Source: Gordius sp. MW1 (Eukaryota > Nematomorpha > Gordioida > Gordea > Gordiidae). From it: a DNA stretch of 64,000 nucleotides. The notes under the pieces are model-generated. The model saw nothing but the letters and a program-made list of their open reading frames with translations, made no database searches and was not told the DNA's origin. This document shows positions 1 to 64,000 of the stretch, piece after piece. The translations under genes were made by a program, and so were the position numbers. Position 1 is the first letter of the stretch. Each line of letters opens with the position of its first letter. The stretch is from the NCBI GenBank assembly GCA_964036665.1, contig OZ038532.1:4278001-4342000 (forward strand), given 5' to 3'.

Positions 1-683
1 GTGTTAATTCTTCCTACATTTAAGTTCGTTAATTATTTCCCATAGGACAATTATATTTTAATCGCTCATTTTATGATTGAGGCATAAAAAGCATGCACAT
101 CACTTATAGTATTTTCTTGAAATAAAGTATATAGCAAAACAAGGTTCGCCGGGTCAGCTAGTATATTATAAAATTAATCCGTGTAGAAATCAAGATCTAT
201 CAACTAAATTCAATAACTCTAATACTGCTAAAATTGTTTAGGCAATTTAATGCTATTTTTAACTAATTTATTATTTCATCAGCGCACATATTATGAATTA
301 TGAAATAGTGAAGCTATATTTTTAGTATCCTTATGGTTACTATCATCAAATATTTAATAATTCACATCTTATACAGTTTGATATTTTAAGGAACATGTAA
401 TTTATTTTCGTATTATTTTTGTTTTTGTAGGACGATAATGGATTGATTATGAGGGTAATACTTTTCTAAAATGCAATGTTATAGCTTAGTATAGAACACT
501 ATTAATAAAAGCCATTAGAAACTTTGATAAATATTATATACTTTAGTAGCTGCAGCATTCTCGTGGAGCTAACGACTCTAGTATATGAAATTCAGGTCTA
601 TACGTAAATTTATTTTTTATACCGTTTGACCTATATCAAATATTATAATCATCTGTTTCGTTGGTTGTGAAAATTGTCTTGGG

Positions 684-921
684 TTCAAAATGTCACAGTC
701 CAAAATATCACACGAATATCACGAAAAATTAAATCTCAAATGGGGAGGAAATTTGATGTACATCTAATCCTAACCCAACCCCTAACCTAAAACGCTGACC
801 TAAAACACTACCCAATGGAAATTATGCGCTTGCGCAATGAGTAATTGCGAATCTCACGATCGTGAGATTCGCGAATCTCACGATGTGGCTTTGTTACATT
901 TTGGACTGTGACATTTTGAAA
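684..921. mobile_element. Miniature inverted-repeat element with CAAAATGTCACAGTCCAAAAT termini
   Basis: The left end TCAAAATGTCACAGTCCAAA is matched by the reverse complement of the right end (TTTGGACTGTGACATTTTGA), about 25 bp with one or two mismatches. The interior contains CTAACCCAACCCCTAACC and an inner palindrome around TCTCACGATCGTGAGA (852-867). No coding capacity. Confidence 0.75.
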
Positions 922-1296
922 CGATACCGTGAAAATTATATTTACAAGTATTCAATTTACCATGATATATTAATAAAATTTACTAATTCAATTGATAAAG
1001 TAATTAATTTGAAGTTTGGAGTATAATATTTATTTTGGTATCAATTGGTTCAGTTAGTAGCTTTCAAAAATTAAGTTTAATCTTTAATATTTTAAGTTTA
1101 AAATTTAGCAAAATGTACATGCATAGTTTTTTCAATTAAAAAAATTGATTTAATGAAAGCTATAAGCATTTTGTAAATTAATTTTTACTTAAGATGAATT
1201 TTGTATAAAATTTGAATCCTTTATAAATTTATATGTCATGATAATTAAACTCTGTAAAATATATTAAATTTAATTTGTTGTACTATATATGATGTT

Positions 1297-1300
1297 TTTC

Positions 1301-1355
<55 letters not shown>

Positions 1356-1376
1356 AATATATATATAAATATATAT
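1297..1376. repeat. AT microsatellite
   Basis: About 80 bp of near-perfect (AT)n and (ATAT)n with occasional C or A interruptions. Confidence 0.9.
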
Positions 1377-1813
1377 TGTGTTTTCTATGCTATTCAAATT
1401 TATTTTTGAAATTAACAAAATCTTTTAGTTTATGAATTTGATTGAATTTTTAGAAGAATGAATTACGAATAATCAACTTATTTTTGACCATATTGAGTTT
1501 TAAGACTTCCTACTTTTTAAAATTTCTATACATCTTTATAGTTAATAAATAAAATTTATTAATCAAGGTTTACCAAATATTTTAATTTTACTGTTTTTTA
1601 TCTAAATTATATACATTTAGATTTTAATAAATAAACCCTTCAAATCACGTGACTCAAATAACCCTACCCTTTCACCTATATCTCTATTTTGTAACTTGCA
1701 TAATGAAGTGTAAAATATAACTTTAGAAAATTATCTTATATACAAATATTTTTCTCCCTACTTAATAAATATACACTATATGTCATGGTCATTTCATTAT
1801 TCATAACCTTTTA

Positions 1814-1979
1814 CATGGGGGTAGCCAGGAGGGGGTGGCAGGGAAAGGCGGCTGCCCCCCTCTAAATCCTAAATTCTCTAAAATTTAATATAATAATGAT
1901 TAAAAAATAAAAAATTATCATTTTGCCCCTCCCTAAATCATTATTGCCCCCCTCTAATCCAATCCTGGCTACGCCCATG
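1814..1979. mobile_element. CATGGGCGTAGCCAGG-family miniature element with 8-bp TSD
   Basis: Ends CATGGGGGTAGCCAGGA and TCCTGGCTACGCCCATG form the terminal inverted repeats. The 8-bp direct repeat ACCTTTTA flanks it at 1806-1813 and 1980-1987. The interior is G-rich on the left, C-rich on the right and noncoding. The 8-bp duplication points to hAT-type transposition. Confidence 0.85.
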
Positions 1980-2646
1980 ACCTTTTATATCTCAACCACA
2001 ATAAACGTTTACTTATATTTTTCATGTATGCTTTTTGCTCCTAAGTCCTAAAATCATCTTTTGCCCTTATAACTTTCTTCTAATATTAAAAATAATCTAT
2101 TAGCCCCCATGTGTTTTTCCCATCGCCAAAGCGCCCCTCAGTAATTGAGTAAAGCTAACAGAGTAAGTATATCAAGCACATAGCTTTCTATCTATATAGT
2201 AGTACATGAAAAACCCAATAAATTCCATGCTATTTTTTTATCCTTTCACCTGTTTTAAATTCCCTCTCGCCTATGCCCCCCCCCCTCTCCAAAGTGTTCT
2301 GCTTAAATTTGAATCGCAAAAACTGGTAATGGTTATAGGGAGTGGAAATATAAAGTTTTTCTCATAGTTTTAACCCTAATAAAACTATCAAATATAAAAG
2401 AATATTCGGGTAAAAATAATCTAAACTATGGTTTTTTGGCATAAATTTAGTTTATACAACGCTTTAAAAACTTGAATCTATTTTATCTGATTTTAATTCT
2501 GAACTATACGCAGAACTTTTCAATTTTAAATCGTATGCAAATTATAGGATTACTTTTTGATTTGTATGTGTTTAAGTCTTTTTTGAGTTCCCAAACTTCA
2601 TATTCGAAATCAACCGTGGGGTGGCGTGTATTCGATATTGTTCAAT

Positions 2647-2866
2647 TAGTGTAGTAAAAACGGCTGGGTTTTGTTAAGTCGGCCATTGATTGAATTCAGT
2701 TTTTCAAATTTCGACTAAACTTAGAGGTCGACTAAACATAAACATACCAATGTTTTTGCTGTCTGTTTTTCTTAGTCGATCTCTAGGTTTAGTCGAAACT
2801 TAAAAAACTGGCCAGAGTCGACGACCGTTACTCTTAGGCAAACACCCAGCCGTTTTTACAACACTA
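2647..2866. mobile_element. TAGTGTTGTAAAAACGGCTGGG-family palindromic element (one of about 15)
   Basis: The left terminus TAGTGTAGTAAAAACGGCTG and right terminus CCGTTTTTACAACACTA pair with each other. The interior carries AGTCGAC/GTCGACT motifs, so the whole unit folds back on itself. Termini begin and end in TA, consistent with a TA target. Confidence 0.8.
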
Positions 2867-3469
2867 TTTTCTACAAGCCATAAAGTAAAAACATTTTTGA
2901 GCCTTATATGGAGAGGGTTAACTGCTCCCTCTCCCTCTCCTGATTTTTAAATTTTTTTTTGGTATTTGATAAAAGAATAGTTACGTATTTGAAAAATCAT
3001 GCTTTTGCCCGGATCGTATCTTGGTTGCCTCCATGATAATTTTGTAATTAAAAAAGGGATTGATTTATCCCATTCATATGTTCCATTCTAAATTATTTCT
3101 GCCCCGTTACTTTTGTGTCACGTTATTTACCAATGAATTCAAACTCGACCTTAATTTACTTTTTTTTCGAACTTAATTGAAGTAAATAGAAAAGTTAAGT
3201 ATTATAAATACTTGGAAAACATTCCTATATATATTGCTATATATATTGCTATTGAATTAAATTTACAAGTAGTAATTTGCGCATTTTCTCCCTCGTAAAC
3301 AAGATTCGCGATTATCATATGGGGTAGTAAAGGAGTTTGTTTCCCAATATTATTCTACATAATTTTTAAGGATCGGGGGCCAAATGTTTTGAGAGTGGTT
3401 GTCTCAATGGGGACAAATAGTTATAGTATTGTTGAGTTACGAGTATTTTGAAATTTTTAGTGCCTCGGC

Positions 3470-3745
3470 CATGGGCGTACGCAGGGGGGGGAGGCGGTTG
3501 CCCCCCCCTAATTTAAAAATAAGATTTTTTTTAATACAAAAACCCTCAAGAATTAAAAAAATTATGTTTTGCCCCCCTCTAATTTTGCTCTGCCCCACCC
3601 TAATTAGGCTCTGCCCCACCCTAATTAGGCTTTGTTCCCCCTCGGGATAGCCGAGACCTTTTTTTTTTGCTCTCAGGAAAATATTAGAGAAAATTTTTTT
3701 TTTAATCTGCCCCCCCTCTAATTCAAAACCTGCGTACGCCCATGG
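3470..3745. mobile_element. CATGGGCGTA-family miniature element with 8-bp TSD
   Basis: Termini CATGGGCGTACGCAGG and CCTGCGTACGCCCATG; flanking 8-bp direct repeat GCCTCGGC on both sides. Noncoding, with poly(G) left and poly(C) right arms. The short open frames here on both strands are by-products of the element. Confidence 0.85.
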
Positions 3746-4219
3746 CCTCGGCTGAAGAGAGAGAATCTTTGTCTTGATCAGGTGGGACAAATGCAACATG
3801 GCGGCGTGTTTTTCCATTACCAGACCTGAGTCGACAAAGTCCATAAGGCATATGTCCCCACTAGCCTCGCATGTGTCACACATTTTTCTTGAAAAATACA
3901 AGGCGGGGGAAGGGCAAGAGGTTACATTAAAACTTGGTACCACCTCCCTTCCCTATTCCTTATCAATCATATTTAAATTAATTCAATCGATTGACGGCCT
4001 TGCGCGAGGATATTTAATGATGATAAAAAGGGATGGACGGACGACCCCTTTTTTAAATCAATAATCTTATCATTCATTCATTGCCTGCTCGGATTTAATT
4101 TTATTAATTCTACTTCTAGCCTTGGGGATATACTTGAGCGTCTCAAGGAGTGTGCGCTTGTTCTTAATTAAGTTTATTGTGATGATTTAAGGTTTTGGGG
4201 GAATTTAATGTTTAAAATA

Positions 4220-4592
4220 AATATTAACAAAACCGGAATTTACTAATTAATTTTAAATGTTATATAACGAAATAATTATTATCTACCATAATTATGAGGG
4301 TTTATACTATAACTACCATAAGAATGGGTTGAATCTAATTTGGGCTTTATATATAATTATCTCGCTTAGAATGTGACTAGAAAATTAACTCTAGCATACT
4401 GATGAGCTCTAATAAGAGCGAAAACGTTATATGTCTGTTATCATTTTCGAGTCAAATGCTAAAAACGATAGGGATACATAAAGTCAAATTAGTCCCTAAT
4501 TAAAATTGCATATAGATGGCGCCAAAGAGTATACTTTTAAGTTAATTGCGGCACCTATAAATGGGATTATTATTATCTTCTTCAAAATATTG
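4220..4592 (+). ncRNA. Retrozyme-like repeat with hammerhead ribozyme core
   Basis: At 4399-4422 the sequence reads CTGATGA, then a perfect 5-bp stem (GCTCT AATA AGAGC, 4406-4419), then GAAA: the hammerhead core with stem II. A GTC triplet suitable as cleavage site lies at 4433-4435, leaving a very short stem III. One extra A after GAAA and a poorly paired stem I make this copy degenerate. The surrounding repeat of about 370 bp is homologous to 53632-54010. Confidence 0.6.
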
Positions 4593-5072
4593 GACTAGGA
4601 ACTTTGTCTAGACTAATGTGATGTTAGCCGACTCGTAATTAATCGCTTTATTTATGGCTCACTTTTGGTTGTCCGTCCGTCGTCCTGTCTTGTCCAACTT
4701 ATAATTTTTGCAACAATTGATGTGGGAACCTGATACGGTTTTTAATGGCTGTGGACTTATGCCTCTGCACAATATCTTTATTTTGCTTTCGCACCGAGAC
4801 AACCATTGACCACCGGTTGACTTTAATTTTTTCGACCTCGCCCGAGCCCAAATTTCATCTCTATTTTTGTGGCCAACTTGAGACCTTTATAAATTTCTTT
4901 TGCAACTTGTCTAGCTCGTTGTTTTATAAAAGATAATTGCGATATTGGCTTGATAATTCCTTGCAAATTAACGATGACCGTAGCTTACTTTTAATTGTCT
5001 GACCCCGGCCCGAAGTCAAATTTTTTTAATCGACATCTCGATCGTCGCTTTTAAACTGGTTATGCGGGTGGG

Positions 5073-5195
5073 CATGGGCGTAGCCAGGGGCCCCCCCTAA
5101 ATGGCGAAATTTTTTTTTTCTATGCAAAAACCCTTAAAAATTAAAAAAAATACGTTTTGCCCCCCCCCCCAATCCAAAACCTGGCTACGCCCATG
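5073..5195. mobile_element. CATGGGCGTAGCCAGG-family miniature element
   Basis: Termini CATGGGCGTAGCCAGG and CCTGGCTACGCCCATG form a perfect 16-bp inverted repeat. Flanks CGGGTGGG and CAGGTTGG are only a partial 8-bp match. It contains a run of C. Confidence 0.85.
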
Positions 5196-5565
5196 CAGGT
5201 TGGGTTTGGAGTGCTTTATGTTAAGTACACTCGCATTAAACCAAGTTAAGGCTTGCATGCAAAGAATTTTAATTTTCTAATTTACTTGGACAACATAAAG
5301 CTCATCCCGTACACGCCCCAAATTTATTTATAATGATACTAGATTGGCCTTTACCTGCCACGCACAACTAAAGAATTCAATCCATCTATGCGAAATGTAA
5401 ATTGCGATTGTAGCAAATATCTGAGAACATATTAAATTTATAAATTGATAAGTTAATATTGACCACGATATGGATAAGGTTTTGCATATCGATACTTTAC
5501 GTTTTAAAAATTTTATTCCGATCACAAGTTTATCCTTTTTTATACATCCCTATATGCTCCAAACA

Positions 5566-5656
5566 AGTGTCGTAAAAATGGCTGAGTCTTAGCAGTCTTA
5601 GTCGACTAAACAAAGGTCGACCAAACTAAACCCAACAGCCGTTTTTCCAACACTAC
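5566..5656. mobile_element. Short copy of the TAGTGTTGTAAAAACGG palindromic family
   Basis: Begins AGTGTCGTAAAAATGGCTG and ends CAGCCGTTTTTCCAACACTA, with GTCGACTAAAC in the middle. Internally deleted copy of about 90 bp. Confidence 0.75.
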
Positions 5657-6215
5657 TACTACAAACCCATAAACTGCATAGGAATTGAATTAATGATAGC
5701 TTAATCGTTGCCCTGAAAACTTTTCTTGAATCTCATGGCCGCCTTGATACAATCTCATCTCCTGCCCCTCCCCTCCCCCGCATCGCCTAGTGCAATTCTC
5801 GAGGGAAGGGTCAGGCTAGCTTTAGTTTTTTTGTTATCGATTTTGATGCTAGTAGAAGAAACTTTAATTAGTGCATATATATATATATGGGTGGGAATGG
5901 CCTTTTGTGAATTGTGATATTGTTGGCCTTTTCATTCCTCCTTCCTTCCTTTCTCGATTCATCCCTTTTGCAAAGTGAATAACTTGTGTTCGGGTTTGGG
6001 ATAAAAGATGGCGTTGGGCGATGATTTGTGCTTTGCAATATCGTTGTTAGTGTAGGTTTCGGTTTCAGTGTTTAAGTTTTTGTTGTTAACGAGTTTAATT
6101 TTAGGTGAAATAGATTCACAGACTAGCTAAATAAGTGTACACTTTTTCCGCCATTTTTAAATCTGCACAAATAAAGAAATTTTATATAGATTATAGTGAT
6201 TTTGGTTATTTAAGG

Positions 6216-6884
6216 CAGTGGTTCTTAACCTTTTTATACACGCGACCCCCCAAATATTTTATAATTTGTTTGCGGCCCCCCATTTTTTTTCCTAATAATT
6301 TATATTTGTTAAATTATCTATAATATATTGATTTTCTATTATTTTTTGATTTTATTATATAATAAACATTTTAAATAGATAATGAAATAATAATAACATA
6401 AAAACTTCATAATTAAACATAAAAACAATGTTTAAAATAAAAAATATATGCATTCGGAAATATATTTAATGAGATTTCTGCTGCTGAACATCTTCAGCCA
6501 ATTTGTTAATTCTTGGTTCAATTGATTGTAATGCTATCCTCATGCAGGATCGAGTCGCAATCGATTGCGTTTTTTAGTTTTTATATCCACCATAGTTGAG
6601 AAGCCTTTTTCACACAAATATGTACTAGCGAAAGGCAGCAAATTTTGAATTGCTGCTGAAAATAATGGAGGATATTCTGCACGAATTTGTATCCAAAATT
6701 GCGGCAAACTTTTAGTTTTAAACAAAGATCCTAAATTGCAATCATTTATTATTTCTAATAATGAATCTTAAGACAACGAGTTCGAATCCCCTGGTGAGTA
6801 TTTTTTCTAAAGCTTTGCTGAATATTTTTATTTTATCCTAAAAAATTTGGCGGGGGGTCGCGACCCCCAGGTTAAGAATCACTG
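6216..6884 (-). mobile_element. hAT transposon remnant with 8-bp TSD
   Basis: Termini CAGTGGTTCTTAACC and GGTTAAGAATCACTG are inverted repeats. The 8-bp direct repeat ATTTAAGG sits at 6208-6215 and 6885-6892. The interior retains a broken transposase C-terminus. At 669 bp it is a non-autonomous deletion derivative. Confidence 0.92.
6477..6725 (-). pseudogene. hAT transposase C-terminal dimerisation-domain remnant (ZBED5-like)
   Basis: Minus-strand translation gives FWIQIRAEYPPLFSAAIQNL, LPFASTYLCEKGFSTMVDIK and TKKRNRLRLDP, then after a frame change RIALQSIEPRINKLAED. This is the hAT dimerisation signature (LLPFxTTYLCExGFSxxxxIKTKxRNRLxxxxDxRxALSxI). The frameshift lies at about 6540. No N-terminal catalytic part is present. 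Confidence 0.88.
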
Positions 6885-9838
6885 ATTTAAGGTGTTTATA
6901 ATAGTAGAAAAAAATTTGTGAATTAGTTAAGCATTGATAACAGCATTTTAAAATGTATATCTTTTTTACACAATTCATAAAAAGTTGTGATGATGTGATG
7001 TTAAAGCGATTTAAAGCCATCTGCATTTTATTAAAAAATCATGTATTAGCATTCTTGTTTTATTTATTGCCTATGAGGAAAGTAAATTCACTTTTTTTGT
7101 TTGAAAAAGGGGAACACTGCCCGAATTTGACACTCCTCTAGTCCGTCCATTGGTATAAAAGACATTTATGGGGGTCCTTCAATAATTATTAATTTAAAAT
7201 GGCCTCTTAATGCAATATCAAAACTAATCCGATAAGTTATGTTTAAGGTTAAAATAGTCTGTGCCTTAAGTTCGAAGGTAATAATTGATTTATTTTTAGC
7301 TATTTTCCATTCGAGCTACTATTTTACATCAAAGGTAAGTTAAACATTAATGTCCAATTATTTACACCCATTCGGAACTGCGAACTTGTAGCAAAAAGAT
7401 CTTTGGTATTAGTAGTCGTTTAAACGAAACAAACTAAAGATTTTGGTGTCTGTTTTTGTTAGTCGACCAATTAGAGAACAGACCAAGGGATTTTGGTTTG
7501 TTTTTGTTGAACAAGGTCGACTAAACAAAACCCCTCTTAAGGGGAAATCGTTGGGTAATTTATTTTTGGAATTAATAAGTTTACATTGTTGGCACTAGTT
7601 TTCAGCGTGCGACTCACCAATTTTAGTTACACCTCTAGGGTCTCTTAAAATTTGTGAAATCCACCACATTTTTCTCCCAATCTCGATTGGGCTAGCTCCT
7701 CCGTCCTAATGTATTTCATTGGCGTAATCCGCGGGAAAATTGCTTTTGTATTCCTATTAATTTTACTTCATTTTTAGCATATAGCAAAAGAGTCGCATTT
7801 GTAATCCTTTTAAGTTTTATAAAGTATCAGAGGTCAGATTTGTTAAAAAGTTTTCTGCCCTAAACCCGGCCTGGTCTGATTTTATAACTAAGCCTCCCGC
7901 CCGAGCCCGCCCGAACCCTTATAAGTGTCTGCCGAGCCATGGCCGAGTTATTAGAGGTGCTCGAACTGCTCTGCCCGAAATGATGTTTTTTAAAATTTTT
8001 GTAACTAATATCGTTATATTTTGTAAATTTATATTCAATCAAATAAAAAAGTTACATGTTAATACACGAAACAGAATTATACATTATTTGAGAAATTGAA
8101 CCCGAATAGCCTGAATCTTAATATGACGCTCGCCCGGGCCCACCCAAAAATCTAAATTTATGACAGTTGCCCGGCCGTGGGCCAGACGGGCGGCGGGACG
8201 GGTCTCTGAAAGTTAGGGTAAAATTTTAAGACACCTGATCCTGGCTACGCCTAATATGGTGTTTAATAAATTAATTTTTAAACAACTGTGTTGGTTCACC
8301 TTTATTATACCGGAAACGTTTTGCATTGGGACCGCTAAAGTGATGTCACCTTAGTAAGATGGGAACTATTTGGATTATGACTCACACCACTCTCCCCCCC
8401 CCCCTCCACTCCTTATATTTTGTTGTTTGTACTAGTGTTAAAAAGACTGCGTTTTGTTTGATCGACCTACGGTTCAACTAAGACTAATGGTCAACTCCGG
8501 TCTGTTTTCCACATTTCGACTAAGCCTAGAGGTCGAAACCTTGGTCGCTTTATGTTCGGTCGGCTAAAGCCCAAGGCCGACCGAACAAACCCAGCTTCTA
8601 CCTTTTCCCCCAGTTTGTTCCCCCTCGTGTCTTATTAAATATTTTAAATTTTTTATCTATTTTTTAATTATAAAAATAGCTGTTTATATTAATAGGTGAT
8701 TATTAATATTACACTCATTGACCACGAGAGTGTTGAAAGTTGCTCGAATATCATTGACGCTCTATCTTTTCTAAGCATCAACTTCTATATCTAAAATATT
8801 TAAATAGTGGCAGTTATTGCAAAATTTGTAGCTTAAATTTTTTTTAAATTAATTTCCCACGTCTGTTAAGCTAGATACTTTTTCGTGCTTTGAATAAAAT
8901 TATTAGCGGTGTGATGTGACGACAGTGAGAGCTATTAATTAGCTAGCACGCTTCAGTTAATCAGGCATGTTTTTTTTAAGAATATATACGTTCTTTTAAA
9001 GCTAACATGGCGAAAAAAGGGTCTTTTTCCTATGGGAATTTGATATTCTCTCCATTTTAACCACCTAATTATACTAAAAGAAATTTTTTTAACTTTTAGT
9101 TTATTTGCACAGGGAACTACCCCAAGTGATAAATAATATCCTTAAAAAACTGAAAGCTTTTTTGCTCTGACTGCATATACTTTCGTTTTCGACACTTCAA
9201 TTTATTTTTATTGTTCTGTAGGTTAGTGATAGCTTCTAGTTTTTGCATAAATTTGCGTTAATTATTAGTTTAAATGTTTATCCAATTGTAACACAACACT
9301 TCAATTGATGAGTATCAATCATTAACTTCAATGTTGATTTTTTCACGAAGTATATAAACGTGGCGCTAGTATCGAGGTCGTGGCTCAAATATTGCCCGAA
9401 TTATTAAAATATTAGAAATTGTACGGTAGTTTTTTGTTTTAACGCTTTAAATCTTTTAACTAGGAACGGATCTAAAGACTATATTAATGGCACTTCAAAT
9501 AATGATCTAGGGGTGGGGATTTTAGTAGAATTTTTTAGCTTAAATGGCCTACTTACCCAAAAGCACAAATTTTGGAATCTAAATTGAGAAAATAGTACCC
9601 TCAATCAATACGCTTTATTCGTTAATATAGTATTTTGAGATAATCTTTTTGGCGATGTCTGATTTAGAGTTGTGTAACGGCGTGACGAGCGCGAAGCGAA
9701 AATTTCAAGCATCAGTTACAAATGGTTTGAGTTGATATTATGGAAATGTATATTACTTTGAACTTGTTTGAAAGGCCATTATAAAAAAGTCAAATATATG
9801 CACTATATTGTAACGCTTTGAGCAAATTATGAACGCCA

Positions 9839-10020
9839 TTTGTTCGACCTTTAGTTCAACTAAGGCGAAGGGTCGACTATGGTCTGTTTTTGAAATTTCG
9901 ACAAAGCCTAGAGGTCTACCAAAAAAAAGAGACCATAAAACCCTTGCTCGGTTTATGTTTAGTCGACTAAAACCGAAGGTCGATTAAACAAAACCGGGCC
10001 GTTCGTTTTTACAACACTAG
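9839..10020. mobile_element. Palindromic TAGTGTTGTAAAAACGG-family copy
   Basis: Left arm TGTTCGACCTTTAGTTCAAC; right arm AGTCGACTAAAACCGAAGG and CCGTTCGTTTTTACAACACT. The two arms are complementary in the GTCGAC segments. The left terminus is eroded. Confidence 0.65.
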
Positions 10021-10299
10021 GTACTATACACACCCTCCACATAATTAGATAAAATAAAAAATATGCATTTATAAACGTTATGGAAACGTTTTCTGGGCCC
10101 AATTCCTTGCTTTAACGGATCCGATTAAATAGTCACTTAGAATCAATCCTCTCATGGGATTATATAAGAGAATTTGTCAGCTAAAATATCTAGGTACTTT
10201 TGAGGTAAATCGCGCTAGATTAGCCTTGCAAAGCTTAGGCTCGTAGGACAAATGACTTCCTCCTCATCTGGCGGAAGTTGTAAACGTAGTAATTCTAAT

Positions 10300-10627
10300 T
10301 ACTGTTGTAAAAAGACGCCGTTTGGTCTGTTTATCTTAGCCGACCTTTAGGCTTAGTCGAAACGTGAAAAACATACCAGAGGATTTTGTGTTAAAGCAAA
10401 GATCGACAATCTAGACGCAGGTCTTTTTTAGTAATTAATATACGATGGTCACCGACCACTTCACTCTCGTTTGAACCCATACTCGCGCACGTTTTTTTCA
10501 CAAATTTAGTCGACGTATATTTATGCGACTAAGGAAAACAGACCAGAATATCTTTGTTTCGTTGATGTTTAGTCGACTAAAACCGAAGGTCGATCAAACA
10601 AAACCCAGCCGTTTTTACAACATTAGC
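10300..10627. mobile_element. Compound copy of the palindromic family
   Basis: Left end CTGTTGTAAAAAGACGCCG at about 10301 and right end CAGCCGTTTTTACAACATTA at about 10627. At about 330 bp it is longer than other copies and may hold an internal insertion or two nested copies. Confidence 0.55.
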
Positions 10628-10905
10628 TCGGGGGGTAAGGAGGTTGTAAAAATTTTCAATAAACATTTGCAATATACCCCTCAATTTTATTCGATAGTTT
10701 TGTTCGAGGCAGGGGATGGCTGGCTACTTTCTTTCTTTATCCCTAATCTTTAAAAAATGCTAACTCCTATGATATTTGTAAAAATGAAAACTCTTTTACC
10801 CGTTCCATGGTTAAAAGCTCTAAAAATAATTTACATTTTTTTACTTCCACTTTGATTAAGTACTTATTAGTGTTGTAAAAACGGCTGGGTTTTGTTTGGT
10901 CCACC

Positions 10906-11000
10906 TTTTAATTGCTATGCAATTTATGGGCTCGTTTTTTGTTGTCCGTCCGTCCGTTGTCCGTCCGTCCGTCCGTTACCCTCCTATCTATTTGCATTGG
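10906..11000. repeat. ATTGCTATGCAATTTATGG / GTCCGTCC repeat family
   Basis: AATTGCTATGCAATTTATGG is followed by a (CCGT)n run. The same unit appears, complete or partial, near 4650-4700, 11209-11228, 22549-22600, 35920-35941, 41905-41922 and 46170-46310 in either orientation. It sits directly against a truncated palindromic-family terminus (10870-10906). Confidence 0.6.
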
Positions 11001-11021
11001 GTATATTAGGTTATCGATTTT

Positions 11022-11138
11022 CTAAATTAATGCATGAGAAAGGGTGCCCCACCCCTCATCTCTATCTCCCTCGCTGTGTTATTTTTTAAATTAATGCATA
11101 AGAGGTGCCCCACCCCTCATCTCTATCTCCCTCGCTTT
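11022..11138. repeat. Two-copy direct repeat of about 63 bp
   Basis: TTAATGCAT(G/A)AGA...GGTGCCCCACCCC followed by TCATCTCTATCTCCCTCGCT occurs at about 11027-11075 and again at about 11090-11138. Confidence 0.85.
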
Positions 11139-11254
11139 CGGGCGGGGTCGGGTTTTAATTGCTACGTTAAATTATTATATAATAAACATAAATAAAAGTT
11201 GTTTACTTTTAATTGCTATGCAATTTAACTAGTTTTTGGGTTAGAATCCCGGAG

Positions 11255-11935
11255 TTTTTTTCGACTCTTATGATTGTTCTTGTTACTATCATTGATAATA
11301 AGACTTTTTGGCCGTCGGCTGGCTGCTGACCAATGAAAAAAATGACCATTGGCCAAAATGTGAATCCGAGTATATTTTTTCGTTTTTTTTGACTATTATG
11401 ATTGTTCCTGTTACTACCATTGCTATTATGACTTTTTGGCCGTCCGCTGGCTCCTGACCGATGGAAAAAATGACCATTGGCCAAAATGTGAATCGAAATT
11501 ATTTTTTTCATTTTTTTTGACTATTATGATTGTTCCTGTTCCTACCATTGCTATTATGACTTTTGGCCGTCCGCTGGCTGCTGACCAATGGAATAAAATG
11601 ACCATTGGCCAAAATGTGATTCGAAAACTTTTTTTTCCTTTTTTTTTGACTATTATGAATTTATATCCACTTTTACCGTGTCCTGGCTGGTGACCAATGG
11701 AAAAAAATGACCATTGGGCAAAATGTGATTCGAAAATTTTTTTTTCGTTTTTTTTTACTCTTATGAATTTATATCCACTTTTACCGTGTGCTGGCTGCTG
11801 ACCAATGGAAAAAAAAAAACCATTGGCCAAAGTGAGCATCAAAATTTTTTTTCCGTTTTTTGGCTATCATTGATTTATAGAGTGTCTGTTGGTACTGACC
11901 AATGGAGAAAAAATGACCATTGGCCAAATTTTTGA
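11255..11935. repeat. Satellite-like tandem array, six units of about 97-128 bp
   Basis: Units share GGCTGCTGACCAATGG, ATGACCATTGGCCAAAATGT and a poly(T)/GACTATTATGA tract. The GACCAATG anchor recurs at 11328, 11456, 11583, 11692, 11800 and 11897. Each unit contains a CCAATGG...CCATTGG inverted repeat. Long open frames on both strands are by-products of the periodicity. Confidence 0.9.
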
Positions 11936-12339
11936 TTTAATTAAAAATTGTTCAAATTCAACAAAAAATTTCTCCCAACAATTCTGCAAATTCTTAACAT
12001 TGTGATGTTTTATAATATAATGTTTGTTAGACCCATAATCACTAAAGGCCATAAAAACTAATGTAATACGCAACTAGATGCAAACACTAAATCTAACCCT
12101 AACCCTTGCCTATATTACATTTTGCCTATATTACATTTTGCCTATAAATGGAAAATTTGTATAAAATTAATTAATCATTAGGCATTTAATACCCCCCTAT
12201 ACTATAGGCATTTTCGCCCCTTCCCACCTTTCTCGCCCATAAATTGCATAGTAAATATGATACATTTATACGAAGTACAGATGAGTCGTCCCCCCTTCCC
12301 TTCCCCTCTTCCCTTCCCTTCTCCCCCTTCCCACGAGGG

Positions 12340-12512
12340 CCGAAGGCCCGAGTTTGGTTTTAATCGACTAAACATAAACAGGCCAAAGTTTTTTGTTCCG
12401 TTTATCTTAGTCTACCTCTAAGCTGAGTCAAAATTTGAAAAACAGATCTGACCATTAGTCTTAGTTGAACCAAAGGTAGACCGACCAAAACCCAGCCGTT
12501 TCTACAACACTA
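12340..12512. mobile_element. Palindromic-family copy next to talin exon 1
   Basis: The right terminus AACCCAGCCGTTTCTACAACACTA ends at 12512, 162 bp before the talin start codon; the left arm GGTTTTAATCGACTAAACATA is recognisable. It may overlap the talin promoter or 5' UTR. Confidence 0.6.
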
Positions 12513-12674
12513 CCATCAACCCAACCGGCTTTTTGTATTCTGGTCATTCGTGCAATATTGATATTTTTTATTTTTATTCAAAATAAATACGGAAATAAAA
12601 CGAGTGTTTTTGTACCGTTTCGTTTTAGCCCAAAACCCGTAATACGTTCTTGGGCCATCTTTGACCGATAGAAA

Positions 12675-12822
12675 ATGGCACCATCCCAGCTCAACCTGAA
12701 AGTGTTTATGTGCGATCGGAAAGTGTGCAAAACCATGGCTTTGGATCCGTCGCTCCTCGTCTACGACGTGTGTAAAGCTGTAAGGGATAAGGAAAACCAA
12801 GCTTCTCTCAAAGATCATCAAG
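12675..12822 (+). CDS. TLN: Talin exon 1: start codon and first part of F0
   Basis: Encodes residues 1-49, the start of the ubiquitin-like F0 domain ([16 protein letters not shown], then [15 protein letters not shown], matching the family pattern KTMxFxPSxxVYDACRxIRE). It ends in phase 1 at CAAG/GTAAAA. The ATG context is AAAATGG and an upstream in-frame stop fixes this start. Confidence 0.93.
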
Positions 12823-15800
12823 GTAAAAATCATGTTTGTTTGCCGTGAACTTATGTCCAACCAAATAAAGGTGTCCAAATTTGTTCGAAATCAAAAAAAA
12901 AATTAATCTATAAAGGGCAATATTTTTTTGTTTTGCTTTAACAATAAACGGCGAGACCAAAATTGGTGTTTAAAATTTATCCGGACTCGATTTATAAATT
13001 TAAGAATAACTATCATTCATTTTGCTACTTAAAAACGCTAACCGAAGGAATTTTTTGGTAGTGTAAAAGGGACATGGGGGCCATTCCATGTCGAATCGTC
13101 AAAGAAAGATGATTTTTGACCGACCATCTCAGACATGGATATTTTTTGTTGAGGGTGTAGGCCTCATATATTATTGTAATTTCTGAACATTTTAGCCATT
13201 TTGGACCTATATTTTTTTATGTTATGGACGTTCAAAGGGCCAAAATTACGCTCAAGCGCGTTTTATAGATTTTACCATTTTTGTTATATTTTTGAAAGTA
13301 ATGGCGCTATTACTTAATTTTCGGTGCATTTTGTTTCTAAAAAATTCATTATGAAAATGATGTAACAAGAAACCTCAAACTTTTGCGATTAATTTTTTGT
13401 GGTCAAATCAGTGAAAAATTATAAAAACATGTTTTGCCTCCATATGAAATCACCAATTTCACAATGTGAATTTCTTTATGACCCATTATCATATTTCAAT
13501 CATAAAAAGTTTGGGAGCGGCTACGAGATGGTCAAAAATTCGAAAAATTGCATTTTCAACGAAAATATTTATAGATGGCGGTATAATCAATTATCACAAG
13601 AACATATTATGGTGTTTATTTTTTTTTATCAAATTGTAAATTTATTAAGAATAAATGGTAAGTAAATAATTTGGAATAAAAATAAACTTGAAATTTATCT
13701 GCGCGATGGGCATGTAACCGAGTTATAACTTTAATTTTAATTAAAATATAAAATGGTCGCAACTAGCAAGCAACATATTTTGAAACATCCTCCATCCTGC
13801 AAAATTTTTAATTTTATATTTTTAGGATGAATTGATTATATCAGTTCAAAAATAAAAATATTTGAGTAATTTTGCCATTATGTTAGTATTTATTTTTTTT
13901 CCAACCTCACATTGAATTTTAGCCTACCCCTATATCATTTGAGTTAAAATTCAAGATTTAATTTTTAAACTCGTCTCGTGTTTAACTATTCTAAAACAGT
14001 AACATTTAGAAAAGGGTGAACTTTGCTCCCCCCCCCCTTCGTATTTTGCTTTGTAAATTTGTTAAATTTGATCTTACCTCCCAGATAAAGCTCGTGCTAT
14101 TTGCCCTGATCTCGGTGATTAGATTAACTGAAGTCAAATGTTTAACCACCCCAATTTTGTTTAAATTTATATACGAGGTTTTTAAAAGTGAAAAGTTTAA
14201 TCATGAATCCAGCCTGACCTGCTGCTTTATCTTAATAGTTCTACCCCACCCCCATGGGCTTGAGGGTGGCTGGCTGTACCCCTCTAAAGCCAGAAATTCT
14301 TACAAATTTTATATAATTATGATGACTAAAATTACTAAAAATTATCATTTTGCCCCTCCCTAAATCATTATTACCCCCCACCCTCTGGTTAAAATCCTGC
14401 CAACGCCCATGCCCCCTAACATGTTTCAAACTTTATTAATTGCTTATAATGCACCCAAATTTACAATTTTGTTATAACCAAAAAATATTCAAAATAATCA
14501 GATATAGTTATAAAATACGTACGGTGAAGATGAATGAATTTAATAAGAAGAAAATTGAAGTGTATATAACTCTTCTATAGAAATAATGTGTTAACTAGTG
14601 TTGTAAAACGGCTGGTGGTCGATCTTTAGTTCAACTAACGTCGCTGGTCTGTTTTTTAAATTTCGACTAAGCCTAGTGGTCGACTAAACACAAACAGACC
14701 AAGAAAACTCTATTTTTAACCTCTCTTTAAGAACTTCCTTGTTTTATATATGTAATTAAAAAATGAGCTTAATCCGCTTTATTAGTTCAAGACTGGGGAC
14801 TGTTCCTATCAGACGACGACCCCAAGAAGGGCATTTGGCTAGAAGCTGGGCGAACGCTAGAATACTACCTCCTTAGAGACGGGGTAAGATAAGGAGGATT
14901 TTATTATAAATCTGTATTTTATCATTTGTACGATCCATTATAAAAAGTGTAAATTTCATAATATCATTGAAGTTTTATTTTGCCATTTTTAAATTATCTA
15001 AAATTACAACTTTTCATAATTTGAGCGACGTAAAACAATTAATTTATCATTTTTATACGTTAAAATAAATTATTTAAATGTTTTCTATACATCGAAAACG
15101 CTTTAATTATAATATCTTATATAATGTGTCCGTATAAGACAACCTTAAAAAATTGAACCTTTAAACCTTGTTTATGTTTGAGAGGAATTTGTATTTCCAT
15201 ATAATAAACAGGCACAAACTATTTAATTTTTTGAAAATGACTTATAATCTGCTCTTTTTAATCATAATAATTTAATCCTTTTTCTTTCGAATCCTACAGC
15301 ATCTTGTCTAAATTAATTTGTTAATTTAAAACGTTTTTCTTTCGATTTTAAATTAATGATTTTATCATTATGATATATAATGTTTTATTATCAAGGATAC
15401 CCTGGAATATCGTAAAAAGATACGACCGCTCAGGGTTAAAATGATGGACGATTCTGTTAAAACCATATTGGTCGATGATAGCCAACCAGTTTCCCAGCTC
15501 ATGATCGTCATTTGTAGTAGAATCGGTAAGCTTAGTTTAAAAGCCTTTACAGAGAAGTTTTTAGATAGAAATTTGGTCCATTTTGAGATTTTTTTAACCT
15601 TCATAATGATCGAGAATGATGAAAAATTGCATATTGTTAGCATATCCATTTTACATTAGAAATGTGTTAAGGTGATGTATTTATTGACCTTAATTTAAGA
15701 GGCATTTTTAGGCGCGGGTAGGGGCAGTTTTACCCCGACCCCCCCTCCTCCTATAAACAGAAAAATGTTTTTTATTTAGCCGAAATATGTATAAATTTCA

Positions 15801-18800
15801 AAATATTTCTTTGATCATAACAAACCTTTTTCATAACCCAGCCCCTCTTTATATTATGGTTCTGCCCGGGTGCTCTATTCTCAAAGATATACATATAATA
15901 GTTTGTCGTAATTATAAAAAATTAGCGAATTATTAACCCCCCCCCGACCTATGTTTTACAGCAACATATTTAAAAAGTTGCAAGTTTTTAAGTCTTTGTT
16001 ATTGTTGAATGTAAGCCTAGTCTTACCCTGTTGATATGGTTGTCGGTATATTGTCGAAGCGCTGTTAGCTCGATGCCTTTGATAAATGCCGCGCTCATTT
16101 AATAACACCTTTGTTTCGCACAGCATAAATTTTACTATATTACCCATCAAAAACTTTTTACAATCATCCCCTGTTTTTACGAGTTGGGAATTTGCTAGCA
16201 CTTAACTGTGTTCATCTTACGCTGTCTTTTTGTTAAAAGTAAGAAAAATGAGCCAAAGTTGTGGAAAAATTATTTTTCTCTATTATAAATTATTGAAAAT
16301 CTAGCTGATGTTTTATTTTACAACCAGCCTCTTTAGTTATATAGTTTTTTTTAACAAGGTTTAAATATTTAAAAATAAATGCCACACCTGGTCCACTATT
16401 TTTTAGGGTGTGGCTCCCAAAAATTTGATTTTAAAGTATTTGCCGCTCAGTACTAATTAACTGAGAGGGAATATCACTGCTTTGAGGAAAATTCACTTTA
16501 TTAAATCTACTGTCAGTGGATTAGGTGAATGCAAATAAAACTTACAAGAAATGACATTGTATAGATTTTTGTTTTAATTAATTGTTTCAGATCATACTAG
16601 GACTAACATTGATAAAATTATACTTTTAGAAACGTGGTCATTTGACCTGCAATCATAATATATTTAAATTATTATTTTAACATTTTATTATGCGACATTC
16701 TTAGTTATAAACCATGACTCTCTACGGTAAAATTTTACTTTTCTACTCCAAAATGAAAATTGTTTTAAGAATATCTGGACTCAATTGATTTACAGCTGCC
16801 ATCCAGAAAAATCGTGGGAAGGCTGCATGCAAAGCTATAGACAATCTAATCAAATAATTAAAACGTTTGCTATTTTTCGTTAGCAATCGATTAATAACAT
16901 GTACGCGGCTTGAATAATTTTACATTCGAGTTTCAAAATCGTGTAACACCTTTTCAACATCTAAATATCTTACAAAAACTATGCCTTATATATTAAAATC
17001 GTCCAATAAAAGGTGATTTTTGATAGAAAAAATTTACACTCTATTACCACATTTTGATGTCCTAATCTTGTATTTGTGCTTTTAAACCATTTTTTAGTAA
17101 ATGAGTTGAACGAAAACCCATAGTAGTGTTGTAAAAACGGCTGGGTACCACTTTTGGTCTATTATATATGCGACTAAAAAGCATACCAAAAAACCATTGG
17201 TCTCTCTATGACAAGTCGACTAAAATCAAAGGTCGACCCGACCAAACAAAACCCGGCCGTTTTCAAAACACTAACCGATAGCTACGTTTTTCAACGAATT
17301 TTTTATTCGACCTTAGGCATAGCGAATTACGAAGAGTATTCGCTGGTTAGAGATTTCACCGGTAGTTCTGAAGACAAATACGGTACATTGGGACCGGGAG
17401 GGATCTTGAATCAGACTTTAGCCGGCCCCGCCTCTGCCAGCCAAAATGGGACGGATGGGCTTGGGCCGGGCTCAACATACGGCACACTCAGGGCTGGAGA
17501 TACGTTGCGTGGCAAAGATAAAACCTTAACTCGCGATCAACGCAAAATGGAGCAACTCAAACGCAAACTGCATACCGATGACGAAAGTAATGTGCATAGA
17601 CTCTTTCGCATTAAAATTTTTTTGAGTAAACATTTAGTAAGACTGTTTTGTTAATTTATTTTACTAATAGACGTTTATTTCCAAATTATTGTGTATGATA
17701 CACGCTAAATTTATTTATTTGTATGATATAATCTGTGGAAATTTAAAGGATGCTTTATAGTTTTATATCTGTCAAACTGTAATCACGTCAAATAAAATAC
17801 TTTCATATTTGCAACTTAAAGAAAATTTATAGACCCATCTAAATCCAAAAACCCTTTAAAATTTAATATAATTATGGCTAAAGAAATTATCATTTTGCCC
17901 CTCTCTAAATCATTATTGCCCCCCCCCCTCTGTAAATCCAATCCTGGCTACATCCATATAAATGTCTTTTTTATTTTTCATGCTTCAACAGTTAATTGGG
18001 TAGATCACACTAAAACATTGAGGGAACAGGGGATTGATGATGGTGAAACTTTGCTCTTGCGTCGAAAATATTTTTACTCGGACCAAAACATAGACTCCCG
18101 CGACCCCGTACAACTCAACTTGTTATACGTTCAGGTAAGTCAATCAATTATACATTTCGCATTTTGTAAAAATAAAAACATAATTTATATGTTAGGAGGA
18201 GACTATTAAGAAGCTATTAACGAATTTGGCGTTTACATAATTTATTAATTTTATTTGAGGTTTAAAAAATGCTTCGCGGCATAACATTTTAGCTAGTATA
18301 TGGACTTATTAACTCATCGTAGGCACCTCTCTTCAGCTCCAAAATTATTGAAATCCAATGTACTTAATATGGGGTTCGGGTTGGTTTTTCTGTTTAAACT
18401 GGCCTTTTAAACATATGTTCTTGTAATATCATTTTCGCAAATTGACGTGGAAAAGTTTTTTAATGAAATTTATTGGATTTGTTTTATCCAGTGATTATAG
18501 TAGTCTTTGACAATTTAGAAAACTTCTTAAAATTATATTACGTTATTTCCTAAACCAATCTAAGATTTAAAAGCTAAGGCAGCAATAAATACCTTCTCTA
18601 AAAACATTGATACGATTTTAAACCATAGCACAGGCGCATAAAACATTAATTGAGCTCAATATTCACATTAAGTGACGCTTATTCTAAGATCTATTAATTT
18701 TTTTTCAATTAAATCAAGAAGCCGAAACGCAATTACGGTTTAAATGTTTAGGGGGGGGGAACATGGAATGAATTACTTGAACCATTTTTATAATCTAAAC

Positions 18801-21800
18801 CAAACAGCATAAGCCAAATTATCGGGGAATTAACGCCCACTATAATTTAGCCCCATTGATCCCTTTAATCGCTTAATTTTGGAAATTCAAACCGAATCAT
18901 CTCTATTTTATTTTGTTTTTAATGGTGTCGATGCTTAGTTTAAAAGTTTGAGTTTTTATTTGGTAATTTTACGTTTTTGCATTAAATTATAGTGTAGGGA
19001 TGCCATAGTAAATGGGACGCACCCCGTGACCCTGTTTCAAGCTTGCCAGTTCGCCGGGATTCAATGCCAAATCCAATTCGGAAATCACGATCCCCTCAAG
19101 CATCGCATGGGATTTTTAGAGTAAATTTTTTACCTTCGACCCGCTATCCTATAATAAGACGTTTAAAAATTGAATTATGTTTTGTATTATATTTGGTGTC
19201 ACTAAAATTTTCGAAATGCGATTCTCATATTAACAAATTTATTATTTGTGTGCACTCCATCTTAAGGCTGTTTTTTCCTTAGTGTTATTTTATTGTTTTT
19301 AAACTATCGTTTTGTTTTAATATGAAATTTATGAAAATCATAATATATTTCTCCTAAACTTTCAAACGTGATAAAAAATTATAGTTTCTGTAAGGATTGC
19401 TGGCTTTAGGTATCTTATTATAGATTAAATAGTATTTTGATTTTCAAATTGTCATTATCACAATTTGACCAATCTTTTAGCTTTCATTACCTAGAATTAT
19501 AAACTAAATTATTACAATATTATACCAATTTTCTGTTCTATAGTAATTTGGCTAAATGATAATTCCATTGCATTCCTCAGCTTGAACGAGCTCATAGTGA
19601 AAGATTTCCGGAAAATGAAGGGCTTAGAGCGCAAGATATACGAAGAGCACAAGCAATGCTTCGGCGACAACGAAATAGACGCCAAAGTTAAATATGTCAA
19701 GTTGGCCCGTGGCCTCAAAACGTACGGCGTAACTTTTTTCTTGGTCAAAGTAAGCCCTTAAGTTCAATCGTAGCAAAGCTTCGCCATAATTAAATTTTGC
19801 AAAATAATTATAAAACTCGGATATTTAAAATAATTACTAGAATGATAAAACGTATTTTTACCATATTTAATACATGGCACGAGCAGTCTATGGCTATAAC
19901 GCGTTTATGGATTTCTTGGTTATTTATAAATGATGCTTTACAACGCAAAAATAGATCAAAATTTTTAAACGATCATTTTTAACAAAACGAAGTTCTTAGT
20001 CCACAGTGTTTATTCAATTTTTATAAGGTATTGTTCCATTTCAAAGAAAAGGTTTATGACGCTTATATTGTATTTCCATCGACGAGTGCCTAACAAACTG
20101 CCGTTATTTTCTACTTTTTTTACTTCTATCTTTTGCATCGCTTGCATCCAGGATCGGGTTATAGTATTAAAATAAAATCGATTTTTACTAAGCTCTAAAC
20201 TTAATAAATAGCTTTTGCACCGAGTTTAGTTTTAATTTATTATAAATTTTAAGATTATTATTAATTTTAAAATTATTATTAACTCAACTTAAACCGTTGT
20301 TCGATGGGCAAAACCTGGGTCCGTAACATAGCTAGCAAAACTAATAATAAATGGTTTTTAAGCTTAATATTGATATTTTCTTGTTGTGAGCCCGATTTTA
20401 GCTATCAATTTTTTTACATGATGTAAATGCTGCAAAATATGCGTCCCAACTTCACTGCCCCCCCCCCCCCCCCCCCAAACCCTCGTGCCTGGTCTATTCA
20501 AGCGATTTGGGGACAAATTTTACTTTGAAATTTATTTCACTATATAATTACAAAATAAATTTGATCGTTATTATTCTTAATTGACAATTAGTATAATCTT
20601 GGTGCAAGACTTTACCTCATTAAATGAATATGTATGTTTGCATGCGCGTGCTAGGAAAAAATGAAGGGTAAAAACAAGTTGGCACCACGGTTATTGGGCG
20701 TAACCAAAGAGAGCGTCTTGAGGCTCGACGAAAAGACGAAAGAAATCATAAAAACGTGGCAGTTGACGAGCGTTAAGCGCTGGGCCGCTTCTCCCAACAG
20801 TTTTACCCTGGATTTTGGAGATTATCAAGACGCTTATTACAGCGTTCAAACGCCCGACGGAGAACAGATATCCCGCCTTCTAGCTGGCTACATCGACATC
20901 ATACTCAAAAGGGTAATGCCGCCTTTAATTTTTTATTATAAATTTTGGGGGGTTTTAATTATGTTTTGTGAATGTTTGTGCAAATAATTGGGGATTTTAA
21001 AGTATTTGCTACCAACTGCCTTGACGTATCTGTTACTCATGTCTTAAAATTTATTTCGTTTATTACGAACGAGAGTCTCAGATGTTGTTTTTAGCTTATG
21101 TAATCGGCACCTTCCTATTTAATTCAGTTTGAGGACTCATCATGTTTCATCTTGCTCTGCTTTGCAGTTGTTATAAAATTTTTATAGTCTCCCCTCAATG
21201 GTATATTAACGTGAAAATGAATGTTAAGGGGGGGGGGGGAGGATGAAATTCTTTAAGAAAGCTCATGGTATTTATTCACTGACCTTCGGATAAAAGGTTT
21301 CCTATCAATTAGAGGAAAAAAAATATCGCATGTTTTTAAACGCGAAAATTTTTAGGCGATTATACGACCAGTGTCTTACTTAAAATAACATTTAATGGGC
21401 GGCATGTCGTGGAAAAGATTGTTTAGATATCTATGGCCATGGGCGTAGCCAGCATTGTGATTATAGGGGGCAATAATGATTTAAGGGGTGGGGGGGGGAA
21501 AAAAAAATCATTTTTGGAAATTTTAGCCATAATTTCAATAAATTTCAACAAACTTTTGGATTTAAGGGGGCAGTCGCCCCTCTCTGCCCCCTTTGGCTAC
21601 GCCCATGTCAATCGCTTAAATTTTTGCCAAAATTTATCACATTATTCCCTGCCTATTATTCCATAATTTACGCGTATAGTTCGTGTTATATTACCCTTTA
21701 GAAAAAGGCTAAGGAGCGGACGGGTATAGAGGGTGATGACGAAAGCTCGCTTGTGGAAGAAATCGTGTCTCCACATCGAGCTACTTACGTGCAGCTCAAA

Positions 21801-24800
21801 CGTCCGGTCGGGCAGAGACATGACCAAGGTCCGCCTCAAGCCGGGCGCGTCGCCCTAACTGGCACCTTGGGTCGAGCACAACCCGGCTCGGGCAGTTTAG
21901 GAGCCGTTCTCGTTGGTTCCGAAAGAGGAACGGGTTCAGCTCCACGACTTGGAACCGAGTCAGACCCACCCCAACCTGCTCACGCCACGTTGACGGGTCG
22001 AGTAAGAATTAGCGGACCCGCTCATCCCAGTCGTCGGGCTAGGGTTATAGCCTTGGCTCGGGCCCAAGCCGAAGCGGGCATCCAAACCCTGACTGGACTG
22101 AGTCGAGGCGGCCGGGTCGAATATAGGAGTCATACTGAACAGAGGGTCTCCTATCTGGTAAATATGAATTTATTAGATATTCGATATTTAGTATTGAAGC
22201 ATTTAAGTAAACTAATGTGACTTCTATCTGTATTATAAAAGCCCTTAAGTAAAATAATGTGACTCACGTACTCGAGGGGCCGGGACGAGTCTGACGGACC
22301 AGAAGGTTTCCTATATGGTAAATAAGAAATCCACAGACAATAAATATTTATTATTTTAGCGTTTAAGTTAAATTTGTGAGCCAGACACTAGATAACGAAA
22401 TAAGACGGATTTAAGTTAAGAAATGAAGAATTAAACGAGTTTACAATATAATTAATAAGAAAGTAGCTATCGTTGACAAACCATATTAAATGTATATTAT
22501 TAACATTAAAACTCGTATAAGTTTTCATGCCAATTCTTTAAAAATTACAAGTTGGACAGGACGTATGGACAACCAAAAGCGAGCCATAAATTGCATAGCA
22601 ATTAATACAAAGAGGGCAGAGGAATAATATTTCGACCTCGACTGGCAAAATGTCCCCATTGTATGTAAAAATATATATGCATTGTACAAATATTTATAAT
22701 AGAACCATACCGGCACTATTCCTACCGGCTCGATTCGAACCGTAACCCATTGCGTGGGGGCAATTAACGCGGCGAGCGCTGAAATAGTATCATTGCTAGC
22801 CGCGACTGGCTTGAACGACACAGCCTTTGGTTCGAGTGAGGGGGATGCGAGTTATAAGCTTGGAGATGCCCTGAAAGGGGCTATAGGTCGAGTTACCACG
22901 AGCTTGGAAGACTTGATGAAAGACGTTTTCGAAATATCCATGGCCGAAAAGAGCAGAGATACATTAGGTGGAACTGGTGATAATTTGGGTATGCATGATA
23001 ATCAGTTTAGCTTTGGCAAGTTGCTTAGCTTCATAGTAGGTGCGAAGCGATAGTGAGCGAACTTTTGAATCTTAGGAAAGTGAAGAATTTAAAATTTATA
23101 TGAAAAAAATGAATATTTTGAAATAATAACAGGATCCAAATAAAATTAAATTCTTAAACATGGCAACACTTTGTAATTTATGAACTTGCGCTCATTATAA
23201 TAAATAATTTTTTTTTAGTTTCGAATAATTAATAACACGGCATTGCTAAAGATTAATATCTCAGTTAATCGGTTTTGTCGATGGAGCGATCTGGAATTTA
23301 ATTAAACCTTCACTAGTTCATTAAAATTTGTGATCAAAATTAAGATAAGGTTTGATCATGGTTTCACTACTTTAACTTTAAAAATTCTAAGACAGATCTA
23401 TAACTAACAATTCAGGCTCAGTCGGGCTTTAGTTAAATTGCTTACCAACTTATATTACGAAATTATGTAGTAATCGGATAACAGTGGCCTTGATTATTCT
23501 CGTTATGCAAAACCATTTCACAAAAAAATTTATGCTTTAAAAACATTTGAGTTTCGTATATAAATTTGGTTTAGTGACTTACACTTAAACTTTTCCTTAT
23601 GTCCCAATTTCTTTAATGGCTCTAACTGTTTTTTTTTCATATCTAGCTGCTGGACTCGAATTGGACGAAGGCACTAAGGCTAGCCTGCTTTCGGCTGCCC
23701 GAGACCTGGCCCAAGCAACTTCCGACATGTTGGAATGCTTGAATAGCTACGACCCCGACACCATTCCCATGTCTGATCTTCCCGAAGAGCTATGGCATCA
23801 AGATCATGAAGCTCAGGTGCAAATCTAAACTACTTTCACGTCATTACAGTGTTGTGTCGTCTCGCTTTGAGAATGATAGTGTCCTTTTGCTGCATGATAT
23901 CCTTTTTTATGTATTAATTTCCGTTTTAGAAATAGTATTATCTTGGTTAGGGGTTTTTATTTCCGCTATCAAGTTTTTCGGGATTATAAACTTTTGTACA
24001 TTACATAATAATTAAACGGGGTTTATTTAACCCCTTTCTAGAGTTGACATAGTTTTAGCAACTAGGTTATCGTGTTATCTCGCCCGAATGGTTTTTAACA
24101 TAAATTCTTAGCGACTTTTCAATTAATCAAAACATTTTATCTGCGTCGATAAAAATCTATTTGACAAATCAAAGCTCACGTACTCGTAATCATAGTCCAC
24201 TAAATGTCACAGCTTAATTAAAGCCTAAATGTTACATTAAGCATTATTCTATTTACGATTTAAAACCTTTTTAATTTTCGCGTACACCAGATATTGACGG
24301 CCCGAGTGCTACAAAATCAGGAGAGAAATCTATCTGCGCACCTAACTAAGATCGGCGAAGCTGGAGCACGTGTCCTAGATATTCTACGCGCTAACACGGA
24401 AACACTGGAAGGGGCAGGGGGCCATGAAAGTCAAGAAGCCTCGGGCATATTATTGGGTTTGGCTAAAGGCGTAGCAAACGCGGCCGCCTGCCTAGTACTC
24501 CGGGCTAAAACCGTTGCTAATAGTTGCGTTAGCCCGGGTTCGAGCCCACAAACCGAAACTGGCCCGACCCAAAATGGCTCGGCCCAAAAGGCTCAGGCTG
24601 AAAAGGAATGGGACCGAGATCGAATTGTTATGGCGGCCACGCGATGCGCCATGCGAACTTCGGAATTGGTTACTTGTGTCAAGGTTTTAAATTGAATTCG
24701 TGTTAAAAAGAATTTGTAAATCTTAATTGATATCGAAGATTAGAATGTTAAATTATAAACTAGGAAGAAAATTGTAGATATTTCCTTAATTGATATCGGG

Positions 24801-27800
24801 TATACATCTCATTATTTTCGGTTTTTCCTAGGTTTTGCCATTGTTGTTATTAGTCATTTATAACTTATTTTTTAGAAATTAAGATGAAGGATCACGTCAT
24901 TTTAACATTGTAAGACTTAATTCTCAAGAGGAGGGTCTAATTTTTAATAATTAAGTTTTTTTTGGTATTTCCTAAAAAGATAAAAAAACGAATTTGCCTA
25001 CTATTGAAAATACTTATGAGTTTAACTGACTTCTAATTTTTCACTAGTTAAGAGAATGACGCCATTTCAAAATATGACCATATTGAGACATTTAATTCGA
25101 ATATAATATATTACCCAAACTTCCTTTCTATAAGAATGGATCTTAACATAATAATGACAATTACCGTTAAAATTCTGCGGAAATTTGCAATATTAAGTAT
25201 ATTTTTTATGTATTTTTTGAAATAATTATTTAAAATTAATTTAACACACGTTCGCAAAATCAGATCATGGCGCCCACCATGAACACTGCCGTTTGCCGAG
25301 ATCAAACAGTAGAAGCCGCTAAATGTGTTTCCCTCTCCGTCGATCACGTTTTAGAAGCTGCACAGGTTAAATGGCAACTTTTTTTTAATTTGTAAAATAA
25401 TTCTAAATAAATTAAATTACAATTGAAACTTTTGATATCTCTCTATAGTTACATAGGTTGACATGAAGCATATAAAAAAGAATTTTTATTTTAATAACCG
25501 TTATTTTATATTAATTTACATGCAAACATCATTTGAAAATGTTTTTGTATTATTGTTTTATTTGCAACCAAAGTAGAGAACATAGTTTAATTTGGTTGTT
25601 TTTAATATGTAATATTTTACTTGAGTGTTGTGTTTCACCCGTTTAAATTTTACTAATTTATCTTATGAATTCCAAAAATTATAAATGAAGGTATTAATTT
25701 TTTTCTTTAGTTCTCAAATTATATTTTAATATTTCCTAATTAAATTTAATATTTGCGAATAAAATATATGAATTATATACGATGCAGGACGTTACGACAC
25801 CAGATAAACTTATGGCTGACCTTAAGACCGCGGCCACGCAAGTGGTTCAAGCTTTGGATAAATTGATCGAGAAGGTGACTGAAGGTGAGAAAGCGAATTT
25901 TTCCATATCATTTAGGGAAGTCAACTGCGCAATTTAAGTTTATTTCTTGAGTATTTTTAAAAATGTCAGGATTTTGAGATTTAAAAAAAGTTTACCCTCT
26001 ATCAGTGATTTGATTAATTTGTAAACCTTTTGGTAAATCTTTTGAGCAGCGTTAATTTTAAGGTTAATGTAGTGATGGTACATGTTTAAAAAAGTATTCC
26101 GTACTTATATTTGCTTTATAAGCATGAAAATTTAAACAGTCAATTGTTTTTTTTATTAATTTTAATCTTTTATAGATTATATATATGAAAGTTCAAAATT
26201 AATGCTTTGTTTGAAATTTTTAACAATAATCTACCGTAAAGTACAAAGTTTTTTTTTAAAATAATTTCGAGTGGATCAACGTTTGACCTAAATTATGGTT
26301 TACTTGATTTTTGATGCGAATTAATATAATGTCCGTTAATCAACTAGTGATGTTTGTCGCAAAAATTTATACACCTCCTAGTCTTAGACAAATCTAGTTA
26401 TCCTATCTCCTGATCTAAGAAAGATCTAATTCATTTTTCCTAGTCCAATTTGAGCAAAAATGATTTACACATAACTATCGATATAAAGGAGACAAGTAAT
26501 TTTATGCAATGTTCACAGGCGTTCCCACCACATGTAATGGCGTTAGCGCGTCTCCAGACCCAGGCAGTGGTCTCAACTCGCGAGTTTGGGTGCTGGAAGA
26601 GAGAGAAGAGAGGGCTTACAAGGCGATCGAAGATGTTACCGCTAAAATAGTGCAATTCGGTATTGATAATTCCCGCTCTGATCCTGCAAATAAAATGGCC
26701 GTCGATTCCACTTTCATGATACAAGAAGCTAGGACAGTGACACAGGTTATTTTATAGCTAGGCTTAACCTAACTAAGGCGACACTTTTAAGCTTGGCTTA
26801 GCAATCGCGAGGAACCATTACACTTTTTATGATAAATTTCATTTGTTTGTTCCTTCTGGGAATTATTATTTAAGATGTGTAAGGAATATTAATGATTCAT
26901 AAAGTTATAGGCATAGCCAGAGACTACCCAATTTCCTTCCCCGTTCCTATTTTTTACATATATTTTGAGCAAAAAAAAGGTTAAAATTTCGCAAATCTTA
27001 TCAAATTTTTTGTCCCCATTCAATTGAAATTCGGACGATTTTATATATTTTTGATTATCCAACTCCTATAAAACATCATAATTATTTAAGTACGAACATG
27101 CTATAGTTTATGTCGCAAAAAAAGGCTGCGTTTAGTTTCGAATAAGCGTAGAGATCGACTGAGAAAAACAGATTTCAAAAACTTTTAGTTTGTTTATGTT
27201 TAGTCGACTAGATCCAAAGATCGCTCAAACAAAACCCAGCCCTTTTTGCAACACCACTACTGTTATTCATAAGCATAATAGGGAAATTTAATTATTTGTA
27301 GGGACTTTATAAAAAATTTATTTCAAGTATTTAATCGCTTTGATCTTTAACCTCAACCTATGTCAGAATTAATATTTTGCTCCGATTTTAATATAGTTTC
27401 AATATTGTGACTTCAAAATGCGAATAACAAAAAAAGTTATATACTAAACAAATATTTTTTACCTTTTTGTTCAATGTTAAATATAATTCAAATACTCATA
27501 TTTTTGCCATCTCCCCATACATAATGCGCTTAAAATAGACGTTGCTATGCCTAAAAATATCTTAGCATATTATAGGAGATGATATAACTTTAAGGTTAAG
27601 CAAAGGCTTATTATATCGCAATCCGACCCTATTCTAAGTTAAGCAGAAAATCACTTTAAAAATTTTAAAATTCTATAAAATTTCCATCCGTGACTCTATG
27701 CCTGCTCATTAATTGAATATATCATGTATTTTTATAATGCTTTGGAGAGAAATAAAAAGTCTTCCTAAAAGTGTTTTAAATTTTTGTTATTTTACTTCAA

Positions 27801-30800
27801 GGCCACCTCTGATCTGGTAGCAGCTATAAAGTGCGAAGCCCAGCGAGCTACCATAGCTGGGGCTGGGACCGAGCCCGGAGGACCAATAGGAATCGCGGGC
27901 CGACAAAAAAGCCTTTTCGAAGCGGCCAAAGAATTGGCCGAGGCCACAGCCCGTCTAGTAGAAACGGCCAAACAATTTGCCACTGGCGGTTCTAATGCCC
28001 GAGATGGGCAAAATCTAACAAAGGCGGCTGAGGATCTGAGAATTGCTGCTCGAACCGCCATAGATCGTATAAGTTCACATCGAGTTATGACGGAACTTCA
28101 GGTGCCATATTATTTTTAACAAATTATATTTTCTTGTAGTTATAACCTACTGAGTTTTTTACTATGATTTATTCATAAAATATAGCAGGGTTGTTTGGCT
28201 TTAAATTTTTTTATTATTTATACTTGACGTTATTTGCAATTTTTGAATGCTTAAACGCTTTGTTTTCACACTTAAGGTTTGCTGTGCAAATGTAAGGTTC
28301 GTGGAGTTTGAATTAGTCTTATATCTACTTTTTGCAACCCTAAAAAGCCCAGTTATTTTGCACCCCCTTATTAACGGCTTAGTGTTTTAATTTGTCTGTT
28401 TGCTACTTTCACCCTATTTGGCACAATGACCAGGAACTTTCGACTTTTCTGTCAACCATCTAAGTAATATCATTCCTTTAACTTAGAATTTTTACTTATC
28501 TTTATATATGGTAACAAAGGTATTTTTAATAGTATTCGCAGAAAATACAATTGCCCTGGGTTTTCTATTAGTTTGAGATGTCTGCTGTCTTAATTAAGTT
28601 AGATATAGGTTAAACGCCTTTGGGATTTTGCACTGCTGAATAAAGACCTTAAGGAAGTTATGTTACATACATAAAATCTTCAACACATTTTTATAAGAAA
28701 TTTTAACTATTACTTTTTTTGCACGGTTTTCCCTGTAGAACGCCGCTAGAGAATCTGTAGAATCAGCGGCCACCGTGATCAAAGATACTGAACAATATTT
28801 GGAAAATTATCCCGATCAAAACAGCCCCGATGGAAGGGGGGTGCCTAGCCCGGAGCACGACCTTATTTCGCACTGCAAAGTAAGCAAGGAAATATTGGCA
28901 ACAAAATTACTATGGGATTTTAATAACAAAAATAGTGATTTTTCTCTTCATTTTGAAAAATAAAATATAAGCATAATTCCTTAATTTGTCCTTGCATAAA
29001 TGTCATCGCGTCTAACATATAAATTTTGGCTCTTATCCCAGATAGTCTTTCCTTTTGCTCAGTAGATATAACTAATCAAAAAAATAAACTTACTTTTGCT
29101 ACTTTCGCCACTGCAATTTAGACTAGGACCCATTTAAAAATAGGTTGGAAAACTAGCTAAGCTAGTCCTAAACTGTGATATAAATCGGTTACGGTTTTTT
29201 TTATCGATTATATCAAAGTTTAGGCATAAGTGCTCTATTAAGTTATTCGTTTATATCAAATTAAAAGCACGAATAAAATAAGTTAGCTGGTAGAGCCCAA
29301 AAAAAACGTTTTAGTAATCTCCTGAAAAAAATTTATTTCAAATTTATAAAATGCGCAACTTATTTATTATTTAGCTGGTTGGAGAACGGCTGGCAGAGCT
29401 GATGTCGGGTATCGAAGACTGTAATGGCGTAGTAAAATTTCACGATCAACATGCTGCCAAAACGAATGGTGATATGGCTTACACCTCGCCCGGAGCCACG
29501 CTCGTTCATTCATGCGATCGATTTTTGGGACCGGCCCTCAAGTTAACACAACTGGTTTCTGAGGGGAGAACTCCTTCAACCCCAAACAAGTTGGGCCAAT
29601 CCGTCGACCAATTGACCCGTTCACTCGGACAATTGAAAAAGAGTTCCGATAAGGTTTTTAAATTTTGTTACTTTAGTTTTTGGCAAAATAAGGGTAAAAA
29701 GCATTTTTAACCTTGACCATGGTGCATGTAGGAGGCATCATGCGGCTACACTAAATTTATTATAACTAGTGTCGTAAAAAGGGCTGGAATTTGTTTGGTC
29801 GGTCTTTGGTTTTAGTTGACTAACATGAACAAAGCAACGGTTTCTTGGTCTATCTTCCTTAGTCGACCACTAGGCTTGGTTAGTTAAGCCAAAGGTCGAC
29901 CAAGCAAAACTCAGCCGTTTTTACAACACTAATTATAACACATGAATGTTGGCAAAAACTGGTACAGTGATGTTTTATAGTTTAAGATATAGCTCTTGGT
30001 TTCGATGTTGGAACCGTTTTAAAACAGTCTGTAAGCATTTGAGGCTGACGCGCCGGGCTCTAGTTGGGCTAAAAATTGAAAATAAGTTTTGGCCTTTGGC
30101 TGCGGTCTTTGATTTAATTTCAATCCAAACTTAAAATTACAATATGTACAATATGGATTGCGGGGCATAAAAAATGTAAAAATTACCATGAGTCTATCTA
30201 AAATTTTATCTTACCTGTTAGGCACATCAAATATACGACGCTCGGCCGTCTCAAATTAAGTCGAGCCACATGGCAGATATGTTTGCAGGAGCATTGGAGA
30301 AGATAGAAGCCAGCAAAAATCGTATTTTAACGTTACCCCAAGAAACTCAGTTTGAAGAAGGCAGATTGGGTCCTTATGGCCCCATGGCTAAGGAAGACAT
30401 TATAAAAGAAGCTAAATGCGTAGGAACAGACATGGCTCGATTTATCACTGCTGTTGTTAAAGTGATTAGATTTTTTGACTCTGTTTATGTTCATGTTTTT
30501 AATAGTAGTTATCCGAATTACACTTTTAGATCTTTTATTGAAAGAGAAAAAATAATAAGGAATGTATAAAAAAACTGAATTCCTATATGCGTGATAAAAA
30601 AGTTTTGTTAGGAAGTTAGATAATAATTACACGTTAAAGAGTAAAATTTGCAACCTATTGCACTCGCTCAATTTTATATTTTTAAAAACGTTTGAATTAT
30701 TCCCGATTTTGAGGTTGGGAGATTTAAATTATATAAAATTTAATCATTTCTTTTTTAGTAAATACCAATATATAATTATTTAATACAACATATGATACCA

Positions 30801-33800
30801 TATTTTATGAAACAAAAAACATATAAATGTTTTATTTTGATGACGAACTCTAACTACACTTCATTTTCCTCCAGATTGCGTGATCGCAATAACCCCATGT
30901 TTTAAACTTAGTTTCTATTAGAGAAAATACAATTAATAAGGTTGATATTTGCAAAATTTATTAATTATTTTCCAAAAATAACTCTTTTATAAGTTAGGGG
31001 CAAGAAATTAAATTTCAAAATTGAAGTTTTGTAATAATTATTAAGAAAAAACCTGATTTAAGACGAGTGTTAACTGTGAATTAAATAATAATAACTCATT
31101 TATATGCCATCTAATGAAAATTTTTAATTTAAAGACAAATTACGCTAAATTTATTACTATCCTTTTTTAACAAGTGGCTCGATAATAATAACAAACACAT
31201 AACGTTTTCGCTCTTTTTCAAGCCTAAAACATTCTAGTTGAGAAGTTAAACTGCCTTTCATTTTCTCCAATGATTATTACAAGTTAAAAGGTTCCAAACT
31301 TTGCCCAATTTATCAATTATTTTTTAAGATACCTCTTTTATGAGTTGGGAGCAAAAAATATAAATATTTAAAATCGTAAAAGTGTTAGTTTTAATCTTAA
31401 CTCATACAAGTTGAGAAGTTAAACTGTCCTTAATTTTGTTTAATGATTATTCCATGTCACATATATTAAGAACGACGAGCCTGTTTCACAAAGTGCAGTG
31501 GATATGCTCGCAGAAACATTGTCCCGTTTCGCAGATCGCGTTCGCATTTTAATGGGTCCGGGTTCGGAATTGCAAAAAAATCAAATTGGTTCAGAACTTT
31601 TATCCCTCAGGGCAGCCGCTGTGCTGGATAAATGTGTTAAAGCCATTCGTGAAAGTTCTTCAATTCCCCACAGACCCCACCCTCTGCTACAACATAACTT
31701 ATCATTGGTATTACTATATGTATATTTTAAAGAGATTTATCCACGGGAGCATTAGAGGGCGTTTTTTAATAATAGTTTGCCCTATTCTAAAACTTCATAA
31801 GTTTAGAACAAATGAATTTATAAGTTACAATTATATAGAACCTTCATTGGGAGGGTAATATTATAATTTAAAAATGGATAGATATTTTCTTTACCCATAT
31901 ATTCATTGAGTGTTGCGTTTAACCTTTTAATTATTTTTTAAGGGTTTAAAAATTATTATTGACCCACTTTAGGCAGATTTCTAGCTTGCGACTTTAATAT
32001 TAGATTTTTTGTCTCTGATACGATCCTTGATCGAGGTCAGAAATCTAAACTCACTTTGTATGGAATCGAAATTATCCATTGTATTGCGTCTGGCTGGACA
32101 TATTATTTTTCGATTCTTTAAGACATTAGAGCCAATCCAATTTTAAACGTTGATAAAATTAGCTCCTGATTTTTAATGTACCTATTTCCCTCACAGTGTG
32201 CTCGGGATTTGAGTTCGTGTTTAAACGATTTCATAACCGCTCTCCCTCAGCCCAAGCTAAACGGGGCAGCTGAAAGCGAGCCCGAAAAAATGGCTTTAGC
32301 CTTGGCCAAAGTGAAAGAAGCCCAACAGGCTATACAAACGGCCGCCTCGACGCCAGACACAGGCGATAACACTTTCTCCGTGAGAAATCTTATTTATATG
32401 AAGGCTGTGTAAATTTTTCCTTATTTTGTTGTTTTTTGCTCTTGCCACGCTTTTTGATATTTGAAGCTGACTTAAAGTTACAATATGTAATATAGCATTT
32501 TTTGTATTATAAAGTGGCTCATAGTTTAAGTTGATTCAACTAAGGGCGTCATTTTGCTCTAAAATTGGCGAAATTCATTCTTTTCCGTGTTCTTTTTATT
32601 TATTTCCACGAAGTCTAGATTCACTATAAACTTGGCTTCTTAGCTTGATTCTGAAAATAGGCTAGATTCTCTTGAATGATATATCACTGTAAAAGCTTTA
32701 TTATAATTATTTATAAAGGTTTAATGCATTTTTCTGTGAAAAATCAACTAATGGTATTTTTGGGAAAACTTTAGTTATTTCACTGTCCAATAATTCATAA
32801 TTTTTCACTCAGTCTGTTTTTGACTCCTATTAATATTATAATAACATTTTTGTCAAAACATACACATACATATCGGTCATTTTAAATTTTAGCGTTATGG
32901 CTTTATGCAGGCACATTTTGTCAAATACCGGTAATTTTAATTGCTATTACCTACATTTCTATAAGGTTAAATTCATTAAAAGATTACCATATTTATATAA
33001 GATTTAGGGCAAAATTTTACGTGATTTTTTTGCTATTTCTTTATTGCTTCCCCACCAGAACCTTCCGATGCAAGAAAAACGGCGAGTTTTTGAGCAGTTC
33101 CAAGTGACGTTACAAAGCCGGGCCCGAGACTTGAATAAGGCTACACAAGTTCTCCTCAACGCCTCTACTTGTAATTCAGCTTCTACCTTGCCTGAGCCCA
33201 CATTATCTGGCCGAAGCTCGAACCAGAAATTTAATACAGGCCTCGTAGCTGCTGCGGCCGAACAATTTTCTTCCACTTTCCATAACTTTGTACAAGCGGG
33301 AATCACCGTTCTGAGCACCAAAGAAGTAGGTGTTTTTAATCTTTAAAAACTATTTTTCCCTTTATGAATAAATGACATTTTGGAGTTTATTTATATAAAA
33401 TTTGAGGGTTTTAAAGTAAAAAATTGTGATTTTGATTGAAAACTAAGCGAACGATTATAAAAGTTGGCATTGTTAAAATCTTGGCACTTGTATCTCAAAA
33501 AGAATTTTTATCCATTTATTAACGCTTTCCATTTTTTAATTATTATCGCCTTTTGCGTTGGTGACCATCGGTTTTAATTTAATCGATTTTACTTTTTAGA
33601 TATTATTTTTAACTAAACTTTTGCCCAGATTTCATTATTATTATTGAATGCTAGCAAGATAGCCCCGTTCAAAATAAAGGTTCACGAATTGTTTTAGGTA
33701 GGCAAAATTAATTTCGAAATTTTAATAACGCCATATTTATGGGTTTTTTATTGAAATAAATTCGCATGCAGCTAGTAGTAACCCATTACCGGGACCGGAT

Positions 33801-36800
33801 CAAGGTAAATTATTGTAGCGTAACCTGAAAATATTGTATCGAAATTATAAATCAAATTGTTTCTTGACCAATTTTGTGGAAGTTAGAACCCACAGCTTTA
33901 CGTGAAAGCTTTGTTCCTTTTTCCTACCTTAAATTTAGCTATGGCAATAAGTCAAGAAACAATATTTTTCTTAATATTAGTGAGTGTTGTAAATACGGCT
34001 GGGTTTCGTTCGATCTACCTTTGGTTTTAGTTGACTTAACATAAAGAAACTAAAAGTTTTTTGGTTTATTTTTTACTTAGTCGCATATTTAGTCAACTAA
34101 AATCAAAGGTGGACCAAACAAAATCCAGCCGTTTTTACAACACTACTATGAATGAATTTGCTTTGTCTACCCTAATTTGTTATTAATATCTTCTCTTTAA
34201 CCAAAAAATGCTATTCGACCCGTGTTGTGTTAGAACCCGTTGTAAAAGTGTTGTTCGTAAAAGGGATCATTATCAAGTTACAGAAAAAATGATCTGCTCT
34301 AAATTTTGTAATTTGATTGGTGTGATTAATAGCTTATTTTGTACCCACTAGCGTTTTTGCGATAAAATGTAATGAGCCCTTCTATTTATCAGCCAGCGGA
34401 GCGTCAAAAATTGGTGCACGGCCTGGAAAAGATTAGCTTAGTCGCGGGTCAATTGATGTCAACCGCCCATCAAACTACAATAACGCAAAGAGATCCTACC
34501 GTAGCAGAGCTTAGGGTGGCGGATGATTTAAGGAATCGCCTCGTTTTGGCCGCTAGGTTTCACACGCTTATTAACAAAATAAATGATTATTATTAAATCT
34601 TACTGGATTAGTTCTTTAAATTTATGTGATTTTTTGGGGAATTAATTTAAAGTCGCTAAATGATAGTCTTGAACATTTGTAGCGAACTCGCGATCTAATT
34701 AGTATGTTTTTTTTGTTATTTTGTAATATGTAAATTTTGTTTTAAGTTTTTTAAAGCTTTTTTTATTTATTTTTTTCAGCTTCACAAAATTTGTATTTGT
34801 TTAAAAATAATAAATGATTAGTATAGATAAATAAGCTCGTTATCGCTTTTTTGATTATAGCTTTTTACTGACTATTTATAGTTGAGCTTAGCAAATGTTA
34901 GGGGCCCAGACTCGTGTCGGACAAAATACAATTTGTATGATATAAATGATCTGGCTCGTTCTTAATTGAATTAGAACCTAAAATGACGTATGAAATGTGA
35001 AACTAACTTCACTATTTATCTTAACTACCAGGAGGATTTTGAACTCTCAATTATAGCGATAAATTGCATAAATTAAAAGCAAGATTTTTGCTTTGGCGTG
35101 TAGCCTGCTAAACCTCATAGGAATCTTGTTTTTAGGTTAGAAGGTATAACTTGCTATACATTTTTTGCTGCATATAGATCCGTAACCGATGCCGTTAACG
35201 ACCTCATTAATTACTGTATTTTCAACGAGCTAAGTGCACCCAACGATTTATCAAGAGATCCAGTCTTTGGTGACACATGTCGCGCCGAATGTCAATCGGC
35301 CCGTCAAACCTTGGAGGTAGCATAAAGCTTTTACGATTTCTTATAATGAAAAAAAATTTATATTTGACAGAATCTGGGGTGGGTTGTTAATACTTTGAAG
35401 AGCGCACTAAACTAAAGAACTGTACCGATCTTTATGTTCGGCAATATCTAATTATTGGAGGGGAAAAATTATAATTTTTTAAAGAATTTAGCCCTGCTTC
35501 GTTTGATATATTTTAAAATCGGGTGTGAGAACGGGGAAGAAAAGCTGCCCCCTTCTCCTATTTCCGCTAAGCCCAAACTGCTACTCATTTTACATGAGCC
35601 TATATAATATAATGAAATACTTAAGACATCTCCAGGATTAAATATCAATTTGTTTCCGATAAAAAATATTATTGTCAGTAGTTAAAAAGTAAAGATTGCA
35701 TATTTTTATAAATTTGAAAGCCGTAGCTAATCACAACTTTGATTTGAGGCCTTTATGCTTAAGTTATTATAACTGACAATTTATAAACAAATTATCGTGA
35801 TTATTATCAACATTAAACAATCTCATGATTTGGCAAAAAAATTTAACCTTCATCTATTAAACTGATTGTCCATTGGAACGTCCAATTATGTTTTGGAACC
35901 TAATATTAATAAAATAAATTAATTGCTATGCAATTTATGGGATCCCTTTCATTTTAAAATTACCGGTTATAAATTAATTATGGACACGACAGGACCCAGC
36001 ATTTTTTCTTGAGGGGGTCGTCTTAATTATTGCTCAGCAATTAATGTCACGTTCATTCAAATAGATATTTTTTGGCGTAGCAATTTTTTATCTCTTAATT
36101 TATTTGTATACTAAAGAGGTGTTTTATTTACGTTGTAGGTTTGTCGAACATTTATGGCCAACGGACCTTTTACAACTTATCCCAAACTCAACGATAGGAA
36201 TCAAGCTAATTCATGTGGCAAAATAGGTCCACTCGGTCTTTCCTATCACAAGATAACCCAAGATCTTAGCACTTCGGCCCGGCAAATTGACGGCGATGTC
36301 GAGGCTATGACCCATTTTGCCCGTGAAAATGTTTTAAACGATTTCGGAGCCGCGCTTAATTCTTGGGCTGGCAACGTTAGTTCCCTAACCGAAAAAGTGG
36401 CACAGGTTATAATAAATTCCTAAAGTCTCCTATTACCTGCATCCTATATTTGCAGATATAGGGACGAAGAAATATGCAGTTTACATTGTATTTCATTTTT
36501 TAAGTTTGAGAAGCTTTGGAATGACAATCATATAATATTTTTATGAATTAAGAGCTATTACTAAATTTGCCCTGGGTTGGTATTGATTTTTGAACTAAAT
36601 AGGCATTTTGTTTATTTAAGTTTTCCCTCGCGGGATCGAAACAAAAATTTTTTAATTACAACACTCTTTCAGTAATCACAAAAATAGGAATTTTCCAGAT
36701 TAAGCTTGTTTATTTGAGTTATGAATTTTATGATCGACAAAAGTAGTTGTATTAACATAAATATATGTTTTGAAAAGACATAATATATCCAATTTAAACA

Positions 36801-39800
36801 AAGGACTTTGAACCTAGCATTTTTAAACTCCTCTTTAGTTAGGGCCCCTCTTAATAAGGCTTCTTCGAGAGATAATTTATTTTGTTTATAAATCATGGAC
36901 GCAGTGTGGCTACGTAATGTCCTTGGTCCAAGAAATTTCGGACCCCCGACCTAGCGATAGTGGCAGCAAAGAAGCGCTAGCGTCATTTTTGCGCTCAAAC
37001 TCGGCCTCCAACCGAGCACCTTTACTTAAAACTCCGCTCCAAAGCGTTTTAAATGTGACTCAACTCAATGAAGCGGCCGACGCTATAATTCAAGCTTGTA
37101 GCAGTATACGCGATGCTCCGCCCGGCACTAGCCAACAACAAGTTTATAAGTTGTTTTCAAATTTTAAATTATTAGAGTTATGTATTATTCTCTCCAAATT
37201 TCGAATTCGTTGAAATTTTTATAAAAAATTTTTTTTCCTGATAACTTCTATGTCAAATTTTTTAATAGCTAATTTCAGTTTTCCTTTACCGCTGACGCCT
37301 TTGAAATGTCTTGAGTTAATGCTGATTCTAGTGTTGTAAAAACGGCTGGGTTTTGTTTGGTCGATCTTTGGTTTAAATAAGCCTAACGGTCGATTCAGGT
37401 CTGTTTTTCAAATTTTGACTAAGCCTAGAGCTTGACTAAGAGCAACATAATAAAAATCTTTAGTCTACACATATGTTCAGTTGACCAAAACGAAAGGTCG
37501 ACCAAACAAAACTCAGTTTTAAATTTAATTTTGGGGTCAAATCGACCCCACTCGCTTAATAATTGTTGCTAAATTTGGTGTCTTTTTACCCGACGTTAGA
37601 TTTTGACAGCGGCAACCGTAATCGCTAAACACACCTCGAGCCTGTGCAATTGTTGCCGCTTGGCCTCATCACGCACTCAAGATACGGAGCTGAAACAATT
37701 TTTTGTCAGGAGCGCCAAGGATGTCGCTAACGCTACTAGTGAGCTAGTCAAACGAATTAAGGTATTTTCCACCCTTTCCTATGCAACATTGAGTGAAAAG
37801 CATTCCAAATTTTTCCTAAGCTCTTCTAGAGACCTGCACGGATGACCCGAAACCCGACCCGGATCTTACCTGACATCGGGTCGGGTTTGGGTTAAAAATT
37901 TTGAAATATCTTCGGGTCGGGTTCGGGTTGAAAAAAGTGTTTTTGCAATTCTCTAAATTTTTTCTAACAATTGTACCTGCCGCCCATAGTTGGGGCAAAG
38001 GGGTAAAGCAAATGAAACTACTTGACACTAGTTTAGATTAACCTGAGCGCCATCTTCAATTTTAAATTTGCCGAAAGTATAAAGCCCTTACCCCTTTTAA
38101 TAGATTAACGTAATTTTTGGCCGAAGTTTTTGATTAAACCATTTAGCCATCGCGAAATGAACTATAAGATTAGAATGAGTTACTGAATTTTGATTGAAAA
38201 AATGTTTTGGTCATTTGTTTTCGCTATTACCTTGAATGCTACGATTTAAAACAAGACCTCTCATATGACTGTAAGTTATACACAATTACAATTAATGGGA
38301 ATATCGCACTATTAATTCGGCAACTTAGATGATCACGGATATTGGTAAAAAGAACCAGTTAACTCTGCATTTATTATAACGTTGAGGGTGCTGATGATCT
38401 AATCAGCAACTTCATTTAAGTTTTGTTATTTTTTTAGGTTTTATCTCGTAGACTAAAACATTTTATTTAAACAAATTATTTAAAGTTTTCATAGATTCTA
38501 TAATCACTAAATAACTTCCAAAAGAAGAGCTAAAACCCAGCCTGTCTCTCTGAGCTATTTTTTCCTAATATACTAATCTTTTAAAAATATTTTACAGTCA
38601 TTATTTTATCTCTCTAAAGCGTAACCTGTTTTAATTCGAATTCTGACTATATTCATGCATTAAAGGAATCACCAGTGTTGTGAAAACGGCTGGGGTTTGT
38701 TTGGTCCACCTTGGTTTTAAAAAAGACCAATTTGACTAAAAAACCATTGGTCTGTATATATGCGACTAAGAAAAACATACCGAAAAACTTAGATCTATTA
38801 TGTTTAGTCGATTAAAACAAAAGGTTGACCATACGAAATTCAGCCGTTTTTACAAACTAGCATTTACTAACCTTTACAAATATATGAATATCGGCCTCTT
38901 GAAAATATACTTTAATAAACAAAGCTATTCCAATTTTCGCAAGCACTATTAATATATGGTGCATTCTTTTTGCATCAAGTTTCATCATGTTGAAATGCTT
39001 AATAATCTAACATATCTCTTTTTATCAGGGCATGGAAGGCGTAGGTGACCTATCTTCAAACGACTCTCCAATTCCTTCTGATAACGATAAACAATCTTTG
39101 GCACAAGCTTTAAATCCTCTAAGCCGTGCCGTAAAAAGTTTAGTAGACTACGCCTCTTCAAACCCGCGAAATAGTTCTGAGAGCTCGACCTCTACCGAAG
39201 ATTTCCTCAGCAATTATGCCCCGAGTCATGAAGTATTTAATCAGCCAAATTTACCTCCAAAATATTCTTGATTTTGCTTTAAATTTGTTGATTTATTCAT
39301 AAATGACCCATTTGCCTCGTCAAATTATAATTTTTCGCCCCAATAGTGGCTAGAGGGAGTAGCCAATTCTTAAACATCAAAATTTCCCTAACGAATTTTT
39401 CTATATTAAGCAGAAAATCACCATGGTAATTGTAAAATCCAATAGAATTTCGATCCATGGCTCTAAGCCTGTTCATTAATCTATTCTAATATATATTAGA
39501 TATACTATATACAACGATTCGAAAATAAACTTTTATTTACCTTTAAACGATCAGTTACCACTAAACTTTTGAAATAGTTTTGTTTATGTAGGTTTTATTC
39601 GTCGTTATAAATGAATTTATTTAAATTTATATAAAGTGACTTTTTAATATATAGACTTTTTTTGTACCTTTGCTTCCGATAAATTTTGGGGCTTTAAGTA
39701 AGGTTTGCTGTACGTCTTAGTTCAGAAAATTTAAAATAGAACAGGAAATTTATATATTGCAAGCATGATGAAAGCTACTAGCTAGCTATCCTTTTCTATT

Positions 39801-42800
39801 TAGAGATAAATTCAGTTAGAAATTTATAAATTGTTGGCGGATTGAATTATGAATGTAACTTTTTCGGTCGCAATTTTTATCACGGGGTGGAAGCGAAGAT
39901 TACTTTGACTTTTTAACCGATGATTTTAAAATTTGTTGTTGCCTAGTAGTAATAATAAATCGATTATTGATACCGCTAGTTTTTTAAATTTTAGACGTAT
40001 TTGATGCCAGTTCCATTTAATTTTATGGCATATTAACTTTGTGAATTTAAAAAAACGCGTTACAGAACTGCACTTTTTGAAAACACTTAAGCATGTAATA
40101 AATCTTAAACTTTTCCTACCATTTGCAGTCGCTACAAGCCCAACAACCGTTAATTGAAGCGGGTTTAATTTTTCTCGAAGAAGCCCATGCCATGGTCTCT
40201 TCATGCCAGCGGCTGGCTAATGACCCAAAATCCGTTAATTATTGGCACGAATTTTCTCGGCGAGCCCACAATTTGTCTCAGCACATGTCCACTCTCGTCG
40301 CTATTTCCAGGTACTGAATTCGTTCTATGTTTTGTATTTAAAAATACTTTTTTTCGTAAAAATTGATTTTTGCAATAGCTTTTAGGAGATGATCAGTTTT
40401 TCTGACATTTGCGAATAATAGTCAGAATGGAGTTTATGGAATATGACCTTTATTGTATTATGGTATAAGCATAAAGTGGTAAATGCTTAAAATATAATAC
40501 GTCGAATTAGCAGGTTTGTATAGAAATGTAACGCCCATAAGCTAAAGGCCTAAGTATAGTTTAAAAATGGCGCTAAAATAAAAGTATTGAAAGTTAAAAC
40601 TTTTATGTTATCATTGGAAAATGTCAAATGTTATCTATACAAAAACAAAACTACATATATATTGCTTTTGCTTTATTTATCCACTCATTATTTTAAATAA
40701 AAATAAGAAATCATAATAGAAATTGCCATTGCATTTATAATATAAGAAAGAACGATTAAAATTATCGCTTTTGCATTATTTGTCTATTTCTTACATAAAT
40801 TAAAAATAAGAAATCATAGGATTTAATCACCAAATATATTGTAGAGATTTAGCTCCGGGACAAGTAAATTGTGATAGGTCTACTCGTAAACTGTTCGATA
40901 CGCTGAATGACTTAGAGGCCATCACGATGGAAGCTTTAAATCATGGTTTGAGACCTAACCCTTCCAATACGGCCAAAGTATTTTCATTGTTCATTTACTT
41001 AATTTTGAAATATATTTTCAAACTCTTGAATTCGACCCGAAAACTAAGCAATGTTGTCACCATAAAATTAGAATCGATTATAAAATGCTACAAAACAGCC
41101 TTTTATAGACTAAATGTGAAAATTAAATTAAAATTGAAAATTCATTAATAAATTATTATATTTCTAATGGAGAACATTATGATTGAAATTACACCTTTAA
41201 ATATGCTGCAGGGATTTTTTATCTCTTCTAAATTCATTTACTGCTAATTCTTAAAATTGAATTATGTATTTTTTTAAAAAATACCAACATTGCTATGTTT
41301 TTTTTTGTTTGATTATCATAATCATACATTATTCTATTTGTCTGCTATTACCTCAAAATTTAACAAAAAATGGTTTCTCATCTATTTTTTACAGGGTTTT
41401 AAGGATGATGCCAAGGAGTGTGCGGCGCAACTATTGCCCTTGGTCGATAGCCTGAGAACGGCTGGAAAATATGAGATCGGTCTGATCGGGATGAATGTAA
41501 ATCATCTTTAATATTTGCTTGCTTTTTTATATTTTAAACGTTTTTTGCTTTTTGCTTTGACCTAATAAACTTGGTGTATTGATTATTAAGGGTAAAATAA
41601 CTTAAATTTGTGGTTACGTAAGATGCCTAGATCTCCAGACTTACAAATATTTCATTTAAGTTTAATGAATTAAAATTCAGTTTATGATTGATAAAATGGT
41701 AATTAAAAAATGCATAGCAACTGACTAATGCTGCCATAAATTGTGTCTTCCCAAATTTATAAAAGATGGATAAGAAGGCCTTTTAAATGAATAACTTCTT
41801 TACCTGGATCTTTTATATATAAATATTTAAACTCAAGTAACACTGAACTTATTCTATATTAAATTTAAGTGCAAAATATTTATATCGATATGTCTATAAT
41901 CTATAAATTGCATAGCAATTAAAAATTTTCGATTTTCTTTTTCTCGAGAAATAAATGTTATACCTAAAAAATGTGAAATGGCAATTTTACAAATTTGGGC
42001 AGCTCAACAAATTTGACACCTCGATCGCGTCCCTCGTGGAGTCTTACGTCGGTCACGTGACCCACAGCTGTTGCATGGATTCGAGAAAATTAATTTCCGG
42101 CTTGGACCGAATTAAAACAGTTTTGGAATCTTGCCAACAATTGGTGTCAGCTGTTAAAGATGGCGCCGGAGATGCTGACGTAAGTTTAAAAAATATATTC
42201 AATTTTTTAGATATTGTTTCAATGATTTAAGATAAGTAATTTGAAACAAGTTTTAAAAAGTTTCACAATCGCTAAAGGCTGATTCGTATCTTCATGGTGC
42301 CTTTTTCACCCCATTGTTTTAACTCTTCATTTTTCTAACTAAATACTAGTTTATTATAAATGGAACTAGCAAAAATTTAAATTGTGTTAAATGGCAAAAC
42401 AACATTGTTACAAATTATTTTTATAAATGTCTGCAAAAAAAATTTTCTTATAGGCCCATGTATGTAAAAAAATTGGATGTGATGTTTTTAATGTGATCTG
42501 TTATAAAAAGGTTTATAGCCCCAAATGTCACATAATATTTAGAATATCTTTCACAAATTTCGAGGAATTTTAGCACTATAAAGAGATCAACCTGAACCCT
42601 ACGCGATATGACTTTTTAAAAACGCCTTTATTAACTCCGAAATGATCAAACCATTGCATAAGAAAGTTGGTTTTATAAATTGTCTAGTTGGGTAGATAAA
42701 GAAAGATTTTTCAATGCAAAAACATTGAAAAATTAAAAAAATTTATGTTTTGCCCCCCTTTAAATGAACTTTTAAACGTTTCCCCCCCCCCCCCCCCCCA

Positions 42801-45800
42801 ATTCAAAACCTGGGTACGCCCATGCATGGCCTCACTCACTGTCAAGGGGAACGAGTTCATATTAGGGCATTATGAGGTAAAAGAGGTAGCTAGTTGAGAA
42901 AATTGGTAATGGCAAAATGGTTATAGTATATTTACAAGGGGAAACTATAAACGTTAAGTTAATGGTAGTTGTTTAGGAGTAACAAAAACGTGTATATATA
43001 GTTAACACATAATTGGTTAACCTTGCAAATGGAATACACATTTCGAGGCCATCACAATGCAATTACAATCAAATTAACACACTAAGCTATGTACTACTAA
43101 TTGAAATACATTACAATATTGATTAATAAATTAAAGTGATAAAGGAGCCTTTCATCTGTTTACTTAACTTTTCGATTGCAGGCCGAGCGAAGTGTACATG
43201 AAACGATAGACGAAACGGGCGAGGCTGTAAAAGAGAGTTTGAGGGACTTGACTCGCCCTCTCGACGCGGAGGGTCGTGGTCGACCGGTTAACAACAATCT
43301 TGCTACTGGACCGGAAGAAGATGGCGTCGCTTCTGGTTCCGATATGTCTTCATCCGCCGCCTCGCCCCGCGACGACCCCTTCGTCCGAGCGTTAGAAGGA
43401 GTCCGGAATGGAATGATTAGGCTCACCCATTTCGATCAAACCACCGACCCTGAGGGTGAGGGCGATGAAGCTCGAGCCGAAACCAGATTAGCCTCCGGCA
43501 TCCATAGGGCACGCGATATATCTCGAAGTAAAATAGACACTGTGGATAGACTAAAATTATTTAAAAGTTTTAAAAAAAGCAAAAATTTTAAGGGTTTTTA
43601 TATATAATATTAATATAATCTTATAATGGTTAAAAACGAAATTAATAGGCCTTTTAAGTTTTAAACGTAAAATTATACTTTTAAATGTTTTGGAAAAAGT
43701 GGATCATTCAGGATAAATAGAATATAGTTGCGGGGACCATCCATGTTCCTTTTTTAATCTGATAAATGGAGTGTGAAAGTTGAGATTTCACGATTTGAAT
43801 TAAATTAAAATTTTGCAAATGCTTATAAATAAATCCAGAGCCTAAAAATTTAAGGCTAAATTATAGTGGTCTAAATAATAGTGTTGTAAAAACGATTGGG
43901 TTTTGTTTGGTCGACTTTTGGTTATAGTGGGAAAAATAGACAGAAAAGGCTTTTTGGTCTGTTTTTCTTAGTCGCATATAGGCTTTCTGGTCATACCTTT
44001 GGTGCGTTTATGTTTAGTCGACTAAAATGAAAGGTAGATTAAACAAAACCCAATCAATTTTGCAACACTACTAATCAATAGCGTATTAGGGCACGGTTAC
44101 TTTTCGCTTTATACATTTTTTTCCGATACGGAATTTGCGATTCGTGCCCACTTTAATTTACGATCGTCGGTCTTTACTAAAAATCTCTTTAACAAATTCG
44201 GTATTTAGACCTAGCTAGGTTGGCTCAATACGCGACTCAAGATTTGCCTTCATCGCCCAATGGGTCACCACCCGATTCGGGATCGGGCTTGGAATCAGGG
44301 GTCACTGGAATCGCCCAAAAATTTGATCAGCTTATTGATTCTTTCCTAGATCCCAATGAGGGAATTGTTCCTCAACTAAAAATTCTGACGCCAACCTACG
44401 CCCTTTGCACACAACCCAACAACGCTATATACGAGGTTCATTTTACCCTAATGGTTTTAGAGCGTTTTTTCTTGTAATTTCCCTTAAAACTTTGAAATGG
44501 ATAAGCAGTGTTTATAGTCTGTGTGATTAAATTACTATTAGATGTATGAAAGGTATAATAATTGAAAGCGCGGGGCTTTCTTAAGCTTACGGGTGTTGAA
44601 AGACCTAATTTCGAATCTTCATACGATTTTGGGCAAACCTTACAGATCAAAAATTTAAGATGCAAATAAAAATTAGAAATTTATCCACCTAAGCCCTCGC
44701 TTATTAGATTTTGACCCGTTTAGGCACGTTGTTTAAAGCAAATCAGGCTTGTCAAAGTAAAAATTAAATTGTGTCTGAGTTTTTGATTGAAGTTTCTAGG
44801 AACTCTTCATTTATTCCCAATATTTCATCCAAATTTTACCAATAATTTTAGTTGCCTGATCGTTTGCGGTACGCTACGCGACAATTGGGAGAAAGCTGCA
44901 CGGAATACATGAAATTCGCGGGTACACTATATCACACTTTGCTCACTAACGCTCAAATCAAAGGCTCGAGTCCGACCTCTTCAACAAGGCGTGGGTCACC
45001 CGGCCAAATTGACTCTAAAACTGCGACCTATCTCAGTCATAGCATCGAAGAAAAGGTAAAAGGCACCAGGGCACTCTAGTATGGGCGTAGTCGAAGGGGG
45101 GGGGGGTGGTGGCAGAGAGGGGCGCTGCCTTTATTAAAATTTACGAAATTTGGTAAAATTTATTAAAATAATGGCTTAAATTTCTAAAAATGTTCATTTA
45201 GCCCTTCCTAAATCATTTTGTTCCCCTCTAAATTTTATGCTGGCTTGGCCCATGCACTCTAGTATCAGAAAAATTGCTTAGCATCTTGAATATAATTTAT
45301 AACTTAATCAGTTTATGTTCACACAAAACAAGATCTATAAGTTAGAGAGAAGACCATGGGTGTTAACTTTATTAAATGTATAATAAAATACCTAACAAAG
45401 GAAAGTTAAATGATTTGCCCCAAAAATGTACAATCTACTAAAATCAATGAATGAGACTTATAAATAACATTAAATTACGCTATTCGTGTTAGGTTAATCA
45501 CGTTTTACACGTTCTGGACGCCATATCCCAAATTCTGCCCCCTGATGCGACTAAGCGGAGAACCGAAAAAGCTTGTAGCCAGGCAAATGTTGCGCTTAAA
45601 GGGCTCATTGGAGATTTGGATACTACAGTCCTATTTGCGGCCACTGGTAGCCTTAAACCCGATACTGACGATTACCCAAGCGACCTTTTCACTCAACATA
45701 GGTAAGATCATGGGCGTAGCCAAGGGGGGGGGCAGGGAGGGGCGGATGCCCCCTATAAATTCAAAAATTTGTTGAAATTTATTAAAGGTCTGGTTAATAA

Positions 45801-48800
45801 AAAATAATCATTTTGCCCCTCCCCAAATCATTATTGCCCACTCCCCTCAGATTTCAATGCTGACTACGCCCTTGGGTAAAATCATTAAGATTGGTCGAGT
45901 GAGAGACAACGTTGATTGTTTCACAAATTGTTACAAAATGTTAGCTAAGGAATTCCGTATAAAAGCTTATGTAGAGATTTTGAAAATTGTAAAAATTTCT
46001 TATACTTAAAAATAATTCATAAGAGTCGTTTAAAATTGGAATTTGGGCTGGGCGGGATTGAAAAAGGTAAAGCCAATCAGTGGTCATTGGTTAGTTTATT
46101 TGCGAAAGCAAAAAGAAAGTCTTTTACAGAAGCATAAGTCGACAGCCATTAAAACCCGTATAAGTTTCCACAACAATTATTCAAAATTTGCAAGTTGGGC
46201 GAATGGACGGACGGACAACTAAAAACGAGCTCATAAATTGCATAGCTATTAATAACCATAAATTGCATTGCAAATAATAACCATAAATTGCATTGCAACT
46301 AATAGATTACAATGCTGTTCGTGGCTAATATTCATCGAAAAATGTGTATCGCCGCTCTTTTGAAGCATTTTGCTAGTGTAAAATGTGAATAAATAGTTCA
46401 TATACATTCGCTAATTTTACAATCCTTCCTATCAAAAGAATATCAAGGACTGCTTTATGCATTTATACTTTTTTCTCAAAGCATTCACCGAGACTGGTTT
46501 TTTTAGGTAGTATTTATAACTATTACTATGTTGGAATGTAGAAGAAGCTTACTTTTAAAAATGAAAGACTAAATTTTGTGGCGTTTTATTCTATTTTACC
46601 ACCTCCTCTGTAAAGAGCTCTGTTGTGTTTTTCAAAAGTTTTTCAAGCTTCGGGATGGCTTTTAAAAATGAAAGAACTTGGTTTCAGATAGATTCTTTGC
46701 AACTCATGATCTCAAATTGCGAAGTTTGGTTTACAAAATCGTTTTAAGCATGTATTTAGGGGGGGGGGCAAAGGAAGTTTGTTCTTGGGGTAGGAGCGAT
46801 CTATAAATTGAAGTGTTTTGCTGATTTTTAACTAACATCAAAAAATGGGGAGGTTGAGGTTAAATTCGTAGGGCCATAAAGTCCTTGGAGATATTTTAGA
46901 GCTTCCCTATTATTTAAGATAGCCATTGTCATACAATAAACCCGAGATGAATAACACATCTAAGCACGAGGTAAAAGTTAAAAATATTTTGCTGTACACA
47001 AATGCAGGGGACAATAACATTTTCCTCCCGAAAATCCAAATCATTTTTCATATTTTTCTCTTTTTAGTTCTCGCTTTGTTTTTCTCATCTTATTGATTAA
47101 TTCGACCGGTTTCGTTGTCTTTTGTTTTCTTCGACTGCCTGGAAACTTGAGTTACTAACGATTATCTTTTATTAGAGTCATTGATAACGACCATTTTTAG
47201 GCTAGTCGCTCTATTGCCAGTAAATATCTAAAAGTGCGCGCTTTTGTAATTTTGTAGGGATGTGATTTTGAAGACGGCTAAAAGTTTGGTTGAAGATACT
47301 AAAACACTGGTGGCGGGTGCTGCCTCAAACCCCGAACAATTGGCAGCGGCTGCACAATCAGCCGTTAGAACTATTACTAAATTGTCCGAAGAAGTTAAGC
47401 TCGGAGCTGCAGCCTTAGGTTCCAAAGATCCAGAGGCTCAAGTTAGTAGACTTAAATTGGTCATTCTAACTTAGATACTTTTTTATAGTGAATTTCGTTC
47501 TTTAAATTAAAACTGTCCCTTTAGTTCAAGAATAAAATAAGAGCGCTCTTATTTAATATACTATATTTGTATTACATTTTACCGTATTATAATTAGCCAT
47601 ATATTCATAAACTTTTTATGAAAAAAAATCATTGATGTTCTTCTGTTAATTTTGGTATTTTGAGCATATGATATTTTGCTTGAATATTTGATTCGGTATG
47701 ATATTCAGGTGTTATTGATAAACGCAATCAAAGATGTTGCGTCTGCCCTGGGGGATCTTATACAGGCCACGAAGCAGGCATCAGGAAAACCACTCTCCGA
47801 TCCCGCCATGACTTACTTGAAGGAATCTGCCAAAGTGATTATAAATTATATTTTTAAAACGAAACATTAGTTTGATCAACTTATATATATGACTTGAATG
47901 TAATTTCCATTTTCTTTTTGGCTTGTTCATTATTGTAGAGAACTACCTAGTTAAACCTATTTTAATTGAATGTTTTTCTTTATTACATGATAACTAAGGT
48001 GATGGTAACCAACGTAACTTCGCTCCTGAAAACGGTAAAGACGGTGGAAGATGCCAAATTAAGGGGGACCCGTGCTTTGGAATCTACTATACAAGCCTTA
48101 ACTCAAGAACTTAGGGTACATACACGAATTTATAATTAGACCGGCGGTAAAGATTTTTACGGATCTTGTAATCCATCTGAAATAATAATTAAAATAAAAT
48201 TTACCGGCAAAACCGTTTACAGATTGGCCCTACGTGTTAGGTAAATGACCTATCATGTTTTGGCCATTTTTTAGATTATATAAAATATGGTATTATGATT
48301 TTAATGACTTTGGAGATTAGTGCAATCTCACCATCAACTCATGACCAGGCTTATTAAGCTTTCATTAATTATTACATCCAAGAAAGTAATGATTGAATCG
48401 CTCTATTATTTATCTTTGAGGTAAAATTAATGTCCAATACACAACATGTGACTATATACCATGTGCCGTGCAAATAGGTTTACGATGCATATGATGCACC
48501 CCTCAAGCCGACCTGTCCCGACGAGTTACACAGGGCGATATACAACGTTCATTGCTCAGCCTCGGACATTTGCGTGGCTACAGAGGCTTGTACGCAAGAA
48601 GAAGTCATTTCGGCTTCCAACCAAAGCCGTCGGGCCGTGCAGGATTTGCTGCGGGCATGCAAGGTATACTATTGTTATTTAACGCGTCTTATTAGACCTA
48701 CGTTGCTGGAAGAAGTAAACAGACATAGTACCATCATCACTATCAAAAGAGTCTATAGTGAGAAGCGCTTCCCTAGTGTAAGATCTTTTTTTCCATGGAA

Positions 48801-51800
48801 TCTCCCCTATGGCCCCAAATATTAGATAAAATCACTAGGGAATCAACGTTGGTATTTTTTAGCGCCGCCACATGTACCTTATTTTTTGGCTACAATTCTG
48901 GACATGACAAAAGAATACACTGATTGCTGGTTTGCAACTCCCACATTAAGAGTCATCGAAATAATCGGAGACTAGCACTTATGATATGGCTATTTTATGC
49001 AAACTCTAATTTCACTCTAGGAGCCCCTTCATTGTTACAAATTATTCATATATGTGTTTTGACAATATATGACAATCTAACCAACCATTTGGTCAACTAA
49101 CACCAAAAAAACGACGCTCCGCATCCTTTTTGGTTTTTGGAAGCATTTTTAGCGAACTTATTGGCAGTATTTAGGTTAAAGTTTTATATTGCATACCGCT
49201 AACTTTAGATTAGAGGCCGTCATTTCCTTACAATTATGCTTACAATAAAATTCTATTTTTTCCACGGTGGAATAGGGTGCCGCACAATATGCAGAAGGGG
49301 AAGATGGTAAAGCCAACATTTTGGATGGTGGAAAATGCGTTGCCATCAAGTGCCGAGATATGTTAGACATCTTGCATCAGGTATATATATCATCTTATTC
49401 AATTCCTTTTGTTTTTTATTGAAGTTATGATGTCTAGTCTCTTTTTTTTCTCATGTCATTTACAAAAATTACTTCTTAGTTCGTTTTATTCAAAAGGTTA
49501 TTAGAGACATGCCAGGGGTGGCAGGGAGAGGTGTTGCCTCTCCCTAAATTTTTTTCCCCCCTTCTAATTCCTAATCTGGCTACGCCCATGATTAGAACGA
49601 ACCAATTTGAATAAAAAGGAAACCACTCTCAAAACGAAATCAATGTTCGAATAAAATTCAGTAAAGCGTTTCAAAAATGGAAGCTATTTTCATAAATTTG
49701 TATATTTTGTGCATATTTCTTCAAGATCATAACAATTCAACATCATGAGCACGGGAATAACATTGCGCGTTTGCGGGGCGAGATGGATCGTTCATTTTCT
49801 GACCTCAACCTCATTCTGGACCGATTTACACGTTTAACTAACGAAACCCTTAGAGGTATGTATATATCATCCATGAGAAGCTAGCACTGAACAAACAAAT
49901 AAATGATCATTCTAACAATAGTAGGTAGAATACGAGTTAAAATAAAATAGACTCTTGCAAATTTTCTTAAGGATTTCTCATTTATATCTTAATTTGATCC
50001 TATGCCTTTTTTAATCGTTTTATTATCTTTGTTTACATAAACGGCATTCCTATTTATTTAATTTAACATAGGTAAGAGTTTAGGCTTGCATCGTTAATTA
50101 TAAGACCAAGGTAAACGTGGGCTTTGAAGCTCGATTAAAGCCACATTTTACCCTTAAACAAGATTTGATATGAACCTATCCATCTACAAATAAATTAATC
50201 ATATAGGGCTTGTCTTAATATCGGATTCAGATTCACGCGCGAATTTATTTTTGTCTAACTATCCAATCCAATTTCATGAATCAAGCTCGGTTGCATTTAT
50301 TAATATTTTGTTTTTAGATATAGTTAAAAACGTTTTTTTTTGTTTATTTCAACTCTTGAGATTAAATCTAATTTGCTAATACCTAAGCCCCTGCACATCG
50401 CGTGCAAGAAGAATCGAATCAAAATCATAGAACTACTCCTCAAACGGGGTGCATCTATAGGTTGTACCACCGAGAGTGGTCTGACCCCCCTGCACGTGGC
50501 TTCCTTCATGGGCCACATGAACATTGTGATTTACTTGCTTAAGCACGGAGCAGAAACTGACGCCCCCACCGTGCGTGGCGAAACCCCACTTCACTTAGCT
50601 GCTCGGGCCAATCAAACCGACATCATGAGAATCCGCTTCACGTGGCAGCTAGGCTGGGCAACACGGACACAGTTATGCTCTTGCTCCAGCACGGAGCTGA
50701 CGTCAGCGCTAAAACAACCGACGATTACACTCCGCTGCATTTAGCAGCAAAAGAAGGTCATTCTGAAGCGCTTGCTGCACTTTTGGATCAGGCTCCTGCA
50801 TCGCAGCTTCCAATGCTACTCACTTCCCTATCTACCAAAGGCTTTTCCCCGCTTCACCTCGCCGCAAAGTGCGGCAGCGTCAAAGTTACTAAGCTCTTAC
50901 TCGAGCGCGGCACCCCCGTTGACGTACTTGGCAAGAATGAGGTTACGGCGCTTCACGTCGCGTCGCATTACGATCATCCGGCCGTAGTTAATTTGCTGCT
51001 TGAGAAGGGCGCTTTACCCGCCGCAAAAGCCAACAACGGCTACACACCCCTGCACATAGCCGCTAAGAAAAATTAAGACGTCGCCCATCTGCTTTTAGAT
51101 CACGGGGCCGATTCAAATTCCCTTTCTCGCTCCGGGTTCGAACCCGTCCATTTGGCTGCCCAAGGCGGGTTCGAAGATATGACTTCGCTCCTGCTAGATT
51201 TCAAGGGAAACCCCAACGCCTCATTAGGAAAAATTTTGCATCTTTCAAAATCGCTGTTATGTTATGCGTCTGAAAAGTAAATCTGCTGTGAATTTGAAAT
51301 TAAGACACAACTATGTTATAACCTGTACGGTGATTTTTGCGGCGCAGTAAAATCCGATATTAAGACAAGCCCATAGGGGGAATAAGATAAAATGTTATTT
51401 TACCTCTATACAACATTTTATTCCATACCTATTCTAACAAAAACATTAATAGTTACGACGGCTCAAGATGGGTCAGCTTGCTATTATTTCAGCGATTGTG
51501 GTTCGGTCTACAGCAACGACACCAGTAGTATTTCGGGGCACCACAACATGCCCCCTTCTAATAATATGGCCACCGAAAACGAGCTTCTTAGCGCAGCCTC
51601 TGCCATCGAAGCGGCCGCTCGAAATTTAGCTGTGTTGGATCCCGTGTTAAGACCCAAACCACCCCCTAAATCCGTTACCGCGAAAAACATTGAATACAAG
51701 GTACTAGTGTTGCGAAAAGACCTGGGTTTTGTTTGTACACCTTTGATTCAATGGGACTAACTGTCGACTTTGGTCAGTTTTTCAAATTTTGACTGAGCCT

Positions 51801-54307
51801 AGAAGTCGACAAAGAAAAACAGACCACAAAACCTTTGTTTTGTTTATGGTTTAGTCGACCAAAACTAAAGGTCGACCAAACAAAACCCAGCCGACAACAC
51901 TACATGGTACAATTTATCTCATCGGTTAACTAGGTAGCGCTTTATTTAACTTGATTTTTTCTCGGCCTAAATTAGATAAGCCTTTACCCGCCTTCAAATG
52001 TTTGATCTTGCTTTAGTTTAATTCTAAAATTTGATAAGGCCATTTATTATTATGTATATGGTTGTGCAAATGATTAATTATCATTAGGAACAGAAAATGT
52101 AAATTGCAACCATCCCCCCTCCCCCGAAATAACCAAATATTTATTTTAAAATTGAAATATAATGTCCTACGCATCAGCCTACTATAATAATTAGGACGTT
52201 TTTTAAGGATTTATTACCAACTGGTGCAATCGATCTTATTTTTATAACTAACCCAATTTGACCCTGTCAAGATTCTGGATTAGGTATTAACACTCACATC
52301 TATATCTCCGTAAAAGTAATAGAATACGTGATGGAAGTTAAACTTTTAATCGATTCTTTACAGCTAGCAGAGGAAGACGAGATGAAGCAAAATTTCGATG
52401 GACAAATATTGGAAGCAGCCAAGGCCATAGCCAACGCCACGGCTGCACTCATAAGGGCTGCTTCAGCCGCTCAAAGAGAACTCGTTATGCAAGGAAAATT
52501 AAGTCCAGACACGTTACCTAGGGCCAACGGGGCTAGCCGAAATCGCTTGGATATTTACGGGAAAGAAGGGCAGTGGTCTTACGGCCTCATATCAGCGGTA
52601 ATTTAAATGAATGATTACGGTTTAAAAAAATTAGTGTGTTTTATGATCTCGGTTCTCAAAGATGTTTTAGCTCGCATAGCATTCATGAAGAGTCCGGTTT
52701 ACAAAAGGCGTGTTTTAATATGTCAGCTAAATATGCGTAGTAGGGTTGTAAAAACAGAACCAAAATACCTTTGGTCTCTAAGTTTAGTCGACTAAAATCA
52801 AAGGTCGACCAAACAAAATCCAGCCGTTTTTACAACACTAATGCGTAGTAAGTTTTTGAAAAAATTATCCACAACTGGCCAATAATGAAATGTAAATGGC
52901 CGCGGTAATTTGGCCGTGCGAATTAAGCAATATGTAAAGACTCTCCTCCATTAAATTACTTTTTCGATATTTGTTTACGTATATGATATTTAGGCAAAAC
53001 TCGTGGTCGCGGCCACGCATAGCATGTGTCAAGCGGCGAACGACTTAGTCAAACAAAAACGACACCGTCTAAGCCAAGAAAACGAGTTGGCATCTAGCAG
53101 AACAACCGGGCCAGGGATGGAAATTAGCGGAATTTGCGAGGGGGAAGAAAGTAATAGTAACCTCTTGCTCACCACTTGCGAAGAACGCTTAGTAAGTTCG
53201 GCCAAAAGTGTAGCCAGCAGTACGGCCCAACTACTAGTAGCTTGTAAGGTTAAGGCGGGTGTCCATAATCCCCTAACGGAAAATTTGCAGCGGGCGGGTA
53301 CGGCCATTAAAAGGGCAACCGATCAACTGGTTAGAGCGGCCACGCGAGCTATTGGACGTAAACGGGAATGCTCTCAGGCTGCTTTCATGCTGCAAAACCG
53401 CGATTCTCAATCGCTTTACGCGGTGCCGGGTGAAGAAAATGAATTTGATGATAGCTATTCTGGTGGTGAAGACGAATTGTCTGCCGTGCGCTACATAACC
53501 ATAGACAAGCGTATGGTAGGATCCCTGGCTCAAGTGATTTTTTTGCGAAATTGCAAATATCATCGTTTGTTTTATGCTTATTTGAAGTCGATTCCTTCAC
53601 GAGTTTTATAAGGCGTTGAGCCCTTTATCTTTATACTTTTAAGTTAATTACGGCAATCCTGAATGGGTCTTTTATTATCTTCTTCAAAATATTTACAAAA
53701 CCGCAATTTATTAATTAATATTAAATATAATATACCAAAATAATTATTATCTATCATAATTATAAGGATTATTCCATAACACCCATAAAATTGGATTGAA
53801 TCTGATCTCGCTTAGAATATGACTTGAAAATTAACTATGGCATACTGATGAGCTTTTTTGAGTAACATGCTAAAAAAGATAGGGATATATATAGTCAAAT
53901 TAGTCTCCAATGGAAATTGCCTATAAATGACGCTAATTACAGTTTACTTCTTTTAAGTTTTGCGGCACTCCTAAATGGGGTTATTATTATCTCTTCAAAA
54001 TATTGATAATAAAGTTTAATAATACGTTGTTTTTATTGAATAGGAAATGGAAGCTCAACAAGAGATTTTGAGGAAAGAAAGGGAATTAGAAGAAGCTAGG
54101 GTGAGATTGGGAGTTATACGTAAAGCCAAGTACAAGGACAAAAATTGTCAGGGGCAGCAAATTAATAACTCAAACGGTTTTATCAATGATTACCAAACGA
54201 CCTACGGCATTGAAAGCGAAATTTATAACGTACCATCTAATCCAAATTTTAAGTCGCCGGCCTACATCATTAACACTTCTGAAGAATGCAATTATTCCGA
54301 TTTTTAA
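12675..54307 (+). CDS. TLN: Talin, complete 46-exon coding region (join of the exons listed below)
   Basis: Talin is the cytoplasmic adaptor that binds integrin beta tails through its FERM head and F-actin and vinculin through its helical rod. The exons translate to a protein of about 3198 aa, longer than the roughly 2540 aa of vertebrate talin-1, the extra being loop and linker insertions. Domain order: F0 (residues 1-87), F1 with an enlarged loop, F2, F3 (about 345-446), linker (about 447-560), rod bundles, I/LWEQ-THATCH module (about 2785-3111), dimerisation helix and a novel tail. Every exon has an AG acceptor and GT donor and the reading frame is kept over all 45 junctions. The start ATG at 12675 has A at -3 and G at +4, and an in-frame TAG lies two codons upstream, so no longer N-terminus is possible in this exon. 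The intron-exon model comes from reading homology by eye; the least certain junction is exon 9 to exon 10. Confidence 0.95.
14253..14411. mobile_element. Degraded CATGGGCGTAGCC-family element in talin intron 1
   Basis: Right end ATCCTGCCAACGCCCATG with the family interior CATTTTGCCCCTCCCTAAAT. The left end is diverged and no clear TSD is seen. Confidence 0.6.
14598..14705. mobile_element. Truncated palindromic-family element just upstream of talin exon 2
   Basis: Left terminus TAGTGTTGTAAAACGGCTGG intact, then GTCGATCTTTAGTTCAACTAA; the right half is missing. Confidence 0.7.
14792..14883 (+). CDS. TLN: Talin exon 2: F0 core
   Basis: Encodes [20 protein letters not shown] and then [11 protein letters not shown], nearly identical to the vertebrate talin F0 signature [20 protein letters not shown]. 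Phase 1 in, phase 0 out. This is the best single diagnostic exon of the family. Confidence 0.97.
15396..15525 (+). CDS. TLN: Talin exon 3: F0/F1 junction
   Basis: Encodes [20 protein letters not shown] followed by [20 protein letters not shown], the F0-F1 boundary and first strands of F1 (family: DTMEYRKKQRPLKIRMLDGTVKTIMVDDS). Phase 0 in, phase 1 out. Confidence 0.96.
15956..16201 (-). other. Unidentified 81-codon open frame in talin intron 3
   Basis: Minus-strand frame with protein-like composition ([55 protein letters not shown]). I do not recognise it. It could be a fragment of a transposon-encoded protein or an exon of a nested gene; no splice partners or terminal repeats were found. 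Confidence 0.25.
17124..17273. mobile_element. Palindromic-family element ending 43 bp before talin exon 4
   Basis: TAGTGTTGTAAAAACGGCTGG at the left and CGGCCGTTTTCAAAACACTA at the right, interior GTCGACTAAAATCAAAGGTC. The acceptor of exon 4 lies 43 bp downstream. Confidence 0.8.
17317..17586 (+). CDS. TLN: Talin exon 4: F1 with an enlarged Gly/Thr-rich loop
   Basis: Begins [12 protein letters not shown] (family: ITNHDEYSLVRE) and ends [14 protein letters not shown]. Between them the F1 loop, membrane-binding and about 35 residues in vertebrate talin, is expanded to about 60 residues with repeated YGTL motifs ([27 protein letters not shown]). The alignment resumes at [20 protein letters not shown]. 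The donor is A/GTAATG, phase 1. Confidence 0.94.
17838..17957. mobile_element. Right half of a CATGGGCGTAGCC-family element before talin exon 5
   Basis: Family interior (ATCATTTTGCCCCTCTCTAA) and right end CAATCCTGGCTACATCCAT; the left terminus is lost. It ends about 35 bp before the exon 5 acceptor. Confidence 0.65.
17992..18134 (+). CDS. TLN: Talin exon 5: end of F1 and start of F2
   Basis: Encodes [20 protein letters not shown] and [20 protein letters not shown], ending LNLLYVQ, almost colinear with vertebrate talin LLLRRKFFYSDQNVDSRDPV. Phase 1 in, phase 0 out. A degraded miniature element ends about 35 bp upstream of the acceptor. Confidence 0.97.
18993..19120 (+). CDS. TLN: Talin exon 6: F2 acyl-CoA-binding-like helical lobe
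   Basis: Encodes [20 protein letters not shown] and [20 protein letters not shown] (family: ARDDILNGSHPVSFDKACEFAGFQCQIQFGPHNEQKH). The acceptor at 18991-18992 is chosen because it keeps frame from exon 5; a second AG five bases on does not. Ends in phase 2. Confidence 0.94.
19581..19749 (+). CDS. TLN: Talin exon 7: F2 helices into F3
   Basis: Encodes [20 protein letters not shown] and ends [17 protein letters not shown], matching vertebrate YVKLARSLKTYGVSFFLVK. Phase 2 in, phase 0 out. Confidence 0.96.
20655..20912 (+). CDS. TLN: Talin exon 8: F3 phosphotyrosine-binding-like domain, integrin site
   Basis: Encodes [20 protein letters not shown] and [20 protein letters not shown], ending [12 protein letters not shown]. 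The Arg-Trp pair of KRWAAS corresponds to vertebrate R358-W359, the pocket that receives the integrin NPxY motif, and both residues are present. Length and order match vertebrate F3. Phase 0 both sides. Confidence 0.98.
21438..21607. mobile_element. CATGGGCGTAGCC-family element before talin exon 9
   Basis: Termini CATGGGCGTAGCCAGC and TTTGGCTACGCCCATG; the poly(G) interior is the reverse of other copies. No matching TSD was recognised. Confidence 0.8.
21702..22157 (+). CDS. TLN: Talin exon 9: head-rod linker and start of rod
   Basis: Starts [20 protein letters not shown] (family: KKKSKDHFGLEGDEESTMLED), then becomes rich in Gly, Pro, Arg and Ala, as expected for the flexible calpain-sensitive linker. 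It reaches a helical stretch near its end ([20 protein letters not shown]). The 3' end CTG/GTAAAT keeps phase 0 into exon 10. Beyond the first 25 residues similarity to known talins is weak. A degenerate copy of its 3' edge follows at about 22258-22385. Confidence 0.85.
22258..22385 (+). repeat. Degenerate tandem copy of the 3' end of talin exon 9
   Basis: The stretch with ACTCGAGGGGCCGGGACGAG and GGTTTCCTATATGGTAAATA parallels exon 9 and its donor region (GAGTCGAGGCGGCCGGGTCG, GGGTCTCCTATCTGGTAAAT at about 22090-22160). It includes a copy of the splice donor. Spacing is about 165 bp; the copy is non-coding now. Confidence 0.75.
22703..22988 (+). CDS. TLN: Talin exon 10: rod bundle R1, first part
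   Basis: Contains [20 protein letters not shown] (family: DAITAGTASVVNLTAG) followed by a helix ending [17 protein letters not shown]. The acceptor is placed at 22701-22702 because it is in frame with exon 9. The tract before it is AT-rich rather than pyrimidine-rich, and a small extra exon upstream cannot be excluded. Ends in phase 1. Confidence 0.8.
23647..23816 (+). CDS. TLN: Talin exon 11: rod R1
   Basis: Encodes [20 protein letters not shown] and SDMLECLN, matching the family pattern GRPLLQAAKGLAGAVSELL. A less conserved acidic loop ([14 protein letters not shown]) follows. Phase 1 in, phase 0 out. Confidence 0.88.
24291..24683 (+). CDS. TLN: Talin exon 12: rod R1-R2
   Basis: Contains [20 protein letters not shown] (family: LMQLAKAVASAAAALVLKAK) and ends [20 protein letters not shown] (family: VIAAATQCALSTSQLVACTK). 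A Ser/Thr/Gln-rich loop of about 35 residues separates the helices, longer than in vertebrate talin. Phase 0 both sides. Confidence 0.94.
25264..25365 (+). CDS. TLN: Talin exon 13: rod R2 helix
   Basis: Encodes [20 protein letters not shown] and [14 protein letters not shown] (family: APTISSPVCQEQLVEAGRLVAKAVEGCV). Phase 0 both sides. Confidence 0.93.
25788..25884 (+). CDS. TLN: Talin exon 14: rod R2 helix
   Basis: Encodes [20 protein letters not shown] and EKVTEG (family: LLRGVGAAATAVTQALNELLQHVK). Phase 0 in, phase 1 out; too short to stand out as an open frame by itself. Confidence 0.92.
26519..26745 (+). CDS. TLN: Talin exon 15: R2-R3 boundary
   Basis: A poorly conserved Ser/Gly-rich start is followed by [20 protein letters not shown] and [11 protein letters not shown] (family: YDQATDTILTVTENIFSS...GEMVRQARILAQ). 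The frame is fixed by phase 1 from exon 14 and phase 0 into exon 16. Confidence 0.9.
27112..27255. mobile_element. Palindromic-family element in talin intron 15
   Basis: AAAAAAAGGCTGCGTTTAGTT on the left and AAACCCAGCCCTTTTTGCAAC on the right, with TTTAGTCGACTAGATCC internally; a worn copy. Confidence 0.65.
27802..28101 (+). CDS. TLN: Talin exon 16: rod R3
   Basis: Begins [14 protein letters not shown] (family: ATSDLVNAIKADAEG), then [20 protein letters not shown] (family: LLSAAKILADATAKMVEAAK). It is a typical VBS-bearing bundle in vertebrate talin. Phase 0 both sides. Confidence 0.96.
28739..28879 (+). CDS. TLN: Talin exon 17: R3-R4
   Basis: Encodes [20 protein letters not shown] (family: EHAAKQAAASATQTIAAAQHA), a variable loop, then [10 protein letters not shown] (family: PQPLLVQSCK). 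Phase 0 both sides. Confidence 0.93.
29375..29653 (+). CDS. TLN: Talin exon 18: rod R4
   Basis: Encodes [18 protein letters not shown] and, later, [19 protein letters not shown] (family: SQCAKNLGTALAELRTAAQKA). Identity is modest; the position between exons 17 and 19 and continuous phase 0 support it. Confidence 0.9.
29767..29931. mobile_element. Palindromic-family element in talin intron 18
   Basis: TAGTGTCGTAAAAAGGGCTG and CAGCCGTTTTTACAACACTA termini, about 165 bp, with a near-complete hairpin interior. Confidence 0.8.
30222..30461 (+). CDS. TLN: Talin exon 19: R4-R5
   Basis: Encodes [20 protein letters not shown] (family: ALSVVQNLEKDLQEVKAAAR) and [19 protein letters not shown] (family: CTQDLGNSTKAVSSAIAQL). 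Phase 0 both sides. The intron after it (to 31470) is AT-rich with no recognisable content. Confidence 0.9.
31471..31707 (+). CDS. TLN: Talin exon 20: rod R5
   Basis: Encodes [20 protein letters not shown] and [17 protein letters not shown] (family: LDTASDVLDKASSLIEEAKKAA). The donor TTG/GTATTA keeps phase 0. Confidence 0.9.
32197..32379 (+). CDS. TLN: Talin exon 21: R5-R6
   Basis: Encodes [20 protein letters not shown] (family: AQVAKAVTQALNRCVSCLPGQ) then [17 protein letters not shown] (family: ALRAVGDASKRLL). Phase 0 both sides. Confidence 0.92.
33059..33325 (+). CDS. TLN: Talin exon 22: rod R6
   Basis: Encodes [20 protein letters not shown] (family: FQEAQSRLNEAAAGLNQAATE) and [17 protein letters not shown] (family: ASGRFGQDFSTFLEAGVEM). 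Phase 0 both sides. Confidence 0.94.
33982..34145. mobile_element. Palindromic-family element in talin intron 22
   Basis: GAGTGTTGTAAATACGGCTG and CAGCCGTTTTTACAACACTA termini; 164 bp; full hairpin. Confidence 0.8.
34393..34556 (+). CDS. TLN: Talin exon 23: rod R6 helix
   Basis: Encodes [20 protein letters not shown] (family: DRAQVVSNLKGISMSSSKLL), then RNRLVLAA. Ends in phase 2 at AG/GTTTCA and completes an arginine codon with exon 24. Confidence 0.92.
35178..35316 (+). CDS. TLN: Talin exon 24: R6-R7
   Basis: Encodes [13 protein letters not shown] (family: AVTDSINQLITMC) and [10 protein letters not shown] (family: ECDNALRELE). Phase 2 in, phase 0 out. Confidence 0.94.
36139..36405 (+). CDS. 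TLN: Talin exon 25: rod R7
   Basis: Contains [20 protein letters not shown] (family: MSYFGCLDSVMENSKVLGEAM, loosely) and [20 protein letters not shown] (family: LPEFGDAISTASKALCGFTE). Phase 0 both sides. Confidence 0.92.
36905..37141 (+). CDS. TLN: Talin exon 26: rod R8, first half
   Basis: Begins [14 protein letters not shown] (family: AAYLVGVSDP). It has a Ser-rich stretch, then [20 protein letters not shown] (family: PTQFARANQAIQMACQSLGE). R8 is the bundle inserted into R7 that binds LD-motif proteins in vertebrates. Phase 0. Confidence 0.94.
37329..37521. mobile_element. Palindromic-family element in talin intron 26
   Basis: Left terminus TAGTGTTGTAAAAACGGCTG intact, then GGTTTTGTTTGGTCGATCTT. 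The right arm ends GACCAAACAAAACTCAG with the last bases lost. Confidence 0.78.
37600..37761 (+). CDS. TLN: Talin exon 27: rod R8, second half
   Basis: Encodes [20 protein letters not shown] and [20 protein letters not shown], ending [13 protein letters not shown]. Among the best conserved rod exons (family: VLSAATIVAKHTSALCNSCRLASARTT). Phase 0 both sides. Confidence 0.98.
37832..37940. repeat. GGGTCGGGTTTGGGTTG-type repeat
   Basis: About 110 bp of TCGGGTCGGGTT-like sequence with AAATTTTGAAAT interruptions, the same type as 62341-62470 and 63664-63870. Confidence 0.6.
38673..38859. mobile_element. Palindromic-family element in talin intron 27
   Basis: CAGTGTTGTGAAAACGGCTG and CAGCCGTTTTTACAAACTA termini, interior arms complementary. 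Confidence 0.75.
39029..39232 (+). CDS. TLN: Talin exon 28: R8-R7
   Basis: A diverged start is followed by [20 protein letters not shown] (family: ATAPLLEAVDNLSAFASNPEF) and a Ser/Thr-rich loop. Phase 0 both sides. Confidence 0.9.
40129..40310 (+). CDS. TLN: Talin exon 29: rod R7, returning part
   Basis: Encodes [20 protein letters not shown] and [20 protein letters not shown] (family: WSVLAGHSRTVSDSIKKLITSM). Ends in phase 2. Confidence 0.93.
40845..40977 (+). CDS. TLN: Talin exon 30: rod R7 end
   Basis: Encodes [20 protein letters not shown] (family: RDKAPGQLECETAIAALNS) then [16 protein letters not shown]. Phase 2 in, phase 0 out. Confidence 0.95.
41395..41496 (+). CDS. TLN: Talin exon 31: rod R9
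   Basis: Encodes [20 protein letters not shown] then [10 protein letters not shown] (family: MLTAVQEISHLIEPLANAARAEASQLGHKV). Phase 0 both sides. Similarity is moderate but position and frame fit. Confidence 0.9.
42003..42179 (+). CDS. TLN: Talin exon 32: rod R9
   Basis: Encodes [20 protein letters not shown], then [20 protein letters not shown] (family: LDQTKTLAESALQLLYTAKEAGG). Phase 0 both sides. In vertebrates R9 packs on F3 in the autoinhibited molecule. Confidence 0.92.
42700..42824. mobile_element. Right half of a CATGGGCGTAGCC-family element
   Basis: Poly(C) tract and right end AAAACCTGGGTACGCCCATG in talin intron 32; no left terminus found. Confidence 0.6.
43182..43527 (+). CDS. 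TLN: Talin exon 33: R9-R10 with an acidic/Ser insertion
   Basis: Begins [20 protein letters not shown] (family: EALEEAVQMMTEAVEDLTTTL). About 45 residues of Gly/Ser/Asp-rich sequence absent from vertebrate talin follow, then [16 protein letters not shown] (family: VGGMVDSITQAINQLDEG). Phase 0 in, phase 1 out. Confidence 0.9.
43879..44070. mobile_element. Palindromic-family element in talin intron 33
   Basis: TAGTGTTGTAAAAACGATTG and CAATCAATTTTGCAACACTA termini (complementary variants), 192 bp. Confidence 0.8.
44215..44435 (+). CDS. TLN: Talin exon 34: rod R10
   Basis: Encodes [16 protein letters not shown], a Gly/Ser loop, then [16 protein letters not shown] (family: ELGPLANQLTSDYGRLASEA). 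The acceptor CCTAG at 44211-44214 is selected because it fits phase 1; the alternative AG four bases on does not fit. Phase 0 out. Confidence 0.86.
44852..45055 (+). CDS. TLN: Talin exon 35: R10-R11
   Basis: Encodes [20 protein letters not shown] (family: IGSHIKHRVQELGHGCAALVTKAG), a Ser/Thr/Arg-rich loop, then [10 protein letters not shown] (family: IECARRVSEK). A miniature element starts 25 bp after the donor. Confidence 0.92.
45080..45254. mobile_element. CATGGGCGTAGCC-family element with 8-bp TSD after talin exon 35
   Basis: Termini TATGGGCGTAG and TGGCCCATG; perfect 8-bp direct repeat CACTCTAG at 45072-45079 and 45255-45262. It starts 25 bp from the exon 35 donor. Confidence 0.88.
45493..45701 (+). 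CDS. TLN: Talin exon 36: rod R11
   Basis: Encodes [20 protein letters not shown] and [20 protein letters not shown] (family: SGIIADLDTTIMFATAGTLN), highly conserved. Ends in phase 2 at AG/GTAAGA. A miniature element begins 7 bp inside the intron, and its 8-bp target duplication copies the donor. Confidence 0.97.
45709..45874. mobile_element. CATGGGCGTAGCC-family element inserted at the exon 36 splice donor
   Basis: Termini CATGGGCGTAGCCAAG and CTGACTACGCCCTTG. Flanking 8-mers GGTAAGAT (45701-45708) and GGTAAAAT (45875-45882) are a target duplication with one difference. The left copy is the live donor of talin exon 36; the right copy is a decoy donor inside the intron. Confidence 0.85.
46170..46310. 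repeat. CCATAAATTGCAT repeat with three short tandem units
   Basis: Reverse orientation of the GTCCGTCC family (GGACGGACGGACAACT...ATAAATTGCATAGC), then two more copies of about 24 bp (CCATAAATTGCATTGCAA). Confidence 0.7.
47258..47441 (+). CDS. TLN: Talin exon 37: rod R11
   Basis: Encodes [20 protein letters not shown] and [20 protein letters not shown], ending [14 protein letters not shown], nearly colinear with vertebrate talin. Phase 2 in, phase 0 out. Confidence 0.98.
47709..47834 (+). CDS. TLN: Talin exon 38: rod R11 end, VBS-like helix
   Basis: Encodes [20 protein letters not shown] then LKESAK (family: VVLINAVKDVAKALGDLISA, a mapped vinculin-binding helix in vertebrate talin). Phase 0 both sides. 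Confidence 0.98.
47999..48115 (+). CDS. TLN: Talin exon 39: rod R12
   Basis: Encodes [20 protein letters not shown] then [19 protein letters not shown], almost identical to vertebrate talin. Phase 0 both sides. Confidence 0.98.
48478..48663 (+). CDS. TLN: Talin exon 40: rod R12
   Basis: A divergent start ([20 protein letters not shown]) corresponds to the family segment STPEDFIRMTKGITMATA. It ends [20 protein letters not shown] plus CK (family: EDVIATANLSRRAIADMLRACK). Phase 0 both sides. Confidence 0.95.
49276..49380 (+). CDS. TLN: Talin exon 41: rod R12
   Basis: Encodes [20 protein letters not shown] then [15 protein letters not shown] (family: EAAYHPEVAPDVRLRALHYGRECANGYLELLDHVL). Phase 0 both sides; short and easily missed. 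Confidence 0.94.
49508..49590. mobile_element. Short CATGGGCGTAGCC-family element in talin intron 41
   Basis: CATGCCAGGGGTGGCAGGGA to TCTGGCTACGCCCATG, 83 bp, internally deleted; flanks ATTAGAGA and ATTAGAAC partly match as an 8-bp duplication. Confidence 0.7.
49726..49855 (+). CDS. TLN: Talin exon 42: rod R12 end
   Basis: Encodes [20 protein letters not shown] (family: LTGHSKRVAGSVTELIQAAEA). Ends in phase 1. The following intron (49856-51452) hosts the ankyrin-carrying transposon. Confidence 0.9.
50206..51372 (+). mobile_element. Miniature transposon carrying an ankyrin-repeat gene fragment (Pack-type)
   Basis: Termini GGGCTTGTCTTAATATCGGA(TT) and its exact reverse complement form a 22-bp perfect inverted repeat. 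ATA flanks both sides (50203-50205, 51373-51375). The outer about 180 bp on the left and about 150 bp on the right match the sister element at 60124-60482. Between them lies about 840 bp of ankyrin coding sequence absent from the sister. The TAA/ATA target and GGG start resemble PIF/Harbinger-Tourist elements; superfamily assignment is inference. Confidence 0.85.
50387..51223 (+). pseudogene. Captured ankyrin (ANK1/2/3-type) repeat fragment
   Basis: Translation shows seven to eight ANK repeats in the order of canonical metazoan ankyrin: [50 protein letters not shown] and [17 protein letters not shown]. It is intronless over about 840 bp. The frame changes near 50630 with loss of most of one repeat, and a TAA (51074-51076) follows [12 protein letters not shown] where ankyrins usually have Gln. 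There is no start or end of the ankyrin gene, so this is a non-functional fragment inside a talin intron, on the same strand as talin. Confidence 0.92.
51453..51700 (+). CDS. TLN: Talin exon 43: start of the R13 I/LWEQ module
   Basis: A tyrosine/serine-rich start ([20 protein letters not shown]), longer than in vertebrates, is followed by [18 protein letters not shown] (family: ENELLGAAAAIEAAAKKLEQL). Phase 1 in, phase 0 out. A palindromic miniature element begins four bases after the donor GTAC. Confidence 0.96.
51705..51902. mobile_element. Palindromic-family element 4 bp after the talin exon 43 donor
   Basis: The exon 43 donor reads GTAC and the element TAGTGTTGCGAAAAGACCTG starts at once, ending CCCAGCCGACAACACTA. 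Intron positions from +5 on are transposon sequence. Confidence 0.82.
52364..52597 (+). CDS. TLN: Talin exon 44: R13 actin-binding helices
   Basis: Encodes [20 protein letters not shown] and [12 protein letters not shown], then an enlarged loop and [11 protein letters not shown] (family: [31 protein letters not shown]...DGQWSQGLISA). This is the core of the actin-binding I/LWEQ signature. Phase 0 both sides. Confidence 0.98.
52741..52840. mobile_element. Short palindromic-family element in talin intron 44
   Basis: TAGGGTTGTAAAAACAGAAC and CAGCCGTTTTTACAACACTA termini; 100 bp with AGTCGACTAAAATCAAAGGT in the centre. Confidence 0.78.
52994..53533 (+). CDS. TLN: Talin exon 45: R13 end, with two insertions
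   Basis: Encodes [20 protein letters not shown] and [20 protein letters not shown] (family: [25 protein letters not shown]), then [17 protein letters not shown], ending KRMVGSLAQ (family: EKMVGGIAQ). Two insertions relative to vertebrate talin are visible, about 40 residues after NDLVKQ and about 40 acidic residues before the last helix. At 540 bp it is the longest exon. Phase 0. Confidence 0.98.
53632..54010 (+). repeat. Second copy of the retrozyme-like repeat, ribozyme core deleted
   Basis: Matches 4220-4592 through CGCTTAGAAT, GCATACTGATGAGCT, then jumps to GAGTAACATGCTAAAAAAGA, losing stem II and GAAA. The segment TTTTAAGTTAATTACGGCA with ATTATCTTCTTCAAAATATT occurs at both ends (53632-53691 and about 53944-54004), so the copy has direct terminal repeats about 315 bp apart. 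It fills the last talin intron. Confidence 0.65.
54044..54307 (+). CDS. TLN: Talin exon 46: dimerisation helix, novel tail and stop
   Basis: Begins [20 protein letters not shown] (family: [20 protein letters not shown]), the C-terminal helix that pairs into the talin dimer and contributes to actin binding. Where vertebrate talin stops soon after, this protein runs on about 50 residues rich in Asn and Tyr and ends [11 protein letters not shown] before TAA at 54305-54307. Confidence 0.96.
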   Translation, partial: EMEAQQEILRKERELEEARVRLGVIRKAKYKDKNCQGQQINNSNGFINDYQTTYGIESEIYNVPSNPNFKSPAYIINTSEECNYSDF

Positions 54308-56249
54308 CGGGCCTCATTCTTGAGACACTACACAATTTTTTACAAAATGTGACCAATTTTTGTTGCTACACTTTTTATACCAATTATGCAATTAACAAAA
54401 TTTATACTATGCGTAGAATCTTAAAATTATGCCACTTAAAACTTTTTGTAATCATCAATTATATAGATCGATTATTGTTTTCGTATAAAATTTACTTACT
54501 TTTAACGAGCTTATTTTGTAAAAATTATAAAAATTTATCAGCAACTATAGTGGTGCTGAAAAAACGATTTAATAAAGTTTGGTTTAGTTTATATGTAAAA
54601 CTTTAATAGTTTTAAAGCACTTTTTGCATGTAGTGTGATTAAACAAAAACATGTAAGAAATTAATATAATTAATGTTTGCGCCTCATGTTTATATGTAAC
54701 TAGAGCACCATCTAAATCTACCAATATAGACAATTAAAAAAACGTTTTGACTTTATAACTTAATCGATTTGCTTAATTTTTTGGCATAAGTAGCCTTCAT
54801 ACGTTGTATTTTAATAGAATAATTTTTGATATTATTCCAACCCAAGTACGAGCGATATCTCAATTGTTATTTATTAACTATTTCAAACGTAAGCTAATTG
54901 GTCAAATAACACAAACAGGTTGAACCGACGAAGCTGTTTGGCCTAAGTGAGCAGAATAGGAGGAAATTAGAATGGCAAAGCTAAACATCATATCTAATTT
55001 TACTTTACATCTTTAATAAATTTATATACAAAAAACTTTAAAGAATCAGCCGAATATCTTTATTATAGTTTCGGTGTTTATTTTAGAGACGATAATTCTT
55101 TTTTGCAATAGCCTCAAGTTAATTTTTACAATTAAAGCTGATAATTTTTGGCATAAGAAGTTCACGGTTAACTCAGATTCTTTTCACCGTCAAGGCAATT
55201 AATTATTGTCAAAAGCATGACGTTTACATGAATAAAATAAATAGCAGAGGCAAAATGAAAATGATAGGAGTAAACTTTTTTGTTAAGTGTTTTCCTCTAT
55301 TTTGCATAAAACTTTATCATGCATTATGCTAGGATTGAGTTCCTATCACGAAGTTCGTTAAATGACGGCGCATGTTTTTATAGTTGAAATGGTTATTTTC
55401 AATTCAGAAACAAAATGTCGTGGTTTAACTAACTAAAATTGGAATATGATCCAAACATTCGCATCATATTTTTTGAGCCTACTAAGAATTATTGAATAAG
55501 TCACGATTATCAAAAAAATCAGCAGTAAGAAGACAATTATTGCATAACTCTATTGGTGGTTTAATTATTCGTTAACAAATTTACTACGATTACAACGACG
55601 GTATATTAGTAATAACAATAAATCTAGTTGTTAAAATATTAAATCGCAGGGTGTCAATATACAAGGGGATTATATGTAACACATGTTAGACTAGTAATAT
55701 CGCATATTTTCAAAAAACAATAAATAGACGATGCTAATAATTATAAAATGGAGATGATAGGTCTAAAGGCTAATGCCCTTCACATTGACTCGATGCGTGT
55801 ATGAAGTGTATATTACACAATAAACGATATTATAAGACAAAAAAAGTCGTAGTCCAAAAAAGGATGTTTAAACCGACCATGCTAATTGCCATTGATAAAA
55901 ACGAGAGAGGGTAAAAAGTGGATTTGACTGGTTAATAATATAACATTGAGCAGTTCGGGGTTCATGCTTATGTAATGCACAAAAAATCCATTACACGAAT
56001 CCATATCGGAGTTGTGCTATGGATTTTTGGGGCATTTTAAGAGCTCCAGGCATGCGTGTGGGGTCCATAGTTTTGAGAGGAATGATTGAAGGATGAGATT
56101 TTGACGATAAGATAAAGTTTGAGCCATTAATAAATTGATTGATTGATGATAAATAGGAAGGGAAGTTGTTGAAAGATTGGAAATGCAACGTTCATTGCAA
56201 CAAAGGGCGAAAGAGGAAGGAGCTTTAAAGGGAAGCATGACGTTAGTTG
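54308..56249. other. Convergent intergenic spacer / 3' UTRs
   Basis: About 1.9 kb between the talin stop (+) and the TBC1D24-like stop (-). AT-rich; no coding homology, RNA gene or transposon end recognised. It presumably holds both 3' UTRs. Confidence 0.6.
54571..54576 (+). promoter_or_regulatory. Candidate talin polyadenylation signal
   Basis: AATAAA lies 264 bp after the talin stop codon. It is the first perfect hexamer I noticed downstream. The region is so AT-rich that chance occurrence is likely, so the assignment is tentative. Confidence 0.35.
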
Positions 56250-56385
56250 TTATTTGAAACCGATGACTTCTAAAATTTTGATGCTAAACAAGTGTTTCGA
56301 GGCTAAAGGAGGATTGGCAAAAGAATCGCACTCTTCGGTTGATCCCTCTTCAAGAGATTCGTTTAATTGAATGCTGTGTCCCTTA
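56250..56385 (-). CDS. TBC1D24: TBC1D24-like last exon: TLDc end and stop
   Basis: Encodes [20 protein letters not shown], then [20 protein letters not shown] and IGFK-stop (family: CDTFxNxPLCSxxFxIxxLEVWGF). The stop TAA occupies 56252-56250. Phase 2 in. Confidence 0.95.
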
Positions 56386-59300
56386 CTGCCGTATAAACAA
56401 ATACATAGACGAAATGCTGAAGCTATTCTAATTATATTATATAGCATAAATGGACACTTATATGAGTCTGTGATAGTGATAAAAAACAGAGCAATAATTA
56501 TATTAACACAGAACATATTTGAATCTTAGCGCCAAATAAACAACGACATTGGTGAAATACTGAAGCTCTTCTGATTATATTATATAGTATAAATGAACTA
56601 TGAGTGTGTTGTGACAACAAAAAACGGAGCAATAATAATTAACAACACAGAACATAGTCGGATAAAATATATTCCTATTTAATTCAAATTTCAGCATAAA
56701 AAAACTATAGGATAAAAACTATAATGATACAATTCACACACATATTTTTGTTGCATTTATGACAAATGTATTGCATACCCTCCGCCCCCGATAAGGATGC
56801 GATTAGCCGAAGCCGATTGAAACATGTTAAAATTCAGTGCTTCAGGATCGCTGCTGTAAGTGCCGATCCAAGGATATTTTTTCACTTCGGGTGCAAGTGT
56901 AAAAACGAACGTTTCTCCAGTCCCAAAAAAATTTCCCGTTATATTGTAACTTGTACGTCTGGGTACGTAGGCAGAACCTAAGCCATCGGGTGTAGAAGAT
57001 CGGGCATCTCTGGCATTTCTACCCTTCCAATCCGTTGAACAATAAGCTCCAAATACCTTAATTTAGGAATTATTTATATATGCAAAATTGCAAATTTACA
57101 ATCAAGTTCAAATGTAACTGAATTCGAAAAAGCTGAACGTAAGTAGCAAAAATCCAAGTTATAATGAAACTGTATTTTAACAAAATTGAGCCTGAGTATG
57201 AAAATAAAACACAATTTTTCCTATGTGCAAATCAAATTATCTTAAAGTTCGGGTGGTAAAGTCGTATTTGATAATATGCTTCAACAGAATTCTTCAAATA
57301 TTTAATAATACTTCTCCAAATATTTTGGTGGTATTTACAATTTATTTATATTATAATAAATGTCGTGCATAATCTCGATTCAAAGCTATGACGGTGGTTA
57401 AACCAAATTATGGTCATTTTTACGTAAAGTCGAGCCTGTTTTAGAATAAGTGCTTATAGAGTAAGATAGAAAATACTAATTATGAAAAAAATAATATATC
57501 ATTTTCACTTGATTAAAAAAATGCAAAATAACGAAACACAATACCAAGCTCATACGATTAATCTAAAGCCCATAAATTACATTTAAAAAACATCGCTCTA
57601 TTTAAAAAACTTCTTTCGTACGTCGTTCTGGGTTGTTTTGATGAGTAAGATTGTGGGTTCTTCGCCATCGACTCGATTAAAAAAAGTCTTTAAACTGACT
57701 CCTTGTTCTTGCGTGGAAAATAGGATGGCAGGAGCGTATACTGTAAAACGGGCGGGGATCCAACTCCACAATGTACGAAATTGATCTCGTGTCAGCACTT
57801 GAGAATCGTGAAATGGCTAATAAAAACGTTTCGCAATTAGGATGTGCCCGTTTTAAAAAGTCAGTTTCCGACCTAAGGGGTCCGACTGCCTCCAAGCCCA
57901 CGCCAATAGTTTGTTTTTAGTCCCTCACATGTAATTATTAACATTGAGGTCTTAGTTGATAGTCATGAGAAATAACTCTAACTGATAAAACAACTTACAA
58001 ATCGTTAAAAAAAGTTTATATCTAGGACACATTTCAAAACAAAAACATTAATTTGAGAAATTTTAGCAAACTAACATAGACATTATAATTATTTAAGTTG
58101 AATTTCGACTATCCTCTGCATTGATCTCTGATTTTCACACATCTATAGCCCATAATAAAATAATCGGGCTTCGGACTCGAGTAGAGCCTGAAATTAAAAA
58201 AGCATTTTGGGCTCAGGTCGGGCTCGGTCAAATTTAAAATTGAGAGGTCTGGAAGAAAATCCATTTTGCAGGTCGCTCTACACACACAATATCAGATAAA
58301 GATCCAAAATTTGACGAAATCAAGCATGCTACCTAATATATCGGATTAAATCAAAATTCAACGAATCATCAACTTTAAATTCAAAAATGACACTGCATAA
58401 TTTTTGCATCTAGCCAATCTTAAAGATTTAAAGATGAATCCTAAGGCTTAAATCAAAAATACCGGGGCTGGGTGGGTCGAGGTAAGAGTTGAACGGTGTT
58501 TGGCGATGGTTTTCCTCTGATGTCCGTTAAGGTCATCGCTACCCGCAAGTCCCCCACCCGCCATGGCAGATAGACTAGCCGAACTGGCTGAGAGTATGAT
58601 GGGCGCCGCCCGATTTCTAACAAAATTTTCGTTTTTAGACGTCAATTCCCGCAAGATACCCGAACTTAGGCCCCGAATCCCGAACGCTACCTACGTGCAA
58701 AATAATCAAAAATAAAAATATTGAGGAAACATTTTCTCATAACGTTTCTTATAAAATTTTTAACACTCCTTTTAAAATGGATGCATATACATAACCGTGT
58801 TTCTTTATGGTTCAATCTAAAAGAATATATATACCTAAAAATGAGAATAATTAAGGGGAATCTTTGCGTTTTCCAAAAATTGCTCTCGTAATGATTAAAC
58901 ACTCATTTGTGAATCTTAAATAAACATAATCTTAATAAGTCATCCACCCTCCCCCAAAAGAGTCCCTTAAAACTTTCACTATAAAAATACTTTCCCAATT
59001 TGTAAAAACATATATATAGTTAGACAAACGTAAAACGCACGAGGCTTTAACGTAATTTCTCGTAGCACACGCACAAACCTTAAGTAATTTGTGGGGCGAA
59101 AATTGGGCGCTCTGGCAAAAGGCGCTTATGAACACGCTGAGATTTTGGTATTGATTAGAAGTTTCGTTGGAATTTATGGAGGTGTGCCTAGTTTTGCCAC
59201 CAATTAAATTGAGATTTTCTTTAGATCCCGGGGATGACACAGCTAGGGAGTGGCTGTGAAGGCCCGAGCGGGTCGGGGCAGAAAATGTTTTGCTACGCGA

Positions 59301-61947
59301 CCCTAAAATATTTTCGGACGATTTTTGGGAGCTTGGGTTAGCAGCACCGTCCGATTCGTGGATGGTAGAAAACTTTTTGTGAAATTTGCCTCTGATACTA
59401 GAGTCTTGCGATCTATAACGAATGGATTGAAGTAAAATTTAGGATGCTTTAGCATCATTATTTAAAATAGCCGCGAATTTATAAAATTTAAATACCTAGA
59501 GCCATTTCCTTGCCACCTTTGTTGTATGGTCAAATATAACGGTTTTTTAAATTAAGGTATTTGTTTCAAATTATCTAATAATAATCTTACCTGACGCTCA
59601 CTTAATTTCAAGAGCTGGTTTCGCTAATTTTAAATACCAAGTTTTCCTTACTTTAACTGCCAAGTTCTCCTTACTTTACGCAATAATAATTTTTATAGGT
59701 GGCCAACTTTCTCCGTATAATTAAGCTATAAGAATATTTATCTTTACTTAAACGACCGAAGCCCAAAGAATCGTTATCAGAAATAATAAATTATATAATT
59801 TTTATTTTTTACGAAGAAGGGGAGATGAAATTTGCTTCCCCTTATATATAGGATTTCTATGGTCACGTCAAAACACTCGATTTCAGACCATGATCTATAT
59901 AAAAGTTAAAAGTTTTTAAAAAACACTTAGCACGTATATAATTTTTGGGCCCACAAAAAAAGAAATCCAAATAGCATATGATATTTAAATGCAAGAAATT
60001 GCATTAAATTTTTTTGAGACAAACAAAGTTTTTGAATACACATTCCACACCATTTAGCCCGAAGAAAATCCTTGTTCCAATACGATTTCTATAAAAACCC
60101 ATTACAAAACGCCCACTTTCTAAGGGCTTGTCGTAATATCGGATTTTGCTGCGCAGCAAAAATCGTCGTACGGGTTATAACATAGCCGGGTCTTAACCTC
60201 GAATTTACAGCAGATTTACATTTCAGACGCATAACATAACAGCGATTTTGTAAGAAGCAAAATTTTTCCTAAGCTTAAATGCTGTATGTTTTCAAATTTT
60301 TAAGTATTAGCAAAGTTTAGATTTAATCTCAAGACTTGAAACAAACAAACAAAAACGGTTTTAACTATCAAAAACAAAATATCAATAATTCCAATCGAGT
60401 TTGACCTATGAAATTGAATAGGATATTTAGGCAAAAATAAATTCGCGCACTTTGAATCTGAATCCGATATTAAGACAAGCCCTAAAACAACGACAAACTT
60501 CTCCACAAGCCAGGCACCTAATATCAATTGTTGAACGGTTGGGTCCAAAGATTTTTTGATCTGTTTTTCTTAGTTGCATATATAGACAAAGGTTTGACCC
60601 AAAAACCTTTGGCCCGACTAAAACCAAAAGTCGACCAAACAAAACCCAGCCGTTTTTACAACACTAATATCTAAACACACCTATCGGCTTCGGGGTCGGT
60701 GAAAACTTCAGTTTCACGGGCTCGCTCCTCTAAGATGTGGCTAAGTGCGGCCGGTCCACCGTTTTGCTTGCGAAACAGAATGAGCAGGGCTAAGGCTACT
60801 CGGTAAAGCACTTTACAGCCTTCTGCCAAGTAGCAATCAACTATGCGGACTAGGTAGGGGAAGGGGAGATCTCGGAAAATCCAGTGGAGCCAATGAGCGT
60901 AAACGCCTTCGAGTACCGCTGCTGCTACAGCGTCGTCGCGCTTGACGCTTGAACGCGACGCTGAGCCTACCTATACGTAAGTTATGTAAGTTTACAAAAG
61001 GTTCGATGTTCTAAGTTATGTAAGTTTACAAAAGGTTCGATGTTCATAACTTCTAATAATTAAATTCATAAAAATATGGAAAAACAAAAATTTATCTTTG
61101 AGTGCTAGGATATTATGAGGTAATAATAATAGAGATCTGCATGGGCCAAGCCCTAACAAGGTTGAATAAAAAGTCCGGGCACTGCTTGGGTCTATATAAG
61201 TATAATAACTTAAATTTATTTCGGCATATTTCAAAATTTAAGAAAAAAGGCTTGCACGTTTAAAGAAGAATAAATTTTGTTCATTATTATAAAAGACTAG
61301 GAAATTATAATAAAAGAATTAATTAAAATTATACTTTATTTTCATAATAAGTAAAATTGTATGTTTTTATAAACTAAAAAACCTAGTAACTCACATAACT
61401 AATTAATTTAAGCATGTTATCAAAAGAGTTACTCCAACAAAAAACATCGGTTTAGAGGTTCAAAATGAGTCAAAGACATTAGCTATTTTGGAGCAGCACA
61501 ACTCTCTAATTTAAACTTTTAACAAACAATCTAGGTTCACAATATCAAAAGTGTCTTGAAAACGTTTATAGATTAAATTTTCGCTAATAAGGCACCATTG
61601 TAAGCCTAAAAAAGCTAGGTCAAAAAAGGCAATTTCAAGTGCTTTTTACTGCTACCGTTCCTTACAGAGTTAACGTGCCTGGCAATTTCCGAAGCCAAAT
61701 AGGTATGGGCCGAAGGTGCGAACCGAGCCGCTAATTCGGCCAAAACCAGACCTGATGCGGCAAACGATGTTTTGGTTTGAAAGATGAAAAAAGCGCGATG
61801 AGCGCTCAGCAAATGGCATATGCTGGCGTAAGTGTCCTGCTCCGACATGTAGTGCAGGAACAGGCTAGCCAAGAAGTATATTTGCGGAGCGTAGGTTATG
61901 TCCGGCCGCGTGTACTCTATTACGCTCACTATGCGTTTCACCGCAAA
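56250..61947 (-). CDS. TBC1D24: TBC1D24/Skywalker-like TBC-TLDc protein, 3' seven exons (5' incomplete)
   Basis: TBC1D24 (Drosophila skywalker) combines a TBC Rab-GAP-like domain, usually lacking the catalytic Arg/Gln fingers, with a C-terminal TLDc domain. It regulates vesicle trafficking and synaptic endosomes. The seven minus-strand exons total 1743 bp including the stop (about 580 residues) and join in frame: 61666-61947, 60681-60970, 59079-59412, 58463-58690, 57622-57816, 56779-57056, 56250-56385. Visible order is the C-terminal half of TBC, a Ser/Thr/Asn-rich linker of about 190 residues, and a full TLDc. The N-terminal TBC exons, including any catalytic motifs, are not seen and must lie upstream beyond 61947, most likely past the window. 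Other TLDc proteins lack the adjoining TBC half, so assignment to this subfamily is firm. Confidence 0.92.
56779..57056 (-). CDS. TBC1D24: TBC1D24-like exon: TLDc core
   Basis: Encodes [14 protein letters not shown], then [20 protein letters not shown] and [20 protein letters not shown]. These are the hallmark TLDc strings (FGAYxSxxW, FFGTGExFVF, IGGGG). Joins the previous exon as QND-VFGAYCS. Ends in phase 2 at GG/GTATGC. Confidence 0.97.
57622..57816 (-). CDS. TBC1D24: TBC1D24-like exon: TLDc domain start
   Basis: Encodes [20 protein letters not shown], then [20 protein letters not shown] and [14 protein letters not shown], the start of TLDc (family: LWSWLPxRxxxxxPxLLFxxxEHGxSLxxFYxxxxxxEPTLLLIKT). 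Phase 0 both sides. Confidence 0.95.
58463..58690 (-). CDS. TBC1D24: TBC1D24-like exon: linker
   Basis: Encodes [20 protein letters not shown], then an Ala/Ser/Gly-rich stretch ending [16 protein letters not shown]. Phase 0 both sides, with good splice sites (CACGTAG acceptor). Similarity to known proteins is low. Confidence 0.75.
59079..59412 (-). CDS. TBC1D24: TBC1D24-like exon: serine-rich linker
   Basis: Encodes a low-complexity linker ([34 protein letters not shown], ending QFSPHKLLK). It has no domain homology, but it takes phase 2 from the TBC exon (completing an Arg codon) and leaves in phase 0. Its acceptor is AT-rich. Confidence 0.78.
60124..60482 (-). mobile_element. Empty sister of the ankyrin-carrying miniature transposon
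   Basis: 359 bp, inverted relative to 50206-51372. Termini GGGCTTGTCGTAATATCGGA and the complement of TCCGATATTAAGACAAGCCC; 3-bp direct repeat TAA at 60121-60123 and 60483-60485. The interior aligns to both arms of the cargo-loaded copy, with about 40 bp of AT-rich sequence where the ankyrin fragment sits. Confidence 0.85.
60528..60666. mobile_element. Palindromic-family element next to a TBC1D24-like splice donor
   Basis: Right terminus CCCAGCCGTTTTTACAACACTA ends at 60666, 14 bp from the minus-strand donor (60680-60679) of the exon ending at 60681. The left arm TTGTTGAACGGTTGGG is worn. Confidence 0.72.
60681..60970 (-). CDS. TBC1D24: TBC1D24-like exon: end of TBC domain
   Basis: Encodes [20 protein letters not shown] followed by [20 protein letters not shown], the strongly conserved end of the TBC domain in TBC1D24 ([19 protein letters not shown]). 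Ends in phase 2. A palindromic miniature element lies 14 bp beyond its donor. Confidence 0.96.
60978..61045. repeat. Perfect 34-bp tandem duplication
   Basis: TAAGTTATGTAAGTTTACAA plus AAGGTTCGATGTTC occurs twice head to tail, immediately upstream of a TBC1D24-like acceptor on the minus strand. No mismatch between copies suggests it is recent. Confidence 0.9.
61666..61947 (-). CDS. TBC1D24: TBC1D24-like exon: middle of TBC domain
   Basis: Encodes [20 protein letters not shown], then [20 protein letters not shown] (family: CPQL...ALLLHYxxxxxxAxxxLxxLL), ending [15 protein letters not shown]. The acceptor is TTGCAG. Phase 0 both sides. Confidence 0.92.
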
Positions 61948-62340
61948 CTGCAATTGAATTGATTGACATGATGTTTAAATATATATATATAATAAACGAT
62001 AAGTTAGTAGGTAATATTTAATCCTATATAAAGGGGTCTTATGGCAAAAATTTTAGTGTAAAGTTGATAACTTTTAAATCAACAGCTCTGTAGCTTACCA
62101 CTCCTTTGATCAGGGTGGGTTACATCAGCACAAAAATTTAGGTTTAACCCGACCAACGAAAAATTCAAATTGATAACCGTTAACTTTCGCCAAGACAATG
62201 GCCTTGGCCTTATTCAGAGAAATAGGCAGGCAATCCCCTCCCTCAAAATATTTCTCCTCATTGTTATTTAAATCATTCTATATAGCAATTTTAATCGCAA
62301 AATTTAATTTCAAGTCTTTTTTAGATTCCTGGCCTAAAGA

Positions 62341-62470
62341 ACTGCACGGGTGATTTTGAAATGTCTTCGGGTCGAGTTCGGGTTGAAAATTTTGAAATGC
62401 TTTCGAGTCGGGTCGGGTTTCGGGTTGAAAATTTTAATATGCTTTTGGGTCGAGTCGGGTTGGATTTAAA
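62341..62470. repeat. GGGTCGGGTTCGGGTTG tandem repeat
   Basis: About three units of roughly 36 bp (ATGCTTTCGAGTCGGGTCGG plus GTTGAAAATTTT). Confidence 0.75.
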
Positions 62471-62712
62471 GTGTCAGGTGTAGGGTTATGATTACATTGC
62501 AGATACACGGGACATATCTTTAAAAATAATGCTATTATGTATAATATTTTTTTAATTAATATGAATTGAAGATCATTCATTAAGTTAATTTTTTTTAATG
62601 TATATATTGTTTATTTGAACGTAAGAACATTATAAAAACGAAGTGTTAAAATTCGAAAAATATAAGAGCGGGTATAAAAAAAATTATAATTAAAAAGCGT
62701 CGCATGTGTCAT

Positions 62713-63065
62713 CTAATAAAAGAGGCCAGCTGTCGGCCAGGGATTTAAAAATGTACTTGGCGATAAAGATGCCAATTTTTTGTTTAAGTAAAAATTTGTG
62801 GAATATTTAGAGGGCGGGCAGCGACGGCTGATATCTTTAAAATGTTTGATGGCGGCAGGTCCAAAAGTCCCAGAAAACGAGGCAACGATAGGGGTAAAGA
62901 TATTATAGGGTTGGAGGGCCTGGTATTTTACCGTTTTGCGGTGTTCGGCGAGGGTCAGAGCATTGTAGTTCTGGTTAAGGGGGGGGGGGGGCGAAAATGT
63001 CTATGCAGGTGAAATCCCATTTAAGGGGTAGACCATTTTGCCAAGGGATGATTCCTTTTATTTTC
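62713..63065 (-). pseudogene. LINE retrotransposon ORF2 3'-terminal fragment
   Basis: Minus-strand translation gives IIPWQNGLPLKWDFTCIDIF, a poly(C)-disturbed stretch, LNQNYNALTLAEHRKTVKYQ, then IVASFSGTFGPAAIKHF and, in another frame, IFKSLADSWPLLLDD. This matches the post-RT C-terminal segment common in invertebrate LINEs (WDVTxxDTxAxSxL...AExxKxxKYxxL...FxPxAxExxGxxG). At least one frameshift and the homopolymer run make it a relic. The family is not resolved. Confidence 0.65.
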
Positions 63066-63423
63066 AAAATCTGATTGTTTTAATTTGGACGCAAATTTGA
63101 ATTGGACTTGTGAAAGGTAAAATATATCAACAAAATAATATTTACAAATTGTATTTAAATAGTGTGAAGTGGTAGTTAATTATTATTAGTTTAAACTACA
63201 TAAATATATATTCATAAATCAAATAAGATCATGTTTAAACTTATTAAATAATTTTGCAAACCTCTATATTTCAAATTAAATGTGACCCGATGATATTGTA
63301 TATGCTATCATATTTATACCTCTCTATAATAAATCATTCAAATAAATTTAGTAATCAAAATCTATGGTATAAATTAGTTTCATAAATCGCACTTTGATTT
63401 GTCGATTAAATTTTAAACATTTT

Positions 63424-63593
63424 CATGGGAGTAGCCAGGAAATTGAAATTATAAGGGGCAATAATGATTAAGGGAGTGACAAAATGACCATTTTTTTTAA
63501 TTTTAGCCATAATTTGATAAAATATCAAAGATTCTTTTAATTTAGGGGGGGGGGGCAGCCGCCCCTCCCTGCCACCCCATGGCTACGCCCATG
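63424..63593. mobile_element. CATGGGCGTAGCC-family element
   Basis: CATGGGAGTAGCCAGGA and CATGGCTACGCCCATG termini with poly(G) interior; no clear TSD. Confidence 0.78.
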
Positions 63594-63663
63594 CACACCG
63601 CAATTTTTCTTACTCTCGCGTTGGATACCAAAATTTGAAACACGTTCGGAAGGGATTAGGTTA

Positions 63664-63870
63664 AATTTTTTTTAACACTTTCGGGTCGGGTTCGGGTTGA
63701 AAATTTTAAAATGCTTTCGGGTCGAGTCGGGTTCGGGTTGAAAATTTTAGATAGAATGCTTTCGGGTCGGGTCGGGTTTGGGTTGAAAAATTTAAAATGC
63801 TTTCGGGTCAAGTCGGGTTCGGGTAGCGAATTTTAAAAAAATTACGGGTAGGGTTCGGGTTGAATAAAAT
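63664..63870. repeat. GGGTCGGGTTCGGGTTG tandem repeat, five to six units
   Basis: Units of about 36 bp (TTTCGGGTCGGGTTCGGGTT plus GAAAATTTTAAAATGC) with point differences. Confidence 0.82.
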
Positions 63871-64000
63871 GACATTGCAGTTCTCTATCCTGGCCTCTTT
63901 TAAAAGATGAAGATGAAGACATGTTATTCATATAACGCTATTATTATATTAATATATTACAACTATAGTATTTTAAGACCAATAAACTACTTTTATCCTT

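Follow-up and report, generated by a model that had tools for sequence, protein, structure and literature searches.

The window analysed here is a stretch of 64,000 nucleotides from the nematomorph Gordius sp. MW1. Positions 50206-51372 are occupied by a PIF/Harbinger-type MITE that lies in a talin intron and carries ankyrin coding sequence at its centre. The host gene is talin, since a peptide joined from the downstream exons has Talin-1 as its best PDB match (E 1.4e-17). The intron, placed by eye and by reading frame, extends over 49856-51476 (about 1621 bp), of which the MITE with its cargo makes up 1167 bp; an acceptor at 51513 was rejected because the frame is not kept. A preliminary description of this locus was right about the talin intron, about perfect 22-bp terminal inverted repeats (TIRs) with matching 3-bp flanks, and about some 840 bp of ankyrin-repeat coding sequence: the TIRs (50206-50227 and 51351-51372) are 22 nt long and 100% complementary (22/22), the flanks are ATA/ATA, and the ankyrin sequence measures 838 bp. 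The ATA/ATA flanks of the talin-intron MITE (window 50203-51375) deviate from the TAA/TTA rule of its family. The features are listed below.

50203-50205, no strand: left 3-bp flank ATA (target-site duplication, TSD), equal to the right flank; family rule TAA/TTA
50206-50227, plus strand: left TIR, GGGCTTGTCTTAATATCGGATT (TIR comparison and genome TIR search)
50206-50386, plus strand: left MITE arm, consensus positions 1-183, last letters ...ACCTAA (family alignment)
50387-51224, plus strand: ankyrin cDNA patch, 838 bp, made of pieces of exons A, B and C (gene at C1:1626240-1628190)
50387-50633, plus strand: exon A segment, 247 nt, 4 changes, all synonymous; both ends ambiguous by 2 nt
50634-50935, plus strand: exon B segment, 302 of 315 nt, 93% identical, changes mainly synonymous (parent alignment)
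50936-51224, plus strand: exon C segment, joined to B exactly at the GT-AG junction (parent alignment)
51225-51372, plus strand: right MITE arm, first letters TAGGAAAAATTTTGC (family alignment)
51351-51372, minus strand: right TIR (TIR comparison)
51373-51375, no strand: right 3-bp flank ATA (flank comparison)
60124-60482, minus strand: cargo-free sister MITE, also in the window, 359 bp, TAA/TAA flanks; arms 28 bp apart

The MITE family and its empty form

A search of the genome (212 Mb) with the 22-bp terminus, as the preliminary description had proposed, found 1604 termini at no more than 2 mismatches, 804 forward and 800 reverse. A reversed control pattern gave 0 matches, so the occurrence of the TIR is not due to chance. 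A search with the element gave 80 matches from the 40 scored of 1159 candidates. In the set used for checking both arms (L011-L048, the sister MITE and a copy in the parent ankyrin gene, altogether 39 distinct places), the arms are 9-47 bp apart in 38 of 40 loci, that is, in 37 of the 39 distinct places, with a mode of 28 bp; one arm is missing in L025 and in L040. The preliminary description had noted that the arms are continuous in the sister element; they are indeed 28 bp apart there, as in most copies checked, and they are shared genome-wide. The family consensus, built from 33 short copies (32 distinct, 305-378 bp) that were chosen for similarity to the target, has 27 nt separating CCTAA and TTAGG at the capture site. 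Folding the sister MITE as DNA (z -1.91, with 3 of 100 shuffles as good) was uninformative on the break discussed below.

PIF/Harbinger elements generate 3-bp TSDs of the form TWA (TAA/TTA). Flanks of TAA/TAA or TTA/TTA were present in 33 of the 45 TIR-pair rows from the fetched loci, a count in which nested pairs and the target are included and one place appears twice (as L020 and L048). DDE_Tnp_4 (PF13359) matches lie inside L054, a 3.5-kb relative complete from TIR to TIR, and in L086 about 1.2 kb inward from its TIR; the far TIR of L086 was not found in 7 kb. The larger relatives also have a second ORF of 96 aa, whose match to BESS is weak, with E 1.2e-4 and a score of 22.2 bits where the cut-off is 21. 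Together with the TAA/TTA flanks, DDE_Tnp_4 and the second ORF place the family with PIF/Harbinger, in agreement with the Harbinger affinity proposed earlier. As to the autonomous Harbinger with the same ends for which a search had been suggested, relatives bearing DDE_Tnp_4 exist, but no intact autonomous copy with these ends was found among the relatives fetched. Named relatives of the transposase are 42-54% identical to it among the best 120 of 5667 protein matches. L054 (C1:24663566-24667674) is a palindromic, head-to-head element, with the transposase and the second ORF mirrored on both strands.

Some other family copies also contain inserts. Among 21 neighbouring TIR pairs, drawn from the 100 exact termini listed, 17 span 270-353 bp and the remaining 4 span 1369, 1382, 2645 and 3509 bp. 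The 3509-bp unit is L054, with its transposase ORFs. Most of the sequence in the 1369- and 1382-bp units (L052 and L053) is also found in the relatives that bear the transposase, and stretches of about 90-160 bp are without a match. The 2645-bp unit (L055, C1:16575548-16578792) has exact family TIRs, and only its ends are common to the family, leaving an insert of about 2.5 kb. Its interior matches a repeat at window positions 10908-12355 at about 83% and other fetched loci in part, and about 680 bp are without a match in any locus compared. In L024 (C8:28570700-28571700) the right arm contains a 231-bp insert (locus positions 258-488), for which no match was found among the loci compared and no long open frame was seen. 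Nineteen further loci (L087-L105), out of 58 unpaired exact termini, all show a continuous family block with no inserted stretch (19/19); a second TIR was not found in three of them (L092, L093 and L104), and L103 has one additional separate hit. No ankyrin or other recognised host-gene insert was found among the other family copies read, the inserts of L024 and L055 being unassigned.

The ankyrin cargo, its parent gene and its junctions

The parental gene, which the preliminary description had recommended looking for, was found on contig C1, and its exon structure and divergence could be compared with the cargo. A genome search with the cargo alone gave 2 candidates, both scored, namely this locus and the parent gene only, although a miss in such a search does not prove rarity. 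The parent exons A (1626240-1626536), B (1627126-1627440) and C (1627894-1628190) are 297, 315 and 297 nt long, all in phase 0, and are bordered by AG on the 5' side and GT on the 3' side. The gene has more coding sequence downstream of the point in exon C where the cargo stops. The best PDB matches of the parent protein are Ankyrin-1/-2, and the top identities in a protein search are 82-83%, covering only 27-33% of the query (among the best 120 of 7499 matches).

Both parent introns, A-B of 589 bp and B-C of 453 bp, are missing from the cargo. At the B-C junction the cargo reads CTTGGCAAG followed directly by AA.., where the parent reads CTTGGCAAG, then GTTAGC...GCATCCAG, then AACG. The absence of both introns, one of them at an exact GT-AG junction, means that the source was spliced RNA. 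Of the two sources considered in the preliminary description, one large exon or spliced RNA, the latter therefore stands, while the former gives way to three exons with their introns removed. At the A-B junction the intron is gone together with 52 exonic nt, which leaves a frameshifting gap with an overlap of TC. Aberrant AT-AC splicing was considered for this junction and rejected, as the TC overlap yields no AT...AC reading that gives the junction observed. The cargo starts 11 nt into exon A (8 nt if the overlapping TA is assigned to ankyrin) and stops 5 nt short of the inferred donor of exon C; the ambiguous letters are TA at its left end and TC at the A-B junction. The exon C part covers a 292-nt span with a 3-bp deletion and an in-frame stop (CAA>TAA). 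With its frameshift and stop, the patch is dead sequence, and no function is assigned to it. Inverted repeat pairs around the captured exons were examined as possible makers of exon circles: pairs of 22 nt (77-86%) flank A-C and pairs of 44-49 nt (84-86%) flank B-C.

Within the MITE, the cargo took the place of about 27 bp, exactly the consensus stretch between CCTAA and TTAGG. The CCTAA...TTAGG that flanks the cargo (50382-50386 and 51224-51228) is a 5-nt inverted repeat already present in the empty MITE. The preliminary description had named a TSD with poly(A) nested in the element as the mark of a simple retropseudogene; at the cargo junctions we found neither an A-run beyond the MITE consensus, hence no poly(A), nor a TSD or duplicated arm sequence beyond that consensus. 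Junction homology is 0-2 nt at the left (TA, then a mismatch), 1 nt at the right (T) and 2 nt at A-B, which chance often gives. The lack of poly(A) and of duplicated MITE sequence, the loss of 27 bp and the spliced exons together indicate an RNA-derived fragment truncated at both ends.

Relative age and mosaic divergence

Outside the TIRs, 22 of 282 sites in the target arms (7.8%) depart from the family consensus, and 29 copies longer than 330 bp differ from it by 5.3% on average (range 2.5-7.4%); the age comparison is approximate, as the consensus was built from copies resembling the target. The cargo differs from its parent at 37 sites, 28 synonymous and 9 nonsynonymous. Were it as old as the arms, it should have about 46 nonsynonymous changes (Poisson P 2.8e-11; Fisher test on rates P 1.2e-5), and still about 31 at the mean divergence of 5.3%. 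The deficit shows that the cargo is younger than the arms and that the MITE was resident before the patch. Because the cargo is much younger, it represents an insertion into a resident MITE and not a gene-capturing transposon lineage.

Neutral sequence with the observed transition bias would have 70% nonsynonymous changes, from which the cargo departs (P 9.3e-9). The differences are also unevenly distributed, with 27/334 in exon B taken together with the initial 32 nt of C, 4/247 in exon A and 6/260 in what remains of C (Fisher P 4.2e-5; window permutation P 6e-4); the segment limits were set after the data had been seen, for which the permutation test corrects in part. Divergence thus steps from 1.6% to 8.1% at the A-B junction. 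The cargo is in this sense a mosaic: window 50634-50967 differs from C1:1627126-1627925 at 27 of 334 sites, mostly synonymously, next to neighbours that are about 2% different. In the rest of exon C, 5 of 6 changes are nonsynonymous, as in decaying sequence. Mostly synonymous differences imply that much of the divergence arose while both sequences were under selection. That the cargo itself is still under selection was rejected on account of its frameshift and stop, so the synonymous excess must predate the capture or lie in the parent. Accordingly, the source of the message was a divergent allele or a paralog missing from the assembly, or else the reference parent has since been converted. 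As read from the sequences, the differences in the middle suggest a divergent source allele or a template-switched cDNA.

Origin of the patch and comparison with known systems

The locus looks like the result of a single event and not like a mobile element that gathers host genes and distributes them. We think it probable that a break in the old talin-intron MITE was repaired with a reverse transcriptase (RT) product, spliced ankyrin cDNA, joined in by end-joining. An old non-autonomous PIF/Harbinger MITE would already have been resident in the intron when a double-strand break occurred, presumably in its central AT-rich stretch, with the loss of about 27 bp. A reverse-transcribed piece of spliced ankyrin mRNA, truncated at both ends and probably made by the RT of some retroelement, would have closed the break, and its ends may have been sealed by end-joining with 0-2 nt of homology. 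At the 52-nt A-B gap with its TC microhomology, a jump of the RT would fit the step in divergence, possibly as a switch to another transcript; a later deletion of the 52 nt is also possible. This order of events is read indirectly, from divergence and the family consensus. Several observations count against the account: the junction microhomology is weak; each end of the cargo falls near an exon border (8-11 nt and 5 nt away), a coincidence not expected of an RNA piece taken at random; and the reference parent is an imperfect source, as the middle 334 nt are 8% different.

The preliminary description had instead proposed a Pack-MITE-like capture by a family that acquires pieces of host genes and spreads them. 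Spreading of this kind was rejected on the copy count from the cargo search, the spliced source and the age. That the unit arose by Pack-TYPE capture, in the course of transposition or through the fusion of adjacent copies, and then moved into talin is quite unlikely as well. Like Pack-MULE, Pack-CACTA and Pack-PIF, it has host coding sequence between non-autonomous TIRs; intact 22/22 TIRs and matching flanks enclose the whole of it, and relatives with the same ends and a DDE_Tnp_4 transposase exist. However, Pack-TYPE elements are described as acquiring chromosomal DNA, for example between neighbouring copies (PMC8903248), which does not explain a spliced cargo. Neither acquisition of chromosomal DNA nor movement with the element was found here: no second cargo copy was found, the cargo is much younger than the element, and the arms are two halves of one element, not two copies. 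A LINE retropseudogene, nested in the MITE by target-primed reverse transcription and later deprived of its poly(A) and TSD, is unlikely, if less readily dismissed. The introns are removed, exactly at B-C and with 52 exonic nt in addition at A-B, and A/T-rich sites lie beside the insertion, LINE-1 preferring TTTT/A (PMC5110952, as far as excerpted). Yet an A-run and a duplicated target are lacking and 27 bp of target are lost instead, the cargo stops within exon C although coding sequence continues downstream in the gene, and extra deletions would be required in a young insert.

Capture at the DNA level from an ankyrin allele or paralog already lacking these introns would account for a middle segment that is 8% different, nearly all synonymously, which indicates that the source was not exactly the assembled allele. 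We regard it as very unlikely, because the cargo search of the assembly gave 2 candidate places only, this locus and the intron-bearing parent. The parental ankyrin gene has its own antisense copy of the same MITE family (L009, C1:1624719-1625025). This copy lies about 1.2 kb ahead of exon A, from which it is probably separated by one exon or more, and it is the one copy seen in 18 kb around the gene. A family copy that near the captured stretch has a chance of about 2% (assuming 802-1100 copies), higher if introns are favoured, and the coincidence is suggestive at most. Homology-guided, RNA-templated repair, in which an ankyrin transcript with the antisense MITE would anneal to the broken MITE in talin and be copied there, the template changing to a second ankyrin transcript at A-B, seems to us highly improbable. 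If true, it would make MITEs common to genes into landing pads for the exchange of spliced exons between unrelated genes.

Repair with ankyrin cDNA has known counterparts, and the patch in the old MITE is real, readable and ordinary in kind. With the MITE family as the empty site and the parent gene as the source, the order, the loss and the junctions can all be read, which makes this an unusually readable natural case of a piece of mRNA written back into an animal genome without the hallmarks of a retropseudogene. It is also a caution that a gene-bearing MITE is not always a Pack-MITE; copy count, parent exons and age comparison can tell them apart. We found no spliced cDNA patch inside a MITE in the portions of the literature searched. 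In animals, host coding fragments inside a DNA transposon are known from the transduplication by Turmoil-1 of C. elegans, which, as excerpted, has them in its inverted terminal repeats, unlike the central patch described here (PMC2572040). In RT-product-mediated double-strand-break repair, named RMDR by its authors, pieces of spliced Pcnt and Inadl mRNA filled breaks that had been induced in mouse zygotes; in the excerpted results, no captured gene had poly(A), short microhomology was seen for Pcnt and five others, and RMDR features were also recognised in two MuERV-L insertions of natural mouse DNA (PMC4516963). The ankyrin patch likewise stems from the interior of a multi-exon spliced mRNA, is cut short at both ends and has no poly(A), but it is a natural event inside a DNA transposon, whereas the mouse breaks were induced and mostly show short microhomology (PMC4516963). 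Human class 2 templated sequence insertion polymorphisms (TSIPs) have a microdeletion, microhomology and no TSD, and TSIP templates include cDNA of several spliced exons, the class not being stated in the section available (PMC5110952). The likeness to them lies in a patch of distant sequence with a microdeletion, no TSD and no poly(A); the difference is that TSIPs are polymorphic in people and ours is known from one assembly (PMC5110952). An internal spliced fragment, a target microdeletion and the lack of both TSD and poly(A) are all found in the ankyrin patch, which on this comparison would fit RMDR or a class 2 templated sequence insertion, apart from its weak junction microhomology.
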